Shown: positions 1 to 64,000 of the stretch, piece after piece | Numbering within the stretch: position 1 is the first letter of the stretch | How the letters are laid out: each line of letters starts with the position of its first letter | Origin: Eremothecium cymbalariae DBVPG#7215 | Taxonomy: Eukaryota; Ascomycota; Saccharomycetes; Saccharomycetales; Saccharomycetaceae | Length of the DNA: 64,000 bases | Direction of reading: 5' to 3' | Assembly: GCF_000235365.1 (NCBI RefSeq) | Contig: NC_016452.1 | Coordinates: forward strand, 1,288,001-1,352,000 | Notes under the pieces: model-generated | The model's input: only the letters and a program-made list of their open reading frames with translations | What the model was told of the DNA's origin: nothing | Database searches by the model: none | Made by a program: the position numbers and the translations under genes

Positions 1-1
1 C

Positions 2-526
2 CTAGACTACTGCTGCCCATTCTCCGGCAAACTCTTCCTCCGCTGGTACGACGAAATATTCCCAACTGTGCAATCCAACACAAAGTACCAAATCGTCATC
101 CAAAACGTTATCCAACCATGGCACATCGGCTCCCAGTACATGTGCGAAACCGCCTTGGCCGTGGCAAAATTGAAACCTGAAAAGTTCATCCCCTTCTCAA
201 AGGCGTTGTTTGAGTCCCAACAACGCTGGTTCGACAGCAACACCGCAGACAAGTCCAGAAACGAAATCTACACGGAATTGGCCCTGTTCGCCCAGGAATC
301 TGTCAATCTCCCAGCTGATAGTCTCCTTCCTCTTTTGCTAGTCTCCTCGGATGACGGCAACGCCGTCGTCAAGGATGTAAAATACTTCACCCGCTACCAC
401 AGACAAAACGGCGTCCACGTGACCCCCACCCTCGCCCTCAACGGCATCATAATCCCCGCCATCGAATCCAGCACTCCAACTGACCGCGTCTGGAAAATCA
501 TCGATCCACTAGCTACCACGGAATAA
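2..526 (+). CDS. DsbA-like thioredoxin-fold protein, 3' part only
   Basis: The gene enters from the left edge, so its start is missing; 174 codons are visible and it ends at TAA 524-526. The visible part opens with DYCCPFSGKLFLRWYDE. This resembles the redox-site segment of DsbA/2-hydroxychromene-isomerase-type thioredoxin folds (a D-x-x-CP-[FY]-S pattern just after the first strand). The rest, including NVIQPWHIGSQYMCETALA and a late HVTPTLALNG segment with the cis-proline region, fits the same fold. I infer a thiol-disulfide oxidoreductase or glutathione-transferase-kappa-like enzyme; substrate and location are unknown. I recognise no named S. cerevisiae counterpart. The in-frame GTG at 68 is not a start, because the frame is open to the window edge. 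Confidence 0.6.
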   Translation, partial: LDYCCPFSGKLFLRWYDEIFPTVQSNTKYQIVIQNVIQPWHIGSQYMCETALAVAKLKPEKFIPFSKALFESQQRWFDSNTADKSRNEIYTELALFAQESVNLPADSLLPLLLVSSDDGNAVVKDVKYFTRYHRQNGVHVTPTLALNGIIIPAIESSTPTDRVWKIIDPLATTE

Positions 527-594
527 GCCATCCCCGCGGCCCGCTCTTCTAGCGTATCTACCTACATACCCAGCCTAAGTAAAACGAGTCATCC

Positions 595-1077
595 GATAAG
601 AACATGTGGACATCTAATTTCATGGACATGTAAACAACCCTTATCACATCCCGAAAACAAAAGTAATACCTTATCGCTCCCTGGATAAACCGCAAAAACA
701 CTTGCGTAATACACAAACAAACAGAAAAACAACGGCAGGACGAAACTTCCCAGCACTCTCAAACCCAGCAAACAAACCACGCAAATGCCGCGTTTCTCCT
801 CTTTATATAGCCTGACCCACAGAAAACCAATCCTGTGAGAAACACAAGATCAAAACCAAAGAAAACCCTCTATGTTCGTTGTTGTTGTTCGTTTGATAAC
901 AAAAAAAACGTCCACAAAAGGGTCTTTCTGGCATATTTTATTCCATAATTAGCTGCCTGCGTTAGGAACTGCCTAATGCAGTGCCTAACGCAGTGCCTAA
1001 GAAAGCCCGGAGTACCTAACAATCTTAACGCCAGCCCGCCACTCCTACTGAAACTTGCACTTACCCTCCGCGGATAA
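595..1077. promoter_or_regulatory. Cluster of GATAA cores, possible GATA-factor sites
   Basis: GATAA cores occur at 595-600 (GATAAG), 640-645 and 670-675 (both as CTTATC on the + strand), 895-899 and 1073-1077. GLN1 in yeasts is activated by the GATA factors Gln3/Gat1 under poor nitrogen supply, so these could be UAS-NTR elements. They lie 0.9-1.4 kb from the GLN1 ATG, farther than usual, and this short motif is common by chance. Confidence 0.3.
957..1003. repeat. Three 12-bp repeats with nested inverted repeat
   Basis: Three tandem 12-mers (ACTGCCTAATGC, AGTGCCTAACGC, AGTGCCTAAGAA) run from 968 to 1003. The arm CTGCGTTAGG at 957-966 is the perfect inverse of CCTAACGCAG at 984-993, and ACTGC/GCAGT (968-972 and 978-982) form a smaller stem inside. 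Confidence 0.7.
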
Positions 1078-1970
1078 AGCCTAGCCAATCGGCGGATCTA
1101 CCACTCCTCTCCTCGCGGCCTTACGTAATCGCCATAGTAGTACGCTTGCTTTCCAGACAAGCGACAACGGAAAAACTTTGAGGACATTACATACAAAACA
1201 AGACAAGACGAAAGAATTCTAAGCGCAGCGCAGCGCAATCAAAATTACTTGATTAACCAATCAATCTTATGGCCATTTTGGCAAAAATAGCCAATCAAAA
1301 GGTGAAATGACGATTGGATTTGGCGGATTGGTTTTTTTGTTTGATGGAAAGCTGATTTTACGCCCCTTATTGGACAAAGTGAATATCTTGGACAAGAAAA
1401 AAGGAAAGAAAACGCCGCTTTCTCACGTCGAAGGGCCAACGACAAGAGCTTTTGTAAAAGAAAAGCCCAATGGATTCATTAAGCGAGGTTATGGTGATGG
1501 CAATCGTATGGGGTATGATCACTATTTGATTTGATTGGTTTTTATTGAAGGCTAGGAATAGGAAGCCTGGGGAGCAAGATTTCTTGTATATATAGTATAT
1601 ATAGGCGAAGTATATTGGTTGTTGGCTGGCGGTATAAGCAGTTCTGGATATTAGTAGCATCAAGAGGCTCATCATCGACATCAGGCCAAGAAACTTTATT
1701 GAATCATTTATTTTTTTTGTTGTATAGGCAGGAAACAAGGGACGTATAGGCTTTTTTTGGGGTTTTAGGATTTTTTATATTATATTATAATATATTAGAG
1801 GAACCACAAGAGAGGACGAGCGAACACAGGGGATATATATAGATATATTAGGTTGTCGTGTATCCATCGTTGTTGTTATTATAGCGCGGCTGGTTATAGT
1901 AAGGAAATATTTGTTCTGGAGGTATAACAATTAGAGGGAGAAGAAAAAAAACAAATAGAAAGCAGTAGCT

Positions 1971-3080
1971 ATGAGTGAGTTAGTTCAGCAGGCAGCTGTT
2001 TTGCAGAAGTATTTGGAGTTGGACCAGAGGGGGGTTATTATTGCGGAGTATGTTTGGATTGATTCCACGGGTAATTTGCGTTCCAAGGGACGGACTTTGG
2101 GGAAGAAGGTGAATTCTGTGGATGAGTTACCGGAGTGGAATTTTGATGGGTCGTCTACGGGGCAGGCGCCAGGGCATGATTCGGATGTGTATTTGAAGCC
2201 GGTTGCGTTTTATGCTGATCCGTTTAGGAAGGGGGACAACATTATTGTGTTGTCTGAATGCTGGAACAACGATGGGACGCCTAACAAGTTCAATCACAGA
2301 CACGAGGCTGCGAAGTTGTTTGAGGCGCACAAGAGCGCGGATCTATGGTTTGGGTTGGAGCAGGAGTACACGTTGTTTGACCAGTTCGATAATGTTTACG
2401 GGTGGCCCAAGGGGGGATATCCTGCGCCTCAGGGCCCATACTACTGTGGAGTTGGTGCTGGGAAGGTGTTTGCTAGGGATGTGATCGAGGCGCATTACCG
2501 GGCGTGCCTCTATGCCGGGGTGCATATTTCCGGTATCAATGCTGAGGTGATGCCATCGCAGTGGGAGTTCCAGGTGGGGCCTTGTACAGACATCTCCATG
2601 GGGGACGAGCTATGGATTGCCAGATACTTGTTGCACAGAGTTGCTGAGGAGTTTGGCGTCAAGGTTTCGTTCCATCCAAAGCCCTTGAAGGGAGATTGGA
2701 ATGGTGCCGGTTGTCATGCTAATGTCTCTACGAAGGAGATGAGGGCGCCTGGAGGTATGAAGTATATCGAAGCGGCTATCGAGAAGTTGTCAAAGAGGCA
2801 CGTCGAACACATCAAGTTGTACGGTAGTGACAATGAACAGAGGTTGACCGGCAGTTTCGAAACGTCGTCGATGTCTTCCTTCTCCTCTGGTGTCGCGAAT
2901 AGAGGTGCATCCATCAGAATTCCAAGATCCGTTAACAGGGAGGGACGTGGTTACTTTGAGGACCGCAGACCTGCATCTAACATTGATCCGTACTTGGTTA
3001 CCGGTATTATGTGTGAAACTATATGTGGCGCCATAGAGAATGCCGATATGTCTAAAGAATTTGAAAGAGAATCCTCTTAA
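1971..3080 (+). CDS. GLN1: Glutamine synthetase
   Basis: Makes glutamine from glutamate, ammonia and ATP in the cytosol. The 369-residue product matches the usual length of eukaryotic GSII enzymes (about 370). Family signatures are visible in order: [10 protein letters not shown] near residue 60, the ATP/glutamate site [15 protein letters not shown] near 240, and the loop [10 protein letters not shown] near 285, followed by the RIPR segment near 315. The start is the ATG at 1971, preceded by an A-rich leader. VMA13 follows on the same strand, as in the YPR035W-YPR036W order of S. cerevisiae. GATA-type sites lie far upstream. No odd features in the reading frame. Confidence 0.98.
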
Positions 3081-3873
3081 AGGAAGACGGGAAGGGTCCT
3101 CCCCAAGAAACATCGATGCCAACTTTGTTGTGAAGGGAAACATTCTTGGGACAACTAATCTATTGAGAACTATTTATACAACCAACACTCTGACTTTATT
3201 CTCGTACCTGCCTGCCTATCTATACATGCTACATTTGAGTTGACACTAATACTAAAAGAGACTTAATTGGAGGAATATTTAAAAAAGAAATATACAAGAT
3301 GTTTTTGGACTTAGTCCGCTTTGGTTAAAGGGAGAGTTCATTCCGAGCAGGAGGGATGGTGATGACGTAGAAGATGTGCCCTGATCGAATGGAACTGAGG
3401 CGTCAACGTTCCGTAGTAAAGTACGTTGCGTGTGACATTCACCGCTGCGACTCGTTATAATTGTATAGTTAAAAAGAAATATACATATAATTAAAGAAAT
3501 AACACCTGTATAATGCTGCCCAACTCTAGAACCGTATGTCAGTTGCCTGGGCTTTGTTATCCGTTACTGGCCAACACTGACCGGCTTCCGAGTACTCGAA
3601 AACTGTTTAACAGAGAGACGAGTCATCATGTCTCTCGATATATGTTACCCGGGTTTCATAATTTAAAAAAGATATTTTGAGAAATTGAAAAATCGCTTTT
3701 TTTATAAGGGGGCGTTCTCTGTTCTGTTAAAACTGGTTAAAACTGGTACTATGAACACACGTAGAAAACTGTAACCGCACACCACGCCTACTAGATCTGT
3801 CGAAATCACTCTCAAGGTGTGGGTACCACAGGGTTGAGTTACTGGAATCGGTTTCATAATATATCGTCACACA
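3081..3873. other. GLN1-VMA13 spacer
   Basis: No gene is supported. The stretch holds the GLN1 3' region, AT-rich tracts and a 10-bp direct duplication (GTTAAAACTG twice, near 3726-3745) about 130 bp before the VMA13 start. Confidence 0.5.
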
Positions 3874-5295
3874 ATGTCTGTGCACCAACCAGCCAAAAAA
3901 ATTTTGCTAGATAGCACTCATTTTCATGATATTAGAAGTACCATTAGCTCGAGGCCGGTTGCTTGGGACGCATTGGTTAGAGCTGCTGATCTTAGTGAAT
4001 TCGATGCTAGTATTGCGAAGAAGTTAGATTCAGTGCTACTTAAACATGGTGGTAGTAAGTGCTTAGATGTTCCTATTGAAAATTGTGTCCTTGCTTTAGT
4101 TCATTTATTATCTACTTCGAGCAATCAGGATGCTAGAAAGTCTGTGATCAATTTATTGTCAGAATTGTTAACGCATGATAGGTTTGTTCATGAAGTTGTG
4201 CGGTATTTCCAAAAGAATCAGGAGGCAGTCGAAACATTGTTTAATGGGACTTTAGCGGAGGAAACAGTAGATACTCAATTTATTTTGATTTCTTCATTTA
4301 ATGTTGTGTCGTTGTTGGTTCAGAATGGGCTACAGAATGATAACTTGGTTCAGAAACTGCTTTCAAATGATAACTATATCAGCGTTTTGAGTAATTTGGA
4401 TGAAATGGATACATCTTATATATGTATTCGGTTGTTACAAGAGTTACTCACAGTAAAACAATACCGTAAGTTGATATGGATGTATGAGAAAGCTTTTTTA
4501 CCTGTTATGTTCCAAATTTTAGAACGAGCTCTAGAGGCCAAATCACCCACACGGGCTATTGCAGCGAATAGTAACAATTTGGGTATTCAATCGCAATATT
4601 ATGCGTTGTTGATAATCTGGTTGTTAACATTTGAACCGACAATAGCCTCCGAATTGGCTAATAAGTACCTGGTCAAGTTTTTGATGTTGTTGAAGCTTGT
4701 TAAAATAACCATAAAGGAAAAGATTACCCGCCTTTCAATAGCGATAATTTTGAATTGCGTGGCTCCTGATGTTAAAGGTCGTAAAGAAACCATTAAGAAT
4801 TTATTACTCTTGGGTTCAGGCCTTCCCATATTGCAACAGTTGGGCGAAAGAAAGTACAGTGATGAAGAATTACGCGAGGATTTAACACAGCTACAAGGGA
4901 TTCTAACATCTGAATATCAGGAGCTAACATCATTCGATGAATACGTTGCCGAATTGGATTCCAAGTTATTGATTTGGTCGCCACCTCATGTGGATAACAC
5001 ATTTTGGTCCGAAAACTCTCATCGATTCAAGGATGAAAATTGGAAATTATTTAGACAACTATTAGAAGTGTTAGAAGACTATAGTTCCTCGCAAGATTCT
5101 AAGGATAATGTGGCGGTACAAGTTGCGCTGAATGATATCACACACATTGTGGAATTGCAGCCGGAATGCGTTAATGTGCTAGGTAAACTAAACGCAAAGG
5201 TCATTATCATGGAATTATTAAACCATTCAGATTCCAAAGTAAAATACGAGGCGTTGAAAACCACACAAGCATTTGTCGCCAATACTTTCAAATAA
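3874..5295 (+). CDS. VMA13: V-ATPase V1 subunit H
   Basis: Regulatory subunit H of the vacuolar proton pump. It sits at the V1-Vo interface, is needed for ATP hydrolysis coupled to pumping, and silences free V1. The 473-residue protein is close to S. cerevisiae Vma13 (478). It is all-helical with armadillo-like repeats. The conserved C-terminal segment DENWKLFRQLLEVLE and the close ELLNHSDSKVKYEALKTTQA is typical of the family. It sits between GLN1 and ACF4, matching YPR036W. Confidence 0.95.
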   Translation: MSVHQPAKKILLDSTHFHDIRSTISSRPVAWDALVRAADLSEFDASIAKKLDSVLLKHGGSKCLDVPIENCVLALVHLLSTSSNQDARKSVINLLSELLTHDRFVHEVVRYFQKNQEAVETLFNGTLAEETVDTQFILISSFNVVSLLVQNGLQNDNLVQKLLSNDNYISVLSNLDEMDTSYICIRLLQELLTVKQYRKLIWMYEKAFLPVMFQILERALEAKSPTRAIAANSNNLGIQSQYYALLIIWLLTFEPTIASELANKYLVKFLMLLKLVKITIKEKITRLSIAIILNCVAPDVKGRKETIKNLLLLGSGLPILQQLGERKYSDEELREDLTQLQGILTSEYQELTSFDEYVAELDSKLLIWSPPHVDNTFWSENSHRFKDENWKLFRQLLEVLEDYSSSQDSKDNVAVQVALNDITHIVELQPECVNVLGKLNAKVIIMELLNHSDSKVKYEALKTTQAFVANTFK

Positions 5296-5404
5296 AATAA
5301 AAGCATATAAAATATTATAAGTAAAAAAAACGTAGAATCTGCAAACGTACGTCTATTACTTCCCCAAAGCATGGCTTGCCCCTTCAGATCATCTATAGGA
5401 TTTT

Positions 5405-6376
5405 TTAGTACTTAGTCCGGCTATATGCAGCTACGACATCGTCGCCTTTTCCAGCTCCCAAACTGGATGCAACTATGTGATCTTCAATCAGGGGTGCATC
5501 TTGTTTTTCATATTTGAACCCGCTAAAATTATGGTCGACTTCTTCTGACGAAACTTCTTCTTCCGAATCATACTCCATCTTCTCCTTCAAACAGAATCGA
5601 TCCAAATCTCTGTCGCCATCAAATTCGTGTTCTTCGTCCTCATTCACATTAAACTCTTGAAACTTATCCTTCAACATTCCAAAAAAGTTAGTCACACCAC
5701 GGTTGTTGTTTTCATCTCCATTAGAACTTACCTTGAGCGACTGCAATTTGGATTGTGTCAACTGTAGAAGAGATGGCTTACTTTTCACGGTTCCACTTTT
5801 GGCAAGTACAGGAGCTGGTTGCACATCTTGAAAGAAACTACTGATCGATTGTTTACCCTTGGCCAACGCTGCACTATTATGCACATCCTTTATCTTTCGC
5901 TGCAACAGATTAGTAAACTCCTGGCCAGGTAAAGAGCCACCAAGAGACTGCCCAAGTGGCACGCCGCCATTAGACCGACTGGCATTCCCATATCGAGCAG
6001 TCTGCTTCTCCAGTTCCTGTAGTTCCTTCTTAGCCTCACGGAGTTGGAATTCCAATTCATGAACAAGTCGCCTTTTAGTTGACAGCTGACAGAGAAGGTC
6101 TGTAGGGATGTCCTTTAAATCATCAGAACTACCATCTCCTCCGACTGCATTTTGAAACTCACCATCACAATTATCAATACCCTTATTACTAGCAACTGGT
6201 TTCCCAGAGGACTGTGTATCTATACCTTTCTTTGATGACAGCGAATTTTGTTGCGGTGTCAGCTGTCGATTCTCATTGCTGAGTCGATTTTCAAAACGTT
6301 TTTTTTGTTGCTGCTGAACAATCTTTGAAGGGCGCATCCCACTTAATTCATTGCCTTTAAATTGATTGATAGACAT
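5405..6376 (-). CDS. ACF4: Acf4-like cortical/actin-linked protein
   Basis: A 323-residue protein of low complexity. An N-terminal SGMRPSKIVQQQQKKRFENR motif is followed by a heptad-like coiled coil (near KRRLVHELEFQLREAKKEL) and a very acidic C-terminal third. By position (next to CSN12, as YJR083C is next to YJR084W), size (Acf4 is 309) and character, it is the ortholog of Acf4, a poorly understood protein linked to actin cytoskeleton organisation. The frame is open upstream to a TTG at 6418, but the first ATG is at 6376. Fast-evolving; the assignment leans on synteny. Confidence 0.75.
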   Translation of the reverse strand: MSINQFKGNELSGMRPSKIVQQQQKKRFENRLSNENRQLTPQQNSLSSKKGIDTQSSGKPVASNKGIDNCDGEFQNAVGGDGSSDDLKDIPTDLLCQLSTKRRLVHELEFQLREAKKELQELEKQTARYGNASRSNGGVPLGQSLGGSLPGQEFTNLLQRKIKDVHNSAALAKGKQSISSFFQDVQPAPVLAKSGTVKSKPSLLQLTQSKLQSLKVSSNGDENNNRGVTNFFGMLKDKFQEFNVNEDEEHEFDGDRDLDRFCLKEKMEYDSEEEVSSEEVDHNFSGFKYEKQDAPLIEDHIVASSLGAGKGDDVVAAYSRTKY

Positions 6377-6625
6377 CGACCCTTCGTTCCAACAACTTTG
6401 ACCACTAGTACTGGTCAAAATAGTAGGTAGCTTAAAAGTCTGCGACAGCTAAAACATCTCAGTCACCTTTTAGGATCCGCACCTATACTCTCTCACTTTT
6501 CGAGCCGTGAAAAAAAAATCCAGTTTTCAAACACACAGCATTTCGTATCATTACCCATTGATGCACCATCTCTGCACTCAGATAAATACAGAACCGACCA
6601 TTTTTGGACCGCCAGAAACAGTCCA

Positions 6626-7894
6626 ATGCAAGCAGTTCTTGCATGTTTTCAACTGAAGCAGAACAACGAGCGTCTGATAGACTTTATAGGGTATAATACC
6701 AAGCGTGTGGCTAATAGGCTAACTGATACCACCGATGAGAAGTTACTCAATTTCGTGCATAACACCCAATTACTCAAGGATGAGTGGGCCAGCTCGGCGA
6801 CACATACTGCTGAGCTCTTCCGGTTGGCTCAGGAGCAATTGAAGTCATTGAACCGCATAGCAGAATGGGAACCTGATTGGATCGTCTATCCGCTGTATAT
6901 GTGTGCTTTACAACTGTTCAAGATCGCAGAAGCTCTCGATCGCAGTGCAGAGGCTTCTTCGCAAACAGCCAAACCAGGTGACCTTAAGCAAGAGGGATAC
7001 CTTACCCAATGCGGGCGCACAATTCACATGTCTTTGAATCTCTGTCTGAAAGACCGCGACCCCAGCGCTACCAACAAGCGCTATGGTGCTTATTACTTCG
7101 CCCTATTGCTATTCAAAGCGTACCACAAACTCCGTGCCCATGGTCTCATCACCAATATGGTTAAAGTGCTGGAATCTCGCTCTAAGGAGCTTCCCTCCGT
7201 GCAGAGTGCTTTTGGTAACAGACGTGCGTTCACTGTTACATACTGCTACTATCTGGGCCGCTACTATGCCTGCAGAAAAAGCGATTATGCCAAGGGTTTC
7301 CATTGGCTGAACATGGCTCTCATGGATTGCCACACCTCATATAAAAACCAACAACGGCAGATCTTAGTCTTTTTGATCCCCATCGCCTTCTTAACGAATA
7401 GATGGTATCCACGGAATCACGTGCTAAACAAATGCGACCCTGCGAAAGCTGGCATAGATTACAGACCGATAAAGACTGCACTCCTACAAGGTAACCTGGC
7501 ACTCCTGGATCAGCAGCTGGAACATCAGCAACTACCTCTTTTGACACGTGACCTATATCTCCCTTTCTCCCACCTGCGGCCCTACGTAATATTAAGACTG
7601 GTCAAACTTGTCTGGAAGCACAACCACAGCAACTGGAAACTCCCCACAGCCCTGATCGCAACTGCCATCGCCTTCGCCTCCAAAAATTCGACGACAACTA
7701 CTACTGCTGCTACGTCTAGCGACAAGTCCCCCGCCAATGATGTCGATGCTGATCTTCTGGATCGTACAGAGTGTCTAATAGCCAACCTTATCAACAAAGG
7801 ATTCGTAAAGGGGTACCTCTCCCACGGTAATCGGGTCCTCGTCGTAAGTAAGACTGAACCTTTCCCCAGACTCGTTCGTAAAAATGCCATTTAG
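6626..7894 (+). CDS. CSN12: PCI-domain protein Csn12
   Basis: The 422-residue protein is almost the same length as S. cerevisiae Csn12 (423). An N-terminal helical repeat region (WIVYPLYMCALQLFKIAEAL, NKRYGAYYFALLLFKAYHKL) is followed by a C-terminal PCI winged helix. The ending, LIANLINKGFVKGYLSH, is the characteristic PCI segment of the PCID2/Thp1/Csn12 family. In yeast Csn12 associates with the COP9 signalosome and with mRNA export/splicing factors. The start is the ATG at 6626. It is divergent from ACF4 across a 249-bp shared promoter, as in YJR083C-YJR084W. Confidence 0.93.
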   Translation: MQAVLACFQLKQNNERLIDFIGYNTKRVANRLTDTTDEKLLNFVHNTQLLKDEWASSATHTAELFRLAQEQLKSLNRIAEWEPDWIVYPLYMCALQLFKIAEALDRSAEASSQTAKPGDLKQEGYLTQCGRTIHMSLNLCLKDRDPSATNKRYGAYYFALLLFKAYHKLRAHGLITNMVKVLESRSKELPSVQSAFGNRRAFTVTYCYYLGRYYACRKSDYAKGFHWLNMALMDCHTSYKNQQRQILVFLIPIAFLTNRWYPRNHVLNKCDPAKAGIDYRPIKTALLQGNLALLDQQLEHQQLPLLTRDLYLPFSHLRPYVILRLVKLVWKHNHSNWKLPTALIATAIAFASKNSTTTTTAATSSDKSPANDVDADLLDRTECLIANLINKGFVKGYLSHGNRVLVVSKTEPFPRLVRKNAI

Positions 7895-8588
7895 AGAGAG
7901 GAACCTTAGAGACCTCGAGGAAAAGCCCCCCGTCGGTCGAGCCCCTCAAGCTGACTAAGCTGCCCCACCACTTCTCTACGCGCTTCAAACACCGGTGCCC
8001 CTCATTGCTGTGCGTCCATATGGGAAAAATGATAATCGTCGAGGACTGCCGTTACGAGTCGAAAAAAGCCACAGCTCTATTCCCTTCCGCTAGAACTCAG
8101 TATCCCTACCGTACTTCTAGCTTTCAGGGACGCATGACCATGGTAGTTGCGCTGCATATACATGTCCGCCTAAAGGGACCGTTCAAAGTACGCGATGTAC
8201 ACTTTGTTTAACATTGGATGAATGATATGTATGCGATAAGCTTCCCGCCAGCCATGCCATTCATGTACGCCATAAGAATAGAAGCCCAAAGCAGAAAAAG
8301 AGAGCTACGCAGAGGGATCCGGAGGCTTTTTTGAATACACGTCTTTTTACAAATACTTGATCACGCACTGCAGGTGTATTTACATTACGCACGAGGGTTT
8401 TTAATTAGAGAGCCTGATATTCAGATATATGTCTTGGTCACTCATACGTAAACGTATTTTTAAAAGTTATAATTGTAATATATATATTATATATATTATA
8501 TAGGATCTATTTCTTGAGAGCAGATAGCACATCACAACTCTATAAGATAAAGAAGATATAATCTATTCAAATAAAAACATCAGAAATA
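7895..8588. other. Spacer after CSN12
   Basis: No gene is supported; a 68-codon frame at 8005-8211 has no recognisable features. The last 130 bp are strongly AT-rich (TATATA runs near 8478-8502) and probably form the promoter of the small gene that follows. Confidence 0.5.
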
Positions 8589-8762
8589 ATGAAATTCCTA
8601 ATTTTGACCCCAGAAGAATCGCTGCCTTTTGTGATCCCATCGCTGTCGCCCGTCACACCATCAGGCTCTAGTAGCCGGAAGGATAGCTTTGGCAGTACAT
8701 GTGATGAATGTTGCGCACACCGTCGGAAGGACTCATCTGCATCGAGCTTACAACTGCAATAG
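8589..8762 (+). CDS. SPO24: 57-residue Spo24-like small protein
   Basis: A small frame starting with ATG 8589 and ending at TAG 8760-8762. It has a well-formed upstream region: a TATATA-rich promoter and an A-rich leader ending ...AAATAATG. The product begins MKFLILTPEESLPFVIPSLS, then SPVTPSGSSSR, and is Ser/Pro-rich and basic. It lies on the + strand between VMA13 and ERV2, the interval that in S. cerevisiae holds YPR036W-A (SPO24, a 67-residue sporulation protein of the prospore membrane). I infer orthology from position, size and character, not from an alignment. Confidence 0.45.
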   Translation: MKFLILTPEESLPFVIPSLSPVTPSGSSSRKDSFGSTCDECCAHRRKDSSASSLQLQ

Positions 8763-9247
8763 GAAAGAGAAAGGTGAGATAGAGGTTATGGTTTAGCCGC
8801 AGTGTGCACGGCATTCACACATAGGCGGCGACGGGACACGACTGTGTATGGGTTTTATTTAACAGTCTTAGAACGTTTTTTTGTGTTCTAAGGATGGTGG
8901 TTTGGTGGTTTTCGGCTTCAGAGTTATGTCGCTGGACTGAGGTTTCCGCCTGTTCGCCCGCCATCAGGCAGCCCCTAGAGGGAGAGATTGTCTGGAGGGT
9001 TTAAGCTGCGCACCGACCATAAGGAGAGGCCTTGCTAAGGAAGCCTCGGGAAAGTTGGTTTTGTTCGTTAGGAACTTAATTACGTAGCGATATACATTTA
9101 TGTGTAGTCAGTCAATCGATAACAATGGCAAATGGTTTCCCTCTTGCTCCTGAACACATCTACAGGCCTAGCATCATATCGTTTAACCGACGAGCATGTA
9201 TGGTTGGCTATGGGTGAAAGTATTTACAATGGATATCACGTGATCTT
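8763..9247. other. Spacer between the small gene and TMH11
   Basis: No gene is seen. It holds the 3' regions of two convergent genes. A 10-bp palindrome ATCACGTGAT (9235-9244) sits three bases beyond the TMH11 stop. Confidence 0.4.
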
Positions 9248-9565
9248 TCAGGGGTAGAACTCTCTGTACTTGCGGTAATAGTAAACAGTGCCGTAGCCAC
9301 CTAGGACAGTCAACACCAATGGGACTGGCTTCTTAAAACGGGATGGGAAGCCTCTTACAACCCCGGTTAGAAATAGCACAGAACTAGCGCCTAAAGCGAT
9401 TTCGAGACCATTGTCCATGTTGTTTCTTAAAAGGTAGCCGGCGTAAGCGTAGATACTACCGAAAACGAGACCTGCAGCTAACGAGGGCACAGACTTCTTG
9501 CGCCAATAGCCCATGCCGCCGCCGATTGCAGCGAGTGCAGCAAGTGAAAATGCTGGGTGTTCCAT
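9248..9565 (-). CDS. TMH11: TMEM14-family membrane protein
   Basis: A 105-residue protein with four hydrophobic segments and the glycine-rich small-residue pattern of the TMEM14/UPF0136 family (AALAAIGGGMGYWRK, SLAAGLVFGSIYAYAGYLL). It ends in a basic tail, YYYRKYREFYP. In S. cerevisiae the counterpart YJR085C/Tmh11 is mitochondrial. Animal TMEM14 proteins are mitochondrial inner-membrane proteins linked to haem or lipid transport. Position beside STE18 matches YJR085C-YJR086W. The start is the ATG at 9565. Confidence 0.9.
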   Translation of the reverse strand: MEHPAFSLAALAAIGGGMGYWRKKSVPSLAAGLVFGSIYAYAGYLLRNNMDNGLEIALGASSVLFLTGVVRGFPSRFKKPVPLVLTVLGGYGTVYYYRKYREFYP

Positions 9566-10226
9566 TGTGGATGATGTTTTTTGTCGGATTAATGTGCCAA
9601 CTTGTGTTTTTGATTCGAGTGTATGTGTTTATTATGTATGTGCATAGTATATATAGCTGGATGCAGGATTGGTCTTCTGGAGGACGACAAAATAAGGCCG
9701 GGTAACACTTTTGATGTGAGTCCGTAAAACAGGGCTCTCTGTCTGCAAATGACAATTGATTGAGAGGGACAAAAGTGAAACTTTGGTGAGCAAGTTTACG
9801 GTGAGCAGCTTGCAGGTGTACGTGGTATTTGTTATATGTTGTTGTTTTTGTTGGATCAGGAAGCCGTGGGATCTGTATAGCCGTAATAAGATGTCTTCAT
9901 TCTCGCGTTGCGCCAGTGGTTTAGGGCACTGACTATTCAAACTTTTGATGTACAATTTGACAAGGCTTTCTTTCAGGCATATATGCTAATGACCGAATAA
10001 GTAGAAAAAAAATTAAAATATAGAGTAGTCAGCTTGTTATTTCTTTAGAAGAGCTTGTATGTTATATATCGGCAGAATCTTGATATACGGGGGAATACGG
10101 GAAGTTGTAACTAGATAAGCTCTGAGAAGTGTTAATCACATCATCTACTGGGACGATACGCAGGCGTGGATTGCAGTTGGTCGAGCAGAGAGAGAGCGAG
10201 AAGAGAAAAGAGCAGGAGCAAGAAAT
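9566..10226. other. Divergent TMH11-STE18 promoter region
   Basis: Intergenic. A chance frame (9632-9955, minus) is not supported. I see no perfect pheromone-response element (ATGAAACA); a TGAAACT lies near 9776. Confidence 0.4.
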
Positions 10227-10508
10227 ATGTCAGATATTCAGAAGCTACCCCCAAAGATTCAATATTTGAAGTTGAAAAGAACAACGGAGCTTAACGGTAG
10301 GTTGAAGAAGGAGTTGGCTCGTGAGCGAATAACGGCATCCAATGCATGTTTGAATATCATAGATTATACTTCAACGAACAAAGATTATGCCATACCTCAG
10401 TTGTGGGGATATATGAAGCCGGGTGAAAATCACTTTAGGGATGATGGTGAGAAATTGCAAAAGCGAGGGGGTTCTGGTGAAGTCAAGACCTGCTGCTGTA
10501 TTATGTAA
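10227..10508 (+). CDS. STE18: G protein gamma subunit of the pheromone pathway
   Basis: The 93-residue product forms a dimer with Ste4 at the plasma membrane and signals mating-pheromone response. It has the gamma-subunit helix (YLKLKRTTELNGRLKKELAR) and ends in CCIM: a CaaX farnesylation box with an adjacent cysteine suited to palmitoylation, the same arrangement as S. cerevisiae Ste18. Start ATG 10227, after a GA-rich leader. Neighbours match YJR086W on the left and YPR037C on the right, showing the interleaved ancestral order. Confidence 0.95.
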   Translation: MSDIQKLPPKIQYLKLKRTTELNGRLKKELARERITASNACLNIIDYTSTNKDYAIPQLWGYMKPGENHFRDDGEKLQKRGGSGEVKTCCCIM

Positions 10509-10693
10509 CTAAGTAGCCTTTGCAAGTTATAAGTTTAAAGTGCATAATGTCAATATATGAAAGAGACATAAACACAAATATGTACCATCATGTATGTCAG
10601 GAGGATAATGAGGTCGAAGAAAACAAAAACCCCCTTGCAGATAGGTAGATAGATATACATGTCGTATGGGTACAACTTTAAAAGAGAGACAAC

Positions 10694-11305
10694 TTAACCG
10701 GATTGTTCTTTTTCCGTCTGTAGCAGAACACCATTAATCTTAGCCGCATCTTCTTCGTCGGAATTCTGTTTTTCCTCATCGTCACCACATCCACAGTCGT
10801 AATCTTCCAAAATATTCTCGCAAGGGTGCATTGGTTTCTTCAAGGACTTGTTAACATAGTTGTGAATAGAACACCCCCACATAGCTGCCGCTGTCCTGCT
10901 TGAAGACTGAGGTGGATACTTAGATAGCAGTTGCATGAAATGCTCAGAACATTCACCACATGGATATAGTTCGCCAAATAACTGAATCAGCTTCTTTAAC
11001 TTCGATTGTTCCTCATTTGTTGGCTTTTCTGGGAATCGAGCAAGCAACGTATGGAAATATTTCCATGAAGCCCGTCCTAGCTCTTTCCTAGCATCCTCAG
11101 TAGGCATTCTAGGCATAATTGAGTCCGCTTTCTTCTTCGGCTCTTCTCTGTCGTTGATCACAATTTTGTCTTGTGCATTATCGGTCACCGGCTGTGCATC
11201 ATTTGCACCCTTGTAAGATAACTGTTGACCAGAAAACGTATACCATATTAACAGGATTAGCACAGTACAGAGTGCGCTTCCTAGCTTCTGTTTATTTATC
11301 TTCAT
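10694..11305 (-). CDS. ERV2: ER FAD-dependent sulfhydryl oxidase
   Basis: Introduces disulfide bonds in the ER lumen, passing electrons to oxygen through FAD. The 203-residue protein has an N-terminal signal-anchor (LGSALCTVLILLIWYTF, residues 8-24). The Erv/ALR fold has the proximal redox pair CGEC (C116, C119) and the FAD-site motif WGCSIHNYVNKSLKKP. A C-terminal shuttle pair CGC (C171, C173) is the hallmark of Erv2 and separates it from mitochondrial Erv1. Length is close to Erv2 (196). It is divergent from TIP41 across about 200 bp. Confidence 0.96.
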   Translation of the reverse strand: MKINKQKLGSALCTVLILLIWYTFSGQQLSYKGANDAQPVTDNAQDKIVINDREEPKKKADSIMPRMPTEDARKELGRASWKYFHTLLARFPEKPTNEEQSKLKKLIQLFGELYPCGECSEHFMQLLSKYPPQSSSRTAAAMWGCSIHNYVNKSLKKPMHPCENILEDYDCGCGDDEEKQNSDEEDAAKINGVLLQTEKEQSG

Positions 11306-11504
11306 TCTTCACTTTACCAGGAGACTCTAATCTTGGATAGTTTAGTTGTTCAGGTGTAGATAAGGAGTGTATATAATTGTCCCTTCCCACGTTTATATTC
11401 CTTCGCCTCATCTTTTCTATTAACGAATCCAATAGAGCTGGTTAAGAAATCACTGCCACCTGCAAAGATCACAACATTACAGAAGGTTGAGCAGTGGACC
11501 ATCG

Positions 11505-12653
11505 ATGGCCAGAAGGGAACCCCAGAGGGGTATGAATGCTATAGAGACCAATGGCGCTCGAGAGATGCATGCTAAAGTGCTCCAATCTCGGAGACCAGTT
11601 CCTATCAAATCAATGAACAACGATTCTAACGTTTCCCCGCACTTATTTCTGTCACCACGACAGGCGCATCCTACTAGTCCTATTGGGGCCAATACTATCC
11701 CAATTTCAAGAGAACAGTCATCGATGCAACGACAACGGTTACAGCAGTCACAGCAGCAGCAATGCAAACATCCAAAACACCGTTCGAATAATCCGAATAA
11801 TCCTTCATGTGATCATTGCGGTACCGTAATTATACCAGCTCCCAAAGCTACATTGACATTTGAAGATTCTCCTTCTATATCTATTCTAGATTGGACTATT
11901 ACTACTCGTAAGAAACCGATCCTTAACTCTCAAGAACTTGATGAGTGGGATACACTACTTCATGGCTTGGCATTGCCAGAAATGATATTCGGTAATAGCT
12001 ATGTTCGTGTAGAAAACGAGAAACACAACTGGGCTCTAGAGTTCAATGCGTTAGATGCTTTGAAGTTAGTAAAGCTGGAGGATTCAGGGATCAGAGTGGC
12101 GTACGCACACAAGTGGATTAACAGCAAGAGGGAGAAACAGAAGGATTCCCAGGACCTCGATGATACTTCATTGGATATCTCGCAGCAGTATGATTGGACC
12201 TATACCACACCATATAAAGGCACTTTGAAAGGCCCAGAAATGATTAGGGATGATAGCGTTCAATTACCTCTGGAAAAGTTGTCCAGACTAGATCCTATCC
12301 TATTTTATGACGACATGATTTTATTTGAAGACGAGCTAGCTGACAATGGCATTAGTATGTTGAGTGTCAAAGTGAGAGTGATGGATGAACGTATGTTGAT
12401 ACTGAGTCGTTTTTTCCTGAGGGTTGACAATGTATTATTCAGAGTTATTGATACAAGAATATACATAGAGTTCGATGAAAACAGAGTTATTAGAGAGTTC
12501 AAAGAGTTTGAGGGCGACTATAAGTCTGTTCTAGCAAAGAATAAAGTATCCCATTCACATGATCCAAAAGCAGGTATGAGAGACAGTAATTGGGTGGTAC
12601 AACATATTAGCTTAGTCAAGAGAGAATGTGATGTGTTGTCGATGCCTTTTTAA
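11505..12653 (+). CDS. TIP41: Tap42-interacting TOR pathway regulator
   Basis: Tip41 binds Tap42 and PP2A-type phosphatases and works in TORC1 signalling. The product has a disordered Ser/Gln-rich N-terminus (to about residue 110) and then the conserved TIP41-like domain with ILDWTITTRKKPILNSQELD, LPEMIFGNSYVRVEN, and RFFLRVDNVLFRVIDTRIYI. The S. cerevisiae protein is 356 residues; this one is 382. The frame is open from a TTG at 11487; the first ATG is at 11505 and a second at 11532 is also possible. Confidence 0.95.
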   Translation: MARREPQRGMNAIETNGAREMHAKVLQSRRPVPIKSMNNDSNVSPHLFLSPRQAHPTSPIGANTIPISREQSSMQRQRLQQSQQQQCKHPKHRSNNPNNPSCDHCGTVIIPAPKATLTFEDSPSISILDWTITTRKKPILNSQELDEWDTLLHGLALPEMIFGNSYVRVENEKHNWALEFNALDALKLVKLEDSGIRVAYAHKWINSKREKQKDSQDLDDTSLDISQQYDWTYTTPYKGTLKGPEMIRDDSVQLPLEKLSRLDPILFYDDMILFEDELADNGISMLSVKVRVMDERMLILSRFFLRVDNVLFRVIDTRIYIEFDENRVIREFKEFEGDYKSVLAKNKVSHSHDPKAGMRDSNWVVQHISLVKRECDVLSMPF

Positions 12654-12746
12654 TGTTGCCTTAGATGCTTTTATAAGGTACATATATAATTATACATTAC
12701 TTGGTTCATAAACTCTCATACTTTGGTTATTGCTTTATTATAATAA

Positions 12747-13601
12747 CTATAAAGATTTAAGAATGTATTTTGCTGTTTTTCTATCTGCTGGGTTACCGCA
12801 TTCCCCTATTTCATTTAACTTACGAAATGAGAGTTCGAATAGCTTATCCTTCCTCAGTAGAGAACTGATTTTTCTCACAAGGGCCCAGCCTTTCAAACAT
12901 GTTTCGGATAGTTCAACAGCTCTTAGAGCGTTATCTAATGCTTCTTCCAGTAAACCCTCTTCTGTTTTGCCTGTACGAATCGCTTTGTAGAATAATATCT
13001 CAGATAGTTGAGCAAAAGCATTGTAATTAAACGGTGAGATAATCAAGACATCTTCTAGACAGTATGCAGCCTCCTCAAAATGACCATTGGAGTAATATTC
13101 CATTGCCAACTTCCACCATAGTTCTCCATCTAATGGAAATTTCTCCAATAAGTCTATTAACATTGCCAACCGACGATCACTGTGCATCTCATAACTGTTG
13201 ATAGCTAACAATTTCTTGGAAACACAAAGATAATCAACTGAATCAGTATCAAATTCTAATACACTATTTAAGAGCTTGTTCAAGTACTCTTTAGCCTTCA
13301 AGTCTCCTTCAGTGATCTGCAATAAAGTCGCCTTCATAATATGCAATTTCGGTGAATCATGACCAAATCTATCCGTTAACGTCCGATATATCACCTCCGC
13401 TTCAGTATCCTCACCCATATAAACCGCCAGATTAAACAGAAGTTCTGTCAAGGTCATAAAGTCCACTTCAGATAGATTTGGATCTCCCACATTCAGGTAG
13501 TGCTTCAATTCAGTGTATAAGTGCTCAATTTCTTTCGGTGGAAGAGAGACATACTGATGCGTAACAGAAAGTGTGAGCAATCGCTCCTTCAGCAAATCCA
13601 T
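12747..13601 (-). CDS. EMC2: ER membrane complex subunit 2
   Basis: Cytosolic TPR subunit of the ER membrane complex, which inserts tail-anchored and polytopic proteins. The 284 residues (S. cerevisiae Emc2: 292) form a TPR superhelix; clear repeats include ELWWKLAMEYYSNGHFEEAAYCLEDV and FNYNAFAQLSEILFYKA (quoted in parts). It is convergent with TIP41 (93-bp gap) and sits where YJR088C is expected. Start ATG 13601. Confidence 0.92.
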   Translation of the reverse strand: MDLLKERLLTLSVTHQYVSLPPKEIEHLYTELKHYLNVGDPNLSEVDFMTLTELLFNLAVYMGEDTEAEVIYRTLTDRFGHDSPKLHIMKATLLQITEGDLKAKEYLNKLLNSVLEFDTDSVDYLCVSKKLLAINSYEMHSDRRLAMLIDLLEKFPLDGELWWKLAMEYYSNGHFEEAAYCLEDVLIISPFNYNAFAQLSEILFYKAIRTGKTEEGLLEEALDNALRAVELSETCLKGWALVRKISSLLRKDKLFELSFRKLNEIGECGNPADRKTAKYILKSL

Positions 13602-13892
13602 ACCTCGCAGACTTAAAGCTTGTTACTAGGTTACGCTGATGAGGACTTGGTACTAATGATACCTTGGTATGTTATTCCCTTTTGAACAATTACAATTGTC
13701 GTGGAGGATTTCACTTGATTAATAGATCACGTGGCAATTATCATTATCGACGGTAATCCAGCTCGTTGAAAAATTTTGCCGTTAAATCAAGATGAACCAC
13801 AGGGAAATTAGTTTGAATTATTTAAATTGATAAAGATAATAGTGTACATACCTTGAAATATAACGTGTGTTTTATGATAATAACTAGTCAAA

Positions 13893-15107
13893 ATGTCTAT
13901 TAATATTTGCAGAGATAATAATGATCCTTTCTACCGTTATAAAATGCCTCCGATCCAGGCAAAGGTTGAAGGTAAGGGTAATGGTATTAAGACAGCAGTC
14001 TTAAATGCTGCAGATGTTGCTCGTGCTTTGAATAGACCAGTTGCATATATTATTAAGTACTTTGGTTTTGAATTGGGTGCTCAGACGTCTATTTCTGTGG
14101 ATAAAGATCGTTTCTTGGTTAATGGTGCTCACCAGCCATCTAAGTTGCAGGATGTCTTGGATGGGTTCATCAACAAGTTTGTTTTGTGTGGTAGCTGTAA
14201 GAACCCAGAGACTGAGATCACTATTGCCAAGGATGATGATCTAGTTAGAGACTGCAAGGCCTGTGGACAAAGAACTCCTATGGACTTGAGACACAAACTG
14301 TCATCCTTCATTTTGAAGAACCCACCTGATTCTATGAAGGATGGCTCTAGGAAGAAAAAAAAGGCAGCTACAGCCTCTGCAAACGTTCGTGGTGGTGGTA
14401 TATCTATATCGGATATTGCACAAGGTAGGTCGCAGGCAGATGCTGAGGAAGGGGACTATTCAGATGATGATGAGCTAGCTCGGCAGATCAATGCTGCTGC
14501 TTCTTCGTTGCAGCAGATTGAAGTCAAAGACGATGAGTGGGCTGTGGATATGTCTGAAGAGGCTGTTAGAGCTAGAGCCTTGGCGTTGCAGGGATCTGAG
14601 ACCTCTTCTGCAAAATACACTAACCTAGATGCATTTGGTGAATGGATTTTATCCGAAACGGCCGATGGTAAAGACGAGATTCCAAATGATGTGGAGATCT
14701 ACAAGAAGGCTGCTGAATTGGAACAATTGCAGGAACCCAAGATTGCCTATGTTCTGGCGCAGGTATTATTTGATGAAGATATTGTTGAACAAATCAGTGA
14801 ACATGCTCCATTGTTGCAAAAAGTACTGATCAATGACAACTTCGAAAAACAGTTCTTGGGGGGGCTGGAAAGGTTTTTGGGCTTGGAACGCCCCAAATTG
14901 ATTCCTATCCTACCAAAGATTCTGCTTCAATTGTACAACAATGATATTATCTCTGAAGAACAAATCATGGACTTTGGCACTAGATGCTCTAAAAGATTTG
15001 TCCCAAAAGAAGTTTCAAAGAAGGTCCGTAGGGCAGCAAGACCATTTATTACCTGGTTACAAAGTGCAGAGAGTGAAGAAGAAGGGTCTTATGAAGACGT
15101 TGATTAG
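13893..15107 (+). CDS. TIF5: Translation initiation factor eIF5
   Basis: GTPase-activating protein for eIF2 in the scanning pre-initiation complex. The 404-residue length equals that of the S. cerevisiae protein within one residue (405). The N-terminal domain opens MSINICRDNNDPFYRYKMPP with the catalytic arginine finger at R15. A C2-C2 zinc ribbon follows (CGSC and CKACG, about residues 99-126), then an acidic linker and a W2/HEAT domain with a very acidic tail that binds eIF2-beta and eIF3. Start ATG 13893. Confidence 0.98.
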   Translation: MSINICRDNNDPFYRYKMPPIQAKVEGKGNGIKTAVLNAADVARALNRPVAYIIKYFGFELGAQTSISVDKDRFLVNGAHQPSKLQDVLDGFINKFVLCGSCKNPETEITIAKDDDLVRDCKACGQRTPMDLRHKLSSFILKNPPDSMKDGSRKKKKAATASANVRGGGISISDIAQGRSQADAEEGDYSDDDELARQINAAASSLQQIEVKDDEWAVDMSEEAVRARALALQGSETSSAKYTNLDAFGEWILSETADGKDEIPNDVEIYKKAAELEQLQEPKIAYVLAQVLFDEDIVEQISEHAPLLQKVLINDNFEKQFLGGLERFLGLERPKLIPILPKILLQLYNNDIISEEQIMDFGTRCSKRFVPKEVSKKVRRAARPFITWLQSAESEEEGSYEDVD

Positions 15108-15168
15108 TTATATGTAAATCGATCCTCACCCTATTATATGATCTAAACTCATGCATGTACATTATTTA

Positions 15169-15174
15169 ACGCGT
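15169..15174. promoter_or_regulatory. MCB core inside a 10-bp palindrome
   Basis: ACGCGT within TAACGCGTTA, about 510 bp upstream of the AT-hook gene ATG. ACGCGT is the core bound by MBF (Mbp1-Swi6), which drives G1/S transcription. Confidence 0.4.
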
Positions 15175-15309
15175 TATGTATCAGATGATAGCCTCCGCAT
15201 AGTTTCCTACCAATTATTCAAACTTCTATAATTCGACTAACCACCCACATCCTTTTACAACTATTCAGATGCTCAAAAAAGTGCAGAACACTATATGATG
15301 ATCTTAAAG

Positions 15310-15330
15310 ACGCGTCAAACAGTGACGCGT
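15310..15330. promoter_or_regulatory. Inverted pair of MCB elements
   Basis: ACGCGTCA (15310-15317) and its exact inverse TGACGCGT (15323-15330) are separated by 5 bp. Both match the full MCB consensus ACGCGTNA. They lie about 355 bp upstream of the next gene's ATG and suggest G1/S expression through MBF. Confidence 0.55.
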
Positions 15331-15681
15331 TTTTCATATGGGTTATATGCATAATGTGTCACAACGAACATACATATTCCCAAGAAACGTATTCTAATAT
15401 GAAATAGTCGTATAGAAAAGTAGATATTAATCCGAAAATTAACACTAACAAGAGTATTGGTACTATAACCCCACTAATGTCAGAGTCTTGATCATCATCA
15501 CCCTATTACAAAAAGTTGATATAATTTGTTTGATTCTATATCTCAAAAAGGAACTTTTTAAAAAAAATATCGAAAATACGACTGCGAAACACTCTTTGTG
15601 CTTGTTTACACAAATACTGCAGCTCCAAATAGGACTTTAATAGCTAAGGATTTAGTATTCTACATACAAGATAGAGACACC

Positions 15682-18204
15682 ATGCAAGGCCAGAAGCCTG
15701 AGAATAAGAAAGAGAGGTATGGTGCTGCTTTCGTGTCCAGTGTTAATGAAAGGCTTGCAAACGAACCCAAGAAACGTGGCAGACCCAAAAAGGGAGCTAT
15801 GGAATCTGGGAATGAAACAAATAAGGTGGATATAAAAGGGTTGTCAACAGAAGGGAAACTTATAGGAAATGCATCTTTGTCAGATTCTGATGAAAGCTAT
15901 GGGATTAGTGGGGGGAAGCGACCAAGAGGAAGGCCTAGAATTCATCCTCCTGTTGAAAACAAAATGAAGAAGTCACGTGGAAGACCGAGAAAGGAAACCC
16001 TTGATAGTAAGAAACTGCAGGAGGATCTTGACTCACAGCCTATTGTAACCTACCGAATGAGACCCTCGAGTCATTCTGCTACTGTTGGTGATGATCAGTC
16101 ATTGGTTAAACGCGGTCCTGGCAGACCACGGAAGATACCTATTGCATCTGAAGCGCCTACCCAGGTGGTTGAGGGAAAGAGAAAACCAGGTAGGCCACGA
16201 AAGAACCCAGCAGAAGCTCTAAAATCAAATAGTGAACCTTCAGTTAGAAGAGGCCCCGGTAGACCGAGGAAAAGTGTTGTCATTTCGAGTGAAAATGCGG
16301 TGCCTGAAGTGAAGCGGGGTCCAGGAAGACCAAGAAAGTCCATTTTTGATGCTTCTGTAAGTACTAACAATGCTTCAACAAGATACTCTCAGACTACACA
16401 TAGCGGAACACGTACTCAAGGTTTAACGAGTTCTGATACGAAGTCTCGGAAGGAGCCCAACACAAAGAATTCTACGTTGCACACAACAGAAGAAACTGCT
16501 AAGCAAAGTTCTGAAAGAGATGAAGGTTCGTCCAGAATTTCCAACTCGTATAAAAGTAACTTATTCAGTTCCCAAAGTTATTTCCATAATGGTGATTATA
16601 AAAGTGTTTTGTTAAATAGGCGAGATATTAAAAGGCCTAAAAGTAATCGTGGGATAGAAGATACCAATAAATTTGCTGCAGAAACTCCAAAACGAGACGC
16701 CCATGATTTGGATCTAACTTCTTCGGCAGAAAAGCAAATCATACACAAAGGAAAACATTTGCGTGAATCTAGCAGGTCCCTTAGATCAATGCGTGAATTA
16801 AGAAGCTCGGTGACCTCTATTTCAGATCTTTCCGATCTGTCACAGTCATCTGGATCTGGAGTAGGTGGCACCTTTTCTCCTGAAGAGAATGCGATAAATA
16901 TTAGGGGCTCCAGCAGTACTTCAAACGAAGGGCAGTATACTCATACCAAAGAGGATATACGTCGTCCAAATATTTCTAGTACCAGTTCTATTTTGGATTC
17001 AACAAAAAAGAAGAGGAAATTGAAAAAGACGGGTACTATTATTTTGTCAGAGGAAATACCTAAATGGGAGGCTGCAGCACTCAAAAAAAGATCTAACTCT
17101 GAGAGTTCGAATAAAAGTATTGTATTGGACTTTGCAAAAAGTCGTCTTTCTTCACCTCAGACCGAGCTAGCCGCCAATAGGCCTAACTCAAAGAATACAA
17201 TCTTGGACGATAGTTATGACACATTTGAATTCAGCAGTAATGGGAACAGTGGCTTCGTAATACCTCCAGATGCCTTCAAGTCGCCTCGAAAAATAAAACC
17301 TACCGTGGATGTCGAAAAGAAACAGACTGGTATTTTAGGAATTATCAAAGGAACAGCTCAATCCTTACAATCCATGTCCAGATCACCGAGACATATTTCA
17401 ATTGGAAAAATAAGTAGCAGCCTCGATGTAATAGACACAAATATCCAGTTGAGTGATAATGAAAGCGAAGTTAACTCTAATTTCTCAACACCTGTGGCTA
17501 GTCCTAAATCGGTTCCGCATCTTAGGCCACGTAAACAAATGCATCATTTTGTAATTGATGATGTTGCATCAGAAAGTGAGTCTGAATCATCTGCAACCCA
17601 AGTCTCTGCAACACACTCAATTGCATCAAACTACGTTTCGCAAGCGGTAACAGGTGCTCAAGTACAATCTGTTGCTCCCAAATCCTCTAGAATTGAAAAG
17701 TTAACTATAGATAAGAGTGTATTACTCTCAGATAATTTCCAGTTACAAGATCATGGAACCCCGGAGACTTACAGTTCAAAAAATTGCGATTCTCGGAACC
17801 AAACAGCAAATATGGAAATCCCTGAACCGTTTGAAAGCCTTCCTAGTTGGAATTCTTTGCCAAATACTAGTTTTGATAATACAAATAAAGATAGAATTAT
17901 GTTGAGCAATTTTTTGCATGGTCTACTGAAATATATTAACGTCAACGATGCAAATCTGAACCGGGATATTGATGGCAATATTAATTACTTTATTCAACAG
18001 ATGCCCGGAAACGAATTAGATATGACATTTGCAGAATGGTTAGACCATAAAGTTAGAGAATTGAAAGATGAATATCTGAAGGAACTTGTTAAGAAGAAGG
18101 AACTTTTGTTAAAGCAATTCAGGGCTTCTGAGGAAATGGTTAAAAATATTACCGATGGTAAAATATTACTTGAACTTGCTGAACGGTTTGAAATTTATTA
18201 TTAA
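15682..18204 (+). CDS. AT-hook protein in the BIR1 position, without BIR domain
   Basis: The 840-residue protein carries seven AT-hooks (GRP cores near residues 33, 83, 100, 147, 170, 193 and 215, mostly as GPGRPRK), so it should bind the minor groove of AT-rich DNA. A Ser-rich disordered middle follows, with a basic stretch KKKRKLKK and several S-P-x-[KR/H]-type CDK sites (FKSPRK, SRSPRH, VASPKS). The last 110 residues look folded: a helix at LSNFLHGLLKYINV and a long amphipathic helix from LDMTFAEWLDHKVRELKDEY to the end. It lies between TIF5 and GRR1, where S. cerevisiae has BIR1 (the survivin subunit of the chromosomal passenger complex). A BIR domain is excluded: only one cysteine is present (in KNCDSRN). 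Either it is a rebuilt Bir1 keeping only the C-terminal Sli15/Nbl1-binding part, or an unrelated gene. The frame opens at a GTG (15598); the first ATG is 15682. Confidence 0.75.
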   Translation: MQGQKPENKKERYGAAFVSSVNERLANEPKKRGRPKKGAMESGNETNKVDIKGLSTEGKLIGNASLSDSDESYGISGGKRPRGRPRIHPPVENKMKKSRGRPRKETLDSKKLQEDLDSQPIVTYRMRPSSHSATVGDDQSLVKRGPGRPRKIPIASEAPTQVVEGKRKPGRPRKNPAEALKSNSEPSVRRGPGRPRKSVVISSENAVPEVKRGPGRPRKSIFDASVSTNNASTRYSQTTHSGTRTQGLTSSDTKSRKEPNTKNSTLHTTEETAKQSSERDEGSSRISNSYKSNLFSSQSYFHNGDYKSVLLNRRDIKRPKSNRGIEDTNKFAAETPKRDAHDLDLTSSAEKQIIHKGKHLRESSRSLRSMRELRSSVTSISDLSDLSQSSGSGVGGTFSPEENAINIRGSSSTSNEGQYTHTKEDIRRPNISSTSSILDSTKKKRKLKKTGTIILSEEIPKWEAAALKKRSNSESSNKSIVLDFAKSRLSSPQTELAANRPNSKNTILDDSYDTFEFSSNGNSGFVIPPDAFKSPRKIKPTVDVEKKQTGILGIIKGTAQSLQSMSRSPRHISIGKISSSLDVIDTNIQLSDNESEVNSNFSTPVASPKSVPHLRPRKQMHHFVIDDVASESESESSATQVSATHSIASNYVSQAVTGAQVQSVAPKSSRIEKLTIDKSVLLSDNFQLQDHGTPETYSSKNCDSRNQTANMEIPEPFESLPSWNSLPNTSFDNTNKDRIMLSNFLHGLLKYINVNDANLNRDIDGNINYFIQQMPGNELDMTFAEWLDHKVRELKDEYLKELVKKKELLLKQFRASEEMVKNITDGKILLELAERFEIYY

Positions 18205-18357
18205 TTGTTATGAACTTTTGCGAATGTAAATATTGGTCAAACGTGTTTTTTAATGTAGTATTAGTAATAGAAAGTATCAGTTTAAAAACCCGTTTTAAAC
18301 GTCTGTACGTATGTATGATATATGCAATGATACTATTAAACATTAAGAAATAAAGGT

Positions 18358-18421
18358 GGGGGGGGGGTTGGTGGGAAATTATAGAAATGAAGGGGAGGGT
18401 GAGGGGAAATTATAGAAATGA
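18358..18421. repeat. G10 run and 18-bp direct repeat at the GRR1 3' end
   Basis: Ten consecutive G at 18358-18367, then GGGAAATTATAGAAATGA at 18373-18390 and again at 18404-18421, 31 bp apart. It lies in the convergent 3' region just outside the GRR1 stop. Confidence 0.7.
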
Positions 18422-18432
18422 TTTGGCAGTCA

Positions 18433-21400
18433 TTATGACTCCTCTAATACTTCGTCGTCATCCTGTTCCGGAGGTGGGCCATCTTGCGTTGGTCGAAAAA
18501 CAGGAATTTGAAATTGCGGAAACAATTGACGAGCAGCTGCAGACTGTTCTGCAGCGGTTGCTCCTGCAATCGTAAGCCCGTTCCCTTGCACCATCGCAGC
18601 TTGTTCATTATCCCATAAGGTACGAGCTCTCAGAAGCGCAACTTCCCTCTGCCTTGTCAAAACGGCCACATTGTTTTTAAGATATAACCTTAAAACAACA
18701 GTATCCAATTTATATTTTTTTAACATTTCTTCAAACCGCGGAGTCCATAGCATCCTCCAGATAGTGATAGCTTTGACATCACGAAGATTATTAATCTCAT
18801 ATATTCTTTTCTGAATATCACATATGGTGCGGTTCAAGTCTACAAGTAACATATAAATATGTGACATTTCAGCTAACATGGAACCCGTGTATTGAAATTG
18901 AATTCTTATGATACTGGAAACATTTACCTCAAAATCGGCGATGCGATCGTTCAATGCATGGAACTTCCTTACAATATCTGCTAACTCACTGTTTAAATCA
19001 TTAGAAGCACGAGGAGCCACTATCCCATCATGGTCACGCCATTCTGTTCTGAATGGTTCTTCACAAAAAGACTCATCAATTAACGGCATGAGTTCAGAGA
19101 CATCTTCACCAGTAACAGAATCATCCTGTGGAACTCTTCTTATAAAGGTAAGCAGGTCATCTATCCTCTCAAAATTTATATTTTGAAATGGTTCGTTCGC
19201 TGCGTTAAACATACTTGAGGCTGTCATCAATGCTGCGCTTTCTTGGTTTATTTCATCAGCAATTCTTTTTAGTGCCTCTTCTTCAGATTCATTAGGTCTA
19301 AATAGACCTCTAGCGATTAAAAATTCTATTAGTATCTTCCTTACCTTTGTAGTTGGGCCATCTGTTGGTCTTGTCATGCTCATTAAATGATGACGAAGCT
19401 TTTGAACACCTTTTCCAGAAAAGACACAAAAAATTTGACGTTGGTTGACTGTAAACTCACTTGGCGGTGGTCTGCAAAACTGTGTGATATCTGGTCTGAG
19501 AAAAGATGGTACTGCTGTTAACGACAAATGAGAAAGCTTAGGGCATGCCATTACCAATTCGTAAATTGGATAGATTGTCAAATTAGTACAGTAGGATAAA
19601 TGGACTCTTTCTAAAGTGTCGTTTCTACCACGTAAGGCAATCATGTTTAATAACCCTTCGTCAGTCATTTGAGAACATTTAACGAGACCTATTCTTTTTA
19701 GTTTAGTCAAATCCCCCAATTCGTATAGGGTGTGGTTAGTTAAATTGGTACAACAAGCAAAATCGACATATTGAATTCTTGGGCAATTTTGTATTAAAAC
19801 TTTGACACCATCATCAGTAATGTTAAAACAATGGCCAAAATGAACCGTTTGTAAATTTTTACCCAATTTCGATAAGGCAATTAAGGAATTATCAGTGATC
19901 CTGCTGCACTTACCCAAGTATACATTTCTCAACTTAGGCGCCAATTGTACTAATTTAGCAACAGTCTTATCAGTAATACTTTCACATGCGGATAAATCAA
20001 CGAGTCTTAACGCTGGTAAACTAGTAACGTTTAATGACAATTGCGTAGCAAAAGAATCACTTAATAGCATGTTTTGCGTTAATCTGAACTCGCGTAATTG
20101 AGGTAACTCAGTCATTAGAGTTACAATGCTTTCATTGTTTATCTGAGGGGTAGAGGTCAAATCAACCTCAACGAGTAGTGGGCATGAACGTGCCATTTTC
20201 ACCAACAGGGAATTAGTGATATTTTTATTAAAAGTTATCTTGACTCTCTTTAACATGGGTGCGTTCTCAACAAATTGTTCAATGGCATCACATGAGACCA
20301 AGTCCGCGCGGGGAACGTATAGTCCTTGGATTCGTTTACAATCTGTTGACAAAACGGTGAAAAGTTCGTTACCAACCTCTCGAATGCCTGTTATGTCAAC
20401 ACTTTGTAGAAACTTGCAACCTTTCAACACTTGTGCAATTGATTTAGTGGTAACCTGTTTACAAAACACTAAGGTTAGTCTTTCTAAATTTGGACAACCA
20501 ACGAAATGTAATAACTGTGAATCAGTCATATAGTCTCCTACAAATGAAAAGTTCAATCTTTTAATCATTGACCTATAATCGAAGACTAACTCTGTAGCTG
20601 GTTTCCTCATAGTATTCATAAAGAGGTCGAGCTGGGGTTTCTTGTTAATGTGAGGTCGGTAATATAAAAGTTTTACAATAATAGCAGCCCAAGCCTTGCA
20701 CACAGTCAATAATAATACAACATCTGTCTTTTGGCCGACCATTTCCAATACAAGGGAAAGGATCTCTTGGGGTAACTCTTTTAAGGGAAAGACAGATTTT
20801 GATGAGGCAACAATAGCGCCAGAGGCACAGATGTTGCTGGTTGTTGCGGCAATTACTCTGCTATTGTGGGTGTGATTGTTGTTGGTCGCGGCATAAAAAT
20901 AGTTGTTATTGTCGTTCTCGCTAGTGTTATTGTTAGAGTTGGCATTCGTGTTACCATTTATGTTTGTATGGCCGTTAGAAAATGGAGTACGAATGACACT
21001 CTGATGTAGGGGTTGATGTTGTAACTGTGGTGTTAGTCGATCAGTGGTATTCTCAGATTGATTATTAGACTCCACCATCAGTCTTAGTCTATCCCAATCA
21101 GATTCATCCATGTGATTTTCCATCAATGCAATTTTAATACCCAAGTTCTTATGAGGATCCCAGTCCATTAGTTGAGGTTTAAAATACTCAACAGGATTTC
21201 TCAAATATTCACCTCGAGCTTTCGCTATGAGATATCTCTGGACTTCAATCTTAAACTGTTGCATAGTTACTTGAAAGTTGCCTCTCAATCGTTGCATGTT
21301 TAAAGTTTCCATTTCTACCGCACGAAGCCTTATTCGCTGTACCTTGGACAAACGGCTAATATAGCGATTTTCAGATTCTGGATCATTTGTGTCGCCACTC

Positions 21401-22044
21401 CACTGCATCTGGCCAGACTGTAACTGTTGAAGCTTCAAATTGTCAGCCTCAAATGACTGTAATAACAAGGCTTTTCTTTTCCCTATAGTGTCTATAGCCT
21501 TCCGAAAAACAGAACGTGCCTCCGCTTGGAAAGCTTCAAATAGCCGCCGCTCTTCGGCAGAGGGTAGTTGCAATGATATGCTTTGCTCATCTTCTAACAG
21601 GTCCACATCGTTATCTACATCAACCACAGAAGCTGGTAAAAAACTGCTGTTTTCGGCATTATTATGAGTGATAGTAGCGTTATTATGGGTGTGGCCGTTG
21701 TGCATTCGCGCAACACCCAAACCACCGTTGTCAGTTGTAGAAGATGTTGGCAACGTCACCGATGCCCTCGTTGACGTGGCAGCTTGCTGAAAAAACCGGG
21801 CATTATGTCCTACAATACCTCTTGGCCAATCTCTGCCACTCTGCTGATCATTTAGCTGCGATATGTAAGTTTGCCCCCTTTGCGTAACCCTCGAAACTCG
21901 CTCCCGGAATTCTTGAGAGTATTGCTGCCGGTCAGTGTTAGACCTTGACGATATGGGATTTGTGAACCAACTTGCTGGCAGTCCAGATGCAGGTAATTGC
22001 CCGTTATTGGGACTGCTCGTATTGTTTGTACCACTGCTAGTCAT
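18433..22044 (-). CDS. GRR1: F-box/LRR subunit of SCF ubiquitin ligase
   Basis: Substrate receptor of SCF-Grr1, which targets G1 cyclins and controls glucose and amino-acid sensing. The product has 1203 residues (S. cerevisiae 1151). A long disordered N-terminus with coiled-coil segments leads to an F-box (FPLKELPQEILSLVLEMVG, about residues 419-466). A dozen cysteine-containing LRRs follow (about 500-790; e.g. CPNLERLTLVFCKQVTTKSI, LVDLSACESITDKTVAKLV), then a C-terminal helical region and an acidic tail. The TTG at 22137 opens the frame; the first ATG is at 22044. Asn-rich repeats near residue 360-395 are low complexity. In place of YJR090C. Confidence 0.97.
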   Translation of the reverse strand: MTSSGTNNTSSPNNGQLPASGLPASWFTNPISSRSNTDRQQYSQEFRERVSRVTQRGQTYISQLNDQQSGRDWPRGIVGHNARFFQQAATSTRASVTLPTSSTTDNGGLGVARMHNGHTHNNATITHNNAENSSFLPASVVDVDNDVDLLEDEQSISLQLPSAEERRLFEAFQAEARSVFRKAIDTIGKRKALLLQSFEADNLKLQQLQSGQMQWSGDTNDPESENRYISRLSKVQRIRLRAVEMETLNMQRLRGNFQVTMQQFKIEVQRYLIAKARGEYLRNPVEYFKPQLMDWDPHKNLGIKIALMENHMDESDWDRLRLMVESNNQSENTTDRLTPQLQHQPLHQSVIRTPFSNGHTNINGNTNANSNNNTSENDNNNYFYAATNNNHTHNSRVIAATTSNICASGAIVASSKSVFPLKELPQEILSLVLEMVGQKTDVVLLLTVCKAWAAIIVKLLYYRPHINKKPQLDLFMNTMRKPATELVFDYRSMIKRLNFSFVGDYMTDSQLLHFVGCPNLERLTLVFCKQVTTKSIAQVLKGCKFLQSVDITGIREVGNELFTVLSTDCKRIQGLYVPRADLVSCDAIEQFVENAPMLKRVKITFNKNITNSLLVKMARSCPLLVEVDLTSTPQINNESIVTLMTELPQLREFRLTQNMLLSDSFATQLSLNVTSLPALRLVDLSACESITDKTVAKLVQLAPKLRNVYLGKCSRITDNSLIALSKLGKNLQTVHFGHCFNITDDGVKVLIQNCPRIQYVDFACCTNLTNHTLYELGDLTKLKRIGLVKCSQMTDEGLLNMIALRGRNDTLERVHLSYCTNLTIYPIYELVMACPKLSHLSLTAVPSFLRPDITQFCRPPPSEFTVNQRQIFCVFSGKGVQKLRHHLMSMTRPTDGPTTKVRKILIEFLIARGLFRPNESEEEALKRIADEINQESAALMTASSMFNAANEPFQNINFERIDDLLTFIRRVPQDDSVTGEDVSELMPLIDESFCEEPFRTEWRDHDGIVAPRASNDLNSELADIVRKFHALNDRIADFEVNVSSIIRIQFQYTGSMLAEMSHIYMLLVDLNRTICDIQKRIYEINNLRDVKAITIWRMLWTPRFEEMLKKYKLDTVVLRLYLKNNVAVLTRQREVALLRARTLWDNEQAAMVQGNGLTIAGATAAEQSAAARQLFPQFQIPVFRPTQDGPPPEQDDDEVLEES

Positions 22045-23283
22045 TCTTGTGTTTCTCGCTGTTCGTCCCACAGAAATTTGGAAGACTCGCAAAAAAATAA
22101 AAAATAGAAGCTTTGTTAGATGCTGCGCCTTTCCCAACTATTCTAATAACGGTGTATGTCGTAACGCTATCCACCCGTTACACCTTCTATCCTCTTTCCC
22201 CCTAGTTGATTGCTCTATATCCTCTAAGCTGTAGTTCAATTATACTCTCTTGTATACTTGGAAACCTAGCTCCTATATCTGTTGTATCAACTGAAAAATC
22301 GACTTCTATCCAAAAATATGTATGGAATCAAATAGATTTCCCTTTTTACCTTATCTTGTATTTCTCAAAAACGTCTCTGCAACTAATTAAGGCCGAGATC
22401 TTACGTGCTTTCTAAAGGGGAAGAGACAATCACGGAAATGATATATATATGTAACTTGCTTCCCAACCAATCCACAAATATCCCAAGTATACCTGTGGTT
22501 TTCAAAAAACAAAAAAAGCCCCCTTTCTTCTTTATTTCCTCCGTTCTCTCTCTTCGCTCTCTCTCTTCGCTCTCCTTCCTCCCTTCTAAAAGACCAATCC
22601 TAATAACCCGTTACGTTATTCTTGCCCTAAAACTAACACCGCCCTTGCTATGTCCAATCTTGCAAATACAAACCTCCAATAAAAGCTTACCACTCTAATT
22701 GTGTTGCGATCTCCTAACCTAAACCGTTGGATTTTATATCAAAAACGATTCTTATATGGGAAAACCAGGGAAACAAATAAATATACGAATCGTACCTCCC
22801 AAGAACTTCGCAAAATCAACCTAAACTTTAACCTAATTCTTTGTATCTCTAAAACAACGGCTGATTCCTCCAACTCTCTTTTGCTTATTACCTCCTTTGA
22901 TTGGATTGAACTCTGATTTGACTTGGACTTGGGTGGCGATTTACTAGTAGCCAGGTTAGGTTTCCAATGCCCCTGCGCGAAGGCGTCTGTTTGCGGAGAA
23001 TGCGTTTTTAGATCTTTTGTGGAATTCAGATCACTAAATACGTTCTGCACAGGCGCAGACACGGGTCACAAGAAGAGGGCAGGAGAAGTGCTATGGAGGG
23101 GCTACGGAGAGGCTGCAGAGGTGGGATATGGGGGCATCATGTGGGTTTCCTTTTCTGTAGACAGACGTGATACACTTCGATAATCAGTTTTGCGTGTACA
23201 CTGTTGTGTTTTAGTATAAAATGAGGTTTTGGTGAAGCCGGACAGCAATGCTGTACGGGTGTGGGAGGGGCGGTCGGTCCAGC

Positions 23284-23327
23284 TGTCCGTGTCCGGGCCA
23301 TCGCAAGCGATGGCCCGGACACGGACA
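23284..23327. repeat. Perfect hairpin, 21-bp arms, 2-nt loop
   Basis: Left arm 23284-23304 and right arm 23307-23327 are exact reverse complements around AA. The core reads CGGGCCATCGC-AA-GCGATGGCCCG. GC-rich, in a spacer that is otherwise AT-rich. Confidence 0.95.
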
Positions 23328-23419
23328 TGGAGTCTGGTGTATCCAGGTCTCTCTCTGTGCACGGCGCCTACTACGGCAGTTCGTATCGGTGTGGCAGTCT
23401 TAGGTGGTTCATCATGCCT

Positions 23420-23468
23420 CAAATGGCCCTTCAGGACCCCCCTTCAGGGGGTCCTGAAGGGCCATTTG
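23420..23468. repeat. Perfect hairpin, 22-bp arms, 5-nt loop
   Basis: Left arm 23420-23441 and right arm 23447-23468 are exact reverse complements around CTTCA; the outer part reads CAAATGGCCC...GGGCCATTTG. It is unrelated in sequence to the hairpin 93 bp to its left. Confidence 0.95.
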
Positions 23469-23772
23469 GCAGCCTTTGGTGCGGTGGCTGCTTGCATGGT
23501 GGGTTACCCGGTTTTTGAGGGTCATATTGAGCAGCGACCTTTTTTGTTTGCAGACCAAAAATTTTCAAGATCACTATTTTCTAGTAGTGTTTCCCACCAT
23601 CAAGATATAAACATACACGTAAAAGAAGAAAGTTATTGCAGTGTAGAGGGTCGGTATTAGGTGCTATCCGTGTTAGGTTTAGTGCTAGGTAGTTTGGGAT
23701 AAGATATTGATCGAAATAAGGCGACTAAAGGGTGGTTTCTGATCTAATTGACGGGTTTTCTCTTCGCCCAAG

Positions 23773-25353
23773 ATGTCGATGTTTTCAACACCTTTGAAAA
23801 GTAATGTTGGGTACACGAACGCGTTGATTCCAAATAACACGCCGATGACAGGAGGTGGGGTTGGGGATAATATGAGTGGTGATAAGTCGGCTGTGCTGAC
23901 TGCGGCGTCGGCGGCAGCCGCAGTCGCGGCAGGAGTGTCCGCTAATCAGTTTCAGCTTTCTACGTATAATCCGATGAGTGTGAATAGTTCTAATGAACAT
24001 GTTCGTGTCAATGGACTTGGGACTAGGGCACCTCTTGATTTGGCGTCGCATTATATTGATCACTTGCAGCGGCGGGACGAATCGACGGCGGTTTTGGATG
24101 AGAGGTCTTATTACAACAATGGGGTGAATTATAACTTTTCTAAGGAGATTGGGGGACTTGGAGCGTTTACTCCATTTGAACGCGTAAATGTGATCAACAT
24201 ACCTGATGAAATTTTACAAGAAGTTTCAAAGGCTGAGATTAAAAACGATATGGGGATATTTCCAGAGTTGGATCGTTGCTGGATTATTATTGATAACAAG
24301 TTGATCCTTTGGAACATTAAAGATCCTACAGACTTTCAGTCAATTGACGACGTTAAGCATACAATTCTAAAGGTAAAATTGGTTAAACCTAAGCACGATA
24401 TGTTTGTGAATAATATCAACTACATGTTAGTCATTGCTACTCCCTTTGATGTGTACTTGTTAGCAGTTTCATATAAAAAACTCGCAGGAGAACTCAACAT
24501 TTATAACACAGGTATGTGTGTATCTGTTAACGGTTTAGATGTTTACGATATTGTGTCCTATGAGAAAACAGGCCAAATCTTTTTTGTTGGTAAAGTAAAC
24601 GGTACCAATATTTGGGAATTGCAATATTCCAGCTCTGAGGATTGGTTCAACAGTAAATGTAATAAGGTGTGTTTGACGCAGCTTGCATTGTCTAGTTTGC
24701 TTCCTACTAATATAATATCCAAGTTTCCTGGGAGCGGTATAATACGCTCCTTTTTCGAAGAAGAGTCTAAATTCTCTCAGGAATGGATAGTTCAACTTGC
24801 TGTGGATCAATCTCGTGGTATCTTGTATTCCCTCTCATCAAAGTCTACGATAAGGGCTTATAAAGTGAATGCTCGATCTATAGATGGCCCGATCTCTATT
24901 GAACCAGGTTATATTAAACGGATCATTGGGACTACGACTGCAAAAGGAGCTGCGATTCTGGGAAATAATTATTTAAAGATCTCAAAGATTATTGTCGTTT
25001 CGCAATCTGAAAACAATAACTTGTTCTTAGTTGCCATTACTATAGGTGGGGTTCGTTTATATTTCAACGGTTCATTAAGTCCAAGTAATGTGGAGGCTCT
25101 AACATTGGAATCCATTAAATTCCCCCCAAGTTCGGTCACATCAGAAGCTATTGAACAGGAATTGCAACAGCAGCAACAGCAACAACAAATTAAAGCCATA
25201 CCATTTTATTCCTCATTGAATTCTTCTGAATCAATACAATTGAAATACCAAAAAAAATCGTCAGTCTTGCTGGAGACTACATCAGCATCTACAATTGTAT
25301 CACCCGGTATTTTCTTCTCATCTGTAATTAAGAAGACATTATCCCCACAACAA

Positions 25354-25385
<32 letters not shown>

Positions 25386-28137
25386 ATCCGTTCAATCAAA
25401 TTCGGCTCCATCTGCAAGACCAGCTGTTCAATACAAGCTATTTGTCAGCGTGCCAGATTACGGAATTCTAAAACAACATGGGAAATACATTGAAAATGCC
25501 ACTTTTCTGGATACCACAGGGTTCATAAAAGATATTGCACCTATCACGCCGTTATTTAATGCCACAAATAAACCAGAGGGATATGCTAACGAATTTGCCA
25601 CTCAGTATAGCCCAGAATGTTTGAAAATTGCTGTTTTAACCAACACTTCTGTTGAAATCTATCGTTATCGCACTCCAGACCAAGTGTTTGAATCGTTGAT
25701 TGAAAATCCATTGCCATTTGTTTTAAACTTTGGTATGGCAGAAGCATGCTCTTCGGCTTTATTCGTGACCTGTAAATTTAACAGGGCCGAATCTCTTAGG
25801 TCTAATGCGTTGACATTCTTTACAGTTGGTATTCCAAACGTTGTTGAAATTAAACCTAGATATAACAACTACGCTGCCTCTGCTGTTTCTTCTTTGTTAA
25901 TCAAACCGCCTGTTGCGACAACACCTCAGAAAAGTAATATTATTAACAGTTCAAACTCAAATATGAACAGTAACTACAACTTGGATGATGTTGTTTTGTC
26001 GCCAAGATTCTATGGTATCGCTTTGTTGATCACCCGATTGTTCAGAGATATTTGGAATAAGAACATCTTTACTGTAAAAGATGCTGCAAAATATGACTAT
26101 CATGGTAACTTGGTTAAGGACTCAGTCCCGGACTGTGATTTAATATCCATGGTCTCCATTTCGAAGCAAGATCTCGAGTATTACTTGTCTTCAATTATGA
26201 TTTTGAATGAATTCTTCACTTCATATGGTACATCTATCACAACGATTACTTCAACTGGATTAACTGACGGCAAAGTTGTTGATCGATCAGAGGAAGTTGC
26301 TCATCAGGCAGAAGTTATTGCTGTTAGCGCATTAATTAGGTTGGTACAATCTATGAAGGAAGCATTGTCTTTTCTGAATGTGTTATTTGAGGAGAGTGAA
26401 ATTGAAGGCTTTGAGGGTCAATATTTGGCGTTCAAGGATATCATGAAGTTTTTGAGTCTTGATATCCAATCAGATTTGACTAAGTTGAAGTTCAAAGACA
26501 TCTTTGCTCCAAATGATAATTCTAAAGGCTTAGTTAGGGAAATTTTGTCATCTATAATCAACAGGAATATATCCAGAGGTGGTTTCATCGAATATATTGC
26601 AACTGCTTTGCAAGAACGGTGCGGTTCATTCTGCTCTAGTGGAGATGTTCTAGGTTTTAGAGCTGTTGAACATTTAAGAAAGGCCAAGGAGGTGGGTCTG
26701 AGAGACTTGGATACATTAAACTATCATTTAACCAATGCTACAAGGTTGTTTGAAAAAATAGTTGATGATATTTCTATCGACAAGTTAAAAGAGGCTGTCT
26801 CAATAATGGTTGAATTGAATTACTATCCTAAAACTATTGAATTTTTATTGAACATTGCTAACTCTGTTGACAAGGGTAGGCTAGCATATCAGTACGTTTC
26901 TGATGGCTGTTTAGAACATGATGAGAAAAAGAAATACTTCGATAAGCGTGTGGCAATATACGATTTGGTATTTGAAACCTTGATAAGTATTGACGATTTA
27001 GCATCTAAGAATACCCAAGCCTCTCCACCAAATAAATATTCGCAGGAAAATAATGAGTTTACTAAGCTGAGGGAGGAAAGTTATCACACCGCTTTAACGT
27101 ATGATGACAAGTTGTTCCACTATCAATTATATGATTGGCTGGTTTCTCAAAATAGTCAAGATAAGTTGTTACAGTTGGATACCGTATTTATTCTTCCATA
27201 TTTGCAAGAGAAATCTGTATCTTCCTTGGAAATATCTAACCTGTTGTGGGTTTACCAATCTAAAAGATCCAATTTCCTATCTGCTGCCCAGATTTTGTAC
27301 TCATTATCTTTTTCTGACTTTGACATAGGATTAAACACTAGAATAGAGTATCTTTCTAGAGCCAATGGTTTCTGTAATGGTGTTTGTCCTCCTAACCAAA
27401 GACATCAAATGATTCAACTGTCTAGTATGGTTCAAGAATTATTTGACGTTGCGGTTGTTCAGGATGAACTTCTTGCATTGGTTAAGAATGATTCAAGAAT
27501 CGATGAAGAGAACAAAAAGGAACTGATAAAGCAGCTAAATGGTAAGATTTTACCGGTCAGTGACTTATTTAATGACTTTGCCGATCCTCTAGGTTATTAT
27601 GAGGTTTGTTTGACCATTTTCAAGATTTCGGACTTTAGGAATTACGAAGAGATAATGTCCAAGTGGATGGAACTCTTCGATTCACTAAAGGATGAACTGA
27701 AATCTGGAAGTAATGATATTGACGAGAGTTCAAACTTCATTAATTTGTTGTCCAGTGTTGTTATAAAGACAGGAAAAAGCGTGCGTACGAGTGAATTTGT
27801 TTTCCCAATATCAGATTTGCTTCCTGTTATTTCAAACCTCTTTTCTGAAAGTTTACCCAAAGACCATGTACAACCTGGTGCTGTTGCGTCCATTTTCATA
27901 TCAGCTGGTGTTTCCTATGACAAGCTCTATTATGTTTTAAAGGATTTGATTGAAACTTCTGAGTCCACCAACACTACTTACAAAACCGAAATTGCTTGGT
28001 TAATAAAGGACTGGTACCGATCGGACAGGAAGTTGAGAGATATTATTACTTATGACGATTTGCGCAACTTGGAAGAATATAGCATTGAAACAGACCCTAT
28101 TGATAAATACATGAAAAGGACTGGGAACAGCATTTAG
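23773..28137 (+). CDS. NUP170: Inner-ring nucleoporin Nup170/Nup157
   Basis: A large scaffold nucleoporin (Nup155 family) of the nuclear pore inner ring, also linked to silent chromatin. The 1454 residues lie between S. cerevisiae Nup170 (1502) and Nup157 (1391). The N-terminal region is disordered, then a beta-propeller (about 150-700; typical segment FPELDRCWIIIDNKLILWNI) and an alpha-helical solenoid to the C-terminus. Two glutamine runs, at about residues 464-473 and 525-540, interrupt a propeller loop; the second is a CAG/CAA tract. This single gene is the counterpart of the duplicate pair YBL079W/YER105C. Start ATG 23773. Confidence 0.96.
25348..25385 (+). repeat. CAA/CAG trinucleotide run encoding poly-Gln
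   Basis: An in-frame run of CAA then mostly CAG codons inside NUP170, encoding about 14 consecutive glutamines. A shorter interrupted run lies at 25165-25190. The near-pure CAG part could vary in length between strains. Confidence 0.95.
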
Positions 28138-28832
28138 CACAATAGAGCAACTTGCAATAACAACAAAAAAATACATATATGTATATTAGGAACTTGTAGA
28201 ATTAATAAATTGTTTCATTTAAAAATATCATACATTGCTCCCTTTGTCTTGCCTTGTATTATGTATGTTCATTGTCTTCATGCTTTGCAGAGCCATTGTA
28301 CAACACCCAATAACGTCTTGTGCGTTAGAAAAGTTGCACACATACACGCACTTTGACTAAATAAATGTATCACCCATTACATGGGGAGGCATAGATACCT
28401 ATACGTATATGTATCTACGTATATAATATAATATAATATAATATATATATATTATATATATAGTAGACATGTAGAGTTGTAAGTAGAACGGATTCTTCAC
28501 ATTTTACATATCCTTTTTATATTACCTTGGGATGGATAGATATAACACTAAGACAGAACAAGCTTGAGGTATAATAAAATGGGACAGGAATACCAAGCAA
28601 CCCCACCTATCATAACCAATATTGTCAAACAGATAAATAACCAATCGATTGATTGATTGATCAATCAATCAATCGTATAGGACCAACCAATATAATCATA
28701 ACCATATAATGGAAAAAGGATTGATAATAAATGGAAAAAGACAACTAATAATAGATCAATCATATAGCAACGGTTGACGACATGCAGGCATATTCTTTTG
28801 GAATCTGTAGTTGTGCTAAACATTCCATCTCC
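28138..28832. other. Convergent NUP170-ATG8 spacer
   Basis: AT-rich 3' regions with no gene. It holds a (TAATA)/(TA) microsatellite at about 28421-28462 and a perfect 30-bp palindrome at 28646-28675. Confidence 0.5.
28646..28675. repeat. Perfect 30-bp palindrome of GATT/AATC units
   Basis: The left half is CGATTGATTGATTGA (28646-28660) and the right half is its exact inverse (28661-28675), with no spacer. It looks like a GATT microsatellite meeting its inverted copy. Confidence 0.95.
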
Positions 28833-29186
28833 TTAATCATCACCAAATGTATTCTCACCTGAATATTTGACATATAAAAACCCATCCTTATCCTTATGTT
28901 CTTGATAAACTGCAAACATTAGCGCCGCTGTAGGTGGCAAAGTGTCATTGACAAAGATAAAGATAGCTTTCTCAGCAGGAAGCTTAATCCTTCTCCTGAT
29001 AACATACACAAACTGGCCCACAGTGAGGTCGGCTGGCACTAAATATTTACGCCTATCCACCTCTGGGATATCTGATTTCTCGGCCCTTTCACAAATAACT
29101 GGAACACGATTCTCAAATTGAGAACAGATTCTCTCCGATTCAGCCTTTCTCTTCTCGAAAGGGTACTCTGACTTAAACGAAGACAT
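28833..29186 (-). CDS. ATG8: Autophagy ubiquitin-like protein Atg8
   Basis: Conjugated to phosphatidylethanolamine on autophagosomal membranes. The 117-residue protein has the N-terminal helices ([17 protein letters not shown]) and the ubiquitin-like core with the Atg8 hallmark [20 protein letters not shown] and the [15 protein letters not shown] segment. It ends in FGDD. The conserved glycine is G115, so Atg4 must remove two aspartates (S. cerevisiae removes one arginine). Position next to NUP170 matches YBL078C-YBL079W. Start ATG 29186. Confidence 0.99.
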
Positions 29187-29615
29187 ATCTCACAATATTT
29201 TTTGCGAAGAAATGAACTATAGTTGAGCAGTGGTAATACCAGGTCTAATTACTATTAGTAATGATTTCTTAAAAATAGGTGGAAATATCAGTACTAATAG
29301 TAGTAGTGGCAGCAATAATTGTATGAAAATGACGCCAAATCTTGTGCCGCTTTCTTTATTTTTTATTAACAAAACCTTCAGTTGAATGCAGACACTAAGT
29401 GAGTGAGTGAATTGGTAGATTTTGTTCCCTTTAAGTAGTATCAACCAGATACGCTGACTGTGCCAAGTCTTTAAGCCCCTGTTAGAAGTAAGTCCATCTC
29501 CGTGCCCCTTGACGCGATCGGAAAGATGAGCCGGTAACAAAAGCATAAAGCCGGGTAACAGCATATTCATGTCACGTGAAGATATGGTAATGATCAAATG
29601 CATGATGGCAAACAG
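29187..29615. other. ATG8 promoter region
   Basis: The 429-bp gap between RTT105 and ATG8 must hold the ATG8 promoter. It contains CACGTG near 29573-29578. A 128-codon frame (29217-29603, minus) fills it but shows no recognisable family. Confidence 0.45.
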
Positions 29616-30221
29616 TTAGTTAATGTTAAAGGCTTCCAGCATCTCTTCCATCTCACGGTGTTCCTCGGCAACCCAACGTTCATACTCCTCGCGTTGCTCT
29701 AGAATACGTATGAGTTCTGCATCGTCGTCTTCAGAATCGTGATTGACTCCGGCGGAAGAATGTGCGCTAGCGGTTGACCCGGAAGAGCTGTCTTGGTGGG
29801 TATCATCATGTGACGACGGAAGCTGTGTTTCAAGTGCATCTAGAATACTGTTGATTTCTTCCTGCTTCACAGCGTATTTATCAGCTTCCTTATTAAGCCG
29901 TTTGAGAGAAAGACGACGTTCTGTCTCTAAAACGTAATGTTCCATATCGCCGCGCTGCTTCACGAGTCTGTTATCCCTCAGCCTGTTTCTTGCTCTCTTG
30001 GCGTGATTATTCATGGCTATGGACCGCGCTGTGGGGGACGATAACAGTGGATTGTGGTTTTGGGACCTAGATATGCGTCTCCTGTCAATTATGGCGTTCA
30101 CGACCGAACCTTCAGAATGTAGTTGATAGTCCTCCTCGAAGGAAGTGTCGATGGAGGTGTCATCATATGGACTATATGGCTCACGGATCCTCGGTGGACT
30201 GCTATGTAGGTTTCTGTTCAT
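29616..30221 (-). CDS. RTT105: Rtt105-like RPA-associated protein
   Basis: A 201-residue acidic protein with a Ser-rich N-terminus, a basic segment (NHAKRARNRLRDNRLVKQRG) and an acidic helical C-terminus (LIRILEQREEYERWVAEEHR, then EMEEMLEAFNIN). It sits among NUP170, the SSA gene and AAR2. In S. cerevisiae RTT105 (YER104W, 208 residues) lies between SSA4 and NUP157, the duplicated copies of the same neighbours. Rtt105 chaperones RPA to the nucleus and restrains Ty1. The identification is from synteny, size and the acidic C-terminal helix; sequence conservation was not tested. Confidence 0.72.
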   Translation of the reverse strand: MNRNLHSSPPRIREPYSPYDDTSIDTSFEEDYQLHSEGSVVNAIIDRRRISRSQNHNPLLSSPTARSIAMNNHAKRARNRLRDNRLVKQRGDMEHYVLETERRLSLKRLNKEADKYAVKQEEINSILDALETQLPSSHDDTHQDSSSGSTASAHSSAGVNHDSEDDDAELIRILEQREEYERWVAEEHREMEEMLEAFNIN

Positions 30222-30560
30222 TACCTGGCGCCAGTGACCCTTGGCAAGTATTTACATGTTTTAATTAAGATGTAATGTAATGTTAACGTTGCATTTATTT
30301 GGAATGTGCCATGCTAACGCGAAAATATCTGCAGAGCGAGGGGAAGATGCTTCATCAAAATTATGAAGACAGCATCCGTCATCTTGAAGAAGCCATATAG
30401 CAGTGCTATAATGATTGTATTCTATGGATCTGATTGGATTAAGAATAACATTAACTAAAGAAATAAAATAGATTATTTTAATGTAAAAAGGATAATATAT
30501 ACTAAAAAAAGATTGGTGTACGATTGCGATCATATTATATATTATATATAAGCCTGTTTT
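30222..30560. other. ILS1-RTT105 spacer
   Basis: AT-rich region upstream of RTT105 and downstream of ILS1; no gene seen (a 90-codon frame at 30261-30533 is not supported). Confidence 0.5.
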
Positions 30561-33500
30561 TTACAATCTGAATATTTTCAACTTGAAAAGTGTATCATTG
30601 ATAGATTGATCCTCATCAGCTAGTGCTTCTCCATTTGAACCTTCAAACCTTTTAATTGCCGATCTACAAGTTTTGGTGAACATTTGGAAATGTTCCTTTA
30701 CAATTGATTCAAAACCAATGGTATCATTCACTAATTCGTATTGGATTTCAACGTCGTCAGTAGCTTCCAAACCGCACTTTTTCCTTAACTTTTGTATTCT
30801 GTTTACTAGCTCTCTGGCTAAACCTTCCGTCTTCAATTCTGGGTAGACCTTAGTGTCTAAGATGATTAAAACATCTTGATCTGTTCTGGTTTCTTGGCCC
30901 TCTTGAACTTGTTCTTCAGGCAAAGCTCTGATAACACTTAGATCACCCTTCACTAGCTGAATATTGGCGACTTCAATTCTTCCAGTTTGCAGATACGCTT
31001 GGACTTGTTCAGATGTTAGAAGGGGTAGGGCATCCTTCACCTTTTTCGCATCTTTTTTCAACTTCTTACCCAACACTGGCCAATCAGCAACAGCTCTATA
31101 TTCAACACCATATTTTGCTTCATCTGAGGTGATGATCAAATCACGAACATTCAATTCTTCAATAATATACTTTTTCAAGGATTCAATGTCGTTCAAGTAA
31201 TCTTCATCACTGTGTAATATAACTAAGCTCTTTAAGGGAGTCTTTAAAGAAATGGTCTTCTTTTCACGAATGTTTCTACCCAATTCGATGACAGATTGCA
31301 TTCTTGAAACTGCCTTCTCGATTTTTTCATCAAACAATTCCTTTATAGCAACTGGGTATGGCAAGAAATGAACGGATCTAGTGTCTTCGGAGAATTTTTC
31401 TAAGAGTTCCTGTGGGATGAATTCTTTCATCCTCAGGTATATATTTTCGGAAAGATATGGTGTGAATGGCGCCATAGCACGTACAAAAGTCAGTAAAGCC
31501 TCAAATAATGAGTTTAATGCCTTTATGCAGTCATCTACACCATCTTCACCCTTCAAACGACGACGGTTGAACCTGATGTACCAATTGGTTAACTCGTCGA
31601 TGAAATCCAACAACTTAGGAACAACAGAGTACAACTTATAGGCTTTCATTTCTTGATGAATATACTCAACCAACGATTGTAAAGATGCCAAGAGCCATTT
31701 GTCCATGACATTATCACTTTTAATGGTTGGATCATATTTAAATTCGATACCGGAAGACTTTTTCAATAAAGCAATTTGACCTTCCAAGAATTTGAAGGAG
31801 TTCCACCATGGTATCAAAACCTTTGAAACAACTTCTTTCACACCCTCTTCCTTGAACTTCAATGATTCTGCTCGTAAAACAGGAGAGTTAATTAAATATA
31901 ATCGTAAAGCGTCAGCACCATATTTATCTATGACGATGTTTGGATCAGGGTAGTTTTTTAAAGACTTGGACATTTTTTTTCCATCAGCAGCCAAGACAAT
32001 TCCAGAAACGATGACATTTTGGTATGGAACCTCACCAAACAAATGGGTACCCAAAACACCCAAAGTGTAAAACCAGCCTCTAGTCTGGTCTAAACCCTCA
32101 GAAATGAAGTTAGCAGGAACCCTACTTGCAAACTTTTCTTTGTTTTCAAAAGGATAGTGCTGAGAAGCGTAAGGCATAGAACCTGACTCAAACCAACAAT
32201 CGAAAACCTCCTCGATTCTTCTTAACACCCCCTTACCTTTTTTGGATGGGATAGTGATTTTATCAATGGTATCACGATGCAAATCCTTAATCCCTTTCGT
32301 TCCAGATAACTCTTCTAACTCTGCGACAGAGCCAATACAGACAATTTCTTCATAGTCTTCAGAAACCCATAATGGAATAGGAGTGCCCCAATATCTGTTC
32401 CTGGACACATTCCAATCTCTAGCATTGGCCACCCATGTCGCAAATCTCTTCTCCTTAATCACAGAAGGAACCCAATTAGATTTCTCAATAGATTCCAAAA
32501 ACTTTGGGATGATAGACTTAACACGTACAAACCAAGCCGGAACCGTTCTATAGAGTAACGGAGTATCAGATCTCCAACAGAATGGGTATGAATGTCTTAT
32601 TTGACTAACCATTAGCATATTGGAGCTGGCAGTCAACCTTTTGATAATTTCCTTATCAGCATCCTTGACATACAAACCAGCATAATCTTTTACTGCTGAA
32701 GTAAATCTCCCACTATCATCCAACGGGTTTGGTATAATAAAATCTTCTGAAATAATTCCAGCTTCCATGCAAACTCTATAATCGTCTTCACCAAATGCTG
32801 GCGCATTATGAACAATACCAGTACCTGATTCGGCAGTAACATATGCGTCACCAAGAACCCTGAAAGCGGAAGGACCAAATTCCTCAATAAAGTAGTCAAA
32901 CAATGGCTCATATTTCATGCCGACCAAGTCCCTACCCATATATCTTTCCACAACTTTTAGCTTCTCAGAAGCAACCTTCTTGTAAAGGGTCTTGAGCAAC
33001 GATTCCATTAAGATAAAATACATGTCCTTTTTCTCATCATATATCTTAACATATTCAAGCTCTGGGTTAACACACAATGCGGCATTCGATGGCAACGTCC
33101 ATGGAGTAGTAGTCCAAGCAACAAATTGCGTTTTTTCCTGACCGATAACGTTAAAACCAACGGTAACAGCTGGATCATTGACGTCTTTATAGTTTTGTTG
33201 CGCTTCAAAATTACTCAAAGGAGTCGTACATCCTGTAGAATATGGCATCACACGGTATCCACGGTAAACTTGATCTTTGTCAAATAACTCCTTAAACGCC
33301 CACCATATAGATTCCATAAAGGATGGGTACATGGTTTTGTAATCATTGTCAAAGTCAATCCAACGACCAAGACGACCAATAGTCTTCCTCCACTCATCGG
33401 CGTACGTCATAATAATAGCTCTACATTCATTGTTGTAATTCTCAATCCCATAGTTATAAACATCATCCTTGCATGTAATTTTCAACTTCTTATCAATAAT

Positions 33501-33779
33501 ATGTTCAATTGGTAAACCATGCGTATCCCATCCAAATCTTCTTTCAACATGATATCCATTCATAGTCGCATATCTAGGAACAATATCTTTAACCGTGGAC
33601 GCCAAAATATGACCGTAATGAGGTGTGCCTGTAGCAAATGGAGGCCCATCAAAGAAAGAAAATTCTGGCTTATTTTCAGTCAACTTTAAAGAAGTCTGGA
33701 ACGCATTGATTTCTTCCCATAAAGCTAGGATTCGTTCTTCTTCCTTTGGAAAAGAGAAATGACCGCTACTTTCTGACAT
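30561..33779 (-). CDS. ILS1: Cytoplasmic isoleucyl-tRNA synthetase
   Basis: Class I synthetase charging cytosolic tRNA-Ile. The 1072 residues equal the S. cerevisiae protein length. Visible are the HIGH-type box (GTPHYGHILA, about residues 51-60), the editing domain insertion, the KMSKS loop (DGKKMSKSLKNYPDP, about residue 600), an anticodon-binding helical region (KWLLASLQSLVEYIH) and the C-terminal domain. It lies beside RTT105/ATG8 as YBL076C does. Start ATG 33779; no anomalies. Confidence 0.98.
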   Translation of the reverse strand: MSESSGHFSFPKEEERILALWEEINAFQTSLKLTENKPEFSFFDGPPFATGTPHYGHILASTVKDIVPRYATMNGYHVERRFGWDTHGLPIEHIIDKKLKITCKDDVYNYGIENYNNECRAIIMTYADEWRKTIGRLGRWIDFDNDYKTMYPSFMESIWWAFKELFDKDQVYRGYRVMPYSTGCTTPLSNFEAQQNYKDVNDPAVTVGFNVIGQEKTQFVAWTTTPWTLPSNAALCVNPELEYVKIYDEKKDMYFILMESLLKTLYKKVASEKLKVVERYMGRDLVGMKYEPLFDYFIEEFGPSAFRVLGDAYVTAESGTGIVHNAPAFGEDDYRVCMEAGIISEDFIIPNPLDDSGRFTSAVKDYAGLYVKDADKEIIKRLTASSNMLMVSQIRHSYPFCWRSDTPLLYRTVPAWFVRVKSIIPKFLESIEKSNWVPSVIKEKRFATWVANARDWNVSRNRYWGTPIPLWVSEDYEEIVCIGSVAELEELSGTKGIKDLHRDTIDKITIPSKKGKGVLRRIEEVFDCWFESGSMPYASQHYPFENKEKFASRVPANFISEGLDQTRGWFYTLGVLGTHLFGEVPYQNVIVSGIVLAADGKKMSKSLKNYPDPNIVIDKYGADALRLYLINSPVLRAESLKFKEEGVKEVVSKVLIPWWNSFKFLEGQIALLKKSSGIEFKYDPTIKSDNVMDKWLLASLQSLVEYIHQEMKAYKLYSVVPKLLDFIDELTNWYIRFNRRRLKGEDGVDDCIKALNSLFEALLTFVRAMAPFTPYLSENIYLRMKEFIPQELLEKFSEDTRSVHFLPYPVAIKELFDEKIEKAVSRMQSVIELGRNIREKKTISLKTPLKSLVILHSDEDYLNDIESLKKYIIEELNVRDLIITSDEAKYGVEYRAVADWPVLGKKLKKDAKKVKDALPLLTSEQVQAYLQTGRIEVANIQLVKGDLSVIRALPEEQVQEGQETRTDQDVLIILDTKVYPELKTEGLARELVNRIQKLRKKCGLEATDDVEIQYELVNDTIGFESIVKEHFQMFTKTCRSAIKRFEGSNGEALADEDQSINDTLFKLKIFRL

Positions 33780-34348
33780 CTTTTTCCAAGCAGCTTAGTT
33801 AACCCCTGAGCCGTTTTGTTAGTCTCGCAACAATCTGTCCTATCTGCGGCAAATCTTTATATATTATAGACTGATAATTATAAATCACAAGTTATAAATT
33901 ATGAGTAAAAAAGTCAGAAAACTGTTCGCTTGTGTATTATGATAGTTGAAAATTTTTGTCCGTATTACATGATATATCCTGTCAGCTTTTAGATTAGTAT
34001 AAAATGTGTATTTATTTTTGATATCATCAAACGGTATGTAAGTTCGTATTTTATACATAGATATGTACATTCTGTTCGATTTGTGAACGAATATCTCCGA
34101 ATGGAATGAATGAGTGGACTCAGAAGTTTGCTTTACTTGTGTCTATGCTTGTTCCGAGATTGCCTAAATATAATACCTTTTAAAAATATACATATATATT
34201 TGAATAATAATATATTAACTGATAATAATAATAATAATATAAGGGATAAAAGAGGTAGGGACTGTTTTTTGCTTATTTACAGAACTCTACTGATCATATA
34301 TGGTTAAGCTTTAAATGAGGAGAATGAGGAGGCAGGGGCTTGAATCAA
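33780..34348. other. SSA-ILS1 spacer
   Basis: AT-rich, with an (AAT)n microsatellite near 34203-34241. It is the ILS1 upstream region and the 3' region of the HSP70 gene. No gene seen. Confidence 0.5.
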
Positions 34349-36295
34349 TCAATCAACTTCCTCAACAGTTGGACCGGAGTCCCCAGTAGCGCCTGGAGTT
34401 GGACCTGCACCTGCAGCACCTGGGAAACCGCCAGCAGGAGCACCTCCCGGAGGAGCACCACCAGCACTGTAGAATTTGGTCATAATTGGGTTAGCAACTT
34501 CTTCCAATTCCTTTTGTTTGTCTTTGTATTCTTCCGTGGAAGCAGCCTGGGAGGAATCCAACCAGTTGATGGTATCTTGGGCAGCAGTCTGCAATTTTTT
34601 ATGATCTTCCTCACCCACCTTTTCCTTGAAACTAGCCTCTTCAATGGTATTTTTCAAATTAAAAGCATAGGCCTCCAAGGAGTTCTTTGTTTGAACCCTT
34701 TCAGCCTCCTTTTCATCTTCGGCCTTGAATTTCTCAGCCTCCGCCACCATTCTTTCAATGTCCTCCTTAGATAGTCTACCTTTGTCATTTGTAATAGTAA
34801 TCTTGTTAGACTTACCAGTGCCCTTCTCGATAGCAGAAACATTCAAGATACCATTCGCATCAATATCGAATGTGACCTCGATTTGGGGTACGCCTCTGGG
34901 TGCAGGTGGAATGCCGGTCAACTCGAACTTACCCAACAAGTTGTTGTCCTTCGTCCTGGTTCTTTCACCTTCAAAGACTTGAATCAAGACACCCGGTTGG
35001 TTGTCAGCGTATGTGGAGAATATTTCCGACTTTTTTGTGGGGATAGTAGAGTTTCTTGGAATCAATTTAGTCATGATACCACCTGCGGTCTCGATACCTA
35101 GAGACAATGGAGCTACATCCAATAACAACAAATCCTGTGTCTTGGATGATTCATCACCGGTCAAGATAGCAGCCTGGACGGCAGCACCGTATGCTACAGC
35201 CTCATCTGGGTTAATGGATCTGTTTGGCTCCTTACCGTTAAAGAAGTCTGAAACTAGCTTCTGGATCTTTGGAATTCTAGTGGAACCACCAACCAACACA
35301 ATCTCGTCGATCTGCGATTTGTCCAACTTAGAATCCCTCAAAACCTTCTCAACCGGGTCTAGCGTCGACCTAAATAAGTCAGAACATAACTCTTCAAATC
35401 TAGCTCTGGTGATAGAAGTGTAGAAATCAACACCCTCAAACAAAGAGTCGATTTCAATAGATGTTTGCGAAGAAGATGACAACGCCCTCTTGGCTCTCTC
35501 GGCAGCAGTCCGCAATCTCCTCAACGATCTCTGATTGGTGCTCAAGTCCTTCTTATTCTTCCTTTTGAATTCCTGAGACAAATGGTTGACTAATCTGTTA
35601 TCAAAGTCTTCTCCACCCAAATGTGTGTCACCAGCAGTAGCCTTCACTTCAAAGATACCGTCATCTATCGACAACAACGACACATCGAAAGTACCACCAC
35701 CCAAATCAAAAATCAAAACATTGTGCTCCGATTGGCCCTTCTTGTCCAAACCATACGCAATAGCCGCCGCGGTGGGCTCATTGATGATTCTTAACACATT
35801 CAACCCAGCAATGGCCCCCGCATCCTTCGTCGCCTGTCTCTGCGAATCATTGAAGTAAGCAGGAACCGTCACAACCGCATCCTTCACCGTGGTACCCAAA
35901 TAAGACTCCGCAGTTTCCTTCATCTTACCCAAAACCATAGAAGAAATCTCCTCCGGCGTAAACGTCTTCGAGTCCCCCTTGAACTCCACCCGGATATTAG
36001 GTTTCCCCTCAACATTCACAACCTCAAATGGAAAATGTTTCGCATCATTAGTAACCTCGGCATCATCAAACTTACGACCAATCAACCGCTTAGCATCAAA
36101 AACAGTATTAGCAGGATTGATAGCAGCCTGGTTCTTCGCCGCATCACCAATCAACCGCTCTGTATCAGTAAAAGCAACATAAGATGGCGTAGTCCTATTA
36201 CCCTGATCATTTGCAATAATCTCAACCCGATCATTAGAAAAATGCGCAACACACGAATAAGTCGTACCTAAATCAATACCAACTGCCTTAGACAT
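34349..36295 (-). CDS. SSA3: Cytosolic HSP70, SSA family
   Basis: ATP-driven chaperone of the cytosol. The 648 residues have the N-terminal [20 protein letters not shown] and the phosphate-loop motifs [14 protein letters not shown] and [16 protein letters not shown] of the ATPase domain (to about 385). The substrate-binding domain and helical lid follow, then a Gly/Pro/Ala-rich tail ending EEVD, the TPR-cochaperone docking signal of cytosolic members. Position matches the duplicate pair SSA3/SSA4 (YBL075C/YER103W). A heat-shock element and TATA box lie upstream. Long antisense frames are a well-known HSP70 artefact. Confidence 0.97.
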
Positions 36296-36457
36296 CCTTA
36301 CTATTAAAATTCAAAAAATTAAAAAACTTTCCTTAAATGTTCTTTTATCTCCTTGTTTTTTAACTTGTTGTACCTGTCACACACTGACTGACTGACTACT
36401 ACAACTAGATACCACACAAAAAATTACAATTCCAATAAAACCACTTCAATCACCACT

Positions 36458-36465
36458 CCTTTATA
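36458..36465 (-). promoter_or_regulatory. TATA box of the HSP70 gene
   Basis: TATAAAGG on the minus strand, about 163 bp upstream of the HSP70 ATG at 36295. Confidence 0.5.
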
Positions 36466-36523
36466 CATCAATCTTGTCGATACTTTTACTTGCCTTTTGC
36501 CCCTGCTTACACTATCCTTGAAT

Positions 36524-36536
36524 TTCTGGAATCTTC
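36524..36536. promoter_or_regulatory. Heat-shock element
   Basis: TTCTGGAATCTTC fits the three-unit HSF1 consensus TTCnnGAAnnTTC exactly. It lies about 60 bp upstream of the TATA box and 230 bp upstream of the HSP70 start, so the gene is probably heat-inducible like SSA3/SSA4. Confidence 0.7.
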
Positions 36537-36769
36537 TAATCATTTCCAACTTGCTTTGTTCGTATTCTTCTTTTGTTTTACTATACGGCCAAGCGGGCGG
36601 CCTACGCTGTTCCGACTGAATTCTCGGTGGTGGCGGTTCCCTTGTTTGGCTGGTGAGCCATGGGATCCGGGGTGTGTGGCTGTGTGGGTTTGTGAGTCGC
36701 TTCTGGAATAATCTAGATCTTCGACGTTTCCTGAAAACGGTCGACGGCGAGATTATGTCAGCGGAGCGG

Positions 36770-37921
36770 CTACGCCGGACGTAGCTGGTGAAATGTGCGG
36801 GTAACCACTGTGGGTGCGTATTCGTCGCTGTCGCTGGCGCTGGCGGTGCCAGCGCCAGCGCCGCGCCCGGCATCCCAGCCGGCGTCCCAGTCGTCTTCGT
36901 CGTCGCCGTTGGCGGCGACGGGACTTGGAGGCAATAAGTTTCGTAGTTGCTGTATGGTAAGTGGAAGGTGCGTTCTGTGCGAGATATCACCAGGGTCTGC
37001 GGCACCACGGCCCGCGAGGCAGGTCAGCCAGAGTTTTTCGTTCAGGAAGGCATCGGCGTGTTCCTTCGGAAGAATGGCCAGTTGGGCCGCCAGGATGGAG
37101 TCGAGTTGTTGCAGATGGCGGGGTGGGATCTGCGAACTGCGGCACAGGAGTTCGGTGATACTGTGCCATTGGATGCTGGATCCGTAGTTGGAGAAGATGA
37201 GCGTGTTGAGAAAGGCAAACTGCAGTTCGCCCAGGAGAGAGAGCAGCGAGCCACAGTGGTACTGGGGTAGGATCACGTGATTCAAGTACCACGATTTGTC
37301 GAGGTAATCGTTCGTTTTATGTTCTGGTCGCAGAGCGGCAGATGACTTGAAGACTATTGGAGTGTAGTTGAGGATGGGTTCTGTTTCAGGGACGGTGATC
37401 TCGCGTTGTTGGTTTGGGATGCGATTGGCTAGCAGTGTGTTCTTGAGGAGTCTGTTTTCCTGCGCTGTGGTCATGGACGAGTCGACATAGGCAAGACAAT
37501 GGTGCGGGGACGTGGTTTCTGTCCAGTAGCGGATGTCGGTCCACTTCATGTGTTGTGTGAGAGTGTGCCAAGTGTCTTCGTCATCGATCTTCGGGTATTG
37601 GAACATGAACGGGAGCGATTGGCGGAGTCGGTCAGCGATTCTACACGCTGCGTCGTCGTTGCCGTAGCTAGTCAGCTGTGGAACATATAGCTCCTTGGTG
37701 ATGTCATAGGCGAACACTATGCATGCAGTGTCATTGGATTCGAACCAGTACCCGTAGCGCAGGCCGTTGTCTCCATGTTGGAAATGGACAACATGGAACT
37801 TGTACTGCGTAGAAATGCCCTTGATGCCATAGAACGGGTGGCCTGGCTTCAGCTGAAACGAGTGGTGGTCTATCCCGAGTATCAAATCCTTGCCGGCAAT
37901 GGAGTCCAGGAAGATGTTCAT
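36770..37921 (-). CDS. AAR2: U5 snRNP assembly factor Aar2
   Basis: Binds Prp8 in the U5 snRNP precursor and is displaced by Brr2 in the nucleus. The 383-residue product (S. cerevisiae 355) begins MNIFLDSIAGKDLILGIDHH and has the family segments PGHPFYGIKGI, YKFHVVHFQH and GYWFESND. A helical domain follows (LLSLLGELQFAFLNTLIFSN, SSIQWHSITEL). The C-terminal 50 residues are low complexity (GAGAGTASASDSDEY) and coincide with GC hairpins in the DNA. The gene is much GC-richer than its neighbours. Position matches YBL074C. Start ATG 37921. Confidence 0.94.
   Translation of the reverse strand: MNIFLDSIAGKDLILGIDHHSFQLKPGHPFYGIKGISTQYKFHVVHFQHGDNGLRYGYWFESNDTACIVFAYDITKELYVPQLTSYGNDDAACRIADRLRQSLPFMFQYPKIDDEDTWHTLTQHMKWTDIRYWTETTSPHHCLAYVDSSMTTAQENRLLKNTLLANRIPNQQREITVPETEPILNYTPIVFKSSAALRPEHKTNDYLDKSWYLNHVILPQYHCGSLLSLLGELQFAFLNTLIFSNYGSSIQWHSITELLCRSSQIPPRHLQQLDSILAAQLAILPKEHADAFLNEKLWLTCLAGRGAADPGDISHRTHLPLTIQQLRNLLPPSPVAANGDDEDDWDAGWDAGRGAGAGTASASDSDEYAPTVVTRTFHQLRPA
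36832..36860. repeat. Perfect 13-bp inverted repeat inside AAR2
   Basis: CGCTGGCGCTGGC (36832-36844), loop GGT, exact inverse at 36848-36860. A second stem, CGTCGCCG (36901-36908) with CGGCGACG (36913-36920), lies 40 bp to the right. Both fall in the low-complexity C-terminal codons of AAR2. Confidence 0.9.
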
Positions 37922-38246
37922 TGTTCGCTGTCCGATGGTGCTCTGGAGATGGCCAAGGTGATGAACAACCGGAAGCCCGGCGTTCCCAAAAGATCAATAA
38001 GGCGATCTATCTTGGTTTCTTTTTCTTTTACACATCCACACTTGACAAAACGTGGAACCAGCAAGCAAATAGAGAGCTTGCATTGGATTCCTTCCCGCAT
38101 CACGCATGGCATATCTTGCGGGCAGAGACCAGCTAACCAGCATCCTCTTGATGGTCACAAACACATTGCAGCCTCTTAAGTAAGCCCTAAACTGCCAGAT
38201 TGGTTCAACGTTATAAGTGATCTCATCGTTTTCCAAGAGAAAGTGG
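37922..38246. other. AAR2 upstream spacer
   Basis: The AAR2 promoter region up to the tandem repeat. No gene is seen; overlapping frames on both strands here are extensions of AAR2 shadows. Confidence 0.4.
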
Positions 38247-38316
38247 CGTATATAAAAATGCATCTCGAGCAATCAAGTTGTCGTATATAAAAATGCATCT
38301 CGAGCAATCAAGTTGT
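38247..38316 (+). repeat. Perfect 35-bp tandem duplication carrying a TATA box
   Basis: The units 38247-38281 and 38282-38316 are identical. Each begins CGTATATAAAAATGCATC, so the TATATAAAAA element is present twice (from 38249 and from 38284). It lies about 180-240 bp upstream of the snR56 RNA on the same strand. Confidence 0.9.
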
Positions 38317-38482
38317 CGTTTCCTTAACATCAATCAACTCTGTATGAAGAGCAGAGCTTTTCTTTCCACTGGATTTTCAGCACCAGTAGGCGGAGAAAGG
38401 GCTAGAATCAATCCCACTCTGTCGTTTGTTGCTCAGGTGAGCAATGGGACATTTCACACTTGTGTTCTTCTCTAGTAATGGC

Positions 38483-38590
38483 TTTTTTTTTAACGTGATG
38501 AAAACTTTTCAACACAGACCTGTACTGAACTCTAACGAGTTTTGCAGAGAACACGATTATTGCCTTTTTACATCTGATACTAAAAAAAAA
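38483..38590 (+). ncRNA. SNR56: Box C/D snoRNA snR56 (U25 homolog)
   Basis: Has C box GTGATGA (38495-38501), D' box CTGA (38525-38528) and D box CTGA (38574-38577). Runs of nine T (38483-38491) and nine A (38582-38590) flank them and can form the terminal stem. The guide CACAGACCTGT (38513-38523), directly upstream of D', is the exact complement of the 18S rRNA segment ACAGGTCTGTG. The fifth base before D' pairs with the G methylated by snR56 in yeast (Gm1428) and U25 in humans. S. cerevisiae SNR56 lies between AAR2 and RPS8A, the same position as here. The mature RNA is probably about 38492-38581. Confidence 0.88.
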
Positions 38591-38820
38591 CAACCAGTTC
38601 TTGTGCTCTTCTTGTATTGCAGTGCTTCTTTTGTATTGGAACCTCGCCTATACGTAGTGCTTCAGCAAGCCCAAAAATAAAAATAATGGGAGTAATAATT
38701 AATATAGTAACTTGTTGTATTGTAGTGTTTTGGCTTTACAAAAGAAAGATTAATAGAAACAATTTACATAATGATGAAAAGATGAAAGTGGAGGCGACTG
38801 GTATCGTCTTACAAGTTCAC
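38591..38820. other. 3' region between snR56 and RPS8
   Basis: AT-rich; the convergent ends of the snoRNA and RPS8 transcripts. Nothing else seen. Confidence 0.4.
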
Positions 38821-39426
38821 TTATTTCTTGGAGGTTAATCTTCTCAAGTAGAAGGCCAATTCTTCACCTTCCAAGATGTAACCATCACATCTACCGGATT
38901 GGCCTGGTCTCGAAGAGATACAGGCGTACAATCTACCGGCGGAGAATTGAGCCTCAACGGAGTGCTCGATCTTAGCGTCAGCAGCTCTGGCAGCCCATTT
39001 TCTCTCAGCGTTCTTGGAGTGGGTGACAGTCTCCTCAGCATTCTTGGCGTTCTTCTTCTTACCCAAGGTTTGGCCATAGTGGGCTTCAAACCATTGTCTG
39101 AATGGAGTGGCATCAATTTGGACAATGGCAGACTTGGTCAAAGTGTTGGTTCTAACCAACTCATTGTTAGATGGATGGTAGACGACACTAACGATTCTAG
39201 TTTTCTTAGCAATACCTTCGGAGGCCCAGGAAAAGTTACCAGTTTCAATTCTCAAAGCTCTGAACTTCTTGTTACCACCTCTGGTTCTGACATCATGAAT
39301 TCTCTTGGCTCCGATCTTGGTGTTAGCGGGTTGACGGCCCAATTCGAACTTTCTCTTCTTTCTGAACTGTGCTCTCTTGGCACCGGTAGCCGCTCTCTTG
39401 TGTCTAGAATCACGAGAAATACCCAT
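38821..39426 (-). CDS. RPS8: 40S ribosomal protein eS8
   Basis: Component of the small ribosomal subunit. The 201 residues (yeast 200) begin [20 protein letters not shown] and keep the eS8 pattern of basic N-terminus, [20 protein letters not shown] and C-terminal [20 protein letters not shown]. The frame runs two codons further to a TTG at 39432; the true ATG is 39426. A consensus branch site and 3' splice site lie just upstream, so the leader is probably spliced. Rap1-type sites lie beyond the putative first exon. Single counterpart of RPS8A/RPS8B (YBL072C/YER102W). Confidence 0.98.
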
Positions 39427-39435
39427 TTTCAACTA

Positions 39436-39737
39436 CTGTATAATGAATGTTAGTAACCAAATCCCAATTCATAGATAAATAAAAACCTCGATAACTTGCA
39501 GAACGCTACACAGTTCCCAACTAACGAACAAAACGCAAATATCTTTGTAGTAAGGGATGCATGGCATTCATCTCATATCCCTGACAGTATTCACCACAAG
39601 AAGATAACGAAAACTTTTCGATATATACCACCATCTCTTGCCTATAATAAAAAATGCAGTTGGATCCGCACTGAAATATAGCTGTGTTCACCGCTCCACA
39701 AGTACCTGAAATATCCTTATATCATATCTAAACATAC
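39436..39737 (-). other. Probable 5'-UTR intron of RPS8
   Basis: On the minus strand a consensus donor GTATGT (39737-39732), the exact yeast branch box TACTAAC (39455-39449) and an acceptor TACAG (39440-39436) occur in order. The acceptor is 13 nt after the branch box and 9 nt before the RPS8 ATG. The 302-nt length is normal for yeast ribosomal-protein introns. GTATGT is the only consensus donor I found up to about 40000. No box C/D signature is seen inside. S. cerevisiae RPS8 genes have no intron. Confidence 0.65.
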
Positions 39738-40323
39738 GTTTTGACCTGGTGAGTTTGACAGTGAATATCTACGCCTAAAACTAACGACTATTGAAATTTC
39801 TATGTAACTTTTATTTTACTACTTGCCAGTGTGTGGTTTCCGCTTCAACGCCAGAGACTGTGGTGAGAACGCTTCCCGTACCAGCTCGCTAGCCCGTTTG
39901 CTTGGGCGATGAGCGCCCTGTGTAGGTTGAGAGCTCCTCTGCCTGCTACCTCTGCTGCGCCGGGTCCGCCGCCCAGTAACTCCACTGGGGCCTCCTACCA
40001 GCGGAGGGGCTCGCGGCTCGCGGGCACTGGAATAGGAATTCCAGAGGGAACCGACACACTGATACCAACACCATAGTAGCAGTGCTGTATGTTGTTAAAA
40101 CGTGCCACGTTTTTGAAATTCGCGTTTCTATGTGGTGTGTGGGTTGTATATTATGGTGTTGTTATGGGTATGGGTGGCGCAGTCACTTGTAATTTTTGGG
40201 GAAAAGAAACGATTGGAGGATATTAGAAGGGCACTTTTCATTCGACAGGTGCACATAACCGTCATCTAATACCGACAGATTTCAATATTCAGCAACTGAG
40301 TATATATAGTATTTGTGTGCCAG
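39738..40323. other. Divergent RPS8-KTI11 promoter region
   Basis: It should hold the first non-coding exon of RPS8, a distinct GC-rich tract (about 39841-40050) with short stems such as CTGGAAT/ATTCCAG (40027-40044), and the Rap1-type sites. A TATATATAG motif near 40301 precedes KTI11. No tRNA or snoRNA was recognised. Confidence 0.5.
40136..40176 (-). promoter_or_regulatory. Rap1-type sites upstream of RPS8
   Basis: On the minus strand, CACCCATACC (40176-40167) matches the Rap1 core closely, and ACAACCCACACA (40147-40136) is a second, weaker match. Paired Rap1 sites are typical of yeast ribosomal-protein promoters. They lie about 400 bp upstream of the predicted donor splice site and about 150 bp before the KTI11 start, so both genes may use them. 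Confidence 0.5.
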
Positions 40324-40572
40324 ATGTCTACGTATGATCAGGTGGAGATTGAGGACTTGACTTTTGACCCTGAAACACAGCTGTTCACATACCCATGCCC
40401 TTGTGGTGATCGTTTTCAGATCAGTATCGATGACATGTTTGATGGGGAAGAGATTGCGGTGTGTCCCAGTTGTTCTCTTATGATTCAAGTTATATTTGAA
40501 CGTGAAGATTTGCAGGAGTATTACGAGGAAGCCGGTATTGAACCTCCTACGCCCATTGCTGCTGCTGCTTAA
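40324..40572 (+). CDS. KTI11: Dph3/Kti11 CSL-zinc protein
   Basis: Small electron-transfer protein needed for diphthamide synthesis on eEF2 and, with Kti13 and Elongator, for wobble-uridine modification. The 82 residues equal the yeast length. The CSL-type metal site is C25, C27 (PCPCG), C47 and C50 (CPSC). The signature DDMFDGEEIAVCPSCSLMI is intact. The ATG is at 40324, three codons after a GTG that opens the frame. Position between RPS8 and AST1 matches YBL071W-A. Confidence 0.97.
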   Translation: MSTYDQVEIEDLTFDPETQLFTYPCPCGDRFQISIDDMFDGEEIAVCPSCSLMIQVIFEREDLQEYYEEAGIEPPTPIAAAA

Positions 40573-41020
40573 GGAAATATGGTTTTAGTTATGGATTTGG
40601 CTATACCTCATCAGTGTTCTTTAGTAGGACACTGAAGAGATGGTATTATTAACCAGATGTCTTGAGGGATCCGACTCGAATCTGAAACTACATTCGATAG
40701 GTTCTCTTGTATACAGAGTTGATGATACGCCGATCGAAAAGAAGGTTTATGAATATATGAGGTGCTTTTCCTTTTTATAAGTTTTTAAAGGAAGCTTATT
40801 GTCGTAACGGTGATGATATCAGGATTTATATATTATTTCACTGATATATGTAATGAGTTATTGGTATGCTGAGTGGTTACTTGTACGGGTAGACTTTCGT
40901 ACCCTAGTGCAGTACCCATAGTATGGCGTTCATATGTAGCGAGAAAAACATTTCAGAATCCCGTGTACTATCAAAATGAGGAAAGGAGCCGGCTTACGAT
41001 AGAGGTTTCACATCCATTCT
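40573..41020. other. KTI11-AST1 spacer
   Basis: No gene supported. A 75-codon frame (40873-41100) overlaps the AST1 start in another frame and is not convincing. Confidence 0.4.
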
Positions 41021-42310
41021 ATGATGCAAGAGTTAGTCTCCAAACCTACTGGTGGGCAGCGACTGTTAGCTTCAGATGGGTCTTCACCTTCTGTTCCTAG
41101 AAAGCTTGCTGAACCGGTTAGTATGAAACGGGTGGCCAGACCGTTGCGGCATATTAAGCATATTCCTGTGAAGTCGTTGAAGTTTTATTCTAGAGATCAT
41201 CCGCCACAATTTAGTTATGGAACCAAAATTCCATTGCCCATACATCCAGCCAAGTTGGTTGTGCAGGTGCAACACATAGGATTAAACCCTGTAGACCTTA
41301 AAATTATGAACGGCTATGCTAACCACTTGAATGGTGAAATTGGTTTCGGTAGGGAATATAGCGGGGTTATAACAGAAGTAGGTTCTGACTTGACGTTGGA
41401 ATGGAAGGAGGGTGATGAAGTTATGGGGGTCTTTTGGCACCCGAATCAAGGAAAGGGTGTTTCTGAGTCATCCATTTTGATTGATCCTAAAGTGGATGCG
41501 ATTGCCAAAGTGCCCTCGAATTTGAATATGCAACAAGCCAGTGGAAGCCTCTACTCCTTAGGAGCAGCCTCTGAACTATTAAAAGTTTTGGACTCCAAAG
41601 GGTATCTTACGGGCAATAGTAACATTTTACTTAACGGTGGTACCACCACATTGGGGTTGTTTACGATTCAGCTATTAAAGTATCACTACTATATTCCCAC
41701 AAAATTGGTGGTTATATGTTCATCATACGGTGCACAACTGCTAAAGGAGACTTTTCCTGATATTGCCGAGGAGTTGTTGTTTATAGACTATAAGTCAGCA
41801 CCGAAGGGTGACATATCTAGTCCATTGATTGATCTAATTGAGCGCGGTGAGCTTGCAGAATATTATCCCGAAACTTCTGCAATGCGCACGGCTCCATTCT
41901 CACAGGGCAAATTTACCACAGTCATCGATTTTATTGGCGGATATGACATTATTGCAAAGTCCGATAGTATCATTGCCCCTGGCGGTTTTTACATTACCAC
42001 TGTCGGAGATATCAAGTCTAATTATAAAAAAGATGTATATAAGTCTTGGGATGCGCCAACGGTAAGCGCTAGATCCTGGTTTGGTAAAATGCTTTGGTCT
42101 TTTGAATACATGCGCTTCCACTATGATCCAAACCTCAGAAGCACCGATAAAGATAGCTGGTTAGAAGCATGTATGCAAATCCTACGAAATGAGACTGTTA
42201 AGGTATTGATCGACAAAAAGTTTGATTGGAAATATATAAATAAGGCAATGAGCTACTTAGCAACTGGTCACGCGCATGGAAAAGTTATTCTCGATGTAGA
42301 GAAGTTTTAA
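41021..42310 (+). CDS. AST1: Ast1/Ast2 quinone-reductase-like protein
   Basis: A member of the medium-chain dehydrogenase/reductase family. In yeast, Ast1 and Ast2 are peripheral lipid-raft proteins that help deliver the plasma-membrane ATPase Pma1. The 429 residues equal Ast1. The GroES-like part (HIGLNPVDLKIMNGYAN, GEIGFGREYSGVITEVGSDL) is followed by a Rossmann region with LLNGGTTTLGLFTIQLLKY, an altered nucleotide loop. It closes GHAHGKVILDVEKF, typical of the family. Single counterpart of YBL069W/YER101C. Start ATG 41021; an ATG follows immediately at 41024. Confidence 0.93.
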   Translation: MMQELVSKPTGGQRLLASDGSSPSVPRKLAEPVSMKRVARPLRHIKHIPVKSLKFYSRDHPPQFSYGTKIPLPIHPAKLVVQVQHIGLNPVDLKIMNGYANHLNGEIGFGREYSGVITEVGSDLTLEWKEGDEVMGVFWHPNQGKGVSESSILIDPKVDAIAKVPSNLNMQQASGSLYSLGAASELLKVLDSKGYLTGNSNILLNGGTTTLGLFTIQLLKYHYYIPTKLVVICSSYGAQLLKETFPDIAEELLFIDYKSAPKGDISSPLIDLIERGELAEYYPETSAMRTAPFSQGKFTTVIDFIGGYDIIAKSDSIIAPGGFYITTVGDIKSNYKKDVYKSWDAPTVSARSWFGKMLWSFEYMRFHYDPNLRSTDKDSWLEACMQILRNETVKVLIDKKFDWKYINKAMSYLATGHAHGKVILDVEKF

Positions 42311-42524
42311 ATACTATGAGTCTCTTCTACAAACGTACGTAACTCCTCTTTCATACCACCTAAATAGTAGACGTGATTATATGTACACAATCAAAACAAA
42401 AAGAATTTATCTGCACGATCCATTAAGCATCTTGTTTCTCCAATTTACTACTACTATTATCTAACATGGAATTGCTCACCTACCTTCCATAATACTTCCA
42501 AATGGCCCCCGCACTCTGATTATA

Positions 42525-43256
42525 TTAATGAGCGTAACAAACAAGTAAAAGAACAGCTACAGCAAAAAATACAAAAGAAGAAAGGCTATCAAACTTCCTA
42601 GACTTTCTATTCTCCTTCTGAAGTTGAACACTTAGCTGCTGAGCCCGAATCCTATCTTCGGGGTCCTTAATCTCATCCAAAGAAATTGGTTGTTCCTGTT
42701 CGAATTTGGCTTGATTATTATATTCCTTTGGATCCTTGTCCTTAATCTTTTTGAGCTCCTCTATATCCTTTAAATTTTGTTTTAAAAGATCCGGAAACAT
42801 ACGCTGAAATTCTGTATTCTGCTTTGCATTATATTCCTTAGAACTCAAGGCTAATGTCTTCTTAGTATAGTCACTAGTGGTTATAGACCCTCCTGTCTGT
42901 TCATCTCCTGTCATAAAGCTCAAAAGCCCATTCAATATCGTCGCTACAGACCATGAAGGGTTCCATGTATCGGGGTGGTAGTCACTCATCGACAAGCATA
43001 GCCTAGTATGCTGCTTAAATCGCCCATTAGGGGTAGAAATCCTGATTGCAGGAGGCTTGAAAGGATACTCAGGTGGGAAATGTAGAGTTCCATGATACTG
43101 TCCACCCTCATAGGGCGTATCCGGTGGACCTGTTATCACATAATGCCACTCTAATATGTTTTCATCATTGGGTACTGCAATGATGTAGGGAGGGGTGTTC
43201 TCCATTATCATTTTGTACTCCTTTGAGAGTCTTTTATACGCTTGTCGAGATGCCAT
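42525..43256 (-). CDS. UBC6: ER-anchored ubiquitin-conjugating enzyme Ubc6
   Basis: Tail-anchored E2 of ER-associated degradation, working with Doa10. The 243-residue product (yeast 250) has the UBC fold with catalytic C87 in TRLCLSMSDYHPDTWNPSWS, the same residue number as in yeast. A charged linker follows, then a C-terminal membrane segment (FVFFAVAVLLLVCYAH) that anchors it in the ER. Position next to PRS and AST matches YER100W. Start ATG 43256. Confidence 0.97.
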   Translation of the reverse strand: MASRQAYKRLSKEYKMIMENTPPYIIAVPNDENILEWHYVITGPPDTPYEGGQYHGTLHFPPEYPFKPPAIRISTPNGRFKQHTRLCLSMSDYHPDTWNPSWSVATILNGLLSFMTGDEQTGGSITTSDYTKKTLALSSKEYNAKQNTEFQRMFPDLLKQNLKDIEELKKIKDKDPKEYNNQAKFEQEQPISLDEIKDPEDRIRAQQLSVQLQKENRKSRKFDSLSSFVFFAVAVLLLVCYAH

Positions 43257-43737
43257 ATTTTACTGTCACAAAGATTTGAAAGGTTTAACAACTAAAAAGG
43301 CCCCCCTGAGTCTATTAGAGTTCAGCTTTCGTGTTTGGTCGTACCTGGTATGTGTCTTAGATTGAGGGTGCTGGATACTTTATTTTTACTTTAATCAAAC
43401 CTCGTTTGATACGGAATATCATGTGGCCTTCAATAGAAAGCCGATTGAAACTCATTGAATTCATTATAACTGCAAATTCAATGGCGTAGATCGGTTAAGG
43501 TAATATCAGGGTTCTACAGCTTTCATGGTTAGATATAACAGTGTCAGCAACATGTACAACTCTGTAGCTTGGGTATGTAATCCAGTTTGTATGTAATGTT
43601 AAGGAGCGTTAAAAGCCTTATCTAAAAAGACCAAATTTTTGAAGTTTCGAAGTACAAATCCCGTAGATATATTGATGAAATGTAATGAGAAAACAGATTC
43701 TGGAGCATAGAATTGACCCAAAGCTACCCCATACTTA
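43257..43737. other. Divergent UBC6-PRS spacer
   Basis: Promoter region for both genes; no gene or strong motif seen. Confidence 0.4.
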
Positions 43738-44694
43738 ATGTCTTCGAATAGTATTAAACTTCTAGCTGGTAACTCTCATCCAGAGCTTGCAGAAAAGATA
43801 TCTAGGAGACTTGGAGTGCCACTTTCCAAAGTTGGTGTGTATCATTACTCGAACAAAGAGACATCTGTGACTATTGGTGAAAGTATACGTGATGAAGATG
43901 TGTATATCGTTCAGACTGGTACTGGTGAACAGGAGATAAATGATTTCCTGATGGAGTTGTTGATTATGGTTCATGCGTGTCGTTCAGCTTCAGCGAGAAA
44001 GATTACGGCCGTAATTCCCAACTTTCCTTATGCTAGACAAGATAAAAAGGACAAATCTCGAGCGACTATTACTGCAAAGTTGGTTGCTAAGATGTTGGAA
44101 ACGGCGGGATGTGACCATGTGATTACGATGGATCTACATGCTTCCCAGATTCAAGGATTCTTTCATATTCCTGTTGATAATTTGTATGCTGAACCTAACA
44201 TTTTAGACTATATTCGGAAGAATATTGGTGTTGAAAACACGATGCTTGTGGCACCGGATGCTGGTTCTGCGAAACGAACATCCACACTTTCAGACAAACT
44301 TAACTTGAACTTTGCATTGATCCATAAAGAGAGGCAGAAAGCTAATGAGATTTCTAGGATGGTTTTAGTAGGAGACGTAACAGGCAAGTCATGCATTATT
44401 GTAGATGATATGGCTGATACTTGTGGTACATTAGTCAAGGCAACAGATACTCTTATCGCAAATGGAGCGAAAGAAGTGATCGCCATAGTCACACATGGTA
44501 TATTTTCAGGTTCTGCTAGAGAAAAACTAAAGAGCGGTAAATTTACCAAGATTGTGACTACTAACACAGTTCCAGTAAACTTAGATCTAGATATTTATGA
44601 CCAGATCGACATCAGTGCTATGTTGGCTGAAGCGATTAGACGGTTACACAACGGTGAGAGTGTCTCTTACTTATTTAATCACGTTGTCGTATGA
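43738..44694 (+). CDS. PRS2: Ribose-phosphate pyrophosphokinase (PRPP synthetase)
   Basis: Makes PRPP from ribose-5-phosphate and ATP for nucleotide, histidine and tryptophan synthesis. The 318 residues equal yeast Prs2. Motifs: the ATP region [20 protein letters not shown], the divalent-cation site [20 protein letters not shown], and the PRPP loop [20 protein letters not shown]. It is the unduplicated counterpart of PRS2/PRS4 (YER099C/YBL068W). Start ATG 43738. A TACTAAC at about 44557 is inside conserved coding sequence and not an intron signal. Confidence 0.97.
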
Positions 44695-44992
44695 CTGTAT
44701 TTTATCAGTTCTTTGATCAGAAGCATATAGTTTGAAACCATTAATGAGTGGTATTACTGCGTTACATGTTGCAAAAACTATGTTTTGGAATTAGTGATCT
44801 ACCATGTTGGTGTAGCATATCATGTATGAGATATCTTGTTTTCCGTATTAGTAACTTAATGTTGATTTTCAATTTCACAACAATAGTTTTGAAAATAGAG
44901 AGATATTATATTGTATATTTTTATATGATGCAATAAAATAATAAATGAGATAATATTTATTAAACCAGAACATAGGCAAGAAAAGATTAACA

Positions 44993-47329
44993 TCATTCCT
45001 TTGATCGTCTAAAACTAAATAACTTTGATCTGCGTTTTGGTGTACTACTAGAATTCACAGTAGGAGCGGCACAATTATCTTTTTCCTCAGGAACTTCTTC
45101 TATTGGTACACTATTAACATTAGCAGATGCGCTGCATTTACGTCGAACCCATTCATCACATTTGATTAACTGGTCAACGTTATGGTAGTAATCCACTGGA
45201 ACATTTATATTGTTTGGATCTACCTCTTTGAAAAATAACACATAGGCAGTAGTCATGTCTTTCTCATCACCTACAAATTTAAAGACAGTTTCTTCATCAA
45301 TAGATTCTACAGTTTCATCGTCATACAATAGCCAGCCAAACATATCGTGTTTACAGATAGCAACATAATGACCATGCTGCGGCCCTCCGCCCATATGGAT
45401 CACAATACCGTTCAACTCATAATTCTTGCAAACGATAGTGTCTGATTTCGTACATACCTTTAGCTTCAGTGGATAATAAATCTTGTTAAACAACTTTATA
45501 TTGGATTGATGTTTTTCACTGTATTTAAACCGCTTCAAATGTAATGATAGTATCTTCGGAAGCTGTTTCAATCCAACTGTACGTTCGGCTTCTTGTAACC
45601 CATTACAAGAATCACAATAAAATTTATTAGCGCCGTTTAGCATCTCCCTTTGATTGAAATTAGAAAGCATATCTTGGATATTAACCTCTTCGTCTTCATT
45701 AACTGGTATAGCAAAATCTAAAAACAGTTCATCACTAGAAGTAACATTATCACAAGTTAGGCATTTTATAGAATTTATCATGGTCCCCTGAAACAACGAT
45801 TGAACAAAGTTTTCTGGAATCTCAGTTTGGGTTTGTTCGAGTTGACGCTGTATGAATTCGCCCAAAGAATTCATCAGAAAGTTAAAGAACTCATGTGCAT
45901 CTTGGTGCATCGTACTATCGAATAGGATGTTTTCTTTTCTTAATACATTGACCAATTGGACCGGCGAAACAACCCCAAGCATAGATCTAGACTCAACTAT
46001 GCATTCAAAAACATCTTTTAGGGAACTGTAAAGATTAGGTTCTGTATTGCTGGGAAAATAATCCGAATCCAACGGATGATCAATGTTTAAAACGGGACCA
46101 GATATTAAAGCTGCTTTCTTCCGTTGTTCACTTGACGGCCCAGTCAAATAAATAGGTGAAGATGCCACGGGAGTTCGTTGGTAATTTGAATTAGCAGTAG
46201 TTGCTGAAGAGGTAGTTGAGGTGGAAGACGATGTGGATGAATTACGACCATTTGCAAACGTTGAAAAAAGAGTTGTTGAAGATTTCTGGATCTGTGGAGC
46301 TACTCTACCTGTAGTACGCCCCACAACTATCCTTGTATAACCTTCATGCAGTTTTTCAAGTATTTGATCTTGACTCAGGTGTGCTCCATCAGGACGATCT
46401 TCAGGTGTTGGGGACCCCGAAGGAAGAAATGGAATATTTTGTTTTGATTCAGCGCTATCCCTTTCTGATTTATCGTTTCCTGAAACTTCGTTAGAAGATG
46501 AATTATGCTTGAGTTCCGCAGCTATTTCCTTATCCTTCTGAGGATCGTTGTTTTTAAAAAAGCTCAATGACGACCTTTTAAAAGGATCCTTGGAAGTCAC
46601 AGGAGACACGTTTTGTGAACTACCTCCTAAACTATCAACACTAATTGTTTTGTCATTAGCATCAGCATTAGGAGTAGCATTAGCAGAAGCAGTCCCAGCA
46701 TCAGTCACAGTACTATTCCCATTTTTTGAGAAACAAGGGCTATGTGAGCATGCTAAACCTGCTTCTGTAAATACTCTGGGTTTCAACCCTACCACATCAA
46801 GCTTCGGCTTCCTGGAAGCAGGGTCCTTTCTGATTGGATACATTAAAATGTTAGTTCGCAACTCACTCAAATTAAATAGACACTGTAGAACAGAATTACA
46901 ATAGCAGGTATTTCCAAAGTTTTCCAACCCAAAAACTTTCGTAGAACCATCTCCACAAGGTAAATGTTCAGATTCTCGTGTCACCAAGCCTGGGAAAAAG
47001 AGCTCATGTAATGTATCTTTAGCATCCCCTAGAAACTGTTGGATAAAATTAACATCGTCCTGTCCACATAAACATTGCTGTAGTTTGTTTATATCGGGAG
47101 ATGCATCGTACTTCTCCTCATTATATTTCTTATCAACTTGCTTACAGCCATCACCCTCTAATTCTGACCCAGAAGACTTACAATCAGCAAGCAAAACATG
47201 AGAATTCTGCACCTTGAGAGCCACAGAACTGCTAGAAAGATCACCCTGCACCTTATCTTTCCTTTGAGACGAGCTATTACTCCTATGCCTGGACTTGTCA
47301 TTTTTGGGCAGCCATTTTCTGAAAGCCAT
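44993..47329 (-). CDS. UBP9: Ubiquitin-specific protease Ubp9/Ubp13
   Basis: Deubiquitinase of the USP12/46 type. In yeast Ubp9/Ubp13 act with the WD40 protein Duf1, affecting mitochondrial and endocytic functions. The 778 residues (yeast about 750) have the cysteine box GLENFGNTCYCNSVLQCLF with catalytic C142 and the zinc-finger Cys pairs CLTCDN and CDSCNG. The histidine box is GGGPQHGHYVAICKHD. A long Ser/Thr-rich insertion lies between the cysteine box and the rest of the domain (about 200-400). Counterpart of YER098W/YBL067C. Start ATG 47329. Confidence 0.95.
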   Translation of the reverse strand: MAFRKWLPKNDKSRHRSNSSSQRKDKVQGDLSSSSVALKVQNSHVLLADCKSSGSELEGDGCKQVDKKYNEEKYDASPDINKLQQCLCGQDDVNFIQQFLGDAKDTLHELFFPGLVTRESEHLPCGDGSTKVFGLENFGNTCYCNSVLQCLFNLSELRTNILMYPIRKDPASRKPKLDVVGLKPRVFTEAGLACSHSPCFSKNGNSTVTDAGTASANATPNADANDKTISVDSLGGSSQNVSPVTSKDPFKRSSLSFFKNNDPQKDKEIAAELKHNSSSNEVSGNDKSERDSAESKQNIPFLPSGSPTPEDRPDGAHLSQDQILEKLHEGYTRIVVGRTTGRVAPQIQKSSTTLFSTFANGRNSSTSSSTSTTSSATTANSNYQRTPVASSPIYLTGPSSEQRKKAALISGPVLNIDHPLDSDYFPSNTEPNLYSSLKDVFECIVESRSMLGVVSPVQLVNVLRKENILFDSTMHQDAHEFFNFLMNSLGEFIQRQLEQTQTEIPENFVQSLFQGTMINSIKCLTCDNVTSSDELFLDFAIPVNEDEEVNIQDMLSNFNQREMLNGANKFYCDSCNGLQEAERTVGLKQLPKILSLHLKRFKYSEKHQSNIKLFNKIYYPLKLKVCTKSDTIVCKNYELNGIVIHMGGGPQHGHYVAICKHDMFGWLLYDDETVESIDEETVFKFVGDEKDMTTAYVLFFKEVDPNNINVPVDYYHNVDQLIKCDEWVRRKCSASANVNSVPIEEVPEEKDNCAAPTVNSSSTPKRRSKLFSFRRSKE

Positions 47330-48278
47330 TTTATGTGTCTAGCCGAAACAAAAGCCCCCTTTTTATTCACAGCTGATTTACTCCCAATACAGACCTCTTC
47401 TGGTTAAAACGATTACGAACAATTGCGATACCTTTTATCCTTACTTTCTCTTTCCTACACTCGTGTTTCAACCTTTATATTCTTGTCTCTAATTTTCGGA
47501 TTCTTGACCATTTTTAGTCTCCAACTCGTCCGGCCACATAAAAATGTTGAGCATATGCATCTGAACATATGGATAGGCAAGTGAAAGCTGGCATATTTAT
47601 ATGGAATGTTTTATCTATATTGAAACCAAGATGTGCACGCCTTTTATATCTTTTCAGCGATGTGTGCCTTTCAGCCTTAACGATGACCGTCACAAGTTTT
47701 CATCTGTAGTGTATTATGTGACATGAAAAGCTTAAATATGGCGGGGGCCGTTGTTTAAAGTCAATAATAAGGTAAGGTTTACGTTATTTGAAAAATATGT
47801 ATACAACGTTAATGAGCTCGTTATATTGATGTTCCGTATGCACAAAAACAATGTCACTTCCTAAAATCGAACTAGGGTTCCGACGTGCACGAGATTATAT
47901 ACTGACCACTCTAGTAAATGGCGAAGCAATGGACACCGCTCGAAACGGCCAGCTTGCTTTTAAATAATGTGCGTGTATATTCGTTATAAATTTTACTTGT
48001 AATTGCAGATATCCTTGTTACCATGCCGATATGGACCATGGAATTTGGTAACAACGTTATATTAGCATAGTATGGGACAACGTTCAGCAATTATTAATGA
48101 TACATATACTTCGATGTACACCACATGTACAATGAAGGAAGAAAATGGAAAGGACGACTAACCGGTGTAGAAGTTATCCAACCTACCAAATGATAAATTA
48201 ATTTAAACCAAGAAAACCAATTAAACCTAGTGACAAAGAAAAAACAATAAATAGTATACAAATATATGTGTTTGTAGA
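47330..48278. other. UBP9 upstream region
   Basis: A 0.95-kb AT-rich gap between two genes read leftward. It holds the UBP9 promoter and SEF1 3' region. Nothing further was recognised. Confidence 0.4.
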
Positions 48279-51200
48279 TCAGAATTCCGGCGCCATGTTA
48301 ATGTCGTACCAGCCCAGGAAATCATCATTGCTGGAGTTCCCTTCAATCCAACCAGCACTCTGCTGTAAGAAAAAAGTATCTAGTTCAGACATCTGTTGCA
48401 AGGGACCGGATACCCCGTTTTGAAGGACCTGTTGTTGCTCATTACCAACAGTGTTTATAGTGCCATCATTTACGCCCTCGGCCAGGTTAGCAGCAGCAGA
48501 TGAGGATGCATTAAATCTTTGATCACTGGGATTTAGGAATATATTCAAGTTAGTGTAGGAACCGTTTGAAGGAGGGGCCTTACGATTTTGGGTGGTGACC
48601 TCTCCAGGGGTCCTAGAAACAGGAGTATTTTTCACAGATAGTGGCTTCTGCGATCCAATGGTAATGGTTGTGGAATTGGTGCTGTCGTTACCAAACAGCG
48701 AGTTTGGATGACCGGATGCAATGGATTCAGATGTTATTTTTGGAATTCCAGGACGCCTGAAGGGCAAAGATTCCACAAGTGAGGCAGAGACGGACCTCTG
48801 CATTGGAGTAGATTCATTATTTGTAGGTGGCACGGGCTGTGATTCAAACAAATCATAATTAGTTTGTGGGGACGGAATTGAGGATACGGTGTTTGCTCTC
48901 GGAATAACCATCGAGCCAGGAAGAGAACTGTCTGGTTGCATAGCCAGCTTAAAAGTATCACCGAGTATTGTGTCCATGTTGACGCTACCGGTAGCATCCA
49001 GCATTGAGAGTGGAATTCCATTTATAGATGTAATAGGCTGACCTTTTTGACCTCCCTGGCTTATTTGTAGCTTTTTAGCCTGCTTTATGGCATTTTTTGT
49101 AGGAACTAAGGTTGTTACGGTTGTCCCACCCGGTGTCGTCTGTGTAATAGTTTCGAAGTCTTCTTTCGAGATCTGATTGTAGAATGGTAACGGGAATAAC
49201 TTTATAGATAATTTGGATTTACTCTCTCCAACAGTTTTATTACTCTCACTTCCATTTTTGTTCGTTTTCTCATTATAATCACCGTCCATCTGTCTTCTCC
49301 TTGCCTCATGAACACAGTACACTAAATCGTAAAATAAAGTGCCTGTCAAATGAGACCTCATTCGCGAAATTATACCTTCTTCCTCAACAAAAACCTCTGG
49401 TTGTGTTACTAATACAAAATTTAGCTTTTCCAAAACACTTGCTGTTCTAGAAATATCATTCTCCACACTAGTTGCCCATGCAGTCAACTGATTCCTGTAA
49501 AGCCTGTGAAGCGTGACAATAGACTGACGAGCGGAATCCACATATTTATCCAACAAATATGGCGTTAAATGCAATTTGAATAAAATTAGTGCGGCATATG
49601 TTGCACTCTGTCTGACGTAGATGGGCAACTCGATTAACTGTTGATTCTCTAAAGTCTTAGTCAATAGAGTGATAATTCTTGTAGCAGTGAGATAAGCCTC
49701 AGTAACATACTGAGTTTGATCCTCAGGTGGGGTCTCCGGCAAAAACGCGAAGCAGCAAATCATTAATTTTGCATATAAATAGTACATTTCCACAACGGGA
49801 TCTGAGTCGAACTTTAATTTAGCATGTAAACGAAGCAGTTCTCTTTCCAAAATGGCCAATGAGCCGGCACGATCTCTGGCATCCATCAAACCATCTGGTG
49901 AAACAATGCTAGAACCCATCACACTTGATAGTTTCGCTTGGAAATGAGCCAGACAGATGAGCTGACGAAACCTAACTGGTAAATCTTTAAACTCACCTAG
50001 CCTAGCCCTTTCGATAAAATAGTCAGTTTGAGAAGTCGAAGGTAGGCCTAGAATGCTACTCCAGCATTGTTCCATAAAAAAAATGCCCAACCATGTCCTA
50101 GTTCTCCACTTTTCCGCATCAGGCATTAAGGTTTGGGTTCTTGTAAATTCTGACATAAACTCTCCACGGTGTAGACCTAGTTGGAACGAGAGAGACTTTG
50201 CCAATCCAACGAACCTGTAAGAACAATCATCAAGAACTTTTTGGTTGGGTAAAGGCCAGTTGCATAGAATTAACAAAGCCTGGGAAATGTGTGTTGATCT
50301 GGGAGTACGTATCCAGCAGGTTTCAATAGCCAACTGCTTGATCAATGAAGCCAGGCTATTATACAAGGTAGGTTCAGGATCAGAGAGACAGGAAGTAAGC
50401 ATCACCGTCCAGAATAATAACTGCGATTGGGAATACAACTCCGTAACCGACTCTGAAGTCATAATGGGGAAATAAGGGAGGTACTTGGTAACAAATATTC
50501 TGTGTAGTTCCTTAGCCTTATCAATAGAGAGGTGAACATAACCAAGAACAAATTCGTCAATATTTGCATATGAAGATGGCAACAAAGACATGGTGTTCGT
50601 TGTCACTACTACCGGCTTTTTAACATCAGGGGATAACATTGGTGTTGTATGTGATGATGGAGTATCCATCGGCGTGTTATGAGCAGAAGTATGGTATTTT
50701 AACGCCATCTGTAAAACAGGTGGGAGGGCATCTTTATTGCTGTTCGCAGGTGCTGAATCATTTAATAATGGAGTCACACCATTAGATTTGCTTCGGGCGA
50801 TATCAACAGATGCGTTAGAATGGGAGCCAGAGGGCGTATTAGCAGAAGATTTCAATGAAGACTCAGACTTCAAAAGTTCCGGCTCACTTGCCAAATAAGT
50901 TTGAACAGAAATCCCAGTACTTTGTTGGGGCGAATCTTGCTGTTTGATAACGTGAAGTATTTGCCTTCCCAATTCTGAATTTCGCATAGCAGAAGACAGT
51001 ATCCCCTCACTACGTAACAGAAACTCTAGCTTAGTCTTCAGCTCCTCTATTTCATTTTTTAAATTTTGCAGCTGAGAACCCTTCTTTGGCCTGAACTGCG
51101 GATCAATTTCACAGCGCAGTCCCATACGCTCACAACGAGAGCAAGAAGAAGGATAGTTTTCAGAAGCGTTACATTTGATCTTGTGCTGTCTGCAGTGCGT

Positions 51201-51581
51201 ACAGGATGTTACAGGCCTATGACCGGAAGATGAAGAACCTTGTAGCTTGTTACTTCCACTTTGTAGGGGCTTTAAGCTGGAAGATGAGTTAGGTGAATTA
51301 ATTGTAGGGAACGCATCAATCGAAGCTAGAGCAGACAAACAGTTATTGTCCTCGGACTTGACCTTTTTCTTAGCCTTCAGTCCCATCACCAACTCTGGAC
51401 TAACATTAACATTACCAGAGGCTGTTCTCTTCTTCGACTTGCCTACTGATTGTGCCTTGTTGGATTGAGAAGAGTTCCGATCGCCCGAAGATGCAGTCAG
51501 TGGAGAAGACAAAGAACTATACTTATCAAATGAATCCCCTTTAACCCCTAAACTGCCACTAGAAGAAGTGTCTGTACTCAT
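48279..51581 (-). CDS. SEF1: Zinc-cluster transcription factor Sef1
   Basis: A Zn2Cys6 regulator. Yeast SEF1 was found as a suppressor in Kluyveromyces, and in Candida Sef1 controls iron uptake. The 1100 residues (S. cerevisiae 1148) have the binuclear cluster with C127, C130, C137, C147, C150 and C157 (starting SCTHCRQHKIKC). A coiled-coil linker (LKNEIEELKTKLEFLLR) is followed by a fungal middle homology region (about 350-700) and a Ser/Asn-rich C-terminus. It is the counterpart of YBL066C by position. Start ATG 51581. Confidence 0.92.
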   Translation of the reverse strand: MSTDTSSSGSLGVKGDSFDKYSSLSSPLTASSGDRNSSQSNKAQSVGKSKKRTASGNVNVSPELVMGLKAKKKVKSEDNNCLSALASIDAFPTINSPNSSSSLKPLQSGSNKLQGSSSSGHRPVTSCTHCRQHKIKCNASENYPSSCSRCERMGLRCEIDPQFRPKKGSQLQNLKNEIEELKTKLEFLLRSEGILSSAMRNSELGRQILHVIKQQDSPQQSTGISVQTYLASEPELLKSESSLKSSANTPSGSHSNASVDIARSKSNGVTPLLNDSAPANSNKDALPPVLQMALKYHTSAHNTPMDTPSSHTTPMLSPDVKKPVVVTTNTMSLLPSSYANIDEFVLGYVHLSIDKAKELHRIFVTKYLPYFPIMTSESVTELYSQSQLLFWTVMLTSCLSDPEPTLYNSLASLIKQLAIETCWIRTPRSTHISQALLILCNWPLPNQKVLDDCSYRFVGLAKSLSFQLGLHRGEFMSEFTRTQTLMPDAEKWRTRTWLGIFFMEQCWSSILGLPSTSQTDYFIERARLGEFKDLPVRFRQLICLAHFQAKLSSVMGSSIVSPDGLMDARDRAGSLAILERELLRLHAKLKFDSDPVVEMYYLYAKLMICCFAFLPETPPEDQTQYVTEAYLTATRIITLLTKTLENQQLIELPIYVRQSATYAALILFKLHLTPYLLDKYVDSARQSIVTLHRLYRNQLTAWATSVENDISRTASVLEKLNFVLVTQPEVFVEEEGIISRMRSHLTGTLFYDLVYCVHEARRRQMDGDYNEKTNKNGSESNKTVGESKSKLSIKLFPLPFYNQISKEDFETITQTTPGGTTVTTLVPTKNAIKQAKKLQISQGGQKGQPITSINGIPLSMLDATGSVNMDTILGDTFKLAMQPDSSLPGSMVIPRANTVSSIPSPQTNYDLFESQPVPPTNNESTPMQRSVSASLVESLPFRRPGIPKITSESIASGHPNSLFGNDSTNSTTITIGSQKPLSVKNTPVSRTPGEVTTQNRKAPPSNGSYTNLNIFLNPSDQRFNASSSAAANLAEGVNDGTINTVGNEQQQVLQNGVSGPLQQMSELDTFFLQQSAGWIEGNSSNDDFLGWYDINMAPEF

Positions 51582-52391
51582 TTTTGGAGCCTCTCCGTTC
51601 TAATAATATATCAAAACGGTCAAATTTATAATGTTGTGTGTGTTTCAATATCGAACTCGATTATATATCTTGCAGAGAAAACGCAACCACACTCTCTGGA
51701 TCACAATAGTAATTAAAATAAATGTTTTCAAATGGCTTGCTCGGCACACAACGACTATGAACTATTCACTCACTCAACTTACGTTGCTGACGTCCGTTGT
51801 TCCTGTATTGATAAGTACCTCTAGTTAAAGATTTTGTTGAAAACTTTTGAAAAATAACCCTGCGGCCAAGAAGATAACCAAGAAAACCCCGCATACTGTG
51901 TATTTTAATTATGTAGGCGATGTTACGAATTACAGATGATTTTACAAGGCAGTAAGTAATGTAGCCCATAGAATATTCTGTGGGTAATGGCTACTGTAGA
52001 GATAGCTATGCGTTCAGCTTTTAACTGCTACTGAACAAGCATCGCACGGGAACGCTTGTAGGGAAGAGAAGCAATAAAAAGTGTCTCAAGTGTGTAGATT
52101 ACGTAGTTGCCTGACGACCTTTCTGTATAATAATAGAGCTTATTGAGTACGTATGACATCAGCACCAGCAGTGATGGTGGTGAACGCTACCAGCAAGACG
52201 CAGCAACGTACAGAAGCCGCTACTAGGTATTGTGTGCTATAGGTGGTTCCGTAAATAAGTAGAGGATTTCATAGTTAGAAAAATGTCTAAATTAAAGCTA
52301 GTTTCAGTACACAGAGATACAAACAGAAACATAGTTAAAAAAACTCACTTTCATATAAAAATATCGATTTATGCAACATCTGTACAGTAGA
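51582..52391. other. SEF1 promoter and PRX1 3' region
   Basis: AT-rich with no supported gene. Confidence 0.4.
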
Positions 52392-53150
52392 TCAATCAGT
52401 GTTGGTGAAACGCAAATAGGGCTTCACGGTCCTGAAGGTACCGAACTTCTTGGTTGCATCTTCGTCAGACAAAGAAGGTGGAATGATCACATCCCCACCA
52501 GGCTGCCAATCGGCAGGGGTAACCACACCCTTGCTGTCACCCGTCTGCAAGGCATCTATGACTCTCAAGACTTCCAGAGTGTTCCTACCAACGGAGGCAG
52601 GGTAGGTGAACATTAAGCGGATCTTCTTTGAAGGATCTATGATGTACACAGATCGAATGGTCTGCACCAACCCGTTTTCGAGATTCTTGAAGCCTTCCTC
52701 GTCAACCATGTCGTACAAGAAAGAGACCTCCCTATCAACATCCGCAATGATTGGAAATGTGAATTTATCCAACTCCGAGACCTCCTCAATATCCTTGACC
52801 CATTTGTGGTGCTTCTCAACACCCTCCGCAGACAAACCAATCAACTTGACATCACGTTTTTCAAACTCAGGCTTCAACTTGGCAAATGCGCCCAACTCCG
52901 TAGTACAAACAGGCGTGAAGTCTGCAGGGTGCGAGAACAAGATCCCCCACGAGTTACCAAAGTACTCATACAGATTAAGCTTGCCATCCGTCGTTTCAGC
53001 TGTAAAATTTGGAGCCACAGAGTTCACACGTAATCTCGGTTGGTCCTCCTGTTTGAACGTTCTGATGGTCCTCACACCCGACAAGCCCCCAGACGTCCCA
53101 CCGTGCTGCTGAAGCCCATTCTTAGCTTTTAATAGCATATTCTTGATCAT
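52392..53150 (-). CDS. PRX1: Mitochondrial 1-Cys peroxiredoxin
   Basis: Reduces hydroperoxides in mitochondria using thioredoxin/glutathione. The 252 residues (yeast 261) begin with a basic, acid-free presequence (MIKNMLLKAKNGLQQHGG). The peroxidatic site is PADFTPVCTTELGAFAKLKP with C82, and the Prx6-type C-terminal domain has DPSKKIRLMFTYPASVGRN. Divergent from KIP1 as in YBL064C-YBL063W. Start ATG 53150. Confidence 0.96.
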   Translation of the reverse strand: MIKNMLLKAKNGLQQHGGTSGGLSGVRTIRTFKQEDQPRLRVNSVAPNFTAETTDGKLNLYEYFGNSWGILFSHPADFTPVCTTELGAFAKLKPEFEKRDVKLIGLSAEGVEKHHKWVKDIEEVSELDKFTFPIIADVDREVSFLYDMVDEEGFKNLENGLVQTIRSVYIIDPSKKIRLMFTYPASVGRNTLEVLRVIDALQTGDSKGVVTPADWQPGGDVIIPPSLSDEDATKKFGTFRTVKPYLRFTNTD

Positions 53151-54238
53151 CCTTTATTTTAATTACTGTCGTCTTAGTACTAACTAGTATCTAGCAATAT
53201 GTTTCACTCTACCCAAAAATACACCAATTAATTATGGGATTGAAAATTTTTGTACGGTAACTATTTATTGTAATATAAACCTCAAACTACCTCCAATTAG
53301 CTGAAACCGCAAGTGACTTTGCTTTTACTACAATTCTACGTATATATATACGGTGTGTGTCAACGTACATATCGCTGGTTGTGCTTTTTAATTGACTGAA
53401 CTCCTTGCGAGAACCTTTCTGCCACCAAATGTGGCGTCATCCATTTAAAATCACGTGATATGCCCCTCAAACGTCTCATCTCCCCTCTCGAAAGACCTAT
53501 GCAACCCCCAAGTGATGCTTCGGGGGGCAGGATGCAGCAGGAGAGAACCCACAGAAGGGGCTACCAGCCTTTGAGCCCATTACCGACCTTTAACATTCTT
53601 CGGCGCAAAATACGACAATTCCTATTTTACACGAAAGCAAGGAGATGGAGTAAAAGAGAGATTAAATTACTAGAATACGGTACACCCCGTTCCCCTGCAC
53701 CTACATTTCTCGTCTTGTGTTTAGATTGTTGTTTAGTGCCCATGGCATCGTTTTTCCACTGCTGCGCGGTGCATTGCTACCACTGGGTATGCGGAACCGT
53801 TATAGTGCGTGAGTTCTGAAGACCTCGAACATCTGAATGTTTCGGAGTAGTTCAGTAAAAAAGGACGAAACAAGAAGAAAATGCCTAAAAATAAAGGCGA
53901 GTGTTCCTGTATAAGGGAGCAGGTTGCGGTGGCGGTGTTTGATGATGGAACAGAAGCTCCAGTGGATGGAGAGAGTGCAGTGAGGTGGTGGTAAGGCAGT
54001 GGTAATGTCGTTTCTGCAATTGTCAACGGTTTTTAGCTGCGTAGATGGTACGTATGAAACGATTAATGTTGAGCGCGGCTAGACGGAAGTCGTTCTTAAG
54101 TTGTTTAATCACAAATCAAATCAAAACAAAACAGAGCACAATCTCTTGAATAACAACGGCAATATAGAATAAGGAGTTGCAGGAGCACGATATTAAAGTC
54201 AACAGGGTGAGTTGGGACGAATTTGGTTGGTTATTGGG
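53151..54238. other. Divergent PRX1-KIP1 promoter region
   Basis: A 1.1-kb spacer. A 119-codon ATG frame (53460-53819) has no recognisable domain and is not called. The ATCACGTGAT palindrome is listed separately. Confidence 0.45.
53450..53459. promoter_or_regulatory. CACGTG E-box palindrome
   Basis: ATCACGTGAT, about 300 bp upstream of the PRX1 ATG. CACGTG is bound by Cbf1 and other bHLH factors; function here is inferred only from the motif. The same 10-mer occurs at 9235-9244. Confidence 0.35.
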
Positions 54239-57200
54239 ATGTCGCAGCTGGCAGATAAGGTAATTAAGAAGGTTCCATCGGCTGGGTCGAATGTAAAGCC
54301 ACATGGGAAGCCCTTGGCTCGGGCTATATCGTCCAGTTTACCGACAGCATCGCAAAAACGGGTTCGTTCGAATATGATGGTTGGATCTGAAGAGCAAGGT
54401 TATAATATTAAGGTTTATGTACGGTGCCGGTCACGGAATGTACGGGAGATCAAGGAGAAGTCTAGTGTGGTTGTTTCTACGTTAGGATCACAAGGTCGGG
54501 AGATTATTCTTAGCAATCAATCTACGGGCAATAATAAGACATATACGTTTGACCAAGTTTTTGGGGTTGAAAGTGATCAGGAATCGTTGTTTGATAAGGT
54601 TGCTCGGGCTTATATTACTGAGATGCTTGAAGGTTATAACTGCACAGTATTTGCGTATGGGCAGACGGGGACAGGGAAGACCTACACTATGAGTGGGGAT
54701 ATTAGTGTGGTTGGGGCTTCTTTGGAGGATCCAAACTATGTACTATTGAGCGAACATGCAGGAATTATACCCCGTGTACTTGTTGAGTTATTTCAACAAT
54801 TGCAGAGGGAGAGTGAGGATTATTCTGTGAAGGTTTCATTTTTAGAGTTGTACAATGAGAAGCTTAGAGATTTATTGGTTGAAGATAAGGAGCCATTGAT
54901 AGATGAAGGTGGAATAGGTGGCGGGGTGGCAAATTCACCAGAGACAATAAGGATATATGACAATCTGAAGCTTGATAGAAGCAATTCTTCTGGGCATTCG
55001 ATTATGGTGAAGGGTATGGAGGAGATGTATATACGTTCTGCTCAGGAGGGTCTAAAATTATTAATGGAAGGTTCATTGAAAAGAAAAGTAGCTGCAACAA
55101 GGTGCAATGACTTATCATCTAGATCTCATACAATTTTTACGATCACCACCAATGTCACCAAAATCCACCCAATTTCTGGGGAGCAATATGTCAAGATTGG
55201 CAAATTGAATCTTGTCGATTTAGCAGGTTCCGAAAATATCAATAGATCTGGGGCTGAAAATAAGAGAGCTCAAGAAGCAGGATTAATCAACAAGTCGTTG
55301 CTAACTTTAGGTCGAGTAATAAATGCTTTAGTTGACCATTCCCAACACATTCCATACCGGGAATCGAAATTAACCAGATTGTTACAGGATTCATTGGGCG
55401 GAAAAACCAAAACATGTATTATTGCCACGGTCTCACCTGCCAAAACCTCGATGGAGGAAACCGCGAGTACTTTGGAATATGCAACCAGGGCAAAATCAAT
55501 CAAAAATACTCCACAGATTAATCAGTTAATGGCAAAGGAATCGTGTATCCTTGGATATATTAAAGAAATTGAAAAGCTTCGTAAAAATTTAAAAGCGAAC
55601 CATGCTAAAGAAGGTATATACATTACAGAGGAAAAATACGAGACCTATGAAAGTAATTGCATTTTAGTAGAAGAACAACAAGCCAAGATTGACAATCTAC
55701 AAGAACAAATCAAGCGATTCAAAGAAAAATATTTGGAACAAACGAAATTAGTTAAAGAAAAAGATACACAAGTCAAGATGATAAAAAGTATAAATGAGCG
55801 TATCACAATGTATAATAAAAAGCTTACTGATTACTTGGATAAACTTCGATTTCGAGTCGAGGACTATGAGATTAAGGTCAATGATATTCACAATAACAAC
55901 ATGAAACTCTTACTGAATTTGAACAATAATCGCGAATCAATTTATGACAGCCTCATCTCAAAGACTAAGCATATTGAAATGTCGAATGAACTTTTACTAA
56001 AAGAGGTGAACGGATTAATTTTAATTAGAGATACACTAAAATCATACAACGAAAGGTTTAAAACAGTTATTACAGGTGTTTTCCATGAACTACAAGAAAA
56101 GATGCAACATGTTCTGCACTTATCTCATCAAAACAATTTGAATTTAGATTTAGGTTATGTAGATGCGAAGTTTGGAGAGATAATTAAAGTTGTTGAAGAA
56201 TGTTCGCAGAGCCTTTTGCTGAATTTAGATCAAAGTCTAGCTGGTATGAAGTCTGAGACTATCCAGAATGCTGCATATAGTACAGTTGAACTTCAAAGGG
56301 AAAGTGACACGCTTTATGAAAGATTGAAAGAGTTCATTGAGAAGATAAAATGTGAAGTGGATTTTTCATTGCAAAATGTTGTTAAGGGAATCCATACTAG
56401 GGGTGTGGATGTGATCGATTTAGTAAGAAGTACCAAGGATGAATTGGTATCAGGAAAATTAAAACTTCAAAGTGATCTTGAAGAGCAAAAGCAAAAGCAT
56501 TCTGAGGAGGCCATGGATATACAGTCATGTATTAACCAGCTTATTGAACAGGAAAGGCGAAGGACTAGTGACACTATGAAGGCCAGCTATGAATTTCTCA
56601 AAAAGCAGATGGAAGAAACAGAATTACGCCAAGCATTATTTGAAAACAATATCACTGAAAAGCTTCAAGGTATTATTGCTAATTATAACAACGGTATGGT
56701 TAATATGTCATCATATGGCATAGAAAAAACACACTTAAATGCGATGGATGGTATATGTTCAATCGAAAGTCAAATATCGAAAGCCCAAGAAAGCCTTCAA
56801 AACGATATGAAACAATATCGAGAATGCTGTATTTCTGTCTGTTCTCCAGAAACAGTTACCGGCAAATTTGATGAATATAATGAAAAAGTTAAGGTTATAA
56901 TAGATGAGAAGCTTGTTCCTAGACTAAATCACATGATGGAAGGAAGCTATTCCTCTCTTGCAGCTCATTTTAAGTCTTATGACACAAACGTAGTTACCAC
57001 TGTGGACAATAAGAGAGGCGTACTTTGCTCTGTGGTTGGCGATCTAAATACATCGGCTAATAGCTTTGTTTCAGACGTTAATTCTTTAGTAAAATACTTT
57101 TCACAAGAACATAGGGATAATGTTAAGCAGATTATCGAAACTCAGGGTGAGATATTTCATGAACAGATTGGGTCCGTTAAAGAAATATCACAACAATTGG

Positions 57201-57643
57201 AGAAATTGACTAAGGATAAGTCTATCTTGGAAAACTTACCACGGTTATCCCATGACATGGAATCTGCAGTGGGCGATTTACCTAGCATAGACAAGATAAT
57301 TAAAAATTTCGATGTTCTTGATGATTCCCTCACAGCATCCGATGATACATCTAGCAAAAGTGGTGACATTCTGGTGCCAGTGAAGGAGAACATTAAATCC
57401 GCTTTTCTAGAGCAAAATGAAAAGATCTTTTATCCCACAACTCCGATGCCTATTCCAGACCACCCCTTAACGAAGGTTCTAGCTCCAAGAAGCATCAATT
57501 CTAGTATCAAAAATTTGAGACGTATGACTATGGACATAACTGAAAACATACGTGATTCTTCAACAGATGACGACATGGCGGGGGCACGAGACTTAAATAG
57601 AAGGTATACTTTTTCTGCGAAGGTGTTGAAAGAGGAGCAATGA
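54239..57643 (+). CDS. KIP1: Kinesin-5 spindle motor Kip1
   Basis: Bipolar plus-end motor that separates spindle poles. The 1134-residue protein (yeast Kip1 1111) has an N-terminal motor with YNIKVYVRCRSRN, the P-loop GQTGTGKT (141-148), switch I NDLSSRSH and switch II LVDLAGSE. The neck is followed by long coiled coils (about 450-1000) and a tail with a bimC-like TP site (YPTTPMPIPDHPLTKVLAPR). The lack of a very long loop-8 insertion and its position fit KIP1 (YBL063W) rather than CIN8. The frame opens at a TTG (54212); the first ATG is 54239. Confidence 0.93.
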   Translation: MSQLADKVIKKVPSAGSNVKPHGKPLARAISSSLPTASQKRVRSNMMVGSEEQGYNIKVYVRCRSRNVREIKEKSSVVVSTLGSQGREIILSNQSTGNNKTYTFDQVFGVESDQESLFDKVARAYITEMLEGYNCTVFAYGQTGTGKTYTMSGDISVVGASLEDPNYVLLSEHAGIIPRVLVELFQQLQRESEDYSVKVSFLELYNEKLRDLLVEDKEPLIDEGGIGGGVANSPETIRIYDNLKLDRSNSSGHSIMVKGMEEMYIRSAQEGLKLLMEGSLKRKVAATRCNDLSSRSHTIFTITTNVTKIHPISGEQYVKIGKLNLVDLAGSENINRSGAENKRAQEAGLINKSLLTLGRVINALVDHSQHIPYRESKLTRLLQDSLGGKTKTCIIATVSPAKTSMEETASTLEYATRAKSIKNTPQINQLMAKESCILGYIKEIEKLRKNLKANHAKEGIYITEEKYETYESNCILVEEQQAKIDNLQEQIKRFKEKYLEQTKLVKEKDTQVKMIKSINERITMYNKKLTDYLDKLRFRVEDYEIKVNDIHNNNMKLLLNLNNNRESIYDSLISKTKHIEMSNELLLKEVNGLILIRDTLKSYNERFKTVITGVFHELQEKMQHVLHLSHQNNLNLDLGYVDAKFGEIIKVVEECSQSLLLNLDQSLAGMKSETIQNAAYSTVELQRESDTLYERLKEFIEKIKCEVDFSLQNVVKGIHTRGVDVIDLVRSTKDELVSGKLKLQSDLEEQKQKHSEEAMDIQSCINQLIEQERRRTSDTMKASYEFLKKQMEETELRQALFENNITEKLQGIIANYNNGMVNMSSYGIEKTHLNAMDGICSIESQISKAQESLQNDMKQYRECCISVCSPETVTGKFDEYNEKVKVIIDEKLVPRLNHMMEGSYSSLAAHFKSYDTNVVTTVDNKRGVLCSVVGDLNTSANSFVSDVNSLVKYFSQEHRDNVKQIIETQGEIFHEQIGSVKEISQQLEKLTKDKSILENLPRLSHDMESAVGDLPSIDKIIKNFDVLDDSLTASDDTSSKSGDILVPVKENIKSAFLEQNEKIFYPTTPMPIPDHPLTKVLAPRSINSSIKNLRRMTMDITENIRDSSTDDDMAGARDLNRRYTFSAKVLKEEQ

Positions 57644-57968
57644 CTAATTTTAAGTATTAGTGATATATTACATAGTATATTCTAAATGCTTGTTATTCTA
57701 TTTATTTATGGAGTTGTTTATTAAACAAAGCGAGTAATTCATATACTTGCTAAAATATTAATTATTGTTACAGAACTAAATCTTTTGTTTATATGAAATA
57801 TAATATAAATACAAACACAGTTTTTAATAGAGGATAAAGTAATTCATCGGCATGTGCGTAACTATGTCTACTGGTAACTATCATCACATCAACCTGGAAA
57901 TAAAAAATCAGGCTGCTTTGAGAAACATGTTTCAATTAACCAATGATACAGCCATCTTTTTTGACTTT
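57644..57968. other. Convergent KIP1-SKT5 spacer
   Basis: AT-rich 3' regions; nothing else seen. Confidence 0.4.
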
Positions 57969-60164
57969 CTACTTTTCATTTTCTTTAGAAGATAATACAT
58001 CTTCGTTGATAGATGAAACACGCCAGCGTTCTCTGGGTATACTGTTATTAGGTGGTACCATCGGCTTGTTGGCACCAAGTTTCGCATCACTTGTGCTGCT
58101 GTTAGATGTTTGGCCTGTGCCAATCTGCTTTGAATCTGAAGTGTGACTTTCAGTAGGCACCATGTCATTATTACAACTCCGGAATGGACTCTCTAACATT
58201 AAGCTTGAAGTGGTTCTGGAAATCGGCGTTAGAGATTGCTGCTGTATCGATAAAGTAAACCGAGGATCATGGAAATCTATGTCCAGCGAATTTTCATCGT
58301 CTGTTATCACATTAAGAACGTCATAACTGAAACTGCCATCGATATCTGAATCATGGGGAGGATCAAGGGTTTTAGCATCACCTCCATAAAAGTCCAAGTA
58401 AAGGGGTGAGACTTCAGCTAAGTCTATACGCGAAGGTCTTTCTATATCATCCGCCTTCAGGAAAGAGAAGTTGAAAACTGTGCTGGATCTTTTCTTAGTC
58501 GGCCTGCGAGATTCTAACTTTTTGATTGCTCTGGGGTCATTGTTATCTGCAGCGCACTCGTACCATTTATAAGCCATATCCAGATCTTGCTTGCATCCTT
58601 TACCATATTCGTGAAAGTAGCCAACTGTGAATTGAGCCTTTCCATAGCCTTTTTTAGCGGCCCTCAAGGCCCACTGGAAAGCTTCACGATCATTTCTTTC
58701 AAAAGCTGGATGGGCCCCAACCAAGTACCATGCACAAAGACCCAACATAGCTTCAGGATCTCCCTTTAAGGCCGCTTGTGTATAGTAGTGGACACTTAGT
58801 GATGTGTCCTGAGGAACTACTTCGTTGCCCTGCTCGTATAATTTTGCTAGCCTTGTGGTTGATGGTATGTGCCCTAACGAAGCAGCTTGGACGTATAATT
58901 CTGTTGCATAGCTGTCATCTGGAATGACAATATCTAAGAATCCCTTCTCATAAATTTGAGCCAACTCATATGGAGCGGCGCAGGTCAATTCATTAGCCCT
59001 CGCTGAGGCGCGAGAGAGCCACTTGATACCATTTTGTTTAGTATTAACATCCTGTGGTAATCCCATGCGGCCATGGAATGAATATAAACCAAGCTTGAAC
59101 ATCGCTGCGGGATGGTTCCTAGAAGCAGCAAACTTCAAAAATTCAATACACTTGCGAGAATCCCTTGTTGTGCCCAATCCCTTTTCAAAACAAACAGCCG
59201 TCCTGTATGCGGCTTCTACATGAGCATGCTTCGCAGAAGATTGAAATAGTATGAATGCATCTTTATGGTTCACTTTCCCAAAAGCCCCGGATGAGTAAGC
59301 ATCAGCAAGTAGATATTGAGCATCCTTATAGCCCTTTACACTTAGCTTTGTCAAGTAGAGCTTTGCTTCCTTAAGAAATTGATCCTTAAGGATATCTTTA
59401 GGCTGTTTACTGTCGGGAGATAGACCAGCGATCCAGTCTTCACTTTGGAACGGGTTTATGTCCATGGTTAAAGCAGTTTGCAACATGTATTGCGCGTATT
59501 GAAATAAAACATCCGGGTCCTTGGACTTCTTGACGTTCTTCTTGTACATTTCCAAGGACTTCAACCTCGGGACCAACACTGTACTGCATTCCTTTCCTAA
59601 ACATTCACTAATCATTTTATGAGAGTAATTCGCTACAGACTCATTGGTCTGTGTTAATGTGACGCTGTCTTTGTTATTGACCAAATACAAATGAGATAAA
59701 TCAACTGGCTTCGCTTTCGCCCTTTTTGGATCATAACTTGCAACAGCACTGTAACGCACTCCGAGTTGACTTCCACTAAGTTGTGCGGTTGAAGTACTTT
59801 GTGAATGAACCAACGAGGAGGACGAGCCTAATTGGGCACGAGAAGAAGACGAAGAACCTGAAACCCGGAAGTCGTCATTGAAAGGTATTTGCGAACAGCG
59901 AGCCTTGTTGAACATTCCAGTATGACTTTCATATCCATTAGAAAGTACTAGACCTGCATTATAGGGCTCACCAACTTCTGAATTATCGCATGGTAACGGC
60001 ACGTCAATCGAAGACATTATTGCTGGGCTAGCTTTCTGTCCAATCTGCTGTGCGTACGAGTTGTATATACGCTGCGAAGTTTGCTGTTGATCACCAGCAA
60101 AGTTGCTCGATTGTCCACTGGTATTTTGACGAGAAGGATATGAGACGGTCGATTGTATTTGCAT
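57969..60164 (-). CDS. SKT5: Chitin synthase activator Skt5/Chs4 (Sel1 repeats)
   Basis: Activates chitin synthase III (Chs3) and links it to septins through Bni4 at the bud neck; the duplicate Shc1 works in sporulation. The 731-residue product has a disordered N-terminus and Sel1-like repeats (about 220-560; e.g. DAQYLLADAYSSGAFGKVNH, AQFTVGYFHEYGKGCKQDLD). The tail is low complexity and ends ...DVLSSKENEK. Yeast Chs4 ends in a CaaX farnesylation box; none is present here in this frame or just downstream. Counterpart of YBL061C/YER096W. The frame opens at a TTG (60212); the first ATG is 60164. Confidence 0.93.
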   Translation of the reverse strand: MQIQSTVSYPSRQNTSGQSSNFAGDQQQTSQRIYNSYAQQIGQKASPAIMSSIDVPLPCDNSEVGEPYNAGLVLSNGYESHTGMFNKARCSQIPFNDDFRVSGSSSSSRAQLGSSSSLVHSQSTSTAQLSGSQLGVRYSAVASYDPKRAKAKPVDLSHLYLVNNKDSVTLTQTNESVANYSHKMISECLGKECSTVLVPRLKSLEMYKKNVKKSKDPDVLFQYAQYMLQTALTMDINPFQSEDWIAGLSPDSKQPKDILKDQFLKEAKLYLTKLSVKGYKDAQYLLADAYSSGAFGKVNHKDAFILFQSSAKHAHVEAAYRTAVCFEKGLGTTRDSRKCIEFLKFAASRNHPAAMFKLGLYSFHGRMGLPQDVNTKQNGIKWLSRASARANELTCAAPYELAQIYEKGFLDIVIPDDSYATELYVQAASLGHIPSTTRLAKLYEQGNEVVPQDTSLSVHYYTQAALKGDPEAMLGLCAWYLVGAHPAFERNDREAFQWALRAAKKGYGKAQFTVGYFHEYGKGCKQDLDMAYKWYECAADNNDPRAIKKLESRRPTKKRSSTVFNFSFLKADDIERPSRIDLAEVSPLYLDFYGGDAKTLDPPHDSDIDGSFSYDVLNVITDDENSLDIDFHDPRFTLSIQQQSLTPISRTTSSLMLESPFRSCNNDMVPTESHTSDSKQIGTGQTSNSSTSDAKLGANKPMVPPNNSIPRERWRVSSINEDVLSSKENEK

Positions 60165-61484
60165 TATATAGAGTCCAATGAAGGGGATTAAGGGCTGATG
60201 TGGATTAACCAAAAAAAAGTGTTTGGTAGACGGAGCCGCAATATAATAGCCACAGACCCTGTCAAGTCCTCAAATAGTCTTCAAATCAATAAATGACGGA
60301 GCTACCCAAGCTTATATTTTCAACTATTTTGACGGACTTAAATTGCTTCCCTTAGTGTAGTGTGACACAACAGACAGTATATCCCTGGGCTTGTTAGACA
60401 AAGGTACTATAAGGTTTTCCGTTATGTTATAGCGCGTCTTATGTTTATATGAATATTAAAATAAAGCCAATGAAACAAATTGGAAATGGTTATGGTTTTA
60501 ATTCTATAGGTAAATGGCTCGAATAATCTTTTGAAGTTTCTTCTAATTGTCAACAGTGTTTCTTTCAGAATCACTCATTTTTCTCTGTCACGAAATTTTC
60601 CTACAGAACACACAAAAAGAAATGCTAATTTGGCCGGCATCCTAAACGAGACATAAATGGATAAGCAAAATATGAAGTATAATGGGCTAGGTCAAAGTGT
60701 GAATGAATATATTTCATGGCCAGAGTGATACAATGTATGGCCCGGCAACTGCGGATGGCGGGGTCGAAACAAGAACGTTGTTTTGCCCGCATATTGACGA
60801 GTCAGGCCAAGTGTCAGCGACGACATCAGAGACGACGGACGGGATGGCACCGCTGTAAGTCTGGCACTTGATATGGTGTATAATAGCAATAAGACTAATG
60901 ATATTGGGAAATAAAACATATAGCCGTTTAGAGGTTGTTATTATGGCTATAGAAATGAAAAAAAAGACTACAAAAAATATTCCACGGATCCAGCAGGGAG
61001 GGCATTTTAGTTCCACAGGTATAACATACGACAAAGGGAGGTATTATAGGGGTGGGTATCTTTAGCACACAACGGATTTTTTTTAAAAAAATAGATAACG
61101 ATAAATGTATAGATGAAAGCAGGAAATGTGATGCAAGGCCAATCAGTAGATTTTGGAGGGGGCGGCATGGGAGGGACAGACGGCCATGCGAGTGTAATAT
61201 CCAGAAAGAGAAAAGGATCGGTGACAAAAAACGGCCACGGGAGAGAAATGAAGAGTGTTTGTAGAACAGCGCAGATATCAAAGAGGGGAGGGAAGTGAGG
61301 AGGAGTGGATATATATTATTCGTTAGCAAAGACACGTAAACCGATGATGATACAACTTAGCTGGGAAAGATTCCGCCAAGCGAGCGCATCTCGAGACGCG
61401 CTTGGAAAAACAGGGGAGATGACTGGCTGACTGTATATATGCATAAGACGGTGAGAGACGAGTGACTAGGCACACGCAAATAAT
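60165..61484. other. SKT5 upstream and RAD51 downstream spacer
   Basis: 1.3 kb between two leftward-read genes. Short frames at 60692-61335 show no recognisable protein features. I see no RNA gene. Confidence 0.5.
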
Positions 61485-62672
61485 TCACTCGTCGTCTTCT
61501 TCCCTTGGATCTCCTATCCCATCCTCGTATATAGCAAACACACACTCTGCCTCAGGCAAGCAAGGGGAATCAACCACTTTGCAGATCCTCTGGCATCCTT
61601 TACCCTTCTTGAAACCAAGCCGGGTGGTAGACGAATGGGCCATGATGTTCCCGCCAATCGGCTTCTTCGGGTCAGGATTGAACATTGCACTACCGTCGAC
61701 TTGGGCAACAACCTGGTTTGTCACGACAACGGCTACGCCAAATTGGTCGGCAAGACGCTGCAAGGCACGCATGAATTTAGCCAAGTGCATCTGCCGGGCG
61801 CTTAACTCACCGCGTCCAGAAAAGTCCGTACGATATAAAGCCATGATGGAGTCGACCACGATCAGCGAAAACCGGGACTCGCTCATCATCTGCGCCGCTG
61901 CATCAAGCAACCGCAACTGATGATCAGCGTTGTATGCACGCGCGTATGCAACATTGTTCAAGGCATCGTCCGGGTCCAAGCCAAAGCGCTGCGCAATCGA
62001 CACCAGTCTGATTGGCCGGAACGTCCCCTCCGTATCAATATATAAACACTTGCCCTCGCCACCGCCCATGTCCAAGGGGATCTGGCACGTAACCGCCAGT
62101 GTGTGACACAGCTGCGACTTCCCTGTACGAAACTCCCCGAACAGCTCCGTAATCGACCCTGTCTCCACGCCCCCTCCCAGCAGAGTATCCAGGTTTTTCG
62201 ACCCCGACGTCAGACATATCATCTCAGCCCTACGCAGATGGAAATCCGCCGCCGTCACAAACCCCATTGGAACCAGTCGAGCCGCCTCGCACAGCAGCTT
62301 GTCAGCCTTGGCCTCAGAAATCCCCTTAATCTCCATCAGATCCTTGCGCGGAGCATACGCCACCGCCTCTACCGTATGCAACCCGTGTTCCCGCAACTTC
62401 TTCAAGTCGTTGCTCGTTATACCATTCACCTGCAGCCGTTCCAACGGTACAAATGATACCAACGACACATCCTCCTCCATCTGCTCCATCTGCTCCTGCT
62501 GCTGCCGCCGCCTCGCACCAGGCTCCGGATGAACCTCAATAACGTCCGCATCCAAAATCGGCTGCTCACTAGAATTCAAAATCCGCTGTGTATGTTCCGA
62601 CGTTGCAGTCGCATGGAGATTGAATTGCGAACTCTGCGCATCCTGGATAATGTGCTCCTGAATCTGCGACAT
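61485..62672 (-). CDS. RAD51: Recombinase Rad51
   Basis: Forms the nucleoprotein filament for strand exchange in double-strand-break repair. The 395 residues (yeast 400) have a Gln-rich N-terminus, a helix-hairpin-helix domain ([33 protein letters not shown]), Walker A GEFRTGKS (179-186, K185) and Walker [16 protein letters not shown]. The closing [20 protein letters not shown] is typical of eukaryotic Rad51. The coding region is clearly GC-richer than most of the window. The frame opens at a TTG (62780); the first ATG is 62672. Adjacent to the SKT5/SHC1 gene as YER095W is to YER096W. Confidence 0.99.
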
Positions 62673-62947
62673 CTTTATGTTTTTCCAATGTAAAAAAAGA
62701 CAAACAATCCCAAGTATGGATGGATACACCGAAGACAGATCTGCTCTAGTGAATCTGTATCTGTGGACTCGTATGGCCAAGTTATCACAAAGCCCTTCCT
62801 GCGTGAATGTGCTTCCTTGAAGAAGGAGGAGGGGGGCGGGAAGGGAAAATTCTTCGTTTTACTGTTTTCGACTGCGCTGTGGCCCAGAAAGAGCACGTGA
62901 TGTTTTTGTTTTCAGATTCCCGGTTTGTTTACGTGTCAGTGTAAACA

Positions 62948-62953
62948 ACGCGT
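62948..62953. promoter_or_regulatory. MCB core upstream of RAD51
   Basis: ACGCGT, about 275 bp upstream of the RAD51 ATG. Yeast RAD51 is expressed at G1/S and its promoter carries MluI-box elements, so an MBF site is plausible. CACGTG cores lie at about 62895 and 62982. Confidence 0.5.
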
Positions 62954-63035
62954 CGCGGTGTGTGGGCGGAGTGTTCCTGCCACGTGACATATTCCAGAAC
63001 CAGACGCCGGCGCCATGTGCGGAGGGACGCTACAT

Positions 63036-63055
63036 CACGCCGCGGGCGCGGCGTG
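63036..63055. repeat. Perfect 9-bp inverted repeat
   Basis: CACGCCGCG (63036-63044), GG, exact inverse CGCGGCGTG (63047-63055). Confidence 0.9.
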
Positions 63056-63073
63056 CTCCGTGTCTGTGCCCAC

Positions 63074-63106
63074 GCAGCAGGCGCCGCGCGCCGCGGCGCC
63101 TGCTGC
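63074..63106. repeat. Perfect hairpin, 15-bp arms, 3-nt loop
   Basis: GCAGCAGGCGCCGCG (63074-63088), loop CGC, exact inverse at 63092-63106. It is the strongest of several stems in this GC-rich tract. Confidence 0.95.
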
Positions 63107-63119
63107 ATAAAACCGAAGA

Positions 63120-63134
63120 CTCACCGTAGGTGAG
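63120..63134. repeat. Perfect 6-bp inverted repeat
   Basis: CTCACC (63120-63125), loop GTA, GGTGAG (63129-63134). A minor stem, noted because it falls in line with its neighbours. Confidence 0.7.
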
Positions 63135-63186
63135 CGCTGTCCCTCCACTCGCCCACGGCGCACGAACGGAAGAACCGCGCGCTGCA

Positions 63187-63212
63187 TGCCGGTCTACGGC
63201 GGCAGACCGGCA
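63187..63212. repeat. Perfect 9-bp inverted repeat
   Basis: TGCCGGTCT (63187-63195), 8-nt loop, exact inverse AGACCGGCA (63204-63212). Confidence 0.9.
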
Positions 63213-63270
63213 CGAAGGGTTGCCAAGGCAATTCCCAGCCCACACCTGAAAAAGGCCCCACGAAGCGCCC

Positions 63271-63282
63271 GTGGGCGCCCAC
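63271..63282. repeat. 12-bp perfect palindrome
   Basis: GTGGGCGCCCAC without spacer, at the right end of the GC-rich palindrome tract. Confidence 0.9.
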
Positions 63283-64000
63283 AAACCGCCGCGAAATGGC
63301 CCCTACCTTGTGTTCTGTAAACGGCAGGTGCAGGCAACCGCGTTGCCTCAGATACAGGGGCAAAAAGGACAAATGCCATGCGAAGAAACCCCCGCAGACC
63401 GTCCCTCGTGCACCTCACCTGATACCGATAACGATAATCTTGTTTAAAAAAGCGCATCGTGACCGGACAGAAATAACGCCGAGTTTTAGGTTTCCATTTT
63501 GCACAGCGGAGACAAAATGCGCATTATTTTCGAAGATCGCTGAGTCCAAACGTGTCCGATTATGCTTGCCGAGTGGACCGAGTGGGACGTCCGCGGTGGA
63601 TCGCGGTGGACTGTGGTCGACGGAGTGGTCATTATAATATTCAGTTTTAAAAACGAAGTATTCACGAAAATTTGCATGCACAGCAAGACGACGGGAGGGA
63701 AAAAAGAGCCACGGTCGTGCGGGCTGTTCTGTGGTGTCTTGCGGTGGATATCCAGTCAGCTTTTCTCGCCTTCAGAAACGACACAAGAGGCAAGTGTAAT
63801 AATCGTTTACAGTAATAGAGACAGGGTGAGAAGAGACAGTCATACGGTGTGGTCAGGTGCAACGAAATGGGCCAGGCTGAAACAAGAGTCTGTTTTATGT
63901 TCTGAGCTGCCAGAGGCCAGAGCCAGGAGGTAAGCGAGCAAGGTTTTTTATTTTTTCCGTGCACGCAGAGATAGAAAAAAGCTCGAGAAGAGAAGAGCGG

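Follow-up and report, generated by a model that had tools for sequence, protein, structure and literature searches.

A Bir1 orthologue of Eremothecium cymbalariae that lacks BIR domains and carries conserved AT-hook motifs

The defining feature of survivin is its BIR domain, and the Bir1 proteins of Saccharomyces eubayanus and S. uvarum carry two BIR stretches by Pfam. A different arrangement is described for Arabidopsis BORI1 and BORI2, in which a survivin-like helix is kept in the complex and another chromatin reader, an FHA domain that reads H3T3ph, replaces the BIR domain (excerpts of PMC10987093). The available part of a 2026 review states that the budding-yeast complex is recruited otherwise than in human and fission yeast (PMC13051603). 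A survey of 20 yeasts places BIR1 among the genes with one or more losses (PMC7531349), and the BIR1-like pseudogenes CAGL0Mp1 and ZYRO0Gp11, by their prefixes C. glabrata and Z. rouxii genes, have been listed (PMC2876123). The Zygosaccharomyces parabailii BIR1 requires a +1 frameshift (PMC5433688), and therefore some BIR1 'pseudogenes' may be working genes; calls of BIR1 loss such as CAGL0Mp1 and ZYRO0Gp11 in yeast surveys may need review. No earlier description of a BIR-less, AT-hook-bearing Bir1 was found in the open-licence literature searched.

In a 64-kb stretch of E. cymbalariae DNA (the window), an open reading frame encodes a Bir1 orthologue that carries seven AT-hook motifs and no BIR domain (Table 1). 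If the binding roles proposed below hold, this protein would work like plant BORI, with a survivin-type helix coupled to another reader; however, its putative reader is a set of DNA-binding hooks and, unlike BORI1 and BORI2, it comes from an orthologue of the BIR-bearing Bir1 genes. Our preferred explanation, to which we give a probability of about 0.5, is that the hooks came first, that the BIR domains were lost later in the common Kluyveromyces-Eremothecium line, and that the hooks tether the complex to AT-rich centromeres.

Table 1. Coordinates of the features at the Bir1 locus, as positions in the window
Feature	Position	Strand	Basis
Stretch with three ACGCGT boxes (15169, 15310, 15325)	15169..15330	.	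motif search
BIR-less Bir1 orthologue, 840 aa	15682..18204	+	translation and similarity search
AT-hook 1, residues 30-37, RGRP core	15769..15792	+	motif
AT-hook 2, residues 79-86, RGRP core	15916..15939	+	motif
AT-hook 3, residues 96-104, RGRP core; eroded in E. sinecaudum	15967..15993	+	motif
AT-hook 4, residues 143-151, PGRP core	16108..16134	+	motif
AT-hook 5, residues 166-174, PGRP core	16177..16203	+	motif
AT-hook 6, residues 189-197, PGRP core	16246..16272	+	motif
AT-hook 7, residues 211-219, PGRP core	16312..16338	+	motif
Mid-protein motif, residues 505-528	17194..17265	+	alignment of Bir1 proteins
C-terminal Bir1 module, residues 735-838	17884..18195	+	BLASTP; predicted fold
Predicted 39-residue helix, residues 783-821	18028..18144	+	structure prediction

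Orthology to Bir1 and lack of BIR domains

The neighbouring genes were examined by Pfam. TIF5, TIP41 and Erv1 were clear matches, the EMC2-like gene was weak (TPR_EMC2 below the cut-off, TPR_14 just over it), and the F-box-like domain of the GRR1-like gene was just over the cut-off. The sequence-only reading had placed the gene at the BIR1 locus on account of EMC2, TIF5 and GRR1, and the flanking genes agree with this. These surroundings correspond to the BIR1 neighbourhood in the S. cerevisiae gene order.

The similarity searches gave the same assignment. The nearest relatives were the E. gossypii and E. sinecaudum proteins, matched over nearly the full length (E 1.7e-152 and 2.4e-149), followed by BIR-bearing Lachancea proteins and the K. 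lactis 'Bir1'. In BLASTP, residues 735-838 (104 aa) were 39% identical to the C-terminus of the BIR-bearing S. eubayanus survivin (E 3e-24), and residues 474-528 also matched that protein (E 5e-6). Against the BIR-bearing Lachancea-like protein P0004, the C-terminus and the mid part gave 4e-27 and 3e-22 in BLASTP, and phmmer gave 1.0e-31. Moreover, a separate match to Saccharomyces survivin (8e-16) was obtained with residues 395-778, the C-terminal half of K. lactis Bir1, as the query. A family profile compared with solved survivins matched via the BIR of the BIR-bearing members, and none of the matches came via the C-terminus. By sequence as well as by position, the gene is a Bir1 orthologue, and its C-terminal module, of which the long helix was tentatively linked to Bir1 in the sequence-only reading, is homologous to that of BIR-bearing Bir1. 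An element of the mid part, [IL]-D-D-S-x-D-x-F-x-F followed by G-x-S-x-F-x-I-P, was present in all 19 Bir1 proteins aligned, BIR-bearing or BIR-less, and is a candidate docking motif.

The translation agrees with the predicted 840-residue protein with a single cysteine. The Pfam scan of this protein returned no family at E<=10, AT_hook included, and Pfam named no BIR in the other two Eremothecium Bir1 proteins. When the six frames of the window were scanned with a BIR HMM made from six Bir1 BIR regions, nothing convincing was obtained (best E 1.8). The gap between TIF5 and the ATG, at 574 bp, could not accommodate two BIRs, and it contained no instance of the four splice patterns tried, in line with the claim that no BIR-coding frame lies upstream. 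The genome (8 contigs, 9,669,424 bases; 8 chromosomes and 9671 kb in the part of the genome paper available, PMC3276169) was searched exon by exon, and scoring was confined to the top candidates from a permissive initial pass, at most one for each query. L. fermentati Bir1 matched only this locus, via its C-terminal (9.9e-22) and middle (1.5e-7) parts, and its BIR part had no match in the whole genome at E<=10. S. eubayanus Bir1 likewise matched only this locus, and only via the C-terminus (1.5e-20). A BIR-only query found no match in the whole genome; because this search lacked a positive control, its null result proves little alone. Across these three queries no other BIR gene, the counter-case named in the sequence-only reading, was found elsewhere in the genome. 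With one cysteine in 840 residues, no Pfam BIR, and none in the window or genome searches, no zinc-binding BIR was detected, and the orthologue should therefore not be classified among the BIR-domain proteins.

The CDK-type S-P-x-K/R sites that had also been pointed out do exist, as two [ST]-P-x-[KR] sites, but the wording was generous, the total of [ST]-P being eight.

AT-hooks and their distribution among Bir1 proteins

An AT-hook is a GRP core flanked by basic residues (PMC11354804, partial text), and seven motifs of E. cymbalariae Bir1 have this form. Their GRP cores lie at residues 33, 83, 100, 147, 170, 193 and 215, all within residues 30-219 and all with basic flanking residues; three are RGRP and four are PGRP, the latter differing from the RGRP of HMGA-type hooks. 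Among 2,000 composition-preserving shuffles, the GRP count averaged 0.18 and reached 3 at most, compared to the seven observed. The Pfam AT_hook cut-off was passed by 5 of 17 Bir1 proteins (K. lactis P0006, P0087, P0008, P0080 and P0083), and the model matched none of the three Eremothecium proteins. The seven AT-hooks announced for residues 30-220 were thus recovered by the motif scan, on which the hook call rests because the Pfam model is unmatched.

Across the three Eremothecium sequences, invariant columns made up 37 of 42 within the hooks and 30 of 193 in the rest of the same region. The corresponding values were 30/36 versus 44/309 in four Kluyveromyces-type proteins and 16/24 versus 88/351 in eight Lachancea-type proteins; the alignment was motif-guided and biased toward hook invariance, but the gap to the other columns was nonetheless wide. 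The identity to E. gossypii Bir1 was 63% at residues 721-840, 53% at 441-600 and 41% in the hook region (25-225), and was lowest at 601-720 (37%) and 226-440 (27%). At the level of sequence, the hooks are strongly conserved in Eremothecium Bir1. AT-hooks can also provide general chromatin or nuclear targeting.

For the distribution, 20 Bir1 proteins were compared (3 Eremothecium, 5 Kluyveromyces-type, 10 Lachancea or Lachancea-like and 2 Saccharomyces), six of which were assigned to their groups by similarity. The GRP count was seven in each Eremothecium protein, 3-7 in the Kluyveromyces-type proteins, 3-4 in all ten Lachancea or Lachancea-like proteins and zero in both Saccharomyces proteins; in E. 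sinecaudum, one of the seven lies outside the N-terminal cluster. A BIR was named in 12 of 12 Lachancea-type and Saccharomyces proteins and in none of the eight Eremothecium and Kluyveromyces-type ones, as called by Pfam scans for 17 proteins and from precomputed domain lists for P0079, P0082 and P0084, the Kluyveromyces statement applying to annotated proteins only. P0086 (618 aa) appears to be cut at the N-terminus, so its BIR lack says little, and P0079 (680 aa) has no C-terminus.

The S. eubayanus and S. uvarum Bir1 proteins, unlike E. cymbalariae Bir1, have no GRP hooks, but in Saccharomyces and E. cymbalariae Bir1 the C-terminal module and the mid-protein motif are common to both. Lachancea Bir1 shares the AT-hooks, the mid motif and the C-terminus with E. 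cymbalariae Bir1; however, it retains two BIR stretches before its 3-4 hooks. The K. lactis protein, named Bir1 at NCBI, resembles that of E. cymbalariae in being BIR-less and in having hooks (here above the Pfam cut-off), the mid motif and the C-terminus, whereas the Kluyveromyces-type proteins differ in hook spacing and in an N-terminus of their own (MN....SS.MDLSF.S in 4 of 5). In a tree of 19 proteins (P0079 omitted), the eight BIR-less proteins lay on one side of a branch with a support of 91/90; the tree program sets its threshold at 95/80, which this branch does not reach, and the tree was rooted at its midpoint only. P0004 weakly adjoined the BIR-less group (63/44).

Since the hooks of the Lachancea-type proteins follow intact BIRs, the hooks most simply predate the BIR loss, and an early gain of hooks with a single later loss of BIRs is the simplest reading of these sequences. 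Two separate BIR losses in the BIR-less lines and a loss of hooks in Saccharomyces are possible alternatives. A simple swap of BIR for hooks, as had been supposed, does not fit the Lachancea-type proteins, which have both, and the hook-bearing BIR-less Bir1 is not peculiar to this genome but common to the other Eremothecium and the annotated Kluyveromyces proteins. Ordered from BIR alone, via BIR together with hooks, to hooks alone, the compared proteins form a natural series in which the chromatin-reading part would have been rebuilt in a central mitotic complex.

Partners, centromeres and haspin

Residues 735-838 are expected to be the part that binds Sli15 and Nbl1. Helices were predicted at residues 729-754 and 783-821, and the pLDDT of the long helix block was about 82-86, although the C-terminal model was overall middling (pLDDT 70.5, pTM 0.44). 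A Foldseek search with this model gave no match, and VIA-align with the same middling-confidence model gave one weak row. A long amphipathic C-terminal helix had been proposed; the helix at 783-821 was predicted, but its amphipathicity was only mild, the helical moment being reached by 234 of 5,000 shuffles. Genes for INCENP/Sli15 (E 3.2e-18; its N-terminus starts MDWAIK after an upstream stop), shugoshin (1.6e-11) and Ndc10 (2.3e-58) were present in the genome. Nbl1 was not found in the genome search, which is no proof of absence because the gene is small and possibly intron-bearing.

A strict CDEI-CDEIII pattern had three sites in the genome and none in the reversed control, and a looser one had five sites on five of the eight contigs, compared to three in the reversed control. 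The five centromere cores (contigs C1, C3, C4, C5 and C8) had 174-176 bp between CDEI and TTCCGAA and were 86-92% A+T; their 2-kb flanks were 70-74% AT versus 58.7% for the window. Each core was AT-richer than all 12,765 overlapping 175-mers of the 64-kb window, the richest of which reached 81%. According to the parts of the published work available, the E. cymbalariae CDEII is about 160 bp, twice the S. cerevisiae length (PMC3276169), and that of K. marxianus is 165 bp (PMC12226651). The E. gossypii genome is 52% GC with its centromeres in GC-poor troughs (PMC3276169, in part); seven hooks are retained in this species, and a centromere-seeking role would therefore be suited to them. From base composition, the AT-rich centromere cores are a plausible target of the Bir1 hooks.

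The sole near full-length haspin match was on contig C1 (905963-907021, E 1.6e-80). Over the whole match it aligned with human haspin at E 1.1e-8 and read FEHRFLNLSHILL where the human protein has FEHRDLHWGNVLL, so that in the catalytic loop HRF stands for HRD (Asp to Phe) and His for Asn. The Asp and Asn of this loop have catalytic roles. The loop stretch was weak alone (8.7 bits), though matching residues flank it. Compared with human haspin only, the C1 protein is a possible pseudokinase with a degenerate loop. A second match over the cut-off, on contig C6, was partial and had ordinary kinase motifs.

We infer that Bir1 would bind DNA, target centromeres and bind its partners along the following lines. 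In the Lachancea/Kluyveromyces/Eremothecium group, Bir1 would have gained AT-hooks in the linker after its BIRs; the common Kluyveromyces and Eremothecium line would then have lost the BIRs, so that Bir1 begins near its hooks. The C-terminal helices would still join Sli15 and Nbl1, and the mid-protein motif, or a segment close to it, would keep a kinetochore contact, perhaps with Ndc10. The hooks would add a multivalent grip on the minor groove, most simply of the approximately 165-bp CDEII and its AT-rich surroundings, and would thereby anchor the complex at centromeres independently of H3-tail reading. The chromosome-segregation complex may thus hold AT-rich DNA directly through Bir1; since Ndc10 is present, the hooks may be accessory. 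A bolder version, which we consider doubtful, is that multivalent minor-groove binding of Bir1 to CDEII places the Aurora B complex in Kluyveromyces and Eremothecium, a composition reader having replaced the histone-mark pathway (BIR lost, haspin disabled) and perhaps coevolved with the doubled CDEII. The matter may bear on why the CDEII of K. lactis and E. gossypii is about twice the S. cerevisiae length. Both species are genetically tractable and could show whether DNA composition positions Aurora B.

Competing explanations for the loss of the BIR domains

It is very improbable that a BIR exon, a frame-shifted segment or a separate BIR gene was simply overlooked. The +1 frameshift of Z. parabailii BIR1 (PMC5433688, in part), the exon-by-exon genome search with at most one scored candidate per query, and the absence of seven chromosome ends from the published assembly (PMC3276169, in part) leave room for such an artefact, but the six frames of the window, the 574 bp upstream and the three genome queries all spoke against it, as did the BIR-less state of the other two Eremothecium proteins. 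A true loss could have followed the loss of the ligand. With a degenerate haspin, H3T3ph would be missing as a mark for the BIR, and the hooks would simply have persisted. The replaced Asp and Asn in the only near full-length haspin point this way, and the degenerate loop is a clue that fits a loss of histone-mark reading. Nevertheless, we regard this explanation as improbable: the loop stretch scores little alone and was compared with human haspin only, yeast haspin has other roles such as polarity (PMC7876276, partial text), and the conservation of the hooks is left unexplained. It can, however, be combined with our preferred explanation.

A tentative alternative of more weight is that the targeting by Bir1 became nearly dispensable and the BIR was lost for this reason, with Ndc10 (and Sgo1/H2A) targeting the complex and the hooks serving in general DNA or nuclear retention. 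The accessible sections of published work favour it in several respects. Recruitment via Bir1:Nbl1 is redundant with recruitment via COMA, budding yeast can dispense with haspin-like kinases and Sgo1, and Ndc10 is a potential receptor (PMC13051603); Ndc10 and phospho-H2A are named as centromere contacts of Bir1 (PMC6546395, PMC5592945), and biorientation does not need the recruitment of Bir1/Nbl1 (PMC12170873). The BIR1-like pseudogenes (PMC2876123) and BIR1 losses (PMC7531349) cited above, and the Ndc10 gene of E. cymbalariae, agree with it as well. However, the good conservation of the hook columns and the C-terminus shows that the protein is not in decay, and the Z. parabailii frameshift suggests that some of the 'pseudogenes' may function (PMC5433688). 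Since the recruitment in budding yeast is, in the portion of the review available, independent of H3T3ph, the reading of histone tails may have been unimportant before the BIR was lost. A direct replacement of histone reading by DNA reading, as proposed, is overstated and not covered by the evidence, because published results in budding yeast point to Ndc10 rather than H3T3ph as the route (PMC13051603).

Three ACGCGT boxes were observed within the 574 bp 5' of the Bir1 gene, where about 0.14 would be expected with equal base frequencies. We take ACGCGT to be the MCB, an MBF-type G1/S promoter element, and the boxes hint at a possible G1/S control of the gene.
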